DNA of 41,749 bases from positions 1 to 41,749 of IMG/VR virus record IMGVR_UViG_3300047471_000082; one strand, written 5' to 3'. Source of the DNA: a virus. The translations under genes were made by a program, and so were the position numbers. Under the pieces are notes generated by a model that saw only the letters and a program-made list of their open reading frames with translations, searched no databases and was not told the origin of the DNA. Shown here one piece after another: positions 1 to 41,749 of this stretch. How positions within the stretch are numbered: the stretch's first letter is position 1; each line of letters begins with the position of its first letter.

Positions 1-318
1 GGCGGCACGGTCCACATGCCGATTCATGAGGTCGCTGTAGGCCGGCACAGACGGCTCCTTTTCCCAAACCTCCAGGATCAAGCGGCCTTCGTCTTGGCCT
101 TCGAGCACACTATCGAGTTCGTCCGCGCTGACTTTCTCGAACTTCCCGCCAGCTTTGGCGCGTTTGACGAGGTATTTGATGCCCGTGGCGTTCTTGATTT
201 GCGCTTCGGTCATCGCCTCCATGTGGCGGTCGATGATGGCGCGGAGGGCTTCACGGGCTAAGGCTTTATCGCGCGTGGGCTTATAGGTGACGCCCTTCTG
301 AGGACCGCGCTTGCCCAT
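1..318 (-). CDS. terS: Probable small terminase subunit, N-terminal 106 codons (cut by window edge)
   Basis: ATG at 318 opens a frame that runs uninterrupted off the left edge. The product begins MGKRGPQKGVTYKPTR, a basic start typical of phage small terminases, followed by helices and a segment reading SDLMNRHVDR that resembles the end of such domains before their C-terminal tail. It would recognise phage DNA and load the large terminase. The right edge of the window (41660-41749) holds an in-frame tail that ends just before the large terminase gene. Joining the edges gives a 135-residue protein, a normal size for this family. The family call rests on pattern, size and position next to terL; no structural motif is decisive. 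Confidence 0.6.
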   Translation of the reverse strand, partial: MGKRGPQKGVTYKPTRDKALAREALRAIIDRHMEAMTEAQIKNATGIKYLVKRAKAGGKFEKVSADELDSVLEGQDEGRLILEVWEKEPSVPAYSDLMNRHVDRAA

Positions 319-335
319 GCGGAATGTTTCTGAAG

Positions 336-515
336 TTACGGCTTCTGCTTGTTGTCGGTCTGGACGGGGCCGAATTGACTCTTGCCCATGACCTTGGCCT
401 TGACAATCGGGGGCGCAGATTCGGGCGTCTGCATATCAACGGGAGGCTGCGGATACGGACTGACTGATTCCGGATCGGCTTTAGGCTGCGTCTTGGCTTT
501 GGGGAACTTCGGCAT
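336..515 (-). CDS. Small proline-rich protein, 59 aa
   Basis: ATG at 515 begins two bases after the preceding stop (518-520) and the frame ends TAA at 336. The product starts MPKFPKAKTQ and is rich in proline, lysine and glutamine, with no hydrophobic segment, so it is probably disordered. It shares the start MPKF with the upstream 83-residue protein. It sits directly before the small terminase gene. Function unknown. Confidence 0.6.
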   Translation of the reverse strand: MPKFPKAKTQPKADPESVSPYPQPPVDMQTPESAPPIVKAKVMGKSQFGPVQTDNKQKP

Positions 516-517
516 GA

Positions 518-769
518 CTACTTCCCGTGGACCAGGCCCTTGTGGACCTTCACGTTGCCGCCATGGTGGGCCATGAAGCCTGATGCCCTGTGGCCGTGCG
601 GGAGATGCGAGGTGTGGCCGACCTTGGCGTCATGCTTGGCCTGCATTGCCGTTCCGAGATCCGTTTCCTTGTTCCCGTGCATCGCGCCGAGTTTGTTCAT
701 GACCATATATGGGATTTTGCTATTCTGCCCATACTTAGATTTAAGTTTTTCTTCAAGAAACTTTGGCAT
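518..769 (-). CDS. Small phage protein with histidine-rich tail, 83 aa
   Basis: Starts ATG at 769, overlapping the end of the LAGLIDADG gene by 17 nt. The first half (MPKFLEEKLKSKYG, then MNKLGAMHGNKET and AMQAKHDAK) resembles a small conserved protein found near terminase genes in many tailed phages. The last 40 residues are rich in histidine and glycine (for example HTSHLPHGHR and MAHHGG), which could bind metal. No enzyme motif is visible. The overlap suggests the upstream nuclease was inserted very close to this gene's start. Function unknown. Confidence 0.7.
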   Translation of the reverse strand: MPKFLEEKLKSKYGQNSKIPYMVMNKLGAMHGNKETDLGTAMQAKHDAKVGHTSHLPHGHRASGFMAHHGGNVKVHKGLVHGK

Positions 770-1184
770 GGAATCTCCCAGTTTCTAGGTTGCGGATTCG
801 CTGGACGGTTGCGAGATGTCGCCGTTGACTTTCTTTGCCCTCTGCCCGGAGACGCTGGTCAGTAGCAAGCGCCTCTCCAACTTGAAGCCTTCGTCGTGGG
901 CTGCGAAGGTATGGATACATGCGAGTGAGCACATCTCGGGCCGACTTAGACGCTGCCACCCAGTGAAAGCCCTGCCAACTCTTTGAGAAGTGAATGCTCC
1001 CTACGCCAGTGATCCGCTTTGCCTCGTCGAGCATGTCGCGCTCTTTTTGGGCGATAGTCATGACTAGGCGATCCCGATTAATTCGTCCTTCTCGCTTATC
1101 CGTAGAAGGGTAATTTCCGGCCGTTCCTTCCCCCTCAAAGAGTCCGGCAAGCCAAGACCAATCGTCGCCGATGGGGGTAGTCAT
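753..1184 (-). CDS. LAGLIDADG homing endonuclease, single motif
   Basis: The protein (143 aa from ATG at 1184) has one LAGLIDADG-type motif near the N terminus, WLAGLFEGEG at residues 11-20. It is followed by a core strand and helix RLVMTIAQKERDML, a VGSI turn and a second helix ending MYPYLRSPRR, the usual order of the fold. Single-motif members act as homodimers that cut long asymmetric sites and spread their own gene. It lies between small genes upstream of the terminase. An in-frame TTG four codons earlier (1196) is also possible; neither start has a strong ribosome binding site. Confidence 0.85.
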   Translation of the reverse strand: MTTPIGDDWSWLAGLFEGEGTAGNYPSTDKREGRINRDRLVMTIAQKERDMLDEAKRITGVGSIHFSKSWQGFHWVAASKSARDVLTRMYPYLRSPRRRLQVGEALATDQRLRAEGKESQRRHLATVQRIRNLETGRFHAKVS

Positions 1185-1209
1185 AATGAGCGCCAAAAGA
1201 GTAACACAA

Positions 1210-1377
1210 CTATGGCGTCGGCGTCAGCCGGCAATCTTTCGCGTCGATAAGTTTCAGTGGATTGATCGTCGCCCGAATGACCTCAGGCGATAACCACCGC
1301 GCACAACCCCATGCTGCGGCATAGGCCAGTCCGCGAGAGCGGCGTTTGCGCCGACGGCGATTCGCTTTATGTGGCAC
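1210..1377 (-). CDS. Basic microprotein ending CRLTPTP, 55 aa
   Basis: GTG at 1377 lies 8 nt after the stop of the 494-residue gene. The N terminus is extremely basic (KANRRRRKRRSR at residues 4-15), followed by a hydrophobic stretch LAYAAAWGCARWL that could bind membrane or nucleic acid. Its last seven residues, CRLTPTP, are identical to the last seven of the upstream gene product, and the DNA there is also similar. This may be a decayed or duplicated copy of that C terminus, or a conserved tag. Function unknown. Confidence 0.5.
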   Translation of the reverse strand: MPHKANRRRRKRRSRGLAYAAAWGCARWLSPEVIRATINPLKLIDAKDCRLTPTP

Positions 1378-1385
1378 CGCTTATC

Positions 1386-2870
1386 TCAAGGCGTGGGCGT
1401 CAGTCGGCAGTATTCCGCGACGTAAGCCTTCATCTGCGGACCCGCGCCACGCCACCGAGTAAACCACACACAGACAGGCCGCAACTCACGGTGCAACTGT
1501 TCCGCCTTCTGCACCACGGCGCGGAACTTCTCCGGGTCTTTGCCGAGCACTTGCAGGTTCACGCAGATGTTGAAGCGGTGGTCCTTCGCGTAGAAGGCGC
1601 GCACTTGATGTTCGAAGTCCGCGACGTTCTCGACCGCGTGAGCTTGTAGAATCGGCACCACACCTGCGGCTTTGGCCTTGTCGTAGGCATCGAGGGCCAA
1701 CGTGATTTGATTCGGGTCATGCACGTCGTCATGGTGAATCTCGAGCGGTCGACTGAGGCGCTTGGCGAGGGCAATGGAGGCGTCGAGCGTGCCGGCGGCG
1801 GCTTTCTCAGTCGAGTATTTGACGCAGAGCCAAGTGCGGCCGACCATCGTATTCTCGTAAGGTGCGCCTTCGCCCACGGGCAAGCTCATGTCGTCCGTGG
1901 ACGTGGGCGACCAATAACAGTTGCCGGGGCGTCTGCCGAGTTCAGGCGGTCCATCGGTGCAGCCCACGCGGGCCGGTGGCAGGGCTGAGAGCGGCAAGGG
2001 CAGGTAGAGGTCATTCGTCGTCGAGGGCGGCGGGATGACGACGGGAGGCGGCTCTACGGGCTTGGAGGTGTCGATCTTCGGCAGGGCATCAATCTGCGCC
2101 AGCGTCAGCGTCAGGTCCGTGACGGAACCGAAGGGTTCGCCCTCATTGTTCGCCCATGCGAATCGCACTGCACCACTGATCCGCTGACGGGCATCTTGAT
2201 TGAAAGCGAGCGCGCCCTGACTGATGACCGCCGCCATCCAACTATCCACGTGGCGCAGCGTTACCAGCGTGGCGTTGTCTTGTTCGAGTAGGTAGATCAG
2301 GCCGTTGATCCAAACCACGACGCACTGCGTCACGTCGCTTCGGCGTTTGTAGGTCGCTGACCACGGCGCTCCGTTCACGCCGTAGAGACTCCAGCCCACG
2401 CCCGTTTCCGCGAAGCACAAGACGCCGTTGCGGAAGTTCGATCCGCGTTGAGTCGCCACGCCGGTGTTAATCAGCGAGAGATGCGCTCCATTGGGCCAGG
2501 TGATTTCCACGGTCCCGCCGGCTTGGTAGACGTAGGTCGCGCCGTAGCCGGATTCGTCCACGCCTAGCGGATAGAGGCCGTTAATCTGACCTCGTGCGGA
2601 ATCGTAGAACCGCTCCAGTGTGCCCTGATACATCCACCGACCGCCGCCGGCCATCGGCCAGGAGACGCCATCGGCGTTAAGAACGGGGAGTCCCGGTGCG
2701 TTTGAGACGAGCGCACAAGCATCCGTGCATTGCTGACCGCCGTTGAGGTTGTCTGTGATGAACGGGAAGGGTCCGATGCAGCCGAAGCCTATCGCTTGCC
2801 CGTTCAGGTAAGCGACCCCACCGCCGCGACCGTAACTGAGTGATTCACCGTCGGCTGAGATGATCGGCAT
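1386..2870 (-). CDS. Large two-domain protein, possible virion or carbohydrate-active protein, 494 aa
   Basis: ATG at 2870 has a good ribosome binding site (AAGGAGACGTAG upstream). Residues 1-270 are rich in glycine and aromatic residues with strand-like repeats (GGGVAYLNGQ, GGRWMYQGTL), as in beta-propeller or tail-associated domains. A proline linker (PVEPPPVVIPPPS) leads to a C-terminal half with alternating helices and strands (ALAKRLSRPLEIHHDD, YDKAKAAGVVPILQAH) that could be a TIM-barrel-like hydrolase fold. No catalytic motif is certain. It is the only large gene in a stretch of small early genes upstream of the terminase. It ends in CRLTPTP, shared with the next gene. A tail-associated depolymerase is possible but unproven. 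Confidence 0.7.
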   Translation of the reverse strand: MPIISADGESLSYGRGGGVAYLNGQAIGFGCIGPFPFITDNLNGGQQCTDACALVSNAPGLPVLNADGVSWPMAGGGRWMYQGTLERFYDSARGQINGLYPLGVDESGYGATYVYQAGGTVEITWPNGAHLSLINTGVATQRGSNFRNGVLCFAETGVGWSLYGVNGAPWSATYKRRSDVTQCVVVWINGLIYLLEQDNATLVTLRHVDSWMAAVISQGALAFNQDARQRISGAVRFAWANNEGEPFGSVTDLTLTLAQIDALPKIDTSKPVEPPPVVIPPPSTTNDLYLPLPLSALPPARVGCTDGPPELGRRPGNCYWSPTSTDDMSLPVGEGAPYENTMVGRTWLCVKYSTEKAAAGTLDASIALAKRLSRPLEIHHDDVHDPNQITLALDAYDKAKAAGVVPILQAHAVENVADFEHQVRAFYAKDHRFNICVNLQVLGKDPEKFRAVVQKAEQLHRELRPVCVWFTRWRGAGPQMKAYVAEYCRLTPTP

Positions 2871-3077
2871 CTACGTCTCCTTCGTCCGCTTTCCGCAGCG
2901 GCAGCGCGTATCGTTGTCCACGCAGAGGACGTGCAGATCGCCGCACTGTTCTTCCGGCGTGCAGGGTCCGCTGTTCTTCACCTCGTTCTCGCGCAGGACG
3001 TGGCGATACTCCAGCATGTAGGCTCCCCATGCTCGTCGTTGCTGATACTCAGCCCAACACTTCTCGCACGCAGCCAT
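2871..3077 (-). CDS. Small cysteine-rich, probable zinc-binding protein, 68 aa
   Basis: The product has MAACEKCWAEYQQR at the start and two more clusters, CTPEEQCGD and RCRCGKR, so four to six cysteines could hold zinc. Small proteins of this pattern are frequent in the early regions of phages of Gram-negative hosts. It starts ATG at 3077, just after the TAA of the upstream gene, and its stop abuts the next gene's start at 2870. Role unknown, possibly nucleic acid binding. Confidence 0.7.
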   Translation of the reverse strand: MAACEKCWAEYQQRRAWGAYMLEYRHVLRENEVKNSGPCTPEEQCGDLHVLCVDNDTRCRCGKRTKET

Positions 3078-3079
3078 AG

Positions 3080-3631
3080 TTATACCTTCGTCTCCGTGGG
3101 CGGCAAGGGCAACCAGCCATCAACGTCGCCAACGTCATCGTGACAGATTGGCGCATCCTGATTGAACCAGTAGCCGCCATCTTCCGGGTCATCGCTGTTC
3201 CATTGCCACGTCACGTAACGCGCTTCGGAAACTAGCCGCACAAGGATGCGCGTTCCATCCTTCGGGGCCGTGTCCATCGGTTGCCACGCCCTCTCCGGCT
3301 CCGAGGGAGCGGCAGCAAAGCCCATGTCAAACCCTTCTCCGAGAATGCCCATCTCGTGTGCGGCATCGTAAGGCTGCTCGGCCAACGGGAGGGCCTTGAA
3401 TACAGCATCCATCTGAAGCACAAGGTCAACGGCCTTGGCTCGCTCAGTCTGAAAGTTCGTCACCATTAACTGCTTGTGCAACTGTTCCAGCGCCCGGATC
3501 GCCGCCAGCGCCGTCTGCTGATCGGCCAGTTCCTTGGCGGCTTCAGTCAGTAGATCGGTGATGTGCGGATCGTTGTAGCGTTCCAGTTCCGTGTTCAGCC
3601 GTTCCGTCAGCGGGGTCTCTGGGGCCTTCAT
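3080..3631 (-). CDS. DUF551-like early protein, 183 aa
   Basis: The C-terminal 65 residues read WQPMDTAPKDGTRILV followed by a tryptophan-rich strand and GWLPLPP, the hallmark of the DUF551 family common in phages and prophages. The N-terminal 100 residues are helical (ELADQQTALAAIRALEQLHK) and probably a coiled coil. ATG at 3631 overlaps the upstream stop in an ATGA junction. No biochemical role is established for DUF551. The upstream 150-residue protein (9270-9722) has a related C-terminal domain. Confidence 0.75.
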   Translation of the reverse strand: MKAPETPLTERLNTELERYNDPHITDLLTEAAKELADQQTALAAIRALEQLHKQLMVTNFQTERAKAVDLVLQMDAVFKALPLAEQPYDAAHEMGILGEGFDMGFAAAPSEPERAWQPMDTAPKDGTRILVRLVSEARYVTWQWNSDDPEDGGYWFNQDAPICHDDVGDVDGWLPLPPTETKV

Positions 3632-3816
3632 CGGATCACCTCACGGCGCAGTCTTGCCATTTCGCGGTATTGCTCGATGAGTTCAGGGAACCCGTCGCGC
3701 AGCCGCTTGCGGTTGTCATCGTCAGCCGCTTGATAACAGCGCGCCCACGCCTGCGCGAAACTCCCACCGTAGGTCAGCATCGTGTCGATGATGCCGTCTG
3801 TGTCGTTGATGCTCAT
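3628..3816 (-). CDS. Small conserved early protein, 62 aa
   Basis: The product contains MLTYGGSFAQAWARCYQAADDDNRKRL, with residues resembling small phage proteins that share a YGGSFxxA core and an alanine/aspartate helix. It is a compact helical protein without cysteines or membrane segments. ATG at 3816 overlaps the previous stop by 4 nt, and its own stop overlaps the next start by 4 nt, so translation is probably coupled. Function unknown. Confidence 0.7.
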   Translation of the reverse strand: MSINDTDGIIDTMLTYGGSFAQAWARCYQAADDDNRKRLRDGFPELIEQYREMARLRREVIR

Positions 3817-3983
3817 TCCCCTGCCTCCGGTCCCGGCGACGGGCGCGGCTCCAACATGGCGAATAGTGTCTCAGCTTCCTTGCGGTTGATGGGCGCGCAC
3901 GCGGACTGCGCCGTCCACGCGATGAATGTCCGCAGCGTATATTGCAACGCCTTGATCTGCGCTTCTAAGTCCTTCTGGCTCAT
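3813..3983 (-). CDS. Small helical protein, 56 aa
   Basis: ATG at 3983 follows the upstream TAG (3984-3986) directly, and TGA at 3813-3815 overlaps the next ATG by 4 nt. The product MSQKDLEAQIKALQYTLR continues as one amphipathic helix and ends in a proline-rich tail (RPSPGPEAGE). No known domain. Its fit into the packed gene string and the coupled junction support it as real. Confidence 0.65.
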   Translation of the reverse strand: MSQKDLEAQIKALQYTLRTFIAWTAQSACAPINRKEAETLFAMLEPRPSPGPEAGE

Positions 3984-4379
3984 CTAGTCCTCCACGCGGC
4001 GGTCAGGACGCCGATGTTCGGTGATGGTTCCGCCGATGGTTGTCCAGATGCGAGGGCCGGGGTATTGCGCCAACCATGCTTCGACGGCAGACATCACTTG
4101 CAACCTCAGTTCAACGAGCGAGGCTTGCGAATGGTCGAATACGTTGTCCTCGTGGTGGCCCACGCCTTCGTCCTCAGATGCGCGTTCTTCGGCCGCGTCG
4201 ATGTCAGCCTCAATAAGATGGGCCTTCACGCTGACCTGCTGATTCACGATGAACACCACCTCGGCTTCAGGACATTCCGCGAACGCATAGGCGGCGGCTT
4301 CCTCGCGTGTCTCGCCTTTGGCGTTCCACCACGTTTCATCCGTGCGGTCGAGTGCGTAGCCGAACAGTTCATCAGCCAT
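3984..4379 (-). CDS. Acidic hypothetical protein, 131 aa
   Basis: Starts ATG at 4379 (MADELFGYALDRTDETWWNA). The N-terminal part looks like a small alpha/beta domain, the middle is strongly acidic (EADIDAAEERASEDEGVGHHEDN), and the C terminus ends in a basic and acidic mix (EHRRPDRRVED). No recognised family or catalytic motif. High acidity is common in early phage proteins that mimic DNA or bind host proteins, but nothing here proves that. Confidence 0.6.
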   Translation of the reverse strand: MADELFGYALDRTDETWWNAKGETREEAAAYAFAECPEAEVVFIVNQQVSVKAHLIEADIDAAEERASEDEGVGHHEDNVFDHSQASLVELRLQVMSAVEAWLAQYPGPRIWTTIGGTITEHRRPDRRVED

Positions 4380-4385
4380 CTCGCG

Positions 4386-4604
4386 TCAGCCTTTCCCGGT
4401 GAATGACGCCTGCGTAATGCCGGTCGGGGGTTGCACCTGTTCCAGCGTCACTGTGATGGACCGGATTGTTTTGGACATGCCGAAGTCAATCTCGGCGGCT
4501 TTGCGAAGCACATTCGCCGCGTAAAAGTCCGAGATGTAAATCGTCAGCGGCGACTCGTTGGCGAAGTCGAACACCACGCGCCATTTCGGAAGCACCTGAA
4601 TCAT
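4386..4604 (-). CDS. Small beta-rich protein, 72 aa
   Basis: ATG at 4604 has an upstream GAGGGG. The sequence (MIQVLPKWRVVFDFANESPL, then IRSITVTLEQV) suggests a small beta-sandwich or OB-like fold. It has no cysteines or membrane segment. Its last codons and stop lie in a 16-nt sequence that is repeated exactly at the end of the upstream gene, so both proteins end in TGKG. Function unknown. Confidence 0.6.
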   Translation of the reverse strand: MIQVLPKWRVVFDFANESPLTIYISDFYAANVLRKAAEIDFGMSKTIRSITVTLEQVQPPTGITQASFTGKG

Positions 4605-4616
4605 CTGTCAGTCCCC

Positions 4617-5438
4617 TCAGCCTTTCCCGGTGTGCCGCTCGCGCACCACCAACACGAAATACTGACATCCGCATTCGACAATCAAGCACGGAGGACTGTC
4701 GCCATCACCGTGATTCGTGCGCGAATGTCCGCACTGGCAGATGTTCCACGTAGAACGCGCCGACTCGTCAGCCTTGGCCTGTGCATCCGCTTCTTCAGTA
4801 ACCTGCTTGTGCCACAAGGCCGAGGCATCACCGATGAAGGGTTCTGCTAGCAACTGCTTCGCGGCCAGCGCGGACTCGGCGGCTTCAGCACGCTTCAACG
4901 CTTCCCGATGACCCTCTTGCGCCAGTCTCATGTTCGCTTCATCGGCGGCGCGGCGTTCCTCTTTCGCCGCCAGTTGTGCCGTCAGCGTGTGCCGCTCGCG
5001 CACCAGACGGGCATAGTCCGTGAGCATGTCCGATATTTCGGTACAAAGTTGCCCAGACAGACACGCTGGCCCATACTCAATAATCGTTTGAGCGTGCGCG
5101 TCAATTTCCTCCGCCGTGAACGCCTCCACTGGGGCCTCCGAGGGCGCAGGATTGATCTGGCTTTCGAGCGCAGTAAACAGCGACGGCAAGGCGTTCCGCA
5201 TCGCGGCGATGAGTTTCCCGTTGGCTTCTTCGCGCTCATACTTACCGCGCGTGCAAGCCAGTCCGCAGATGGATAGATACTCTGGCTCCCCTTCTCGCCT
5301 AACGTCATGCGACTCAGTTTCGCCCTTGAGCATGATCTTGGCGTTGATTGCCAAACGCTCATAGACCCACGGTCCCGGAGTCGCCTTCGCGTCCAGTTCT
5401 CGCAGTTTCAGCAGCGTCGTCCGGTCGAGGTCAGGCAT
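4617..5438 (-). CDS. ATPGPW-domain early protein with C-terminal zinc ribbon, 273 aa
   Basis: Residues 8-25 (KLRELDAKATPGPW) match the N-terminal signature of Ead/Ea22-like and related early phage proteins. The centre is a long coiled coil (residues about 130-200, rich in Ala, Glu and Arg). The C terminus has a cysteine pattern, ICQCGHSRTNHG then CLIVECGC, typical of a small zinc ribbon. ATG at 5438 follows GGGAG. Genes of this type sit in accessory early regions and their roles are not established. It ends in the TGKG repeat shared with the next gene. Confidence 0.75.
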   Translation of the reverse strand: MPDLDRTTLLKLRELDAKATPGPWVYERLAINAKIMLKGETESHDVRREGEPEYLSICGLACTRGKYEREEANGKLIAAMRNALPSLFTALESQINPAPSEAPVEAFTAEEIDAHAQTIIEYGPACLSGQLCTEISDMLTDYARLVRERHTLTAQLAAKEERRAADEANMRLAQEGHREALKRAEAAESALAAKQLLAEPFIGDASALWHKQVTEEADAQAKADESARSTWNICQCGHSRTNHGDGDSPPCLIVECGCQYFVLVVRERHTGKG

Positions 5439-5453
5439 GGGTCAGGACTCCCT

Positions 5454-5798
5454 TTAGAGTTCGCGAATGTCGATGCCGTAGATGGCCTTGAGCAACTTGG
5501 CCTTGATGGCGAATACCCGCGTGCGAACGCCCTTCGAGTCAGCCGTGACGAATCGCCAACCCACGCGACCGTCAGCGGATTTGAATCGCTCCTCGAATTT
5601 GAAGTCAGCGCGATACTCGCAAATCTTCTGGCCGTTGATGACAAACGGATAGCGCGGCTGCAATTCCAGGTTGCGAATCTCGCCGGCCTTCTCGCGCAGG
5701 CGCAGGAAACCGTAGTGCGTGGCTTCCAACCGGCTGGCAAACCTGATGCCCTCAACTTCGGTCGGCTTCGCGTTGAACTTCGACCGGTGGCGCATCAT
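5454..5798 (-). CDS. DUF1064 family nuclease, Holliday-junction-resolvase-like
   Basis: The 114-residue product matches DUF1064: KFNAKPTEVEGIRFASRLEA at the start, then YRADFKFEE, then VTADSKGVRTRVF. These place E25, D65 and D87-x-K89 in the order expected for a PD-(D/E)XK nuclease core related to T7 endonuclease I. It would resolve branched DNA from replication and recombination before packaging, which fits a genome that also encodes Bet and NinB-like proteins. ATG at 5798 overlaps the preceding stop by 4 nt. The fold assignment comes from motifs; activity is inferred. Confidence 0.75.
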   Translation of the reverse strand: MMRHRSKFNAKPTEVEGIRFASRLEATHYGFLRLREKAGEIRNLELQPRYPFVINGQKICEYRADFKFEERFKSADGRVGWRFVTADSKGVRTRVFAIKAKLLKAIYGIDIREL

Positions 5799-5995
5799 CC
5801 GCGCACCGTTGAGCGATTGCTTGCCTCGACATGCTCGCGCAGTTGCTTCTGGAACATGACGCGCTCGTAGAGTTCGCGCTGACGCTCAGCATGCTGCTGC
5901 GCCTTGGTGAGCTTCACCAACTGCGGCGTATCGCCCATCCACACCATGCGGAAGGGGTTGCCATCGCCGTCGCGGTCGATCCGGTAGTGCCTCAT
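5795..5995 (-). CDS. Small helical protein, 66 aa
   Basis: The ATG at 5995 overlaps the HNH gene stop by 4 nt, which decides the start over longer in-frame options. The protein begins MRHYRIDRDGDGNPFRMVW, a short beta hairpin, then forms one long charged helix (KAQQHAERQRELYERVMFQK). It ends in a 4-nt overlap with the DUF1064 gene, so the two are probably co-translated. No known family. Confidence 0.65.
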   Translation of the reverse strand: MRHYRIDRDGDGNPFRMVWMGDTPQLVKLTKAQQHAERQRELYERVMFQKQLREHVEASNRSTVRG

Positions 5996-6432
5996 CGTTC
6001 CACCGACGATTCCCACACCCGCAGTAGATTGCGACTGCCGGATTCGTATTTGTAGAGCCGGAACGTGATCACCTCGTTCGCGTCCCCTTCGCACTCCAAG
6101 ACGCCGAGCTTGTGAATCAGATCGTGCGTGTGCGATGAAATGAGAATCAGGTTCTCTGGCGAGTCGTCCCCGCCTTGGCTCTTGTGAACCACATGGTGGA
6201 AATGGGCCGTGTCATCCAACGGAGACAAGCCCCGGCGCACGACCGGAGTATTGAATGCCCGGTCGAGTCCTCGGTCCCGCGCGAACACCGCGTCCTTCAC
6301 GTCCGCGAAGTCGTCAAACTGCTGGCGCTGTGCAGCCTTTATAGCGGCGTCCGTGGCCTTCCGTGCCGCCAGACGGCGCGTGAAACGTTCCATGCGTCCG
6401 CTTCCAGGCTCAGGCTTCGAGAGGTCGGTCAT
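5992..6432 (-). CDS. HNH endonuclease
   Basis: The 146-residue protein carries an HNH core: FHHVVHKSQGGDDSPENL at residues 78-95 with H79, H80, H83 and N94, followed by histidines H101, H103 and H107. There is no zinc ribbon. HNH enzymes nick or cut DNA, often as homing endonucleases or packaging nucleases; here the gene sits in the replication and recombination cluster, far from the terminase, so homing is more likely. ATG at 6432 has GAGG 8 nt upstream. It is followed by coupled small genes. Confidence 0.8.
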   Translation of the reverse strand: MTDLSKPEPGSGRMERFTRRLAARKATDAAIKAAQRQQFDDFADVKDAVFARDRGLDRAFNTPVVRRGLSPLDDTAHFHHVVHKSQGGDDSPENLILISSHTHDLIHKLGVLECEGDANEVITFRLYKYESGSRNLLRVWESSVER

Positions 6433-6497
6433 CGTGTGTCCCTCAGTCCCCTAGTTCAGAAATGGGCCCTGTTCAGTCCCGGCTCCGCGTGCCCCAA

Positions 6498-6635
6498 CTA
6501 CTGACGCTGCGCCGCGAGGCGTGACACCAGCGACTTGATGCTGATGCCGAGTTGCGCCGCGCTCACTTTCAACTGCTGATGCGCGTCGGCCTCAATCCGA
6601 ATCGTGACCGGCTTGCGCTTGGCTGCTTTCTTCAT
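6498..6635 (-). CDS. Ribbon-helix-helix DNA-binding regulator, 45 aa
   Basis: The product (MKKAAKRKPVTIRIEADAHQ onwards) has the Arc/CopG pattern: a basic arm, the strand VTIRIEA, helix QLKVSAAQLG, then ISIKSLVSRLAAQR. Such proteins bind operators as dimers or tetramers. The chosen ATG at 6635 lies 7 nt after a TACAAT -10 box, so a leaderless message is likely; two in-frame ATGs upstream (6644, 6653) overlap that promoter. Having its own promoter fits a regulator, probably of early genes. Confidence 0.75.
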   Translation of the reverse strand: MKKAAKRKPVTIRIEADAHQQLKVSAAQLGISIKSLVSRLAAQRQ

Positions 6636-6642
6636 GAGCCGC

Positions 6643-6672
6643 ATTGTAGGCATAAGACGCATTCGATTGCAA
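6643..6672 (-). promoter_or_regulatory. Candidate sigma70-type promoter for the ribbon-helix-helix gene
   Basis: On the minus strand TTGCAA (6667-6672) is separated by 18 bp from TACAAT (6643-6648). The gene's ATG begins 7 nt after the -10, so transcripts would start at or next to the start codon. The architecture matches the promoters at 12397-12485. Confidence 0.5.
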
Positions 6673-6753
6673 CTACTCCAACCCATCCAGCCGGTCCCGC
6701 CATACCTTCGCCGGTCCCGTGCCCTTGATGGCCGTGAACTTCGTCTCACGCAC
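6673..6753 (-). CDS. Possible microprotein, 26 aa
   Basis: GTG at 6753 overlaps the stop of the loader gene by 8 nt and the frame ends TAG at 6673. The product reads VRETKFTAIKGTGPAKVW and then a short charged helix. It fills the space before the ribbon-helix-helix promoter. It fits the compact gene string but is too short for certainty. Confidence 0.3.
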   Translation of the reverse strand: MRETKFTAIKGTGPAKVWRDRLDGLE

Positions 6754-7102
6754 GACGCCGCGCATGCACGTCCGCACGCAATCGTTCGACCCAGGTTCGC
6801 GCTTCCTCACGTGACAATGGTTCCGGTCGTGCTTCGCGGAGTTGCTTCGGCGCGTTCACTTGGTCGTCGTGGTCGCGCACGGCCTTGCATCGTTCGATGA
6901 TGATGCCGAGCGGCGGATACATCGGCTCGTAGTCGTTCTTTGGTTCACGCGCGAGTTGCTGACAGGCACGTTCTACGATGTCGGACGGAATGTGGCCGAG
7001 GCCGTCAAGGTAAACCTGCTGCGCGAGTTCGTCGATGGGCGATTGTCGGGCCGCGGCCAACTTCACAAGGGCCACGGTCTTGCGAGAGATTTCCGCGCTC
7101 AC
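6746..7102 (-). CDS. Probable helicase loader or replication accessory protein, 118 aa
   Basis: This helical protein (ISRKTVALVKLAAARQSP, then DIVERACQQLAREPKNDY and MYPPLGIIIERC) resembles small phage proteins encoded just after replisome-organiser genes, including the G39P-like helicase loader type. Its start overlaps the initiator stop by 4 nt, so the two are co-translated, as in lambda O/P-like pairs. It would bring the host replicative helicase to the initiator-bound origin. No ATPase motif is present, so it is not a DnaC-type loader. The role is inferred from pattern and position. Confidence 0.55.
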   Translation of the reverse strand: MSAEISRKTVALVKLAAARQSPIDELAQQVYLDGLGHIPSDIVERACQQLAREPKNDYEPMYPPLGIIIERCKAVRDHDDQVNAPKQLREARPEPLSREEARTWVERLRADVHARRRA

Positions 7103-7917
7103 TTGATCCGCCCTTCTGCCCTCGCAATAGTGCGTTGAGCCGCCGCCATCATTTCTTCGTTCCGCGTCATCCGACGATTGGCCGGCTTGACGGCCACGGT
7201 CCCGACCCAGTGCCCGAAGGCCGCACGCCAGAAGTCGAACAGGTCATCCCCAACCGGCATCTGTCCGAGCGCCCCGATGACGGTCGGATACCAGGCCCGC
7301 AGTTCTGCGTCAGACTTCATGCCGCGCTGCTGGAACTCTTGATGCAGAGCTGGAGTGATACAAAGGCTGCGAACGTGATCGCACCACGCATGGGAACCGT
7401 GACGACGAAGGTCGCTGCCATTGACGAGGTTTGTCGTCCGTCCGTGCGGCGTGGTCGTCGCCAACGCGGCGGTCGCCGTCGATGCTCCCTCCCCATTCCC
7501 ATTACCCAACCCCATTCCCCATTCCCCATTACCCAGCGGATTCTCACCGTGCTCTAACGGTGTGCTAACCGTTGTCTCACCGTTGTCTAACGGTGCAGGT
7601 ATAAGGCTAATTGGCTCAGTGTGATGCGGTCGCTGGTGCTTGTGCCAGTTGACGATTTGGATGAACTTGCCTTGCACGGTGACGTAACGGTGGATGAACG
7701 GTGGGACCACTGTTGTTAGACGGTGGAGGCACGTTTCGATCTTCACATCGTCGTAGGGGAACAACTCGGCTTTGATGCGCGGAGGCCGGTCCTCGAGTCG
7801 GCCATCTCGGTCAGCCAAGACCCACAAGCCAGCAAAGAGCAGCCGGTCCTCGAGCGGCAGAGCGCCCAGCATTTCGTTCTTGAAGAAGCCGATCTTGAGA
7901 GCACGGATTCTAGCCAA
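7099..7917 (-). CDS. Replication initiator (replisome organiser) with low-complexity linker
   Basis: From TTG at 7917 the protein reads ARIRALKIGFFKNEML, then LLFAGLWVLADRDGRLEDRP and RIKAELFPYDD, the standard N-terminal winged-helix domain of phage replisome organisers, which usually start MARIR. That match decides the TTG start over an ATG at 7962. Residues about 105-150 are a low-complexity linker (LGNGEWGMGLGNGNGEG) whose DNA holds repeat arrays. The C-terminal domain (LRAWYPTVIGALGQM, DFWRAAFGHW) probably binds the loader. The protein would bind the origin inside its own gene and recruit host helicase. Confidence 0.8.
   Translation of the reverse strand: MARIRALKIGFFKNEMLGALPLEDRLLFAGLWVLADRDGRLEDRPPRIKAELFPYDDVKIETCLHRLTTVVPPFIHRYVTVQGKFIQIVNWHKHQRPHHTEPISLIPAPLDNGETTVSTPLEHGENPLGNGEWGMGLGNGNGEGASTATAALATTTPHGRTTNLVNGSDLRRHGSHAWCDHVRSLCITPALHQEFQQRGMKSDAELRAWYPTVIGALGQMPVGDDLFDFWRAAFGHWVGTVAVKPANRRMTRNEEMMAAAQRTIARAEGRIK
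7487..7534 (-). repeat. G-run tract, potential G-quadruplex, beside the iterons
   Basis: On the minus strand this tract has eight runs of three or four G separated by loops of 1-4 nt. It lies 8 nt from the 11-bp repeat array and inside the initiator coding sequence, where it encodes Gly, Asn, Glu and Trp. It could fold in single-stranded DNA or in the mRNA. Confidence 0.6.
7543..7597. repeat. Five tandem 11-bp iteron-like repeats, candidate origin
   Basis: Five units of exactly 11 bp begin at 7543, 7554, 7565, 7576 and 7587, each matching CT(A/C)AC(C/G)GT. Eleven is not a multiple of three, so the repeat is not a protein-level repeat, and it repeats about once per helical turn. Initiator-binding iterons inside the initiator gene are known in lambda (in gene O). 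Confidence 0.65.
7676..7725. repeat. Second array of ACGGTG motifs at 11-bp spacing
   Basis: ACGGTG begins at 7676, 7687, 7698 and 7720, that is 11, 11 and 22 bp apart, with a degenerate copy at 7709. The hexamer is the same as in the first array. It lies in the initiator's DNA-binding domain coding region and may be a second set of initiator sites. Confidence 0.6.
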
Positions 7918-8467
7918 CGGCAGGCTCGCTTTCTTTGCGTTCGTGGCGATTGAGGATGCCATGCACATAGGCGAGGCCGTGCGTCTTGTGATTCCGAATG
8001 GCAATCTTCATAGCGTCGAATACGGTTTCGAACGGCAATTTTCTCAGCAGGTTTTCTAATCCAGTCCTATCGGCCGGAGACATCCACCGGCCCCAGTATT
8101 CCTCCAGCGTGTCGGCATCACGGTGAATCCTGGCATTGACGACCGCAAGCACGGCATTGTATTCCTCGAGTTGGCGTTCGCGCTCAAGGAGCATAATGGC
8201 GCGATCATACGGGTCTTCGCCCGTAATGACTTCGGTCAGCGGCTTATCAGCCTTGCCGCGATTGCAGTCCCAGCAGGACGTGACAAGGTTAATCTCGTCG
8301 TTCGAACCGCCGCCTGATACTGGGATGATGTGATCGATCTCGAGGATGGCTTCGGGCGAAGTCCTGCCACAATAACGGCAAGTGAACTCATCTCGCTTGA
8401 AGACTTCAAAGCGAATGCGGACACTTAGCGCGGCGCGTAAAGTTTTGCTAGAATCTGCCTCAGTCAC
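7910..8467 (-). CDS. HNH endonuclease with C-terminal replication-type helical domain
   Basis: GTG at 8467 is chosen because GGAGG lies 8 nt upstream. Residues 18-77 form a classic zinc-ribbon HNH domain: FEVFKRDEFTCRYCG, ILEIDHIIPVSGGGSNDEIN, then TSCWDCNRGK, with paired cysteines at 30/33 and 65/68 and D45-H46. The C-terminal part (FDAMKIAIRNHKTHGLAYVHGIL) resembles the end of DnaD-type replication proteins. The stop overlaps the TTG start of the initiator. It may be a homing endonuclease that captured or joined a replication gene, or a working part of the replication module. Confidence 0.8.
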   Translation of the reverse strand: MTEADSSKTLRAALSVRIRFEVFKRDEFTCRYCGRTSPEAILEIDHIIPVSGGGSNDEINLVTSCWDCNRGKADKPLTEVITGEDPYDRAIMLLERERQLEEYNAVLAVVNARIHRDADTLEEYWGRWMSPADRTGLENLLRKLPFETVFDAMKIAIRNHKTHGLAYVHGILNRHERKESEPAVG

Positions 8468-8498
8468 GGCATCGGCCTCCACCGCCGAACGGGATTAG

Positions 8499-8530
8499 AA
8501 AGCGGCTGGCGTTCATCGCGCCGGCCGTTT
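8499..8530. terminator. GC-rich hairpin with T-rich flank
   Basis: An imperfect stem of about 12 bp (around 8499-8510 and 8518-8530) with loop TTCAT is followed on the plus strand by TTTTCGTTTT. It lies downstream of the candidate promoter at 8548-8576 on the minus strand, so it would be a leader hairpin for the minus transcript or a plus-strand terminator. Confidence 0.4.
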
Positions 8531-8547
8531 TCGTTTTAGACCCGGAT

Positions 8548-8576
8548 ATTTTGCGCTTACGTTACTGGCGTGTCAA
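8548..8576 (-). promoter_or_regulatory. Candidate promoter for the replication genes
   Basis: On the minus strand a perfect TTGACA (8571-8576) lies 17 bp from CAAAAT (8548-8553, four of six matches to TATAAT). It overlaps the end of the upstream gene and points toward the HNH, initiator and loader genes. Confidence 0.45.
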
Positions 8577-8889
8577 CGACAAACCGATACTCCGACACCT
8601 GATAGGTTTTGCCGTTCTCCTCGATGCGCCTGACGCGATTGTCAATCCGCATGTTGTAGGGCGGCTTTCTCAATTCGCTCGCTCTTGTTCGCCAAGCGTA
8701 AGCGCCCGCCACGGTCGCCAACTGCCGGCCGTCGAGCCACGCCCCAGGATGCCGTAGGAACAACGCAGCGAGTCGCTGGCAGCAGCCGTCACCCGAGGGC
8801 ACAGACGGGGCCGGGCGGGGCGGCAGGGGCGCGACAGGCGGCTCGTGGAACATGCCGGGAAAGACCGGGTTAGGATTCGATGGGCGCAT
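8557..8889 (-). CDS. Winged-helix-like protein with proline-rich N terminus, 110 aa
   Basis: ATG at 8889 (MRPSNPNPVFPGMFHEPP) is preferred because the longer upstream frame overlaps the neighbouring gene. Residues 1-45 are proline-rich. Residues 45-110 look like a winged helix: CQRLAALFLRHPGAWLDGRQL, ASELRKPPYNMRIDNR, then a wing KTYQVSEYRFV. Small proteins with this domain are common in phage early regions and probably bind DNA. The start overlaps the preceding gene by 20 nt. Confidence 0.7.
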   Translation of the reverse strand: MRPSNPNPVFPGMFHEPPVAPLPPRPAPSVPSGDGCCQRLAALFLRHPGAWLDGRQLATVAGAYAWRTRASELRKPPYNMRIDNRVRRIEENGKTYQVSEYRFVVDTPVT

Positions 8890-9070
8890 GGGTTGCTTTC
8901 CGTTTCGCTTGGGCCTTGCGGTCAGCGGCGCTGTAACCGTCTGCGTCGTAGAGGCCGAAGAACACGTTACGCCAGAACTCGCGCACCGCCTTGGCCGTCG
9001 CTGCTTGGCACTGCTCACATGGGCCGCAGCCCTTTGCGCCCCACGGGGAACCGAAGGCACAGGTCAGCAT
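8870..9070 (-). CDS. Small cysteine-containing protein, 66 aa
   Basis: ATG at 9070 overlaps the TAA of the preceding gene (TAATG), which decides the start within a longer frame. The sequence MLTCAFGSPWGAKGCGPCEQC holds four cysteines that could bind zinc or an iron-sulfur group, followed by a helix with FWRNVFFGLYDADGYS and a basic tail. Function unknown. Confidence 0.65.
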   Translation of the reverse strand: MLTCAFGSPWGAKGCGPCEQCQAATAKAVREFWRNVFFGLYDADGYSAADRKAQAKRKATHAPIES

Positions 9071-9273
9071 TAGAAAATAGACTCCGGTTTCTTCCGTCCA
9101 TGCGTTTGAGTCGGCCCATACGTGGCGACACTCGTCGGTGCCATCTCCGTCTGCCGCTTCGCCTGTGCCGCGTCGAACTCGGCACGGCTGGCTTGCGCCT
9201 TCGGTGTGGCCCACCAACTTTCGCTGACGGGCTGCGGCAACGGCGTGAACGGGACGCGCTTGGGCATCGTCAC
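9070..9273 (-). CDS. Small hydrophilic protein, 67 aa
   Basis: A GTG start at 9273 overlaps the upstream TGA by 4 nt (GTGA). The protein (MTMPKRVPFTPLPQPVSESW) is rich in Pro, Ala, Thr and Gln, probably disordered, and has no known domain. Coupled junctions on both sides support it. Confidence 0.55.
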   Translation of the reverse strand: MTMPKRVPFTPLPQPVSESWWATPKAQASRAEFDAAQAKRQTEMAPTSVATYGPTQTHGRKKPESIF

Positions 9274-9722
9274 AGCACCGTATTTTCAGAAGGACGCCAT
9301 GCCATGATGTCACCTGGATCTATCGGAGATGGACGTGCTGCTTTATCCACAGTGAACCAAAGGCCGGAATCGAGATGCATGCCTTTGATGACGAAGTTGC
9401 CCTTCATGCGAAGCCACACCGCCATACCGCTCGGCGCTTTGTTCACGTCATACCATTGCGTCCTACCGCCGCAACAATGGCAGCGGTCGGCGTTCCGACA
9501 GTCAGCGAGTTCTAATGCGCTGAATGCTTGCTCATCATTGAGCCGTTTCTGTGTTGCCGATAGCCGCTGTTGCAACTCCACTACCGCCAAGTGGAGATAC
9601 TGATGCGATGTGCAGACAGATCGGAACCGCTCAAGTCTCACGCGGCCATCGTGATCATCTGGACCAGCGTTGATCTGCTCTTGGATTTCCTTGATGCTAA
9701 TAATACAAGGGTTGTCAGTCAT
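9270..9722 (-). CDS. DUF551-like protein with zinc motif, 150 aa
   Basis: ATG at 9722 overlaps the upstream stop by 4 nt. The N-terminal two thirds are helical, including ELQQRLSATQKRLNDEQAFS. The C-terminal 70 residues have RCHCCGGRTQWYDVNKAPSG followed by strands and GDIMAWRPS, which resembles DUF551-type domains, here with a CxCC cluster. A related domain occurs at 3080-3631. Such proteins are common in phage early operons; the activity is unknown. Confidence 0.65.
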   Translation of the reverse strand: MTDNPCIISIKEIQEQINAGPDDHDGRVRLERFRSVCTSHQYLHLAVVELQQRLSATQKRLNDEQAFSALELADCRNADRCHCCGGRTQWYDVNKAPSGMAVWLRMKGNFVIKGMHLDSGLWFTVDKAARPSPIDPGDIMAWRPSENTVL

Positions 9723-9895
9723 GGTAATTCCTTTTGATGCCACGCGCGTGGACGAGGGCGAAACTTCACAGGCTGATAAACTTCGATAGTCTCGGTCGTT
9801 CCGCATCGTTGGCAGGTGATCTCAAAGCGAACAAAACCACAAACCTGACGATGCTCCGTTATGCGCTTCCATTCGTCATGTTGGCAAGTCTTCAT
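9719..9895 (-). CDS. Small zinc-finger-like protein, 58 aa
   Basis: ATG at 9895 overlaps the previous stop by 4 nt, and its own TGA overlaps the next ATG by 4 nt. The product begins MKTCQHDEWKRITEHRQVCG and has FEITCQRCGTT, giving four cysteines and two histidines in a zinc-ribbon-like layout, followed by a basic tail (FRPRPRAWHQ). It may bind nucleic acid. No family recognised. Confidence 0.65.
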   Translation of the reverse strand: MKTCQHDEWKRITEHRQVCGFVRFEITCQRCGTTETIEVYQPVKFRPRPRAWHQKELP

Positions 9896-10029
9896 CGCAA
9901 CCTCTTGATCATCTGCGCCACGGTTTCGTCGCCGTCGAATCGCACCAGCCCTCGCGGTTCCTTGTTCGGGAACTGGCGATAGTCGTAGAGACGACGACCG
10001 AAAAGCCAGTCGAGGAAACGGCGGATCAT
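9892..10029 (-). CDS. Microprotein, 45 aa
   Basis: ATG at 10029 overlaps the preceding stop by 4 nt, and the TGA at 9892 overlaps the next ATG. The sequence MIRRFLDWLFGRRLYDYRQF starts with an amphipathic basic helix that could associate with membrane, then a charged part (GLVRFDGDETVAQMIKRLR). Function unknown. Confidence 0.6.
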   Translation of the reverse strand: MIRRFLDWLFGRRLYDYRQFPNKEPRGLVRFDGDETVAQMIKRLR

Positions 10030-10268
10030 TTACTTCTCTCCGCTAACATGCCATCGGCGACGGCATAAGCCGCTCTCGCAACAAACTCGGGCGATAACTT
10101 GTCTCCGGCCAGCACGCGCGTATCGCACGCCGCATAGATAGCAGGCAGCACTTGGGCCGCGAAGTAATCGCGCAGCGACATCTGCGGCAACGATGTGGCC
10201 GGTGTCGGATAGTTGCGAAGATTCTCACGCGCCCATTCCTGCTTCTCGGGGTCGTCTTGCTGAATCAT
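10026..10268 (-). CDS. Conserved small phage protein, 80 aa
   Basis: The core MSLRDYFAAQVLPAIYAAC followed by a helix ending AAYAVADGMLAERSK is a pattern seen in small early proteins of many phages. ATG at 10268 overlaps the stop of an 11-codon mini-frame by 4 nt. The protein is helical and has no catalytic motif. Function unknown. Confidence 0.7.
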   Translation of the reverse strand: MIQQDDPEKQEWARENLRNYPTPATSLPQMSLRDYFAAQVLPAIYAACDTRVLAGDKLSPEFVARAAYAVADGMLAERSK

Positions 10269-10300
10269 GCCGTCACCGCTTTCTTGGCCTGACGTGTCAT
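10265..10300 (-). CDS. Eleven-codon linking frame between two genes
   Basis: ATG at 10300 overlaps the stop of the NinB-like gene by 4 nt and its TGA overlaps the start of the next gene by 4 nt. It encodes MTRQAKKAVTA. It may only carry terminating ribosomes across the 28-nt gap to keep translation coupled. Confidence 0.35.
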   Translation of the reverse strand: MTRQAKKAVTA

Positions 10301-10749
10301 TCGTCCTCCAGTGGGGCGTCGTCTGGAAGCGGGATGTAGACCTGGTGCTGTGACCCCGCCCAATCGACCAGCCATTCCATGAACTTCGAAAACTCGGCGG
10401 TCGTCAGTTGCGACGTATGCGACTTGATCGGCATGTCCTTCTGCGCGACCGCATTGTAGTGATAGCCGAAGTGTTCGCCAAGAAGGACCAGTTTCATCTC
10501 GGACTTCTCGTAGCCGATGTCATCGCCTACCGCCGCCGCGATCCTGTCGAATACCGGCTTCAGCCTGTCGAGTGCCGGTCCATGCAACCACCGATTCTGT
10601 GCCAATGAACGCTTCGACCGGCGCGGACGGATGATAACTTCCACGGCATTCGGGGCCAATGTCTTGACCCACCGCTTGCACGAGGCCGGTAGCTCGAGGT
10701 CTACCGTGCCTCGCGTGTTCGCTGTGCCGTTGAAGATCGGGACGGCCAT
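10297..10749 (-). CDS. ninB: NinB/Orf-like recombination protein
   Basis: The 150-residue protein has RRSKRSLAQNRWLHG in its first third and SHTSQLTTAEFSKFMEWL in its last third, the two signatures of the lambda NinB (Orf) family. NinB binds single-stranded DNA and helps annealing proteins load in place of host RecFOR. Its position right after the Bet gene fits. The C terminus is acidic (LPDDAPLEDE). The family is divergent, so the call rests on these two motifs and context. Confidence 0.65.
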   Translation of the reverse strand: MAVPIFNGTANTRGTVDLELPASCKRWVKTLAPNAVEVIIRPRRSKRSLAQNRWLHGPALDRLKPVFDRIAAAVGDDIGYEKSEMKLVLLGEHFGYHYNAVAQKDMPIKSHTSQLTTAEFSKFMEWLVDWAGSQHQVYIPLPDDAPLEDE

Positions 10750-10752
10750 TGG

Positions 10753-11634
10753 CTAAAACGGAATTTGATCGTCGTCCGGCGCGATGTCCAGCAACGGCGA
10801 TTCTGGTTCCTCTGGCGCCAATTTGTAAGTGCTCAGCCGCATCAAGTTCGTAAAGCGTCCCTTGTGTTCCAACTCGCGCTGCACCGGCGTCTCGCTGTTC
10901 CACGCAATCGTCGCTGCCGCGCCCATCGTCGGCGTAATCGTCGTCGCCGTCACGCCGTCATTGAACGTCACGGCATACTGCAACCGCCCGCCGGTGACTT
11001 CCTTCGTCGCCACGTTCGTAATGGTGAACACGTCATCGGGCAGTATCTCGCCCGTCTTGGCGTCGATGACCGGCTCGACCGATACCGGAGCCGCCTGCAC
11101 CACGTCCGACTGATCCATCTCGTCCGACGTATACAGGCCGCTCAGTTCGTGCGGGAACGCCCGCCGCAATGCCAACGCCTCGGCGGTCTTGGCAATCATC
11201 AGCGCCGGCATCTTCTTCCACGCGAAGCCGTCCACCTGGACGTAAGCGTCCCAGTTCGCCACGGCGAACAGCGGCTCGGTGAAATCATGCCGCAGGACGC
11301 CCACACGGGCCGCACGCGGCGGTTCCTTCTTCAGCCATACATCGACCCACGCGCCATCCTCGCCGCACCACCACGGGCCCACCTGCCCCGCATACTGGCC
11401 GCTGCGCTGCGCGACGAGCCGGAAGCCGTCGATGCTCGTCTGGATCGTCATCTTGCCCTGACGCTTGATGGCGTAGATTTGACGATTCATGGGGTCCAGA
11501 CCAGTGCGCTGGCACTGATACAGAAACAGCTTGAGCTCGTCATCGGTCGCACCGAGGGCGATCTGGCGTTTGATTAAGGCAATCTGTTCGGCATCGAACG
11601 TGACAGCAGCGGGGCGCATGAGGGCGGTTTCCAT
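10753..11634 (-). CDS. bet: Bet/RecT-family single-strand annealing protein with SSB-like C-terminal tip
   Basis: ATG at 11634 follows GGGAG with 9-nt spacing. Residues 14-172 match the Redbeta/Bet annealase core: [53 protein letters not shown] and a YTSDEM end. It anneals complementary single strands in recombination-dependent replication. Residues 200-272 are an added beta-rich segment ([21 protein letters not shown]), and the protein ends APDDDQIPF, very like the DDDIPF tip of bacterial SSB. No exonuclease partner was recognised next to it. Confidence 0.9.
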
Positions 11635-11639
11635 CTCAG

Positions 11640-11867
11640 TTATCTCCCGAAGTAACAACGGTTGCAGATGACGCCGCCGCGATGCGCGGTCGGGAACGAC
11701 TTGTAAGGCTGGTCGCAGTAGGCGCACAGTTCCCAGTGAAATGACCGTCCGCGGTCGTCCACTTCGGGTTCATGCGCGAGGGCTTTGACGCGGAGGTCGG
11801 CCCAGTAGAGGCGCAAGGCCGCGTCTTCTTGTTCGTGACCGGGATAGGTAAAGGCGGTGTAAGCCAT
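11640..11867 (-). CDS. Small zinc-ribbon protein, 75 aa
   Basis: ATG at 11867 overlaps the preceding TAA (TAATG). The C-terminal half holds two CxxC pairs, [10 protein letters not shown] and [11 protein letters not shown], in a standard zinc ribbon. The N-terminal half is helical ([16 protein letters not shown]). It sits directly before the Bet gene and may be a nucleic-acid-binding partner, but this is inferred from position only. Confidence 0.7.
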
Positions 11868-12100
11868 TAGCGGGACTCCGTGTTCGATTCCATCAGGCCG
11901 CGAATGCCAAGTATGGGTTCGGCCTGCCCGTGCTCTGGAATCTGCCATTCCGTCGTGGCGGTTGGCGCTTTGTCGCTCGTGGAATGGTTCTGCCAATACT
12001 TGAGCGCATCAATAATCCGCACCGCATCAGCCAAGTCATGCGAACTGGCGATGTGATACCACGGCTGGAACTTGTGCGTGCGTTCGCAAATGTTATACAT
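11867..12100 (-). CDS. Hypothetical early protein, 77 aa
   Basis: ATG at 12100 follows AGGAG with good spacing. The product starts MYNICERTHKFQPWYHIASS and has a helix DLADAVRIIDALKYWQN, then a hydrophilic tail. No known motif. It lies between the first leftward early gene and the zinc-ribbon gene. Confidence 0.6.
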   Translation of the reverse strand: MYNICERTHKFQPWYHIASSHDLADAVRIIDALKYWQNHSTSDKAPTATTEWQIPEHGQAEPILGIRGLMESNTESR

Positions 12101-12108
12101 GACTGCTC

Positions 12109-12390
12109 CTAATCAGTGACGTGACGACGGCCCATGATGACGCGCGTGTCGTCGGGCTGGGGAATCCCGCGCAACCGATCCTGGCGCTGCGCGGCTTGCT
12201 GCATGAGACGAGCGAGTTCGGCACGAGCCTCGATAGCCATGACCGCTCGATACGCCTGCCGTGCGAACTTCACGGCGTCCCTGGTAGCAGGTCTATAAGC
12301 GGGCGCGAGCGTTCCGGGCGTGGCGGCCTTGCGAATCGCCCACAGCAGCGACTCGGTAATCATCTTTAACTCCGAAGTGGCAGTAACCAT
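12109..12390 (-). CDS. First gene of the leftward early operon, 93 aa
   Basis: ATG at 12390 lies 6 nt after a TAAGAT -10 box, so its message would be leaderless; an internal ATG at 12363 with GGAG upstream is an alternative start (84 aa). The protein is helical and basic: ESLLWAIRKAATPGTL, KFARQAYRAVMAIEARAEL, then RRHVTD. Its charge and position beside the control region could suit a regulator, but no DNA-binding family is recognised. Confidence 0.65.
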   Translation of the reverse strand: MVTATSELKMITESLLWAIRKAATPGTLAPAYRPATRDAVKFARQAYRAVMAIEARAELARLMQQAAQRQDRLRGIPQPDDTRVIMGRRHVTD

Positions 12391-12396
12391 ATGCGA

Positions 12397-12425
12397 ATCT
12401 TACCGCTACGCATTGGCCGTGTCAA
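12397..12425 (-). promoter_or_regulatory. Leftward early promoter
   Basis: On the minus strand a perfect TTGACA (12420-12425) is 17 bp from TAAGAT (12397-12402). The ATG at 12390 starts 6 nt past the -10. It faces away from the rightward promoter at 12456-12485. Confidence 0.6.
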
Positions 12426-12427
12426 GT

Positions 12428-12448
12428 GGCCTGTTTTCGGCCTGTTTT
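12428..12448. promoter_or_regulatory. Two direct repeats between divergent promoters, possible operator
   Basis: GGCCTGTTTT occurs at 12428-12437 and again at 12439-12448, a period of 11 bp. The pair lies immediately upstream of both -35 boxes, where a regulator could control both early operons at once. Confidence 0.5.
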
Positions 12449-12455
12449 GGCATAC

Positions 12456-12485
12456 TTGCAAGCCGCTAGGCAGACGTGCTATTGT
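12456..12485 (+). promoter_or_regulatory. Rightward early promoter of the micro-operon
   Basis: TTGCAA (12456-12461), an 18-bp spacer and TATTGT (12480-12485) precede the ATG at 12496 by 10 nt. The -35 hexamer and spacer length are the same as in the promoter at 6643-6672. Confidence 0.5.
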
Positions 12486-12495
12486 CTGCGACAGG

Positions 12496-12648
12496 ATGAA
12501 ACAGAAACCGAAGAACCCGCACGCGCAGGCCCTCGGCAGTCTCGGCGGATTGGCCCGGAAGAACAACATGAGCCGTCCGAAGCTCAAGGCAGCGGCCCGT
12601 CATGCCGCGAATGCCCGCTGGCAGCAAGTCAAAGAGGCCAAGCAGTGA
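12496..12648 (+). CDS. Micro-operon gene 1: small basic GGLAR-type protein, 50 aa
   Basis: ATG at 12496 is the first start after the rightward promoter. The product has ALGSLGGLARKNNMSRPKLK and then AAARHAANARW, a pattern of small basic proteins widespread in phages and bacteria and thought to bind nucleic acid. A longer frame from 12391 runs back through the promoter and is rejected. The stop overlaps the next GTG by 4 nt. As first gene it may regulate the operon. Confidence 0.7.
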   Translation: MKQKPKNPHAQALGSLGGLARKNNMSRPKLKAAARHAANARWQQVKEAKQ

Positions 12649-12815
12649 AGCGCCACAACCCGCCCGACCTGACCGGCCGGCAACTACGAGCCTTGCACAA
12701 GCGCATCCAGACGTTGGAGCGGATGGCGAAAGACGACCGCCGCCGGATCGACTTGATTGAACGCGGCGCGACGAAGCTGAACCAGTGGGTCAGACAGTTG
12801 CAGGCGAAGCAATGA
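12645..12815 (+). CDS. Micro-operon gene 2: coiled-coil microprotein, 56 aa
   Basis: GTG at 12645 overlaps the previous TGA (GTGA) and has GAGG upstream. After a short RHNPPDLTGRQL it forms one basic helix (ALHKRIQTLERMAKDDRRRI) likely to be a coiled coil. No family known. Confidence 0.65.
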   Translation: MKRHNPPDLTGRQLRALHKRIQTLERMAKDDRRRIDLIERGATKLNQWVRQLQAKQ

Positions 12816-13030
12816 GAACTAGGACCGACATCGAACGGCACTTCGGCTATCTGCGGGGCTGGCCGGTGTCCTCGCACTTCGATCCGGAGATTCAATGCCT
12901 CGTCGTGACGGCCCATGAGCCGCATTACTTTGAATTGGGAAACCAGATGTGCGGAGGCTGGAACCCGCTCTGCGCCATCTGCGGCGTGCCCGAGGATGAG
13001 CATTCGATTCCAGTGAAGGATAAGCGATGA
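12812..13030 (+). CDS. Micro-operon gene 3: zinc-finger-like protein, 72 aa
   Basis: ATG at 12812 overlaps the previous stop by 4 nt. The C-terminal part reads MCGGWNPLCAICGVPEDEHS, with a CxxC pair, another cysteine and a histidine suited to zinc binding. The N-terminal half is a small alpha/beta segment (HFGYLRGWPVSSHFDPEIQC). Function unknown. Confidence 0.7.
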   Translation: MRTRTDIERHFGYLRGWPVSSHFDPEIQCLVVTAHEPHYFELGNQMCGGWNPLCAICGVPEDEHSIPVKDKR

Positions 13031-13194
13031 ACTACCGGCATCACCCGCCGAAGCGTGACGACCTCGCCCGTGCCTATATGGACCTACTGCTGCTACGAGC
13101 GTGGGACGCGCATGCGACACGGCTGGAAGCAGAACGTCAACCCGAGGCCGAGTTCGACGCGAAGTTTCTCAAACAGTTGGGGATTCAACCATGA
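13027..13194 (+). CDS. Micro-operon gene 4: helical microprotein, 55 aa
   Basis: ATG at 13027 has AAGGA upstream and overlaps the previous stop by 4 nt; TGA at 13192-13194 overlaps the next ATG. The product (MNYRHHPPKRDDLARAYMDL, then a charged helix ending FLKQLGIQP) is amphipathic and soluble. No family known. Confidence 0.65.
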   Translation: MNYRHHPPKRDDLARAYMDLLLLRAWDAHATRLEAERQPEAEFDAKFLKQLGIQP

Positions 13195-13298
13195 ACCGTC
13201 GCCCTCGCCGCGAACCCGTCCTCGTCACCCTCTTTGCCGCCGTCTTGGCCGTGCTGGCCGTGGGCGAGATTTACTTCATTTTGGCGGTGGCGCAGTGA
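13191..13298 (+). CDS. Micro-operon gene 5: single-pass membrane peptide, 35 aa
   Basis: ATG at 13191 follows GGGG and overlaps the previous stop. After a basic start (MNRRPRREP) a continuous hydrophobic stretch LVTLFAAVLAVLAVGEIYFI spans the inner membrane. Such short phage membrane peptides can act on host envelope proteins, exclude other phages or modulate lysis, but nothing here points to one role. Confidence 0.65.
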   Translation: MNRRPRREPVLVTLFAAVLAVLAVGEIYFILAVAQ

Positions 13299-13507
13299 CG
13301 CACCATCTCCTGCCGGGGACACAGCGCGACGAATGGCCGAAGCCGTCAGAAGCGGCAATGGAAGCCGAGCAAGACGGGCCACGCGGGATTATGCGAGATG
13401 AAGTTTCCGGCATTTCCATGAGATGTATCCGATCTTATCAACCATTGCCGCCTGAGGCGGAATATGCACGCTGGCGGCACATTTTTCGCGGGGGAGGGTG
13501 CGAGTGA
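13295..13507 (+). CDS. Micro-operon gene 6: hypothetical protein, 70 aa
   Basis: GTG at 13295 overlaps the previous TGA by 4 nt. The soluble product (VTHHLLPGTQRDEWPKPSEA, then SYQPLPPEAEYARWRHIF) has no known motif. It ends GGGCE just as the next GTG begins. Confidence 0.6.
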   Translation: MTHHLLPGTQRDEWPKPSEAAMEAEQDGPRGIMRDEVSGISMRCIRSYQPLPPEAEYARWRHIFRGGGCE

Positions 13508-13620
13508 TTACCGCCGCCGTCATCTTGTCAGTAGGTATCTATTTCGCGCTCCACGACTTTGGCGTGGACATCAAAAGGGCCGCGAATCTCATCGCTGAAG
13601 CGATACGGAGGACACCATGA
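13504..13620 (+). CDS. Micro-operon gene 7: membrane microprotein, 38 aa
   Basis: GTG at 13504 is preceded by GGGGGAGGG. The N terminus (ITAAVILSVGIYFALHDF) is a short membrane helix; the rest is an amphipathic basic helix (IKRAANLIAEAIRRTP). It overlaps its neighbours by 4 nt on both sides. Function unknown. Confidence 0.6.
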   Translation: MITAAVILSVGIYFALHDFGVDIKRAANLIAEAIRRTP

Positions 13621-13781
13621 CAATGCTACGTGCTGGAGAAACACCTATCCACGAACAACTGCGGAGAACAATTGCCGCGATGGCCCGAGCGACCTCTTTG
13701 CCATCTGACGCCTGGACGCGCTTTGATGCGAAGCTGCGGCAGATGGCCGACAAGCCGTTGGCGGAACGGGAGGCCCAATGA
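13617..13781 (+). CDS. Micro-operon gene 8: helical microprotein, 54 aa
   Basis: ATG at 13617 has a strong GGAGG five nt upstream. The soluble helical product (HEQLRRTIAAMARATSLP, then FDAKLRQMADKPLAEREAQ) has no recognised domain. It overlaps the next gene by 4 nt. Confidence 0.65.
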   Translation: MTMLRAGETPIHEQLRRTIAAMARATSLPSDAWTRFDAKLRQMADKPLAEREAQ

Positions 13782-13954
13782 GAGGCGATGTGACGTTTGC
13801 GCCGACTGCGCGGACCGAAGGCCGCATCAAGACCGCGCTGATCTGGACGATGGTGATCGTGCTGCTGCCGGCCCTGTGGGTCATCAGCTTCATCGTCCAG
13901 AACGTCGGCTGGAACGATGATGACGGGAAACCGCTGCCGGTCAGGCATTGGTAG
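13778..13954 (+). CDS. Micro-operon gene 9: single-pass membrane protein, 58 aa
   Basis: ATG at 13778 follows GGGAGG. Residues 15-45 include a membrane helix (ALIWTMVIVLLPALWVISFI), with a polar N-terminal arm and an acidic C-terminal end (NDDDGKPLPVRHW). It is the last clear gene of the plus-strand operon. Function unknown. Confidence 0.65.
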   Translation: MRGDVTFAPTARTEGRIKTALIWTMVIVLLPALWVISFIVQNVGWNDDDGKPLPVRHW

Positions 13955-14021
13955 AGACACCACGGCCATTCCCGATGTCCCCCGCGAATTCAAGGGCTAT
14001 CGGTTCGACCTCTGGCGGTAG
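13920..14021 (+). CDS. Possible microprotein after the operon, 33 aa
   Basis: ATG at 13920 opens a frame overlapping gene 9 by 35 nt and ending TAG at 14021. The second half (TAIPDVPREFKGYRFDLWR) reads like protein, but the overlap breaks the 4-nt pattern and the ribosome binding site is weak. Confidence 0.25.
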   Translation: MTGNRCRSGIGRDTTAIPDVPREFKGYRFDLWR

Positions 14022-14081
14022 ACGATCCCGCCTGAGTAGCCACCCAATGGACGCAGCAGAGTCGAAGGCGATGAATCGAGC

Positions 14082-14112
14082 GTCAGGGCCATGCCGTGGA
14101 AATGCCCCTGAC
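14082..14112 (+). terminator. Hairpin downstream of the micro-operon
   Basis: GTCAGGGCCAT (14082-14092) pairs with ATGCCCCTGAC (14102-14112) with a single mismatch around a 9-nt loop. No T-run follows, so it may be a 3' end stabiliser or part of an RNA rather than an intrinsic terminator. Confidence 0.4.
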
Positions 14113-14302
14113 CTAGCCTCCAACGCGGGACGGTTCGAGATCGGTGATTCCGTTCCCCCGCTCGTGCCTGCTGTCAAACGGAGCGCGGCTCAAACGTGCG
14201 AGTTCGCCCAAATGCCAGGCTTATGAAGGGAGCGGTTTGCCAAGGTCAGTCCAGTCCGGTAAACTTGGACTTCCTCGGCGACGTGCCTTGAACACGCTGC
14301 CG

Positions 14303-14362
14303 CTGATTGGCCTAAACAATCAGCACACTGAAACGGGCCTCACGGCCCGATTCGTGTTTCAG
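14303..14362. terminator. Paired hairpins between convergent operons
   Basis: CTGATTG/CAATCAG (14303-14309, 14317-14323) is followed at once by a bipartite hairpin: outer stem CTGAAAC/GTTTCAG (14328-14334, 14356-14362) around inner CGGGCC/GGCCCG (14334-14339, 14344-14349). Position at the end of two converging transcripts suggests bidirectional termination. Confidence 0.55.
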
Positions 14363-14371
14363 GCGTCTATT

Positions 14372-14509
14372 CTACTTCAAAAACGGCCAAGCAATCGCAA
14401 GGCCGAGCGCGATGACGGCCCACGCTAATAGATTTTGGCCGCGGGCGCGGAGTTCTTCAATCGCGCCCAAAACGAGGGCCACGAGCGCAAAGACAATCGT
14501 CCAGTTCAC
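14372..14509 (-). CDS. Small two-helix membrane protein, 45 aa
   Basis: GTG at 14509 has a strong GGAGG and overlaps the upstream TGA (GTGA). The product has two hydrophobic helices, NWTIVFALVALVLG and AWAVIALGLAIAWPFL, joined by a charged turn (EELRARGQ). Its size and layout fit a small holin, antiholin or other lysis-associated membrane protein. It is the last gene of the lysis region and is followed by terminator-like hairpins. Confidence 0.6.
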   Translation of the reverse strand: MNWTIVFALVALVLGAIEELRARGQNLLAWAVIALGLAIAWPFLK

Positions 14510-14742
14510 TGTCCACCTCCGTTCGCGTCGGCATGCGCGAGCACCCGGCGTATTTCCGTGTCCTCAGACAACCAGTCAATCATGACCAACATTTCGGCTG
14601 GCGTGAGGTCGGGACCATGCACCGCCTTCACGGCCCTGATCAGGGCTTCGGCGGCGGTAACGCCCAACGGCAAAAGAACCTGGAGAATCGAGGCGATGGC
14701 CTCGATGCGGGCTGACTGCGGGTCGATGTTGGGGTCGGTCAT
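14506..14742 (-). CDS. Small helical protein of the lysis region, 78 aa
   Basis: ATG at 14742 overlaps the lipoprotein stop by 4 nt. The protein (ARIEAIASILQVLLPLGVTA, then AAEALIRAVKAV and an acidic tail) has one moderately hydrophobic helix, perhaps membrane-associated. No family recognised. The coupled position between a lipoprotein and a two-helix membrane protein suggests a lysis-related role. Confidence 0.6.
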   Translation of the reverse strand: MTDPNIDPQSARIEAIASILQVLLPLGVTAAEALIRAVKAVHGPDLTPAEMLVMIDWLSEDTEIRRVLAHADANGGGQ

Positions 14743-15230
14743 TTGAAGGCCTTGATGGTCACGCCGAGGCGACCGAGTTCGTCAGACACCAGTTGGATCG
14801 CATCAAGGACGAGCTTGTAGGCCGGATTGGCGCTCACCGTCCGCGCAATCGCGAGCACTTGGTCGATGATGCGGGCAAAGTCACTAAACGCCTTCGGCGC
14901 GGGCTGGTCGGCCGTCCATAACCTCAAGCTCGGCACGAGCGTGTCATGCTCGAAGTCGAAGGCCAGCGCCAGCCCTTCGGAGATGTTCCTGAACTTGTTA
15001 GTCGTCAGGCCGTAGGAGGCCGCAGCAGGCGTGCAGTCAGCAATCGGCGTGTAAGGCACCTTCGAGGCTATTTCGTCGTTACAGGCGTGTCGTAGGGCAT
15101 CCTGCAAGTCGTCTAGGGACTTCTCTACCGCCGTCGTGAGCTTAACCGACTGTGAACGGGTATGGATCGCACAGCCCTGCAAGACGAGGCAGACGGCGAG
15201 GATGACGGCGGTGCGCTGGCGGGTCCGCAT
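14739..15230 (-). CDS. Phage-encoded lipoprotein, possible outer-membrane lysis factor
   Basis: The N terminus MRTRQRTAVILAVCLVLQGC is a clear lipoprotein signal with lipobox LQGC, so the mature protein would start at Cys20 and be lipid-anchored. The remaining 140 residues are helical (SVKLTTAVEKSLDDLQDALR, DFARIIDQVLAIARTV). Position in the lysis region suggests an outer-membrane spanin-type component, but it is longer than typical o-spanins and no partner is certain. A superinfection-exclusion lipoprotein is the main alternative. Confidence 0.7.
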   Translation of the reverse strand: MRTRQRTAVILAVCLVLQGCAIHTRSQSVKLTTAVEKSLDDLQDALRHACNDEIASKVPYTPIADCTPAAASYGLTTNKFRNISEGLALAFDFEHDTLVPSLRLWTADQPAPKAFSDFARIIDQVLAIARTVSANPAYKLVLDAIQLVSDELGRLGVTIKAFK

Positions 15231-15604
15231 TATACGTTTCCTGACTGCACCGGGAAGCGCTTTTCCAAGCCGCTGAGGATGGTCGCGCTGGACTTCAAGG
15301 CTTCGCCTAATGCCGCGAGGGCCGCGAACCAGAGCGCATGTTTGAAGTTGATAGTCGGCATGCTATCCCCAACGGTCGCACTCGCCAGATTGCCGATGGT
15401 CGTCAGGGACAGAAACACCGTCACGCCGACGTTTGCCGCCCGAATCAAGACCGCCCGAAGCGGCGTCACGACCTGCGTGATGATGTTCGGTAGATGGTCA
15501 GGAGTCACGGCGACCGTCTTGTCAGGCATGACCGCCGCCCCGTCATTGCCCACCATCGCTACGACGAGCGGCGGCGGAATCGGTCCTGTCGTGTCGGTTC
15601 CCAT
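15230..15604 (-). CDS. Putative holin-like membrane protein, 124 aa
   Basis: ATG at 15604 follows AGGAG. After a polar proline-rich N terminus, residues 52-78 (RAANVGVTVFLSLTTIGNLA) and 87-110 (FKHALWFAALAALGEALK) form two likely membrane helices, with a short basic C terminus. Its place beside the endolysin and lipoprotein genes supports a holin. The helices are only moderately hydrophobic, so confidence is limited. The stop and the next ATG overlap (TAATG). Confidence 0.45.
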   Translation of the reverse strand: MGTDTTGPIPPPLVVAMVGNDGAAVMPDKTVAVTPDHLPNIITQVVTPLRAVLIRAANVGVTVFLSLTTIGNLASATVGDSMPTINFKHALWFAALAALGEALKSSATILSGLEKRFPVQSGNV

Positions 15605-15625
15605 GTCAGTAGCTCCTCACGGCCA

Positions 15626-16186
15626 TTAACCAGAACATCCCATTTGCACAGTGCAATCAGCGCCGAGATATTGGATGGCATCGCGCAGCACCGTGATGCT
15701 GTCCTTCAACTGCCCGATGCCGTAATTGCACTGATTGCACAACATACCGCGCACTTGACCAGTCTTGTGGCAATGGTCAACGCAAAGTTTCTCGGTCAAT
15801 TTATGGCAAATGGCGCACCTGCCATTCTGGCGCTGGATCATGGCATCTCGGTGAGCGAGAGTGATGCCATATTTTGCGCGCAATGTCGCTTCAGACGTTA
15901 CCTGTTTTCGAGTCAAACCTCGCCGCCGACCATGTTTCGCCACACAGCCACAATTCCTAGAGGGCTTGCGCGTGCCGACTAAACTGAAAAGCAGCACATC
16001 TCGCACGGTCCCACAATCGCAGCGACAGGTAATCTTGCGAGGAAAATTAGGTCGAGGGCGATGGGAGGGATGTGCAATCCCTCGAGGAGCTTCAGCCAAT
16101 GCCGTCCACATGCCAAATCGCTCGCCAGATTCTAAGGCACGAGGCGCAATACCAGTCCGACTCATTCGAACGGGCTGCATGGACAT
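15626..16186 (-). CDS. Recombination endonuclease VII family nuclease
   Basis: Residues 104-165 carry the endonuclease VII core: KYGITLAHRDAMIQRQNGRC, then CHKL, CVDHCHKTGQVRGMLCNQC and NYGIGQL, with zinc cysteines 124/127 and 150/153 and the DHCH catalytic segment at 137-140. The N terminus has its own CRCDCG...NCGC cluster (residues 54-81), a DNA-binding zinc domain seen in homing nucleases. The gene interrupts the lysis cassette between endolysin and holin-like genes, so mobile insertion is more likely than packaging resolution. ATG at 16186 overlaps the endolysin stop (TGATG). Confidence 0.85.
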   Translation of the reverse strand: MSMQPVRMSRTGIAPRALESGERFGMWTALAEAPRGIAHPSHRPRPNFPRKITCRCDCGTVRDVLLFSLVGTRKPSRNCGCVAKHGRRRGLTRKQVTSEATLRAKYGITLAHRDAMIQRQNGRCAICHKLTEKLCVDHCHKTGQVRGMLCNQCNYGIGQLKDSITVLRDAIQYLGADCTVQMGCSG

Positions 16187-16596
16187 CAGTAGCTCCAAAT
16201 CGTTGGCGTTTCGTGCGCGTCATCGACATGGATGAAGCGTCCGGTGCCCTTCTGATTCACGCCTAAGCCTGTGAAGCCCATCTGTAAGGCAATCGAGATG
16301 AGCGTAAAGGCTTTCACGCCGTCCACGCCGATGTCACAGGCCTTGCCCGTCGTATGCGGCCCATCGTCGCCCGTGGTTGACACGGCGGCATTGTGCGCCG
16401 GACTCCGGTAGCCGCTCGTAATCGGCAACGCGAACCCGCAGCGCATCCGCAACTCCTCGATGCGGTCCAAGAACTCTGGAACCACAAAGATCGTCCCATC
16501 GCTGTGGCAGGCCCATTCCGTCGCCGGGTCAATGTGCGGCCACCGCCAACTTCCCGGCGGCATCGCGGCGACAGACGGATAGAGCGTGCTGCTCAC
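16186..16596 (-). CDS. Endolysin, M15 family peptidase
   Basis: The 136-residue protein has the M15 zinc peptidase signatures: SGYRSPAHNAAV (residues 61-72), HTTGKACDIG with H81xxGxAxD88, and RFIHVDDAH with H123-V-D125. It would cleave the peptide stems of peptidoglycan for host lysis. There is no signal peptide, so it needs a holin. GTG at 16596 overlaps the upstream TGA by 4 nt. A virion-borne role is less likely given the neighbouring membrane proteins. Confidence 0.85.
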   Translation of the reverse strand: MSSTLYPSVAAMPPGSWRWPHIDPATEWACHSDGTIFVVPEFLDRIEELRMRCGFALPITSGYRSPAHNAAVSTTGDDGPHTTGKACDIGVDGVKAFTLISIALQMGFTGLGVNQKGTGRFIHVDDAHETPTIWSY

Positions 16597-16925
16597 TTAA
16601 CGACAGTCTTGACGCACGTTTTGTCCAACTGATTCACCTGACAGCCATGCGCTTTGCCGTAGGGCACCACGAGCGCATCCATCTTGCGCCCGAGGTCATC
16701 TGCCGATGCTTGGAAGTCTTTGTAAGCCTGCGAAGCCTGCAAGACCAACTGCGCCTTCTCAAACTGCGTCTGAAGTAACGTGATTTGAGTGGCGAGAAGC
16801 TCCGGCAGCGGCTCTGCCGCCGGCGTCGGAGTGGGGGCGACCTTCTGCGCCGGCACGTCGGGCTTGGCTTGCGTGAACGGCACCGCGAGAAGGCCGAAGC
16901 TGAACAGCAGCGCAAAGGTTCTCAT
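16593..16925 (-). CDS. Exported small coiled-coil protein, 110 aa
   Basis: The N terminus MRTFALLFSFGLLAVPFTQA is a Sec signal with a likely cut after TQA. The mature part has a proline-rich linker (APTPTPAAEPLPEL) and a helix (QFEKAQLVLQASQAYKDFQA), with two cysteines near the C terminus. It would be periplasmic. Placed just before the endolysin, it could be an accessory lysis protein or an envelope factor. ATG at 16925 overlaps the upstream stop by 4 nt. Confidence 0.65.
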   Translation of the reverse strand: MRTFALLFSFGLLAVPFTQAKPDVPAQKVAPTPTPAAEPLPELLATQITLLQTQFEKAQLVLQASQAYKDFQASADDLGRKMDALVVPYGKAHGCQVNQLDKTCVKTVVK

Positions 16926-18712
16926 GCAGTTCTCCGGCGCAAGGGTAACACGGAGGGCAGACAGAACGCGCCCATCAAGAGCATGGCGAGGTTGACACCG
17001 GCCAAGAGAGGATCGGGCGTCGATTGCGAGACGTTGTAGATGAAGATGGCGCTGGCGTAAAACCCGCTCAACTTCGCCCGCGAGACGGCAATCATCAACT
17101 GATGGTGGGTCGGATCGACCATGACGCCGGAGATGATCGGCCCGCCATAGGCCGATGACTTGACGCCGCTTCCCGCCGAGGGCGACCCGAAGGTGGGCAA
17201 CTGCGAGACAAAGTCGCCATCCTCCGCATAGATCACGTTATAGGGCTGGCGGGTCGTGGCGATGACTTCCGCATACTGATCCGGGTTGTAAATCTGCATC
17301 CGCATCGCGTAACGCGAACTCGTCGGACTACCGTGGGCATACACCGCCCCCGCAAAGACGCCCCCGCCGACGACCGGCTTATGGTCGCCGGTCCCAAAAT
17401 CGAAATCCGTGGTCGTGAAGGCAATCGCGCCCGTGCCGGTGTTCACGCTGTCCACGCGCACAAAGGACAGATCATCCTGATTGCCGATAGCCCCAGCGGT
17501 GCAGCCGGCCCCATCCGCCAAGATGCAGGTCTTGACCCATAGCAAGTCGCCAGGGTTGACGTTATAGCCATCATGAGTGCTCGTGCTGGCAATCGAGAAG
17601 GTGCCTGAGGTGCCGTTAAAGGTCGGCGCGGGACTGCCCAAGACGGTCTGCGAGAGCCACCCGGATGGGTTCTGATAGGGCACCACCATGCCGTGCTTCA
17701 CGCCGTCGTCATACCAACCCATCGCGTGCGAGGTTTCCCAACTGAACCACCCGTGGCCTCCGTAGGGGTCCCACGTCGTCGTATACATGGCATCGGAGTA
17801 GTTCGCAAAGCCGATCTGCGCGGAATAGGGCGTCGTCGGAGCCGTGGCGGGCGTGCAGCCTAAGGTCGCGGGCGTTTGGGAACCGCTCGGCGCACAATTC
17901 GGCCCCGTGCTGTTGTTGACGTTGTGCTTTTCCAACTCCGTCAGGCTTGAGAGAAAATAGTCCGTCACTGAGGCGCAGGCATTGTTTGCCGGCGGATTAA
18001 TCGCCACGAGCACCGGGCCGTAACTATTCGCCGGGGCATAGCCGATTGGCCCCCCGAATCCCACCGCGAGATTGCGTCCCGCCGCCAGATGGTCCGTCAC
18101 CCATTGCGACGGAATGGTCAGGATGCCGCTCCCGACTTGCGTCATGTTGTAGGGCGTATCGAACCCCCAACAGCCATTCAACGTCGTCGTGTGTCCCGCA
18201 TCGGTCAACGTCCACGCCGCGAGGGTATTGTGCTGAAGCACGGCGGCGTAACTGGCATACCAACTCAGAAAGAGTTGACTCGCGGCCTCGTTCCAATACA
18301 ACCCTTGCGCGAAGACCGAGTTCTGATTTGGGATGTAGTTGTCGCCAGCATTGACCGGGATCGTGCCCCAATCGCCGCCCCAGCCTTCGACCGTGGCCTG
18401 CGTAATCGACCCGACGGCTGTGGCACAAGAGGAAGGCGTCGGTTCAGGATATTCGTAGAGATGCCCATCCGCCGCGAACTGGAAGTAATGCCGCGCCCCG
18501 CTTTCGTAGCGATAGCCAATCGGATAGGTCGTCGTGTAGCCAGGGCTGGCCGTCGGCATGTAGGGGCCGAGAAAGACCCCGCTACACGTGAGGTCGGAAA
18601 TCTTGATCAACCCGGGGGCTGGCCCTGCGGCTCCTGACAGGTAAATACCGATCCGTTGCGGGGCCACGAGCAGGACCACACAGAGCACCAGAATAGACTT
18701 CGCGTGCATCAT
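16922..18712 (-). CDS. Large exported protein with C-terminal membrane anchor, 596 aa
   Basis: ATG at 18712 overlaps the upstream TGA by 4 nt and begins a signal sequence (MMHAKSILVLCVVLLVAP). The long middle is rich in Gly, Thr, Tyr and Trp with strand-like segments (GGHGWFSWETSHAMGWYDDG, PYNVIYAEDGDF), like a secreted beta-propeller or sugar-binding protein. The last 33 residues are a proline-flanked hydrophobic helix ending LPLRRRTA, a layout like Gram-negative C-terminal sorting signals. It is probably displayed on, or anchored in, the host envelope. No enzyme family is recognised. Confidence 0.7.
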   Translation of the reverse strand: MMHAKSILVLCVVLLVAPQRIGIYLSGAAGPAPGLIKISDLTCSGVFLGPYMPTASPGYTTTYPIGYRYESGARHYFQFAADGHLYEYPEPTPSSCATAVGSITQATVEGWGGDWGTIPVNAGDNYIPNQNSVFAQGLYWNEAASQLFLSWYASYAAVLQHNTLAAWTLTDAGHTTTLNGCWGFDTPYNMTQVGSGILTIPSQWVTDHLAAGRNLAVGFGGPIGYAPANSYGPVLVAINPPANNACASVTDYFLSSLTELEKHNVNNSTGPNCAPSGSQTPATLGCTPATAPTTPYSAQIGFANYSDAMYTTTWDPYGGHGWFSWETSHAMGWYDDGVKHGMVVPYQNPSGWLSQTVLGSPAPTFNGTSGTFSIASTSTHDGYNVNPGDLLWVKTCILADGAGCTAGAIGNQDDLSFVRVDSVNTGTGAIAFTTTDFDFGTGDHKPVVGGGVFAGAVYAHGSPTSSRYAMRMQIYNPDQYAEVIATTRQPYNVIYAEDGDFVSQLPTFGSPSAGSGVKSSAYGGPIISGVMVDPTHHQLMIAVSRAKLSGFYASAIFIYNVSQSTPDPLLAGVNLAMLLMGAFCLPSVLPLRRRTA

Positions 18713-19386
18713 CGGGTGCGACCGCCGCCTTTCGGACTCGCGAGAATCGCGGCCGGGAAGGTCGAGCCGCCGCCGACATTCCCGCCTTCCCAATCCCACA
18801 TCTTCGCGGTTGTATCGATATAGCCAATCATCCCCGCGCTGCCGGCCGCAATCGCGCCCCCGCCAGCTTGGGTCGCAAACGATACGCCATTGTCATAGGC
18901 CGTTAACGTATCGCTCACGATGTCCAATTTGAGCGTGTGCCCATCGGTCCAACTATGGGAGCCGGAGCCAAGCAAGCTCCGCGTCCCGGTCGTGAACTTA
19001 TAGAAACTGTAACTACTTTCCAGCGTGATGCAGTAGGCATTGCCCGACGAGTCCGCCCGCACACAGACACCCTGATAGCCGTTCGTGCCTTTCTTGATGA
19101 CCACTTGGGCGTATTGATTCGCGTTGTAACTGTCGAGATTGTTATATTCGACGCCGTAATCCAGCCCATTCGCGGCCGGCGTCATCCCGTAATGGTCAGG
19201 GGCACAGGTCGCCGCTGAGCAACTGGACCAGACGCCAGTCAGCGTCACCGTCCAACTGGCGGTATAGGGCGATGCAGCCGTAACGTCTCGGTCGAACGTA
19301 TCCGTCGCCGGCAAGGCGCGACGAGCCGAGACGGACGGGCTGAAGGCTATCGCCGCCGCGATGAAGGCGAGGATAAGGCGCTTCAC
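18709..19386 (-). CDS. Exported concanavalin-like lectin-fold protein, 225 aa
   Basis: GTG at 19386 begins a clear Sec signal (MKRLILAFIAAAIAFSPSVSA). The mature protein resembles LamG/concanavalin-type sandwiches: DTFDRDVTAASPYTASW at the start, YAQVVIKKGTNGYQGVCVRA, and HTLKLDIVSDTLTAYDNG near the end. Such domains bind sugars. In phages they are usually virion parts; here the signal peptide predicts export. It sits between two larger exported proteins in a coupled string. Confidence 0.7.
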   Translation of the reverse strand: MKRLILAFIAAAIAFSPSVSARRALPATDTFDRDVTAASPYTASWTVTLTGVWSSCSAATCAPDHYGMTPAANGLDYGVEYNNLDSYNANQYAQVVIKKGTNGYQGVCVRADSSGNAYCITLESSYSFYKFTTGTRSLLGSGSHSWTDGHTLKLDIVSDTLTAYDNGVSFATQAGGGAIAAGSAGMIGYIDTTAKMWDWEGGNVGGGSTFPAAILASPKGGGRTR

Positions 19387-21195
19387 CTATCCACCAATCG
19401 TAAACGTCCGCAGCGGGACCAACGACAGGGAAATCAAATCCTGATTCCCCGGCGTCGACGGCGCGGTCGTATAGGTAAACTTCCAGAACAGCAAGTCATT
19501 TGCCGCCAAGTTCGTGAGCGTCAAGGACTGACTGATAATGTTCAACTGATTCGCCGTGCCGGCCGCATCCGTGACCGTAATGTCCGTCCATGATGGATCG
19601 AGCGTGGCCCCGGCTGCGACCCGCGCATAACTGAACGTCCAGGTCACGTTCCCGGCCGAGGTCGTCTCGCCCATGTAGGCCGCTTTGAGCAAGACGGTCG
19701 TCGAGGCCAAGTCGAACGGCACCAGCATAACGCCCTGCAACTGCTGCGCGGTCGCGGTGTATTGGGCCACGCCGAAGGTCGTATTCGTGCCCGTTTTGCA
19801 GATGGCCGTCGGGGTATTCGACGTAAAGAGCGAGGTGCCAATTGAGGCCGTCACGTTCTGACAGACCGCCGCCGTCCAGAGGTAGATTGGCTGTAAGGCA
19901 ATCGTGCCGGTCGTGAAAGTTGAACCCGTCTCGAGCGCGACGACCCCGGCTCGTGCGGGCAAGGTCTGCGCGACCGTGCCGAGTGCGCCCGTCGTCGGTG
20001 ACAGCGTGATGTCGCCGCTGGAGGCATTGTTGAACTTGATCGACCCGACTGAGGCCCCCGCCACGCCGAGGATGACCTTGCTCGTGCCGTCGGTTGACAA
20101 ACCCGCCGCTGTGAATGGGGCCGTCCCGGCACCGCCGCCGAGCGTGATTCCGTTGGTCGCCAAGAGCGCCGAGGAGGCCACCGATGCCGCCGAGGCCGCA
20201 TAGATGATGCCGCCCGACGTGAGCGAGGCTAACGGAAACCCACACGACCCGACAATGCGCCAATTCGATCCGTCCGATTCGATAATCAGACATCCGTTCG
20301 TGACCGTGCCAGGCGAGGCCCCGTCAATCGTCTGCGAGGAGGTCGTTGCCAACGTCAGCGCGTTCGCGGTCTGCAAGTTCTTCACGATGACCGCTTGACC
20401 GGCAATGCTCGCCGCCGTCGGCAAGGTGAACGTGCCGGCATTCGTCGTGAGTTCCACCGTGCCATCCGTTGAAAGATTGATCGTGTAATTGCCAGTTTTG
20501 GCGACGTAGGCATTCAATATAAATGGCGTGCCGCCCCCGCCGGAACACGTCACCCAGTTGCCTTGACCGCTGATGCAATGCGAATTGTTATTGTCCAGCA
20601 GCGGCAAAAATCCGTGGTGGACAATGCTGGCGTTGTTCGTCGTGATGTTGGTGAGCGACAAGCCCGCTTCAGGGATGCCGGTGATGTTCGTGCCCGTGCC
20701 GCTTGAGGGCGTTCCGAGTGCTCCGGCATTGACCAGGACCGACCCGGCCGTGCCGACATTGACCGCCAAGGCTGTCGCCACGCCCGTGCCCAAACTCGCA
20801 ATGCCGCCGAGGGGCAATCCCGTCGCATTCGTCAAGGTCAGACTTGACGGCGTGCCGCCTGCGCCGTTGAACGTCACGAACGCGCCAGCCGATCCGACGT
20901 TCACGCCCAAGGCCGTCACCACACCCGTGCCCGTCGTGGTCGTCTTCACGACCGTTGTGCCGTTGCCTAACGCAATCGCATTGGCGACCAGCGAGGCGCC
21001 GGAAATCGTCACCGTGCCCCCGCCGGCAGGGGTTCCACAGTCCCACAAAAACGTGGTTGTGTTGTAGATGGCCGTCTGGCCGTTTGAGCAGTTGAGTGGC
21101 AATTTCCCTGGGAATTGCGATTGTGCTGCAACGTGCGTGCAGGCGATGAGCGTGATGGCCTGAATAATTAGAAACGCGACTATGCGCCCACGCAT
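19387..21195 (-). CDS. Exported tail-fibre-like repeat protein, 602 aa
   Basis: ATG at 21195 follows GGAGTCGTC. The first 24 residues (MRGRIVAFLIIQAITLIACT) are a signal sequence with a possible lipobox LIAC. The body is glycine/threonine-rich with phage tail-fibre repeats: GTGV(V/A)TAL(G/A)VNVG at residues 89-101 and 136-148 and TLTNATGLPLGG. The C-terminal 170 residues form a separate beta-rich domain. Tail-fibre repeats on an exported protein are unusual. It is the first of four exported proteins and is preceded by a strong hairpin. Confidence 0.7.
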   Translation of the reverse strand: MRGRIVAFLIIQAITLIACTHVAAQSQFPGKLPLNCSNGQTAIYNTTTFLWDCGTPAGGGTVTISGASLVANAIALGNGTTVVKTTTTGTGVVTALGVNVGSAGAFVTFNGAGGTPSSLTLTNATGLPLGGIASLGTGVATALAVNVGTAGSVLVNAGALGTPSSGTGTNITGIPEAGLSLTNITTNNASIVHHGFLPLLDNNNSHCISGQGNWVTCSGGGGTPFILNAYVAKTGNYTINLSTDGTVELTTNAGTFTLPTAASIAGQAVIVKNLQTANALTLATTSSQTIDGASPGTVTNGCLIIESDGSNWRIVGSCGFPLASLTSGGIIYAASAASVASSALLATNGITLGGGAGTAPFTAAGLSTDGTSKVILGVAGASVGSIKFNNASSGDITLSPTTGALGTVAQTLPARAGVVALETGSTFTTGTIALQPIYLWTAAVCQNVTASIGTSLFTSNTPTAICKTGTNTTFGVAQYTATAQQLQGVMLVPFDLASTTVLLKAAYMGETTSAGNVTWTFSYARVAAGATLDPSWTDITVTDAAGTANQLNIISQSLTLTNLAANDLLFWKFTYTTAPSTPGNQDLISLSLVPLRTFTIGG

Positions 21196-21222
21196 GACGA
21201 CTCCAATCTGCTAAAATAAACA

Positions 21223-21256
21223 GAGCGCGACGGTGTTATGGACACCTGCCGCGCTC
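21223..21256. terminator. Strong hairpin between the HNH gene and the exported-protein genes
   Basis: GAGCGCG (21223-21229) pairs with CGCGCTC (21250-21256), with inner stem GGTGT/ACACC (21232-21236, 21242-21246). On the minus strand it is followed by TGTTTATTTTA, so it looks like an intrinsic terminator for transcripts coming from the virion operon. On the plus strand it is in the HNH leader. Confidence 0.6.
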
Positions 21257-21290
21257 CTAACCAGACTCGCGCCACGGGAGGGCGCTCGAC

Positions 21291-21818
21291 ATGGCTGACC
21301 CAAATCCTACACCGTTCTGTCTCTGCGGCTGCGGTGGACTCGCGCCTATCGCGCCATTCAGCACGAAGAAGCGCGGCTGGGTGAAAGGCCAGCCTAAGCG
21401 ATATATCTTCGGTCACTACCTGAAGAATCGAGCGATATCTCCTAAGTATTACCGCAAAATCAACGTTGAGAGCGGAAGTGCGCTGGTTCACGTCCGTATT
21501 GCGGAGAAGGCGCTGGGCAAGCCGTTGCCAGAAGGCGCGGAAGTTCATCACGTAGACGGCAATCGTTCGAATAATGCGAATAGGAATCTGGTCATCTGCC
21601 AGGATCGGTCCTATCATCGCCTGCTGCACGTCAGGACTCGCGTGCTCAAGGCCGGCGGCAATCCAAATACCCAACGGATTTGCCACCATTGCCGAGTGCT
21701 CGTCCTGATTGACGATATGTATCGCGATGCCAGTCATTTCGAAGGCCTCGACCACTTTTGCAAGCCATGCCGACGCGCCTTCTCTGATCGCACTCGAATG
21801 ACGAAGCACCAGAGGTAA
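21291..21818 (+). CDS. HNH homing endonuclease on the opposite strand
   Basis: ATG at 21291 follows GGGAGG. The 175-residue protein has an N-terminal cysteine cluster (FCLCGCGG), an HNH core (EVHHVDGNRSNNANRNLVIC at residues 84-103 with H86, H87, D89 and N99, plus H109 and H113) and a C-terminal zinc ribbon (ICHHCRVL ... FCKPCRRA). It is the only plus-strand gene outside the early micro-operon and interrupts the minus-strand late genes, typical of a mobile homing endonuclease. Confidence 0.85.
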   Translation: MADPNPTPFCLCGCGGLAPIAPFSTKKRGWVKGQPKRYIFGHYLKNRAISPKYYRKINVESGSALVHVRIAEKALGKPLPEGAEVHHVDGNRSNNANRNLVICQDRSYHRLLHVRTRVLKAGGNPNTQRICHHCRVLVLIDDMYRDASHFEGLDHFCKPCRRAFSDRTRMTKHQR

Positions 21819-21828
21819 CGTCGCATCT

Positions 21829-22227
21829 CTACACCTTCCCCAAAAGCTTCATGATCGCCATCAGCGTGCCGATGCCGAAGACGTAAATGCCGAAGGCGGT
21901 CTTGATGTCCAACCGCGTAACCGGCGAGAGTTCGCCCGTCGCTGTAACCGTCTTGGAGATAGCGTCCTGCACTGAATCTCGAAAGGAATGCCAACGCTGG
22001 CGGATCGTCTGGAACTCCTCTCGGAGAAACTTCACCGCTTCCTCGAGCCGCGTGACGCGACCGTTGGTGATGTCCTGCTTTGCAATGACACTTTGGAACA
22101 ACCCTTTATTCTCGGCATGCTGCTGCTCGCGATAGCCGCGCTCTTGGGCCATGAGTTGCGACACACGGGTAATCACGTCATCGCCCATCGCCCTAACATC
22201 ATCGCGGGTCGCGTAGCCGTTCGCCAT
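21829..22227 (-). CDS. C-terminally anchored coiled-coil protein, holin-like, 132 aa
   Basis: The N-terminal 100 residues are a coiled coil (RVTRLEEAVKFLREEFQTIR). Residues 109-129 (KTAFGIYVFGIGTLMAIMKL) are a single membrane helix near the C terminus, ending in a lysine. This layout resembles XhlA-type and other phage C-tail-anchored lysis proteins. It follows the tail gene with a TAATG-type junction, and the HNH gene lies just beyond it. A tail-associated membrane protein is the alternative. Confidence 0.6.
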   Translation of the reverse strand: MANGYATRDDVRAMGDDVITRVSQLMAQERGYREQQHAENKGLFQSVIAKQDITNGRVTRLEEAVKFLREEFQTIRQRWHSFRDSVQDAISKTVTATGELSPVTRLDIKTAFGIYVFGIGTLMAIMKLLGKV

Positions 22228-23750
22228 CAGCCGCGCACCATGCCCGATAGGCCCGTCACAATCAGATTGTCCACGCTAATCGCGTAATACCAGGTCAAGG
22301 CCCCTGACGCCGACCCGCGTTCCGCCCACACGAACGTCCAGAACCCCGGCGAGGAGAGTAGCCCGCGATAATCCGCCTGCGCTGTCACGAATCCGCCGGC
22401 CGGGGCCGAGTCGCTCGAGATGCCCTGACAGAGCGGCATGGGCGTAAACGGTCCCGCTGAGGCGGTGCTGATGCCGACATAGGCCCGGTCGCCGGCCGTG
22501 GCGGTGCCGACGAGCGCATTGGCGTGTAACTCCAGCGCATCTTCGACATTGCCGAGGACGACGGTGACTTGATTGGCGGCGCGTCCATCCGCCTGACGCC
22601 AGGTCGCCGTGTTGTAGCTCGAGGTCGCATCGCTGGTTTCTTGGATCAAGAGGGGGCGTTCGACGCGGTTGGAGTAATTCCAGACATTGCGGGACGCCAG
22701 CGTGTCATAAATGACGGAGCCAATTAGGCCGACCGTGCCAAGATAGCGCCGGGTGGTCGCACCGGATTTCACGTAGACGCCATCCTGTAAGGCGAGGCCC
22801 GTGGCCCGCACGAATGCGCTGGTCCAGACGGTAAAGTCAAGCGCCACGACGCCGGAATTGTTATACGCCCAAATGTCCGCCGGCTTGTCATTCGTCAACA
22901 GGTTCGTCGCCAGGGACAATTCAGAAAACGTGAGAATCTGCCAGACGGACCCGGAATAGAGCGAGATCCGATTGCCACGGAATGGGGTGTAGTAGAGAAA
23001 GCTATTCGTCGTGCCGGAGACGGGCACGGCCACGCCACTGGTGACGGTCAATCGACCATCGGCAAAGTCATTGGACAGCACGGGCGCGGTGGAGGGGCCG
23101 ACGGCATACCAGTTGGACCCGTCGCGAATAAACTCCTGCCGCTGGTTGATCGTGCTGAGGACGATGCTATTACCGTCCGAGGTGAGGATGTTGCCGATGC
23201 CGCTCCGCACGGTGATCGGCGCTGACCCGTTTGTGTTGCTGATGACGAGCGGTGCGCCATCCGGCAACCCTGTCACCGCCATCGTGTCGAGATTGTCAGC
23301 CGCCCCGCCTTCGGGGCTGACATGGTGCTCGTTCTTCGTCGGCGTGATGGCCCCGCCCGCAATCGTGAGGGTCGTGGAGGCCCCATAGCCCAAGACCAGC
23401 GTCGTCGCATTGCCGCTGTCGGACGGCACCGGCACGATGACATCTTCAATCGTGCGGACATGGGCCTGGTTCACGTCGTAGAGGTAGACATCGTAGGCCA
23501 CGGCCGTGGTCCCTGACGGCACGGGCGCGAAATACATCGGGGAGACGGGCATTCCCGCCACGTCCAAGCGCAGTGTCGAGGCGAGCGTGACGCTGTTGGC
23601 ATTCGGTGTCGTGCAGCCCACGTCAGAAAACGACGCCTGCAACGTGCTCAAACCCGCCAATTTCGTGACGACATATCCCAGCGCCAACGGTTCACCCGTG
23701 GCGTCGAAGAAGGGCTGTGAGCCGAAGATGAGCGAGCCGGTGCTGTTCAA
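22227..23750 (-). CDS. Tail spike or fibre protein, 507 aa
   Basis: The first 110 residues (SLIFGSQPFFDATGEPLALG, then YVVTKLAGLSTLQASFSD) match an N-terminal phage-tail attachment domain that often precedes fibre domains. The centre has FLYYTPFRGNRISLYSGSVW and SELSLATNLL, a module found in many phage tail proteins. The C-terminal domain (YNTATWRQADGRAANQVTVV) probably binds the receptor. It follows the ejection-protein genes, where P22 places its tailspike. No pectate-lyase-type repeats or catalytic residues are evident. Confidence 0.75.
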   Translation of the reverse strand: MNSTGSLIFGSQPFFDATGEPLALGYVVTKLAGLSTLQASFSDVGCTTPNANSVTLASTLRLDVAGMPVSPMYFAPVPSGTTAVAYDVYLYDVNQAHVRTIEDVIVPVPSDSGNATTLVLGYGASTTLTIAGGAITPTKNEHHVSPEGGAADNLDTMAVTGLPDGAPLVISNTNGSAPITVRSGIGNILTSDGNSIVLSTINQRQEFIRDGSNWYAVGPSTAPVLSNDFADGRLTVTSGVAVPVSGTTNSFLYYTPFRGNRISLYSGSVWQILTFSELSLATNLLTNDKPADIWAYNNSGVVALDFTVWTSAFVRATGLALQDGVYVKSGATTRRYLGTVGLIGSVIYDTLASRNVWNYSNRVERPLLIQETSDATSSYNTATWRQADGRAANQVTVVLGNVEDALELHANALVGTATAGDRAYVGISTASAGPFTPMPLCQGISSDSAPAGGFVTAQADYRGLLSSPGFWTFVWAERGSASGALTWYYAISVDNLIVTGLSGMVRG

Positions 23751-25753
23751 CGCTTCACCCCTAACGAAGAATCCACCCGTGCGCCTGTGGCAGTTTGCGG
23801 GATGGTATTCCCCGCTTTGATTAACGACTGAATCGAGGCGATATTCGCCGCTAGACGAGCCGAGGTTGAGACGGTCGGACTCATCTTCGCCAAGGTCATC
23901 CCGTTCACCATCAAGCGAACAATCGTCGGGTTATTCATGGCCTTCGCAAACTGACCAGCCAGAAGGTCTTGGGCCACCGTGCCGCCAGCCGCAATAACCC
24001 CCATCGTCGGATGCCCGGAGGCCGCACCGACCACGGCTTCCATCGGGGCTAAGAGCAGTTTGAGATAGTTCGCACCGGCCGCAGCAGACCCGGACGGATT
24101 GACATTCTCTTGAATCTTCGATGCAGCCGTAAAGAGGTCATCCACGCGCGATAAATAATTCGGGTCTTTGGCGATTGCGTCCTTGTAAAGAATCTGCTTG
24201 GTTTCGTCGCTCATTGAGCGCCAATCACGAGCGGCATTGTCGAGTTTGAAGCCGTTCTCCTTGAGCCGCGCCTCCTTGAAGGCGTCCTCGAAAAATGACC
24301 GGCCGAGGTTCTGCACGGTATCAGGAGATTGGGAGGCGAGGCGGCGCAACTTCACTAATCCTGCATCGGACAACAAGGCGTTAGTGGCCGTAATGGGTGA
24401 GCGCATCTGGTCCGTGCCGGCGAGATTGTCGAGCGTTGATGCAGCCCGATATTTGTTCGCCGTTGCCAGTCGGCCATCCTGTAAGGCCTGGAACGCATTA
24501 GGGTCCACTTTCACCGCCGCATCGATTTGGCCCTGCACGGTCTTGATGATGGTCCTCAACTGGCCAGAGGTCGCGCCAAACTGATTGTTCTGAGACCGCA
24601 ATGCTTCTTTGAGATTGCCCAGCACACGTTCGGCCGCTATGACAGGCATTTCGCCCACGGGAGAGGTCGCGCCGGGAACTTGGGCCTTCATAAACAGATC
24701 GAGATAGGCTTTGGTCTGCCCAGGCGCAGTCGCGGCATCCAGACCACCCGTCGATCTATTCAGCGAATCGAGATGGTCATAAATCGGACGCAGCACGGCG
24801 CGAATCGCCGGTAACGGCACGCCATTGAGCTTCCCGGCATTCTGTGCATCTTCGACGGCGCTGTAGCTTTTCTCGGCCGTTGCGCCTTCTTGCTTGATTG
24901 TCTGCTTCAGCGTGTCGAACACTTGCTGTCCCGCTTGAGCGCCGGTTGTGGCTCCAGTGCCGGTCGGGTTCGAATCTCGAGCAATGCGATCCGCCCAATC
25001 TCCCAGCCCTTGCTCAGTCGCTAATGCGGCGCGATTGACCGCACTGGCTCCAGTGGCGGTCGTTTTCTCGGCGAGTTGCGTGACGCTTGTGAGAGCGCGA
25101 TTTCCCGTCGCCACGCCAGCACTCACCGGAACGCCTTCGGTCCTCGCTGCATCCAGCGCCCCGGCCACTTGCGGTTTCATGGCTGTTCGCATGGAGGGAA
25201 TGCCGATGCGTGTCGGCAACATCTCGGGCACTTTGCCTGCGACAATGCTGGCGATGCCATTGCCCGCAATCTGCTCGCGGGTCGCTTGATCGGGCGCGTC
25301 GGCATACTGGATGAACAGCGGACCGAGCGCGGGGATAGCGGACACCAAGAGCCGTGCCGCCCCTTCGACGGGCTTCCCGTTCTTGATGGCATCGAAGCCG
25401 GTCTGCGCGGCTGACCCATGCGCCTTGAAGAAGTCCTCCGGCATCGACAGGACCATCTGCGCGAAGCCTTGCGGGTCACGGAGCGGATAGCTCAGCGCGT
25501 CCGATGTATCCAAGACTGTCCGTCCAGCCGTCGCCGCCATGTCTCCCACAGGCATATGCATCTGACTGCCAGGTGTTTCGCCGCGCTGGAAGGCAGCGAT
25601 GCGAGAACCCGCGCCAGTAGGCGCGAGACTCGTTGATACGGGAGGCGTCTGCTGCTGCGAATCGAACGTAATCGCCTGACCGACCGGCGGCGGATCAAAT
25701 GAAACGGGCTTGCCAATCGGCGGCGGCGTGAAGATAGGCTGCTGCGGCATCAC
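23747..25753 (-). CDS. DNA-ejection (internal virion) protein, P22 gp16-like position, 668 aa
   Basis: The protein starts with a proline-rich segment (IFTPPPIGKPVSFDPPPVGQ), has a hydrophobic stretch (GAARLLVSAIPALGPLFIQY), and is otherwise helical and alanine-rich. P22 and relatives have three such proteins after the head-tail genes that leave the virion to form a channel across the host envelope. It is the last of three consecutive large helical proteins with 4-nt overlaps. Identity rests on composition, size and order. Confidence 0.65.
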   Translation of the reverse strand: MMPQQPIFTPPPIGKPVSFDPPPVGQAITFDSQQQTPPVSTSLAPTGAGSRIAAFQRGETPGSQMHMPVGDMAATAGRTVLDTSDALSYPLRDPQGFAQMVLSMPEDFFKAHGSAAQTGFDAIKNGKPVEGAARLLVSAIPALGPLFIQYADAPDQATREQIAGNGIASIVAGKVPEMLPTRIGIPSMRTAMKPQVAGALDAARTEGVPVSAGVATGNRALTSVTQLAEKTTATGASAVNRAALATEQGLGDWADRIARDSNPTGTGATTGAQAGQQVFDTLKQTIKQEGATAEKSYSAVEDAQNAGKLNGVPLPAIRAVLRPIYDHLDSLNRSTGGLDAATAPGQTKAYLDLFMKAQVPGATSPVGEMPVIAAERVLGNLKEALRSQNNQFGATSGQLRTIIKTVQGQIDAAVKVDPNAFQALQDGRLATANKYRAASTLDNLAGTDQMRSPITATNALLSDAGLVKLRRLASQSPDTVQNLGRSFFEDAFKEARLKENGFKLDNAARDWRSMSDETKQILYKDAIAKDPNYLSRVDDLFTAASKIQENVNPSGSAAAGANYLKLLLAPMEAVVGAASGHPTMGVIAAGGTVAQDLLAGQFAKAMNNPTIVRLMVNGMTLAKMSPTVSTSARLAANIASIQSLIKAGNTIPQTATGARVDSSLGVKR

Positions 25754-27444
25754 CGAATCCTCACGAACTGGTCGTCATAGACGGTGCCGTCAGGCGCTTG
25801 CCATCCGTCCGCGATCCGCGTGAACGTGACCGACTGACCTCCGATGCTCCCGACATGCGTATCGCCAACTTTGGCCGGCGCTTGAGTCGTGTTCGGCTGC
25901 TTGCCTTTGAAGTTCCCGCCCACGCCAAATAAATCCCATACCGACTTCTGTGTGCGATCCACGCTGCCTTGCAGCACCGTGCCCATCTTCTTGGTGGAGT
26001 TCTCAATCGCCTTCTGCAAACCGTCAAGGGAACCGGCCGCGATGCCGTTCTTGATCGTATTCTCGGCGTCGATCTTGTCCTGCACCGCGATGTTGTTGCC
26101 CGTGCGCCCCTGTGTCGCGGCGTAGTAGGCCGTGAGTTCGTTCCGCAACTGCCCGAGGTGCAACGCATACTGCTGCGCGAGGTCGTCGTTGACTTCCTGA
26201 CCCGCCCATACTTTGAGGACGTTCGCAAACTTCAAGCTGCCGAGGTCTTTGTCGTTCGCCACGGTGCGGAGGTTGTCAATCGTCCCCAGCACTTCGTTCT
26301 CCATGATCTTCGTATTGTTCAAACGCGAGATGTTCGCACTCAGCACATCGTTGTAGGTCTTATATTGCGACTTGATCGTGGACACATCGACGTTGTGCGC
26401 TCGTGCCCACGTCTGCGCCTCAAGGGCCGCCGCTTTGCGCGTGGCCGCATCGCGTGGAAGGGTCGTCGGATCGACCAACGACCTAAAAGCATTGAGACTC
26501 AAGCCCGTTTGGCTCAGCAGGTTCAAGCTCGCCGGGTCTGGCGGCAATTCAGGTTCAGCCGCAGGAGCGGGAGGCCGTCCCGCTGCATCAAACTGGGTCT
26601 TCGCCTGCAAGACCTGTTGCGGGGTCGGATTCGGCCCATACTTGCGCGTCGTGAAATCTTCGAGACTCCCGACATTCGGCGGCGCAGGAGGCTTCACGGG
26701 CGCAGCCGGAGCCGTATACGGCGTCGGACCGAGTTGGTTCTCCCGGATCGCGGTCGCCCCTGGAGCGAGTTGGATGACCTTGCTTTCCTTGCCTTGCAAC
26801 TGGTCGAGCATCTGCGGAATCTTCGAGGGGTCCGCCTGCGCCCGCTTGATAATGGCCGTCGCTTCGTCATCCCGAAGATATCGATTGAGCACCGCCCCAT
26901 GCACCGCCTGTCCCAGCGCATCGAGACTGTCGCCCGAGGCATGCACGATATCGATAGCCTTGTTCATGTAGGCGGTCTGCGCCTCATGGGCCTGCTTGTT
27001 CAAGGAGTCAAGCGACTCGAGATGCGGCTTCAGTTCAGCTGGGTCAAAGGGCAATCCGGCCTGCTGCATCGCCTGATGCGCCTTGTCGATATTCAATCGC
27101 CAGTTCCCGCTGTCATCCTGCTCCCATGAGTTCAGGAGAATCTGATTCTGCTGGCCGCGCTGGGCCGCAGCGGCTTTCTCGTCGCCCATCTGCCCGAGTT
27201 GCGCCTGTCCGATCTGATTCCTCGTCTGCGCTTCGGTCAACTGCGCCTGCCGTAACGGTTCTTCCGCTTTCAGGTCTTGCGCGTGCTGGATGCCCTGCCC
27301 AATCGTCTGCCCCGCATTCGACAAGGCAGCGCCCCACAGCAAGCCCTTGTTACGTTGGGCATCGGCCGTAATCTGCGCCTGACGCAGTAAGGCGTCGGAT
27401 TTGAGCCGCCCGCCTTCGAGCAGAATCTCTGCGAGGGACGGCAT
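25750..27444 (-). CDS. DNA-ejection (internal virion) protein, P22 gp20-like position, 564 aa
   Basis: Helical and glutamine/alanine-rich, starting SLAEILLEGGRLKSDALLRQ with a GLLWGAALSNAGQTIGQGI segment, then a coiled coil (LRQAQLTEAQTRNQIGQAQL). The centre has an extended proline-rich part. The C-terminal 40 residues form a small beta domain (VTFTRIADGWQAPDGTVY). The layout matches internal ejection proteins of short-tailed phages. The overlaps with both neighbours are 1 and 4 nt. Confidence 0.65.
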   Translation of the reverse strand: MPSLAEILLEGGRLKSDALLRQAQITADAQRNKGLLWGAALSNAGQTIGQGIQHAQDLKAEEPLRQAQLTEAQTRNQIGQAQLGQMGDEKAAAAQRGQQNQILLNSWEQDDSGNWRLNIDKAHQAMQQAGLPFDPAELKPHLESLDSLNKQAHEAQTAYMNKAIDIVHASGDSLDALGQAVHGAVLNRYLRDDEATAIIKRAQADPSKIPQMLDQLQGKESKVIQLAPGATAIRENQLGPTPYTAPAAPVKPPAPPNVGSLEDFTTRKYGPNPTPQQVLQAKTQFDAAGRPPAPAAEPELPPDPASLNLLSQTGLSLNAFRSLVDPTTLPRDAATRKAAALEAQTWARAHNVDVSTIKSQYKTYNDVLSANISRLNNTKIMENEVLGTIDNLRTVANDKDLGSLKFANVLKVWAGQEVNDDLAQQYALHLGQLRNELTAYYAATQGRTGNNIAVQDKIDAENTIKNGIAAGSLDGLQKAIENSTKKMGTVLQGSVDRTQKSVWDLFGVGGNFKGKQPNTTQAPAKVGDTHVGSIGGQSVTFTRIADGWQAPDGTVYDDQFVRIR

Positions 27445-28406
27445 TAGTAAGTCGGCCTCCCCAACGTCGAGGGCGTATAGCCCAGTCCGCCGCTATATTG
27501 TCCATAGGGCAGCGTAGACGGATCTTGCTGATTCGGGCCGAGGTTGTTCAATGAACTCGTCGGGTTCCCGAGACTCGGCCCCGGTTCACCGCCGTAACCT
27601 GACGCGGTGCCGCCGCCAGCATAGTTCGGCAGCGCCGTCTGCGGGTAGGGCACGTTACTCGCGCCCGTTGAGGCTGTGTGACCGCCGGGATAGGCCCCAG
27701 GTGTCGCCAAGCCGGCGAGCGTCCCGAGCGCCGATAACCGCTGCCCATAGCCCTGCAAGCCCAGTGAGGCCGCATTGTAGGCGCTCTGGTTGTTCAGGCT
27801 GGCCGCATTGAAGCTATTCTGCGCGTTCCGGTCAAAGGCGGCTTGACGTTCCTGCTCCGTCATCTGCGCCTCGCCATAGGCGCGGCCATACACCTTGTCG
27901 TATTGCTGACTGGCCGCATTCTGATTGAACTGCGAGATGTCCTTGAGCGTGCCGCCCGTCAAGAGCGTGCCACGAGCCGACGCACCGTGTTCAATGCCCT
28001 GCTGCCCCTGCGACAAGGCGAACTGATACCCCGGATCGCTCTCGGCCTGGGCTTGGGTCGGCGCGACGAACTTCGCCGCACCAGGGTCCACAGGGGCCTG
28101 ATACGGCGTCGGGCTATAGCCACCACCGCCACCAGCCCCGAGTGCCTGACTCAAGGCATCAAGGTAGGGCTGACGGGCTGTTGAGGTCGCGGACTGGAGC
28201 CAGCGTTCATAGTCCTGCTGGTCCCGTGCGGCCGCTGCCGCTTGGTTATTGGCTTCCTCTTGGACATCGGCGGCACGGTTGCTCGCCGCTAACTGGTCTT
28301 TGGCCGCGCTGCTATTGGCCCTGGAACTCAGCCCAGCCCCGGCCAGACCGCCGGCCGCGCCGATTCCCGCCGAGATGATTCCGCCTGCGACCGCCCCGAG
28401 TGGCAT
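27444..28406 (-). CDS. DNA-ejection protein, P22 gp7-like position, 320 aa
   Basis: A glycine/alanine hydrophobic N terminus (GGIISAGIGAAGGLAGAGL) is followed by a helix (AADVQEEANNQAAAAARDQQ) and then DPGYQFALSQGQQGIEHGAS with ARGTLLTGGTLKDI, a signature shared by many podovirus ejection proteins. The C-terminal 100 residues are Gly/Pro/Tyr-rich. It is the first of three consecutive ejection-type genes, the order seen in P22-like phages. Confidence 0.7.
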   Translation of the reverse strand: MPLGAVAGGIISAGIGAAGGLAGAGLSSRANSSAAKDQLAASNRAADVQEEANNQAAAAARDQQDYERWLQSATSTARQPYLDALSQALGAGGGGGYSPTPYQAPVDPGAAKFVAPTQAQAESDPGYQFALSQGQQGIEHGASARGTLLTGGTLKDISQFNQNAASQQYDKVYGRAYGEAQMTEQERQAAFDRNAQNSFNAASLNNQSAYNAASLGLQGYGQRLSALGTLAGLATPGAYPGGHTASTGASNVPYPQTALPNYAGGGTASGYGGEPGPSLGNPTSSLNNLGPNQQDPSTLPYGQYSGGLGYTPSTLGRPTY

Positions 28407-28786
28407 TACGTCGTCTCCTTCACCGGCAGCACATAGAGCGCCACGTCAATCGGCTCTGCGCCGGCCGTCGCCAACATCCCGACCACTTCAGGCGTCCGCG
28501 CCCCTGTCCAGACGGACGGAACCCCGAGCGATTCAACATGCCGACGCATCCCGATCAAGAGCTTCCGAAAGACGGACGGATTCCCGCGTTCGGCAGGCAC
28601 CACGCCCAAGCCTTCCAAGTGGTAATGGACCAAGCCAAAACCTGACCAGCAGGCGACGAGTTCGCCATCGCGCTCGACCGCAATCACGGTGGAACCTTCA
28701 GGCAGATCGGCACTCTGGACGCCTAACGATGTGGCATCCAATCGCGACCATTCAGACCGTGGCAACTGTCGCACCGTCAAGCTCAT
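28406..28786 (-). CDS. GNAT-like small protein of the virion operon, 126 aa
   Basis: The order of elements (STVIAVERDGELVACWSGF, a loop, VFRKLLIGMRRHVESLGVPS, VVGMLATAGAEPIDVALYV) resembles a GCN5-type acetyltransferase fold: two strands, a cofactor-type helix, then a final helix and strand. The classic R/Q-x-x-G-x-G/A loop is not clear, so catalysis is doubtful. It lies between the tail gene and the ejection genes, so a structural or assembly role is possible. It overlaps the upstream gene by 4 nt. Confidence 0.5.
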   Translation of the reverse strand: MSLTVRQLPRSEWSRLDATSLGVQSADLPEGSTVIAVERDGELVACWSGFGLVHYHLEGLGVVPAERGNPSVFRKLLIGMRRHVESLGVPSVWTGARTPEVVGMLATAGAEPIDVALYVLPVKETT

Positions 28787-28971
28787 GGCCGCACCCCGTG
28801 AATCCCCTGCCGCCAGATCGTCGCCTTAACTTCCAACTCCGCCACCTTTTGCTTCAGCGCCTCGTTCTCGACGCGCAAGGCTTCGACTTCCGCCTGCATC
28901 TGCGCCAACGTGAAGGCCTGCTGGCCGATCCAGTCCCGCACGATTGCCGCCGCTCGATCTCCGGGTGTCAT
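28783..28971 (-). CDS. Small coiled-coil protein, 62 aa
   Basis: The product has AEVEALRVENEALKQKVAEL, a leucine-zipper-type coiled coil (residues 27-50), with a hydrophobic N-terminal helix (IVRDWIGQQAFTLAQMQ). ATG at 28971 follows GGGG. It sits after the repeat-bearing tail protein and may assemble with it. Function unknown. Confidence 0.6.
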   Translation of the reverse strand: MTPGDRAAAIVRDWIGQQAFTLAQMQAEVEALRVENEALKQKVAELEVKATIWRQGIHGVRP

Positions 28972-28983
28972 ATCGCCATCCCC

Positions 28984-29754
28984 TTACGTGGGCGTGAAAC
29001 TCACGTTACACAGAATCCCGCCGAGGATGTCGAAGTTCATGAAGTTGTCCGGTCCAGCATGCAAGGCCACGGAGAGGGCCGTCTGCGTGACTCCGACCGT
29101 CGTGCCCGAGGTAAACGCGCCATCGGCGCGGACATTCCCCGTCGCTCTCACCGCTGCGAACGTCGGGGACGCGGCCACCTTGACCGACTGGTCAAACCAA
29201 TCATTCAACGTCGTCGCCCCGTTCACCGTCACGGCATGGGTATTCACGGACAGGCTCGTCAGCGTCAATCCGTTGAAGGTCGGCGAGGCGGCGGATTTCA
29301 CGGACTGGTCAAACCAGTCGTCCAGGGTGACCGCCCCGGACACGGTGACGACATGTCCATTCACCGAGAGGGCGGTCGTCGTCATCCCGGCAAAGGTCGG
29401 GCTGCTGCCACTCGTCACGGACTGATTGAACCACGCCGCAAGGACCGTTGAGTCCTTCAGGAGTGCGCCCGTCGTGCCATCCCAGGCTGCCAAGACGCTA
29501 TCGGTCGAGGACGCCGGTCCAGTGACATCGCCGCCCGATCCGGTCGCCGACAGCACCGTGCCCACTAAGGCGATACCCGCCCCGAGCGTGATCCATTGGG
29601 GCGGACCCACATTGACATCAGGGGACCGCCCCATCAGCACGCCGGGGTTCAACTGGTCATATTGCGTGAAATAGCCGTTCCAGCCGACCGTGATCTTGCC
29701 GGTGCTATCGGCCATCGGCGCAGCGACCGGGGACGGACTGAAGTTCGCGGGCAT
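28984..29754 (-). CDS. Tail protein with three 39-residue repeats, 256 aa
   Basis: Residues 108-205 hold three repeats with WFNQSV or WFDQSV at exact 39-residue spacing (W108, W147, W186), each followed by SPTF and a strand such as LSVNTHAVTVNGA. The N terminus (GWNGYFTQYDQLNPGVLM) looks like an attachment segment. Following the gp10-like gene, it occupies the place of the P22 tail needle but is beta-rich, so a trimeric fibre or plug is likely. The start overlaps the gp10-like stop (TGATG). Confidence 0.65.
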   Translation of the reverse strand: MPANFSPSPVAAPMADSTGKITVGWNGYFTQYDQLNPGVLMGRSPDVNVGPPQWITLGAGIALVGTVLSATGSGGDVTGPASSTDSVLAAWDGTTGALLKDSTVLAAWFNQSVTSGSSPTFAGMTTTALSVNGHVVTVSGAVTLDDWFDQSVKSAASPTFNGLTLTSLSVNTHAVTVNGATTLNDWFDQSVKVAASPTFAAVRATGNVRADGAFTSGTTVGVTQTALSVALHAGPDNFMNFDILGGILCNVSFTPT

Positions 29755-31226
29755 CAGCGTTGCCCCGTCCCGGACTCGAGCCGCAGGAAACAGGAGTTGA
29801 TGCGCACGGGAATCGTTGCCGTCGTCACCGCCCGCAGCACGAGGTCATTGAACGCCCCAGGTGTTCGGTTCCAGCGCGGCAAATAGGCAAACTTGCCCAT
29901 CGGTCCCAAGGACTTATCCAGCGGCGTCGAGAACGTGTGTCCGCCGTCCTTGCTGTAACTGAGCGACATCACCGGGTCAGGGTCAGCCACGGTCGCCAAG
30001 CCCGTCTCGAGGCCAATCGCCACTTCGGACCCAAACATCGGCTGATGGTTCTGGTTCAGGTGCGGGGCGGTCCTCACTCGGCGAATCGGCACGCCATCAT
30101 CCGTGCCAATCTCCGCCGACTGGACATAGATCGTGCCCGTCGTCCGGTCGCCGACCAAATGCAGGCTATCCCACGCATAGCCGTGACACCACTGGTGCAA
30201 CGGCCCATACGTCGCATTGCCATCGTTCCAGACGCCCCAGGTGGACCAGAGCCTCGTCGCGAGGTCGTAATCCAAGCACGGGCCGGTGTTCGGGCACAGC
30301 ACATAGTGGGTATGGCCGCGCTCCTGGTAACTGTAGGCGCGGACGTTCGACAGATCAGGCAAGTCCGACAGGATGCGGTCCTCGGCAAACGTCGAAATCT
30401 TATTGAAGCCGCCCAACGTCGCTTGGACGACAAAGGCCCCGCCCTGCTCGTTACTGCACACGAAGATCATCGCCCCGTCGCACTCGGCCACCGACCATTG
30501 AGCGCCCAAGCCAAACTCAAAGAGCGTATTGGCGTAGGGCTGGAACGGAAACGTCCCGCCGGCATTGACCCACGGCTCCGTGCGCTGCGACCCGAGCATC
30601 CACAGCGTGCGGTTGACGACCCGAATCGCCATCAGGGCATCCGAGGACGAACTGACGGACCCCACATCGGTCGCATCCCACGTCGTGCCGTCCTCGAGCG
30701 ACGACAGATAGAACTTGGACGTGGACGCCTGCATGACGATGAAGTAGCCGTCGAGGAAGTCACACATCACAGCATTCGTCGGAAACGACGGGTCCGTAAT
30801 CTGCGAGAACATGTTCGAGATCGTGTCGTAGATGTAGCCGAAGCCGCCGGAGATAATCAAAAACTGGTGCCCGCCGTGCCCGTTGAAGGCAATCGAGGCG
30901 GGCTGGTCATCCGCGACGACCCCGCCGAGGAACGTCGCCGTGCCGGTGCCGTCCCCGTTGTTGTGCAACTCGGCCACGACACTCCCCACCACGCAGATGG
31001 CAAAGGCGTCTTGGGCGAACAAGGCGCGGACGGAACTGCCCGGTGAGCCGAGGTTGACAAACTGTGAAATGCCCGGACGACCATAGAGCGCCACCGGGAA
31101 CGGCGATTTGTCCGTCTCGCTCTGCGTCGGCTCCACTAGCCAGTTGATGAGTTCCGACGTGGCGACATTCACCGACGTAGATCGGTAACTTGCGCCACAA
31201 AAAGCAGGAAACGGAACGACTTGCAT
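29754..31226 (-). CDS. P22 gp10-like packaged-DNA stabilisation (head-tail) protein
   Basis: From ATG at 31226 (MQVVPFPAFCGASYRS) the 490-residue protein follows the gp10 family: VATSELINWLVEP, KSPFPVALYGRPG, FLDGYFIVMQASTSKFYLSS, RTLWMLGSQRTEPWVNAG and AQWSVAECDGAMIFVCSNEQ. P22 gp10 (472 aa) closes the portal channel and holds the tail needle. The length and order after the gp4-like gene agree. A longer frame from 31298 overlaps the upstream gene and lacks these homologous residues. Confidence 0.85.
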   Translation of the reverse strand: MQVVPFPAFCGASYRSTSVNVATSELINWLVEPTQSETDKSPFPVALYGRPGISQFVNLGSPGSSVRALFAQDAFAICVVGSVVAELHNNGDGTGTATFLGGVVADDQPASIAFNGHGGHQFLIISGGFGYIYDTISNMFSQITDPSFPTNAVMCDFLDGYFIVMQASTSKFYLSSLEDGTTWDATDVGSVSSSSDALMAIRVVNRTLWMLGSQRTEPWVNAGGTFPFQPYANTLFEFGLGAQWSVAECDGAMIFVCSNEQGGAFVVQATLGGFNKISTFAEDRILSDLPDLSNVRAYSYQERGHTHYVLCPNTGPCLDYDLATRLWSTWGVWNDGNATYGPLHQWCHGYAWDSLHLVGDRTTGTIYVQSAEIGTDDGVPIRRVRTAPHLNQNHQPMFGSEVAIGLETGLATVADPDPVMSLSYSKDGGHTFSTPLDKSLGPMGKFAYLPRWNRTPGAFNDLVLRAVTTATIPVRINSCFLRLESGTGQR

Positions 31227-31230
31227 CGGC

Positions 31231-31605
31231 CTAACTCGGTCCCAGCCCGCTGATGATGACGGAAATCTTGCCGCCGCCAGCAATCGCCGTCGAGACACGC
31301 GCTCGGATGCGCTGGAACGCCACGGCGTTGAAGTTGTGGATGATCGTCTGCGACCGCGAACCGGTCAGCGCCGAGCAGTCGTAGGTCGTAATCTGCGACC
31401 AGGTGCCGGTGTAGATGCCCACCACGGTTTCATCCCAGTAGGCTTCCTCAAACGTCACCACGCCGGAACTGATGGTGCCGCCATCCGCCTCGATGATGAA
31501 GGCGATGTAGGGCAGCCGGCGGGCGTCGATGAATTGCCCGAGCGTTTCGTCGGTCGTGGCGAGCGTGAGTGATTTGACGGTGACGTTTCCGACGCCTGTA
31601 GGCAT
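31231..31605 (-). CDS. Beta-rich virion protein between the gp4-like and gp10-like genes, 124 aa
   Basis: ATG at 31605 (MPTGVGNVTVKSLTLATTDE) follows the upstream stop by 7 nt. The sequence is a run of strands (IAFIIEADGGTISSGVVTFE, ITTYDCSALTGS, IRARVSTAIAGGGKISVII). It is like small structural proteins of tails or head-tail connectors, but is not part of the P22 core set. A role as a minor capsid or tail decoration is inferred from position. Confidence 0.65.
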   Translation of the reverse strand: MPTGVGNVTVKSLTLATTDETLGQFIDARRLPYIAFIIEADGGTISSGVVTFEEAYWDETVVGIYTGTWSQITTYDCSALTGSRSQTIIHNFNAVAFQRIRARVSTAIAGGGKISVIISGLGPS

Positions 31606-31612
31606 GATGTCC

Positions 31613-32578
31613 TCAGTAATTCCCTGACACGATGTTGTAGCCAGCCCTGCGGTCGCCAAAGATGCGCGAGGCGTCGTTCGGAAGGTCGTTGATCTTGTTG
31701 TTCGCCCGCTTGATGAGCGCCAGCGCCTTGACCGCGAGCGCCCCAATCAGCGGCGGGATGTCGCGCCCGTTCGGGGCCGCAATCCGCAAGTCGAACTGAT
31801 ACTGGATCGCTTCCTCATACCCGGGCACGGACGGGAAGTCATAGACCGTCGTCAAGTCCGCGAAGCCGGTGAAGACATTCTTCAGGTAGAGCACCAACTG
31901 GTTCGCCGCCGTGTTCGGGCGCGGCCAGAGGAAGATCGTCCCGTAGGGATAGGTCGCGTTGTAATACACGTCCGTAAACTGCGAGTTGCTCATGTTCTTG
32001 AGCTGGATCGACTGGTAGCCGTCATCCGTCAAGACCTGACGCGGAATCTCCGTCGGCGTGCCCGTGATCGCCGCGGCGGTGAGCGTGCCAACCGCTGGCG
32101 TCGTCGGTGCGCCATCGAGCGTGAAGGTGTAGCTGTTCACGCCAATGACCGTTTCGACCGTCTGGAGGCCGTTGTATTCGGGCTGCGTGGCCCCCTGAAT
32201 GAAGGCTTCGTCGCCCACCGCAAACGGATGCGCCGCCTGCGTCACGGTCGCCGTGTAACCGCTGCGCGTAATAGACGTGACCGACAAGGCTGACGACAAG
32301 GCCGCGAGCCACAGCCCCGCCCCGTCAATCGATTCAGGCCGGGGGACGTTGAAATCGCCCCCCAGCCCAATCGTGTAGGTCTGCTTGTTGGCGACAATCG
32401 GGAACACCATCCGCTCAATGGCCGTCACCGTGCCGTATTGCGTGCGCCAGCCCGAGAGCATGGCGTTGAGACGCGCCAACCCGTCCTGTGCGTCCTCGGC
32501 GTCAAGGCTCTCGCCTTTGCCGAGGATGTTCAGGTCGCTATACGAGCGGTTGAGCAACGTCAACGCCGAAACCGGCAT
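31613..32578 (-). CDS. P22 gp4-like tail accessory (head completion) protein with inserted domain
   Basis: Residues 1-95 (LLNRSYSDLNILGKGESLDA, GWRTQYGTVTAIERMVF, TIGLGGDFNVPRPESIDGAG) and residues 180-321 (YGTIFLWPRPN, YEEAIQYQFDLRIAAPNGRD, ALIKRANNKINDLPNDASRI) match the gp4 family, which forms the ring under the portal. Between them, residues about 97-172 are an insertion (YTATVTQAAHPFAVGDEAFI, PEYNGLQTVETV) resembling FCCH-type beta domains found in phage proteins. P22 gp4 is 166 aa; here the insertion and extended ends explain the size. Confidence 0.85.
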   Translation of the reverse strand: MPVSALTLLNRSYSDLNILGKGESLDAEDAQDGLARLNAMLSGWRTQYGTVTAIERMVFPIVANKQTYTIGLGGDFNVPRPESIDGAGLWLAALSSALSVTSITRSGYTATVTQAAHPFAVGDEAFIQGATQPEYNGLQTVETVIGVNSYTFTLDGAPTTPAVGTLTAAAITGTPTEIPRQVLTDDGYQSIQLKNMSNSQFTDVYYNATYPYGTIFLWPRPNTAANQLVLYLKNVFTGFADLTTVYDFPSVPGYEEAIQYQFDLRIAAPNGRDIPPLIGALAVKALALIKRANNKINDLPNDASRIFGDRRAGYNIVSGNY

Positions 32579-32587
32579 GGGCCTCCG

Positions 32588-33187
32588 TTACGACGAACGA
32601 CGCAACCAGGCATACGCGCCAGCCCGAATGGCCGACGCATCCGCACCCGAGGCGGACGTGTTCTGCGTGCCGGTGAATACGAAGGTTCCAGCGACCGTCA
32701 CGGTCATCGACCCCTTGATGTTCACGAGCGTATAGGCCGCCGTCTTGCTGTCGAATACCTTCGTCGCAGTCGTGGTCGTCGTGCCCTGTGTGGACACGGC
32801 GGTCGTCGCATCGGCTGCGGTTGCCGCATAGGTCTGATACTGGATCGCCGTGATGGTGGCTGACGTATAGGCGAAGGCGATGGTCAGCCCGCCCGTGGTC
32901 GTCATGATCGTTGGCAGGTTTACCTCGAAGACGTAGGTGCCCGGAACGACCGTCCACGAGAAGCCGGTAATCGTGGCCGGCGTCACCGTCGCGCTGTAGT
33001 CGGCCTGTGCCGCGAGGATCTTCTGGTCGCTGTAGATGACGCCGGTGAGCGTGGAACCCGTGAGAGTGCCGCCGGTCACCGTCGGGGTGGACGACACGCC
33101 TGCGTAGAGTTCGCCCAACATCGTGTTGAGCAAGGTGCGGGTCTTCCGGGTAAACGAGCCTTCCTGAGTGAGGGTGGTCTGTGACAC
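32588..33187 (-). CDS. Beta-rich structural protein, 199 aa
   Basis: GTG at 33187 with AAAGGGG upstream. The product is rich in Thr, Ala and Val (TPTVTGGTLTGSTLTGVIYS, ITGFSWTVVPGTYVFEVNLP, YTLVNIKGSMTVTVAGTFVF) and predicted to be all beta, like decoration or head-fibre proteins. It lies between the coat-adjacent genes and the gp4-like gene. A hairpin (33221-33235) sits just upstream. Function not established. Confidence 0.6.
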   Translation of the reverse strand: MSQTTLTQEGSFTRKTRTLLNTMLGELYAGVSSTPTVTGGTLTGSTLTGVIYSDQKILAAQADYSATVTPATITGFSWTVVPGTYVFEVNLPTIMTTTGGLTIAFAYTSATITAIQYQTYAATAADATTAVSTQGTTTTTATKVFDSKTAAYTLVNIKGSMTVTVAGTFVFTGTQNTSASGADASAIRAGAYAWLRRSS

Positions 33188-33248
33188 TGCAAGCCCCTTT
33201 CAACGGGCAAGGCCATCGCCGCACCATGCGGCAAGGCAGTGAGATGAA

Positions 33249-33740
33249 CTAGTCGGTCGTCGGGATCACCTTGCGCGGTCGGCCTCGCGGTTTGACCGGC
33301 GTGCGCGGCACTTCGCCAAGATGGCCGGACTGGGCCTCCTCAGCCGCCGCGGACTCTGCACGAGCCTTCTCGCCCATGTTGCGGTCGCTGTAATTGCGCT
33401 CCGCCGCCGCCACGGCCACCGCCTGCTCGTAGGCAATCACATGGTTCTGTGCGGCCTCGCGGCCCTGACGGAAGCCCTGCGCCTCGAGCACCTTGGCCTG
33501 GTTCTCGTTCTCGCAGAGAATGAACCCGTCGTCGATAAAGTCGCCGTTCGTCGTGGACCGCTTCACGCGGTAAAAGGCGGCAGGCCACTGTTGGAACCCG
33601 ACCACCTCGCGGGGACGGCCGGGAGGCCCGTAGGGGCTGTATCCCATTTCCCACTTCGCCATCTCACGCGCATAGGCGGAGGCGGGGTTGTGGACAATGC
33701 CACCGGGCATGTGTGCGTCTTTGAAGTCGGCTGAAGCCAT
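33249..33740 (-). CDS. Structural-region protein with C-terminal AT-hook, 163 aa
   Basis: The N-terminal part (KDAHMPGGIVHNPASAYARE, then GYSPYGPPGRPREVVGFQQW) contains a small domain, the middle is a helix rich in Ala and Glu, and the C terminus PVKPRGRPRKVIP is a textbook AT-hook (GRP core flanked by basic residues). Proteins of this kind occur between coat and connector genes in related podoviruses, with unknown roles. The AT-hook suggests contact with packaged DNA. Confidence 0.6.
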   Translation of the reverse strand: MASADFKDAHMPGGIVHNPASAYAREMAKWEMGYSPYGPPGRPREVVGFQQWPAAFYRVKRSTTNGDFIDDGFILCENENQAKVLEAQGFRQGREAAQNHVIAYEQAVAVAAAERNYSDRNMGEKARAESAAAEEAQSGHLGEVPRTPVKPRGRPRKVIPTTD

Positions 33741-33764
33741 AACGTTGAATCCTCAACGGGAAAC

Positions 33765-33798
33765 GGACCCCGAGCCGTATGCGACGCGCTCGGGGTCC
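33765..33798 (-). terminator. Perfect 11-bp hairpin between coat-proximal genes
   Basis: GGACCCCGAGC (33765-33775) pairs exactly with GCTCGGGGTCC (33788-33798) around a 12-nt loop. On the minus strand GTTTCCC follows. It may be a weak terminator or an RNA-stabilising element limiting expression past the coat genes. Confidence 0.55.
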
Positions 33799-33812
33799 AG
33801 GTGAACATCGCT

Positions 33813-34442
33813 TTACGTCGCGGCCACGTCAATCGTGGTCAGCGTGCCAGACAGCGGTGACGGGAACGGCACCCACTGCTCGTCCACGGCCATGAGCGAA
33901 ATGATGCCTTTGCCAGTCGCATCCATCGTCAGCGCCGTCAGCGAACCTCCGGTCAAGCCGGTGATCGTCACGGCATGAGCAGCAGCGCCAGCTCCGGCAA
34001 TGACGAGTTGGGTCCAGTCCAGGTCTTTCGTCGGCGCGGCGAGCGTCATCGCCAGCGCCACCGTGCCGTTCAATAGAGCGAACCTGATATTGCCGGCAGG
34101 CGGTAGGTCAATCGCCCCGTTCGCGCCGTAACTCGCGTATGTCCGTGCAAGACCCGCAATCGGGTAGAGCACGTTCTCTTGCGGCGAGGTCTGCTGGTTG
34201 AAGTCCGCGGCGTTGCCGCCGACGACCCGCGCCAGAATCCCGTGCGCCGTTGCCACGGTGCCGCCCTGCCCACGCAGCACCGGCACAATCGTCGCCGCCG
34301 CCACGTAACCCTTCGCCACCTGGAACAGTTCGCCGTCCACGCGGATCGTGTCGCCAATGGCGACCGACGCGCCAGAGGTCAGGACCAGTTGCCGTGCGTC
34401 AATCGCTGCGGCCGATGCCAATGTCGTTTCGTAAAGTGCCAT
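33813..34442 (-). CDS. Probable head decoration protein, 209 aa
   Basis: ATG at 34442 follows a strong GGAGG. The beta-rich product (QLVLTSGASVAIGDTIRVDG, TASYGANGAIDLPP-like segment near residues 105-120, ITGLTGGSLTALTMDATGKG) resembles phage decoration or head-fibre proteins. It was probably next to the coat gene before the GIY-YIG nuclease was inserted between them. The strong ribosome binding site and flanking hairpins suggest high expression. Confidence 0.6.
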   Translation of the reverse strand: MALYETTLASAAAIDARQLVLTSGASVAIGDTIRVDGELFQVAKGYVAAATIVPVLRGQGGTVATAHGILARVVGGNAADFNQQTSPQENVLYPIAGLARTYASYGANGAIDLPPAGNIRFALLNGTVALAMTLAAPTKDLDWTQLVIAGAGAAAHAVTITGLTGGSLTALTMDATGKGIISLMAVDEQWVPFPSPLSGTLTTIDVAAT

Positions 34443-34487
34443 GTCAATGACCTCCTCAGGTCTGTAAGCCGAGTCGAACCGAAGCGA

Positions 34488-34548
34488 AGAGGGTTGCCCT
34501 GTTTCCCAGCCCCGGCAGGCTTCTGCCGCTGCTCAGGGCAAACCCTCT
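34488..34548 (-). terminator. Large nested hairpin after the GIY-YIG gene
   Basis: AGAGGGTTGCCCTG (34488-34501) pairs with CAGGGCAAACCCTCT (34534-34548) with one bulged T, and an inner GGCAG/CTGCC hairpin lies at 34514-34527. It separates the nuclease gene from the decoration gene. No T-run follows, so it may be an RNA processing or stability element rather than a simple terminator. Confidence 0.55.
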
Positions 34549-34555
34549 CAGTGAG

Positions 34556-35203
34556 CTATTTCACGTCCTTTGCGCGCCCGAGTAACAGTCGATATCGCAT
34601 CTGCATCATCGTCAATCCTGTCGCCTTACAAGCATCCCTCACGCAGGGATATCGGACGCCTTCGTATTCAATCGGTCGAGCCTTCGGGTGCGCTCCTCCA
34701 CGCTTTTGGTTGAGACGCATCTTCGCTTTGGCTTCCTCAGATTGTGGAATCCCTTTATTCCACGCTCGCTGCCCTTTCCGGGCTTCTGAGAGCCGCTTTC
34801 GAAGTTCTGCCGACAAGGGTCCGGTTTTCAAGCCGGTATTCCATGTCGGCTTCCCTCGATTGGCGCGAGAGATCGCGGCTTTGTTCTTCTCGGTCATCGC
34901 CCGAAGGTGCTGACCGATGCCACCCGCAGTCATGTTGTAGCCGTGAGGCGTCAACGTGCCGAGAGCAGCAATCGCCGCGACTTCCATCGCCAAAAGTTCT
35001 TGATAGCTTGTTGGCCTCGCCAACTCGACTACCTCAAACTGTTCCCAACCGTCGTCTCGAATCGCTTGATGCAGCACTGACGTTCGGTCGCCTTTTGCTG
35101 CCCGGTGCCGATGCAGCACCAAGCGATCATTCAGTCTCTTGCGCGTCGTGGCCCCGATGTAACTAAGGCCTGTCTTGCGATTCATCAGCTTGTAGAGAAT
35201 CAA
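34556..35203 (-). CDS. GIY-YIG homing endonuclease with NUMOD3 motifs
   Basis: TTG at 35203 has GGAGGGG upstream. Residues 3-31 match a GIY-YIG core (LYKLMNRKTGLSYIGATTRK, with R27 and H31), E74 and N90 are the catalytic Glu and Asn positions, and RPTSYQELLAMEVAAIAA links them. Residues 112-165 have two NUMOD3-type repeats (AISRANRGKPTWNTG, LSEARKGQRAWNKG), and the C terminus looks like a small helix-turn-helix (ACKATGLTMMQMRYRLL). It sits directly after the coat gene, a common insertion place for homing nucleases. Confidence 0.85.
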   Translation of the reverse strand: MILYKLMNRKTGLSYIGATTRKRLNDRLVLHRHRAAKGDRTSVLHQAIRDDGWEQFEVVELARPTSYQELLAMEVAAIAALGTLTPHGYNMTAGGIGQHLRAMTEKNKAAISRANRGKPTWNTGLKTGPLSAELRKRLSEARKGQRAWNKGIPQSEEAKAKMRLNQKRGGAHPKARPIEYEGVRYPCVRDACKATGLTMMQMRYRLLLGRAKDVK

Positions 35204-35220
35204 TCAGCCCCTCCGGGCTA

Positions 35221-35226
35221 ATTATA
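35221..35226 (-). promoter_or_regulatory. TATAAT box upstream of the GIY-YIG gene
   Basis: A perfect TATAAT on the minus strand lies in the gap between coat and nuclease genes, 17 nt before the TTG start. The -35 is weak (GTGATA, or TTGAGT at a long spacing). It may give the nuclease its own low promoter. Confidence 0.3.
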
Positions 35227-35249
35227 CCCTCTACCTAGCTACTTATCAC

Positions 35250-36488
35250 TCAAGACATCAAGCGTACGGCGAAATATGGCAGAATCGCGGCGACGCCCCC
35301 GAGCGTATCCACACGGCTTGGCGACTGGTCCGTCTGGATGTTGTATTGCTCGACCCAGCGCATGCTGATCTTCGTGTCCGCATCGCCGACCGTCTTGGCG
35401 TTCGCACCCGCGAGCGCGTCCGGCAGGTCCACCATCGCGAACGCGAAAGCGGCCGGGTTGAACATGAGCGACTGCCGCGTCTGTGTCGCCGCCATCGTGG
35501 CCGCCACGGTGCCGGTCGCCCCGAGGAACGTCAACGCCGCGCTGTTGCCCGGTGCCGCCGTGACCGTCTGGAGTGACCCGGACGGGATGATCGACGGGCT
35601 GATCGAGAGCGTCGCTGTGGTCACACCTGACGCGTCGGCCGTCAGCACGAACTGCTGGAGGACGCCGGTCGAGGTGTAGCTTTCCGGGTTGACGCCGTAG
35701 ACACCATCAATCGTAAAGATGTCGCCCTGCTTCAGCGCATAGGTGCCCATGCCCGAGGTCGCGAGCGACGATCCGGTCTGTCCGCCCGAGGACGTGATCG
35801 GGGTCGCCGTCGTGAACGTCCCGGTCGTGTGGATCGGGATATTCGGGTCGTAATACCACTCCTCGACGCCGAGTGCCGCCGCCCCGAACTGGCCCTGCTT
35901 GAAATACTGGCTGATCTGGCCGGCCGGATTGAACAGCGCGAAGTTGTTGGCGAGGAGCGACGACTGGGTGAGCGGGTCGATGACGCACATCAGGTCTTCG
36001 GCCGGCACGGCGTTGTTGTGCAAGAGCGCGACCGCATCGGTCCACGTCTTGTTGTCCGTGATGGCCGTGCCCGGTGTGCCGGCCGCGAAGTAGACCGACT
36101 TGTAGACTTCCGCGCCCGCGACCACGTCCCACTTGTTCGCCTGACGACGACCCGCGGTCTTCGTATAGCGGTTCTGCACCTGCTCGACTTCGAGGGCCGA
36201 CTGCGAGGACGACCACCCCATGCCAATCTGGAACTGGTGGTTGATCGTCAGCGGCACGGTCTGGTTCAGAATGGCCTGTTGAATCAAGCCCTGACCTTCG
36301 ACGACCGGCCACCGCTGTTGGATGCGGACCTGCACCGTGTCGCCAATCTGCGTGCCTTCGGGCTTGTCCTTGAAGTTGCCCTTTTCCCACGAACGGTCGA
36401 ATCGGCCGATGAGCTTAAGGTTATTCTTGAAGTTGACCGCAACGTCCTTCGAGACCCACGTCGGAGTAATGAACGTATTTGTCGCCAT
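35250..36488 (-). CDS. Major capsid protein, P22 coat (gp5) family
   Basis: The 412-residue product follows P22-type coat order: TFITPTWVSKDVAVNFKNNL, TVQVRIQQRWPVVEGQG, VPLTINHQFQIGMGWSSSQS, then VEQVQNRYTKTAGRRQANK. Residues about 220-345 form an inserted beta domain (FTIDGVYGVNPESYTSTGVL), equivalent in place to the P22 I-domain. The C-terminal part (NPAAFAFAMVDLPDAL, ISMRWVEQYNIQTDQSPSRV) returns to the HK97-like core. P22 gp5 is 430 aa. It lies right after the scaffold gene. Confidence 0.9.
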   Translation of the reverse strand: MATNTFITPTWVSKDVAVNFKNNLKLIGRFDRSWEKGNFKDKPEGTQIGDTVQVRIQQRWPVVEGQGLIQQAILNQTVPLTINHQFQIGMGWSSSQSALEVEQVQNRYTKTAGRRQANKWDVVAGAEVYKSVYFAAGTPGTAITDNKTWTDAVALLHNNAVPAEDLMCVIDPLTQSSLLANNFALFNPAGQISQYFKQGQFGAAALGVEEWYYDPNIPIHTTGTFTTATPITSSGGQTGSSLATSGMGTYALKQGDIFTIDGVYGVNPESYTSTGVLQQFVLTADASGVTTATLSISPSIIPSGSLQTVTAAPGNSAALTFLGATGTVAATMAATQTRQSLMFNPAAFAFAMVDLPDALAGANAKTVGDADTKISMRWVEQYNIQTDQSPSRVDTLGGVAAILPYFAVRLMS

Positions 36489-36522
36489 GCTCGGCTACTT
36501 TCCGTAGCACGAGGGTCGAACC

Positions 36523-37530
36523 TTACGAGCGGCGGCGTCGATTGAATCTGGCTTCGTGCTCGGCCAGGGACGCGTCATCGCCTAAGGGTTCTTCCCCGGT
36601 GCGAATCGGCCCTGTCCGCACCGGATTGGGCGGGCGTGGCGGGATATACGACGGAAGCGGCTCGGCGGACGATCCGGTCGGTGCGTCCTGCACGGCGCGT
36701 TGCGCGAGTCGGCGTTGCACAATCGCAACGGAAGCGTCACTGACAGCCTTGCCATCAGTCAACAGGACGAGTTCGTCGAGCACGTCCTGATGTTGCGCGA
36801 GATGATACACGAACGATGGCCCCTTGTCACTTTTCACAATCGCCGCGACGAGGAGTTCCGGGAGATTGCCGTCGCGAATCGGCTTCGTCACCGCATCATA
36901 GTCGGCGGTCTTCTCCGCGAAGTTCCGCTCGCGAGCCTGGAAGGCGTCAATCTCGGCCTTGACGTTCGCTTTGACGGACGTATCCGCCTCAGCCTTCTTC
37001 GCGTCGAAGGCGTCCTTCTGGCGGTCATACTTCGCCATCGCTCTCGTGAACGCCAGATACGGGTCAGGCTGGTCCGCGAACTGCTCGAGCGTCGGTTCCT
37101 TCGCGTCGAACACGGCCGGCGCGTCAACTTTCGGCGTCGGCTTGACCTCGACCTTCGGCTTGTAGCCGTCCAAGTCCGCCTCGACCGCCTTGATCTGCCG
37201 CTTCAGATTCAATAGGCGCTTACTGCCGGCGACCGAATCCGGGTTGAGCTTCGCGAGTTCCGCTTCCTTCTCGCGCAAGGTCTTCGTCAGCGCCTTGATT
37301 TCGTTCACATCCTCTGGCTTGGCCTCTTGTGAGGCCGCACGGTGCCGTGGCTGGAACCGTCCGGCGTCGTCCCGGCCTCGATCCTCGCCGTCGTCATCGT
37401 CGTCCTCAGGGCCGACAGCGGGCTGTGAGCCGTTGCGCTTGAACTGGGCCTCATGGTCGGCCAGTGACCCGCCGTCATCGGCCTGACTCGGTTCAATAGG
37501 GGCTGGCTGCGGAACTACATCAAGCGCCAT
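36523..37530 (-). CDS. Scaffolding protein, 335 aa
   Basis: The protein is highly charged and helical, with a coiled coil (IKALTKTLREKEAELAKLNP) and a run of acidic residues (EDDDDDGEDRGRDD), as usual for podovirus scaffolds. Its gene lies between portal and coat. The short motif SLADHEAQFKR at residues 22-32 recurs as SLAEHEARFNR at residues 321-331, followed by RRRS; the basic C terminus is where P22 scaffold binds coat. The start overlaps the preceding small gene by 11 nt. Confidence 0.85.
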   Translation of the reverse strand: MALDVVPQPAPIEPSQADDGGSLADHEAQFKRNGSQPAVGPEDDDDDGEDRGRDDAGRFQPRHRAASQEAKPEDVNEIKALTKTLREKEAELAKLNPDSVAGSKRLLNLKRQIKAVEADLDGYKPKVEVKPTPKVDAPAVFDAKEPTLEQFADQPDPYLAFTRAMAKYDRQKDAFDAKKAEADTSVKANVKAEIDAFQARERNFAEKTADYDAVTKPIRDGNLPELLVAAIVKSDKGPSFVYHLAQHQDVLDELVLLTDGKAVSDASVAIVQRRLAQRAVQDAPTGSSAEPLPSYIPPRPPNPVRTGPIRTGEEPLGDDASLAEHEARFNRRRRS

Positions 37531-37720
37531 AGTTTCTCCATGCGGCAGTCGCGTTCGGCATTACTTGACCCTTGAGGCCTTCCGGCGTCACTTCAGTCAC
37601 GAGGATGCGCTGCCCACCTTTGAACGTCACGGTATCGCCTACCCCGATGGCTGCGACACGCTTCTCAACCGCCTCAGCCTTACGGCGCTCATAGGGGCCG
37701 CGGCGCTTGGCGTCACCCAT
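37520..37720 (-). CDS. Small basic protein between portal and scaffold, 66 aa
   Basis: Starts MGDAKRRGPYERRKAEAVEK, a helix-prone basic arm, then a small SH3-like beta segment (VGDTVTFKGGQRILVTEV). It overlaps the portal by 8 nt and the scaffold by 11 nt, so it is co-expressed with both. The MGDAKRR start is seen in small proteins of other phages. Function unknown; head assembly is likely from position. Confidence 0.65.
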   Translation of the reverse strand: MGDAKRRGPYERRKAEAVEKRVAAIGVGDTVTFKGGQRILVTEVTPEGLKGQVMPNATAAWRNYGA

Positions 37721-40112
37721 TGGCTGGAGCCTCCGGCTGCGGGGCCAAGTCGGCGGCTTGTTGCTGTGTTTCTAACGCCTGCTGATGCCCTTGGTCGCCT
37801 TGGGCGAGCGCCTGCTGGTGCGACTGGTCGCCCTGCTCCAGTGCCGCCTGCTGGCCCTGGTCGGCCATCGCATGGTCGTGCAACTGCTGCATGGCCGTGA
37901 TGCCGGTTTCATGAGCCTGTGCGCCCAGTCGCGCCCGTTCATCCAAGAACAGCGCAATCCGGTCCACCTTCGCGCCCAGTTCCGCCACCGCCAACTTGAC
38001 CTCGCGGTCCATCGCCGCCTGCTGGTCGGACGACTGACGGTCGAGTGCTGCCGTCCGCTCCTTTGACGCATCCGAATGCGCCGCAATCGTCACCTTCGCC
38101 AAGTTCGCGTCGGCCTGCTGCTGGAGCTTCTGCATCTGCTCTTGCATCTGCGCCAGTTGGGCTTGCACCTTCGGGTCCGGGGCCTGTGTGCCGTTCACGA
38201 CCGCCAAGACGCGCGGGTCCAAGACCGCCTTATAGCGTTCGGCCAGTTTCTCATGGTCCGGGATGTCCATGACCTTCCAGAACAGGTCGCCGATGATCGA
38301 CATTTGCTGCGGGTCGGCTGAAATCACCCCGCCCAAGACCTCGGCAATCTCCTGGTTCCGTGTCTCCGCCTTCCGCTTGACCGTCAGCGCCACGTTGAAG
38401 TCGGCATCCTTCGTCAACTTCATCGTTTTCGGCTGCTGCGGTGGAGGCGTAGGCGGCTGACCTGGCTGCGGAGGCGCTTGCGGGGCCGGAGGCTGACTGC
38501 CGTTGACCGCCACCGGACGCTTCTGCGCCCCTTCGCCCTGATAGGTAAAGGGCTTGCCGATGATGACCGATTCGTGTTCGCCCTGCTTATTGACGATCCG
38601 CGCCAACCGACCCGGCCGGCCGTAGATGGGATAGAGCAAGTCATTGACGACCCGCATCTCGTGCCGCATCGACCGCAGGTGGTTGTCCATGAAGTTCGAT
38701 GTGCCCTGCTGGCCTTGCGCGATGAGGGCTTGGGCGAGCTTGCCCGACTTAACCGTGGGGTCCACATGCCCGAGCGCCGTCTGCGGGACCACGGAGGTCG
38801 CGGCAATCGCCTGCCCGAAAATCTGCACCCCAGTCGCGATGTCGGCAATCTCCGACCGCACATCCACCTTGAACGGCGGGGACGGGAACGGCTGGCCGTC
38901 GTCACCCTTCGGGTTGTAATGAATCCGGCCTATCGCGCGGGTATTCGCCGCGTCGTATTCGTCGCCAAAGCCTTCATCCTGACCGTCTGCTACCATCCAG
39001 GCCGGCAACGGCGCAAGACCGACGCGCTGGACGAACTTGCTGATGATGTAGTTGTTGCCCTTGCAGGAGTCCATCATCGGCCACACGACGCCTTCCGCAA
39101 TGCGGTCGTCGGTGCCGTCGGGCAGGAGTTCTTCGCCCACTTCCTTGATAATCGGAATCCACCTTGAGGCCCACTCAGTCGAGTCCAAGATCTCGCATCC
39201 GGTGATCTTGCACCATTGGACGGTTTTGACATCATCCGTATGGCAGAGGTTTTTGCCATTCTCGTCTTGAAGGACCGTCACGCCTTTGGGCAGGCTGTTG
39301 AGTTCGTCCTCAAACGCCCCGGCCCCGTTCGACAGGTGATAGACCTCGCGCGGCTCATGCTCGGTGTAGTAGTAGTTCATCACCCGCAAGGACTTCTGGT
39401 CGCCTTCGCCGGTAAACCATTTCGGAGCCTGCTCGCCTAAACTGCGCCACTGGTCGTCTGACGCATCGGCCTCGAGGTCTGTCTGGTCGCCATATTCCCC
39501 GACAAATGCCGAGAGCAGCATGTCCTTGCCGTAGAATCCCCACTCGGCATCGGAGCCATCGGGCTGCTCATGCGACGGGTCGAGCAATACGCTGTTCTGG
39601 TCGTAGATGCGCTCGATGTAGACCTCTTGGTCCTGCGACTTGCCTGGAACGTAGCGGGTCATCACAACCCGATAGCCCTGACCGGCAATCACGGCCCGTG
39701 AGAATGACCAGGACCGCGCATCCTCGCACTCTTGGTCACGCTGAATCCGCCGGAGGAAGCCTTCGCGCAGGTCAATCTCGTCTTGGTCAATTGCCTCGCC
39801 AAAACCGGCGAAGTCATCCGCCGGCACGAGTTCAATCGACAGGTCCGACTCGCGCTCCTGATTCAGAACTTGCCTGACTGGCTCGCGAGTCTTGTTGATA
39901 ACGAGGGTTGGTTGAGCGGGGATCGTCTGCTGGTTGCTACCTGCCCCAATGGTCTGACCTGCTCTCGCCTTGATCAGTTCGTCAGACCACTGCTTTCCGT
40001 TGTAGAAGCCCGTGGCCTCGCGTTCGCGCTTGCGTTGTGGGTTCGTGGCAGTATTCGCCAACTCGAACCGCTCACGCGCGAGCTTGAGAAGTTTCTCGTC
40101 TTTACGAGACAC
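37713..40112 (-). CDS. Portal protein, P22 portal family
   Basis: The 799-residue protein begins ARERFELANTATNPQRKRER and continues with the P22-type portal core: FYNGKQWSDELIKAR, TLVINKTREPVRQVLNQER, YIERIYDQNSVLLDPSHEQP, EWGFYGKDMLLSAFVGEYGD and GCEILDSTEWASRWIPIIKE. It forms the dodecameric DNA channel. Residues about 537-562 are a proline-rich insertion, and the C-terminal barrel region is a glutamine-rich coiled coil with QGDQ(S/G)HQQAL repeats (about residues 749-786). GTG at 40112 has no clear ribosome binding site. Confidence 0.9.
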   Translation of the reverse strand: MSRKDEKLLKLARERFELANTATNPQRKREREATGFYNGKQWSDELIKARAGQTIGAGSNQQTIPAQPTLVINKTREPVRQVLNQERESDLSIELVPADDFAGFGEAIDQDEIDLREGFLRRIQRDQECEDARSWSFSRAVIAGQGYRVVMTRYVPGKSQDQEVYIERIYDQNSVLLDPSHEQPDGSDAEWGFYGKDMLLSAFVGEYGDQTDLEADASDDQWRSLGEQAPKWFTGEGDQKSLRVMNYYYTEHEPREVYHLSNGAGAFEDELNSLPKGVTVLQDENGKNLCHTDDVKTVQWCKITGCEILDSTEWASRWIPIIKEVGEELLPDGTDDRIAEGVVWPMMDSCKGNNYIISKFVQRVGLAPLPAWMVADGQDEGFGDEYDAANTRAIGRIHYNPKGDDGQPFPSPPFKVDVRSEIADIATGVQIFGQAIAATSVVPQTALGHVDPTVKSGKLAQALIAQGQQGTSNFMDNHLRSMRHEMRVVNDLLYPIYGRPGRLARIVNKQGEHESVIIGKPFTYQGEGAQKRPVAVNGSQPPAPQAPPQPGQPPTPPPQQPKTMKLTKDADFNVALTVKRKAETRNQEIAEVLGGVISADPQQMSIIGDLFWKVMDIPDHEKLAERYKAVLDPRVLAVVNGTQAPDPKVQAQLAQMQEQMQKLQQQADANLAKVTIAAHSDASKERTAALDRQSSDQQAAMDREVKLAVAELGAKVDRIALFLDERARLGAQAHETGITAMQQLHDHAMADQGQQAALEQGDQSHQQALAQGDQGHQQALETQQQAADLAPQPEAPANG

Positions 40113-40139
40113 AGGAATGCGCCGCTAGGGTAACACAGT

Positions 40140-41648
40140 TCACACAGCCCACCCGTCCTGTTGCGGCCGAGGCAAGGGCCGACCCGCCGATGGTCTGACC
40201 GCTTTGACCGGCATCGCGAACGTCAACGCCAGCGCATCGGCATCATCGGGCGAATCCAATCCGCGCTGCTTCATGGTCTTTTTGTCCTCGAGCCACACGC
40301 GCTGCTGGTTGTCGGGACGAATGCCAGGACCGAGCAAGTCCGCCTCAAGTTGCGGGTCGCTATCGATGGCCCCGGCCAGCAGCCATTCCTTCATCTTCTG
40401 CCACATGTAATCGCGCATGTAGCGGCACTGGGTATCCGGCGAATCAGACCCGAAGTTCACATCGACGACGTTGCGGTAGCCCATCTGACGGAGCCTGTGG
40501 CCTATCGGGCCTGCGATGCCGGCTGAGTCCAAGAACAGCATCGTCACCATGCGCCCGTTGTGCGGACGCGAGAGCACATCGCCCAAGCGCGTCGTTAAGA
40601 TGGCCGGGTCGCGTGTGAACTCGCCCTTCACTCGAATCGGCGGAATAGATCGCGCATCAGTGCCGCACCGAAATCGAATGACGTTGTCGTCGCCGCCTCC
40701 CCATGCCAGGTCTGCTCCTGCCAGTAACGGCTCGTCACCGAAGACGACGACTTGGCGCTTTTGCGCCTCGAGGACGCGCTGCTGGTCGATGAACTGGGCG
40801 TCCGACGCCTTAGGCGGGAGGCCACGGACGCGGACCCGGAAGAAGTCGCTGTCTTCGCCATAGAGTTCCAGCCATTCCTGAATCGTCGCCTTATTCGTGA
40901 ACCTGGACGTGCGACTGTCAACAATCGTGGGGTGCCATCGCTGACGCTCCGACCCGAAGCAGGCCCGATAGAACTGGCCCGTCGTCCTCGTGGCGTTCCC
41001 TGACAGCACAATGAACGGCTCGCCGTCCGTCAACCCGCCTTCCGCGACCGTGTGAATCACGTCAGGGACCGCGCTGTCCTCGTCGAACATGTAGAAGCTT
41101 GAGGAGTCTTTGGCGTGCTGGCCGGCGAAGGCTTCCGAGTTCTCCTCGCGGCAGGTTTGGGCGGAGCAAAACCACGACTCGCGGTGCTGCGTGTGATACA
41201 TCCGCGCCGTGTTAATTGTAAACCGATGGCCGACGAGTGACAGCTTCAGCCAGCGCGTAATCGTCGGCCAGGTCTTCGTCTCCAACTGCGTCGAGGTATT
41301 CGCCGTCACGGTGCCCTGAGCATGCGGCCGGGTCGCCATGATCCACGTCGTCAGCCACGCAATCATCACTGAGCCGCCGACGCCGTGGCCCTTGCTGATG
41401 GCCTTCCTGAGGGCGGGGACCGCATGTTGCCCATCGAAGGCGTTCTCAAGGCAGCGCCGTCCGATGTCCTCCAAGCACTCGATTTGCCACGTATCGGGGC
41501 CGGGTTCGTGCTCGAGCGGTGTGCCAGCCTCGCCCCACGGCCACATGATGCGAACGAAGTCCAACGGGGAGTGGTAGCAGTCCGCAATGAGGTCGTCGAT
41601 GTCGGCCTCGGCCTTGGCCTGCTGCGGTGAAATCGTCCCCGAGGACAT
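40140..41648 (-). CDS. terL: Terminase large subunit
   Basis: ATG at 41648 follows AGGA. The 502-residue protein has an ATPase domain with a Walker A-like SKGHGVGGS (85-93), Walker B FYMFDE (185-190) and motif III SGNAT (216-220). A nuclease domain follows with D313 (GADLAWGGG), D374 (LFLDSAG) and D469/D471 (PDDADALALT). It cuts concatemers and pumps DNA into the procapsid. The Walker A lysine is at the start (K86) rather than before the final Ser, as in the lambda gpA variant. Confidence 0.92.
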   Translation of the reverse strand: MSSGTISPQQAKAEADIDDLIADCYHSPLDFVRIMWPWGEAGTPLEHEPGPDTWQIECLEDIGRRCLENAFDGQHAVPALRKAISKGHGVGGSVMIAWLTTWIMATRPHAQGTVTANTSTQLETKTWPTITRWLKLSLVGHRFTINTARMYHTQHRESWFCSAQTCREENSEAFAGQHAKDSSSFYMFDEDSAVPDVIHTVAEGGLTDGEPFIVLSGNATRTTGQFYRACFGSERQRWHPTIVDSRTSRFTNKATIQEWLELYGEDSDFFRVRVRGLPPKASDAQFIDQQRVLEAQKRQVVVFGDEPLLAGADLAWGGGDDNVIRFRCGTDARSIPPIRVKGEFTRDPAILTTRLGDVLSRPHNGRMVTMLFLDSAGIAGPIGHRLRQMGYRNVVDVNFGSDSPDTQCRYMRDYMWQKMKEWLLAGAIDSDPQLEADLLGPGIRPDNQQRVWLEDKKTMKQRGLDSPDDADALALTFAMPVKAVRPSAGRPLPRPQQDGWAV

Positions 41649-41659
41649 GCAGCCTTTTC

Positions 41660-41749
41660 CTAAGCTTTTGCGCGATTCGCCTTGGCGCGGTCCCGCGCTT
41701 TAGCAACCTTCGTCTCGAGCGAACCGGCATGGATGGTCAGGTCAATCGT
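41660..41749 (-). CDS. terS: Probable small terminase subunit, C-terminal 29 codons (cut by window edge)
   Basis: The frame enters at the right edge and ends TAG at 41660, eleven bases before the large terminase start. It reads TIDLTIHAGSLETKVAKARD and ends in a basic helix rich in Ala, Lys and Arg, as small terminase tails often do. The reading frame matches that of the fragment leaving the left edge (1-318). Confidence 0.55.
   Translation of the reverse strand, partial: TIDLTIHAGSLETKVAKARDRAKANRAKA

Follow-up and report, generated by a model that had tools for sequence, protein, structure and literature searches.

A chain of nine small genes joined by 4-nucleotide overlaps, a probable accessory operon in a phage with a P22-like head module

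Runs of 4-nt overlaps in described phages and at the present locus

Long runs of genes joined by 4-nucleotide (nt) overlaps are already present in annotated, cultured phages. Genes 51 to 59 of Gordonia phage Pipp (MN234179) and genes 45 to 53 of Pseudomonas phage PAE2 (OK041467) each comprise nine hypothetical genes in one orientation, most of them small, whose annotated coordinates give eight 4-nt overlaps in succession; F116 has six such junctions in a row, and several occur in the early-left operon (eaI-eaD-eaF) and nin region of P22. The early-left (pL) operons of P22 and lambda are divergent from the replication unit and carry many small accessory genes. The P22 region is annotated with ral, kil, gene 17, and the abc genes, with sieB nearby, and in lambda all genes of the pL operon but N are dispensable for plaques (PMC10695390). 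Termination-reinitiation has been demonstrated in E. coli and Haloferax with 14 pairs of overlapping genes (PMC6728339), and small phage proteins frequently target host machinery or the choice of lifestyle (PMC11323111).

The window analyzed here is a complete IMG/VR virus record of 41,749 bases, classed as linear. Between positions 12496 and 13954 (about 1.46 kb), its plus strand contains nine open reading frames (ORFs) of 35 to 72 codons, g1 to g9, joined by eight exact 4-nt overlaps. From g1 to g9, the junctions read GTGA, ATGA, ATGA, ATGA, GTGA, GTGA, ATGA, and ATGA, such that all eight place a start codon on a stop codon, and all coordinates and overlaps are exactly those given by the initial annotation. 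The run of eight junctions is equaled in Pipp and PAE2, with a shorter run in F116 and several such junctions in P22, which makes the architecture unsurprising: this style is established among phages and is not new. In Pipp and PAE2, unlike in the present operon, the proteins are bigger on average (56 to 196 aa), and the run is part of the replication/recombination unit and does not form a divergent unit of its own.

This phage uses the 4-nt junction widely, since the minus strand of the window also carries a mechanical chain of six ORFs linked in this manner. Across the phage, the commonest spacing between co-directional genes is -4 (17 of 63 junctions), followed by -1, in a crude gene call that had no overlap preference.

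The gene map sets the chain apart: the record has no other rightward unit of note, and every other recognized module is leftward. Leftward genes below position 12390 encode a RecT annealing protein, NinB, a replication initiation protein, and a Holliday junction resolvase. To the right of the operon and oriented toward it are genes for an endolysin, the major head protein, the portal, and the terminase, with endonuclease VII and the endolysin running leftward from 16.6 kb. A P22-like head module is present (portal, scaffold, coat protein, and head closure Hc3; phrog_156, phrog_283, phrog_578, and phrog_8865), all of it leftward, and the terminase gene, also leftward, is on the same side of the record. 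The operon is thus divergent from the recombination/replication unit and convergent with the late unit, which ends at 14372 from the opposite side, approximately 417 nt past the end of the chain. One member of the leftward early unit, an 80-aa protein encoded at 10026 to 10268 (minus strand), matches phrog_2201 (E = 4.7e-11), a family with no assigned function, and has a relative encoded by PAE2.

Taken together, the chain is probably a divergent accessory operon of a phage with a P22-like head, transcribed as one short mRNA that encodes eight or nine small proteins and is probably expressed early.

Coding potential and initiation signals of the nine frames

The incidence of chance chains was determined by shuffling the whole window 300 times with its dinucleotides preserved, considering ORFs of at least 30 aa with ATG or GTG starts on both strands. 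The longest 4-nt-linked chain per shuffle ranged from 3 to 8 genes (4 in 176 shuffles), and none of the 300 shuffles reached the observed 9. Chains of 5 to 6 are not rare at 60% G+C, and chains of 7 to 8 arose in 2 of 300 shuffles, but the nine-gene chain exceeds chance.

Those two shuffles are what favors viewing the nine as chance open frames on the noncoding plus strand of a G+C-rich phage, and codon usage largely refutes that reading, which we consider highly improbable. Under a codon model built from 18 genes of the same phage that are long or have family support, the mean codon log-likelihood of the chain is +0.081, versus -0.208 ± 0.048 (maximum, -0.096) for shuffle-derived chance chains with at least four genes, placing the chain about 6 SD above them. 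For false chains on the plus strand, antisense to known genes, the mean score is -0.18 (maximum, 0.029). Moreover, the long ORFs on the opposite strand, at 12629 to 13120 (163 aa) and 13589 to 13993 (134 aa), have negative codon scores and were rejected as competitors, as were the plus-strand ORFs at 13055 to 13507 and 12426 to 12815, whose scores are about zero or negative.

By codon score, the chain as a whole registers as protein coding, and no competing frame outscores the called one at any of the nine genes, with near ties at g4, g6, and g7. The signal is clear for g1 (12496 to 12648, 50 aa), g2 (12645 to 12815, 56 aa), g5 (13191 to 13298, 35 aa), and g9 (13778 to 13954, 58 aa; score, 0.239), whose TAG closes the chain, and it is good for g3 (12812 to 13030, 72 aa). 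It is modest, with a close rival frame, for g4 (13027 to 13194, 55 aa) and g7 (13504 to 13620, 38 aa), and low for g8 (13617 to 13781, 54 aa; score, -0.026) and g6 (13295 to 13507, 70 aa, acidic). The last of these has the lowest coding signal among the nine: its score on its own is -0.078, tied with that of another frame. A crude gene caller run without any bonus for 4-nt junctions recovered g1, g4, g5, g7, and g9 exactly; for g2, g3, and g8 it kept the frame and chose a later start, and it dropped g6. This caller also picked a possible tenth frame of 34 aa at 13917 to 14021 (plus strand), which overlaps the end of g9 and has a weak coding score (0.07).

Predicted pairing with the anti-Shine-Dalgarno sequence is strong at g6 to g9 (-9.3 to -11.8 kcal/mol, in the top 0.5 to 3% of operon positions), with the strongest site at g7. 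Pairing is moderate at g2, g4, and g5 (about -5.5 kcal/mol) and weak at g3 (-2.9 kcal/mol), and g1 has no Shine-Dalgarno sequence. The earlier statement that most junctions carry such a site therefore holds only if the moderate sites are counted along with the four strong ones.

The low scores of g6 and g8 raise the alternative that only six to eight of the genes are real and that g6, and perhaps g8, are spurious frames that happen to keep the 4-nt rule. This would account for the caller dropping g6 and shortening g8, and shuffled sequences do yield chance chains of five to six. However, both g6 and g8 have strong Shine-Dalgarno sites, and without g6 an otherwise packed operon would contain a gap of 205 nt and the exact junctions on either side of it would be coincidental, such that a partial chain is the unlikely reading. 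Eight of the frames are well or fairly supported, and g6 is probable, not certain.

Promoters, RNA structures, and a proposed mode of expression

The region between the two divergent units contains several candidate regulatory elements. A leftward sigma70-type promoter, TTGACA-N17-TAAGAT (12397 to 12425, minus strand), agrees with the consensus at 10 of 12 positions and drives the divergent recombination/replication unit; it is the single match in the window to TTGACA-N16..18-TAWRAT, for which 0.03 matches are expected. The -10 element of this promoter lies so close to the ATG at 12390 (minus strand), ending 6 nt ahead of it, that this start would lack a leader. At 12363 (minus strand), an ATG in the same frame has a better Shine-Dalgarno sequence (-6.1 kcal/mol) than the 12390 start and may be the true start.

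Between the divergent promoters is a tandem direct repeat consisting of two copies of GGCCTGTTTT (12428 to 12448) at a spacing of 11 nt, or one helical turn. These are the only exact copies in the window, and the repeat is a possible operator. The candidate rightward promoter, TTGCAA-N18-TATTGT (12456 to 12485, plus strand), is weak: it agrees with the consensus at 8 of 12 positions, was read by eye from the sequence, and falls under the prediction threshold. If used, it would leave g1 with a 5' leader of only a few nucleotides, and this predicted near-absence of a leader agrees with the lack of a Shine-Dalgarno sequence at g1.

A G+C-rich hairpin at 14334 to 14349, in the gap where the operon and the late unit converge, is likely a terminator. 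The gap between the convergent units also contains, at 14266 to 14362 (plus strand), a three-hairpin element with a folding energy of -41.5 kcal/mol (z = -5.15) that no shuffle matched in stability. It is preceded by TTGCCA-N17-TAAACT at 14237 to 14265 and has no match in Rfam; the element may be either a bidirectional terminator or a small RNA transcribed from a promoter of its own. No tRNA, tmRNA, or Rfam RNA was detected in the operon region. Elsewhere, the strongest G+C-corrected fold in the window occurs just downstream of the major capsid gene (35146 to 35265, minus strand), and P22 has an annotated stem-loop at the equivalent site after its coat gene.

Transcription of the operon would begin in the divergent promoter region (12390 to 12495), probably early in infection. 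A ribosome ending one gene would then restart at the overlapping start codon, as established for termination-reinitiation, and the nine products would thereby be made together from a packed space, with the internal Shine-Dalgarno sites probably adding fresh initiation at g6 to g9. Translational coupling through the 4-nt junctions, proposed from their layout and the known mechanism, is our best reading of this arrangement.

Products, relatives, and probable roles

The predicted products are diverse, comprising three membrane peptides, one very basic protein, one helical protein, and one possible zinc protein. The single-pass membrane peptides proposed in the initial annotation are borne out by hydropathy. 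The maximum 19-residue values of g5 (2.45) and g9 (2.52) denote a clear single membrane-spanning segment, whereas the N-terminal hydrophobic segment of g7, which is followed by a basic tail, is weaker (1.71). The basic GGLAR-type protein was likewise correctly recognized: g1 has a pI of 12 and contains the motif. The g2 protein is basic and is predicted to form a single long helix spanning residues 11 to 55 (45 residues; pLDDT, 91). In g3, Cys47, Cys54, Cys57, and His64 (C-x6-C-x2-C-x6-H) are compatible with one putative zinc site; its single-sequence model is beta-rich and of low confidence (pLDDT, 62), with no fold match at E ≤ 0.001. An FHA-like fold for g3 was rejected because its best E value, obtained from this low-confidence model, was 0.22.

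Searches of Pfam, PHROGs, and NCBIfam gave no convincing family match for any of the nine proteins, described anti-defense or exclusion families included, and none of the nine matches PADLOC-DB, whose models cover defense and not anti-defense. The g1 protein has a marginal match to PHROG 2384 (E = 0.0023), the function of which is not assigned, and neither g1 nor g3 has a convincing match among PDB sequences. Weak matches to BLOC1_2, UreE, BirA, PspB, and other families were rejected as being far under curated cutoffs.

The cultured-phage collection contains no DNA similar to the operon or to a stretch of the late genes, and tblastn of g1 and g3 against cultured phages returned nothing at useful E values. 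In IMG/VR, no homologues of g1 or g3 were confirmed, nor were any confirmed by a joined query that sampled five further proteins, g2, g4, g7, g8, and g9, through one or two short peptide patterns apiece. A terminase scan of prokaryote genomes recovered no prophage relative. Terminase relatives in IMG/VR are 57 to 71% identical, and those fetched share the terminase, portal, coat, and head-closure genes, yet none of the nine proteins was found in them (for g1, whole records were also searched). No relative carrying the operon was therefore found, and as the searched sets may omit near relatives, this absence does not amount to uniqueness.

The closest long relative, IMGVR_UViG_3300046517_000498 (G005; terminase 71% identical), resembles the present phage in having small membrane, Cys-rich, and basic proteins encoded beside its early promoter region, with divergent runs of small genes to either side. 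The products of these genes include a 54-aa membrane peptide, Cys-pair proteins, a charged protein, and a basic Ala/Arg-rich protein. Unlike the uniform 4-nt overlaps of the present operon, their junctions are mixed (-1, -4, -8, -10, -13, and short gaps), and there is no sequence homology: the G005 small proteins neither align to the nine operon proteins nor match any PHROG. A 56-aa basic protein (NPAAVKMGKARW...) encoded near the early promoter region of G005 (L034:9661-9831, plus strand) is similar to g1 in kind and is not alignable. From this one phage pair, it is likely that small early accessory genes are swapped rapidly at a fixed place.

Divergent position and a wealth of small genes link the operon to the early-left operons of lambda and P22. 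Unlike those operons, the present unit holds only small orphans, with no repressor, antiterminator, integrase, or recombination gene recognized in it. Because no immunity repressor, antiterminator N, or integrase was recognized among the approximately 50 proteins of the phage scanned with PHROGs, the analogy is positional only. A weak Arc-like match occurs at 6498 to 6749, away from the operon. The designation of the chain as the only early rightward operon is upheld by the gene map with respect to its being the only rightward unit of note, and "early" derives from position and analogy. On these grounds, "early" and "accessory" are reasonable terms. The products would, by analogy with lambda and P22, be mostly nonessential modifiers of the host cell or its defenses, and such host- or defense-directed roles appear likelier than structural ones. 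Their position makes host takeover, exclusion, or anti-defense plausible.

A narrower interpretation is that the operon is a dedicated anti-defense or superinfection-exclusion island, with most of the nine proteins each blocking a host defense or the entry of a rival phage. The small size of the proteins, their lack of homologues, the membrane peptides, the resemblance in divergent position to the P22 early-left region, and the difference in gene content from G005 all suit such an island. It is nonetheless a doubtful interpretation, as no product matches a described family, the nine are too dissimilar to support one theme, and position alone does not show function. Still less probable is the most far-reaching version of the operon model, in which nine unrelated orphan microproteins are swapped wholesale between related phages, are strictly coupled by reinitiation, include several new inhibitors of host defense or machinery, and are accompanied by a small RNA at 14266 to 14362. 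An accessory operon of eight or nine small genes, probably early, is the reading we favor.

The arrangement itself is common in phages and, by itself, leaves understanding unchanged. If the products are made, the operon would bring nine orphan phage proteins together in compact, clonable form for screens of anti-defense functions and host inhibitors. In addition, its eight 4-nt junctions, extending from a first gene that lacks a Shine-Dalgarno sequence to last genes with strong ones, would offer a natural test of how far termination-reinitiation carries ribosomes along one mRNA.
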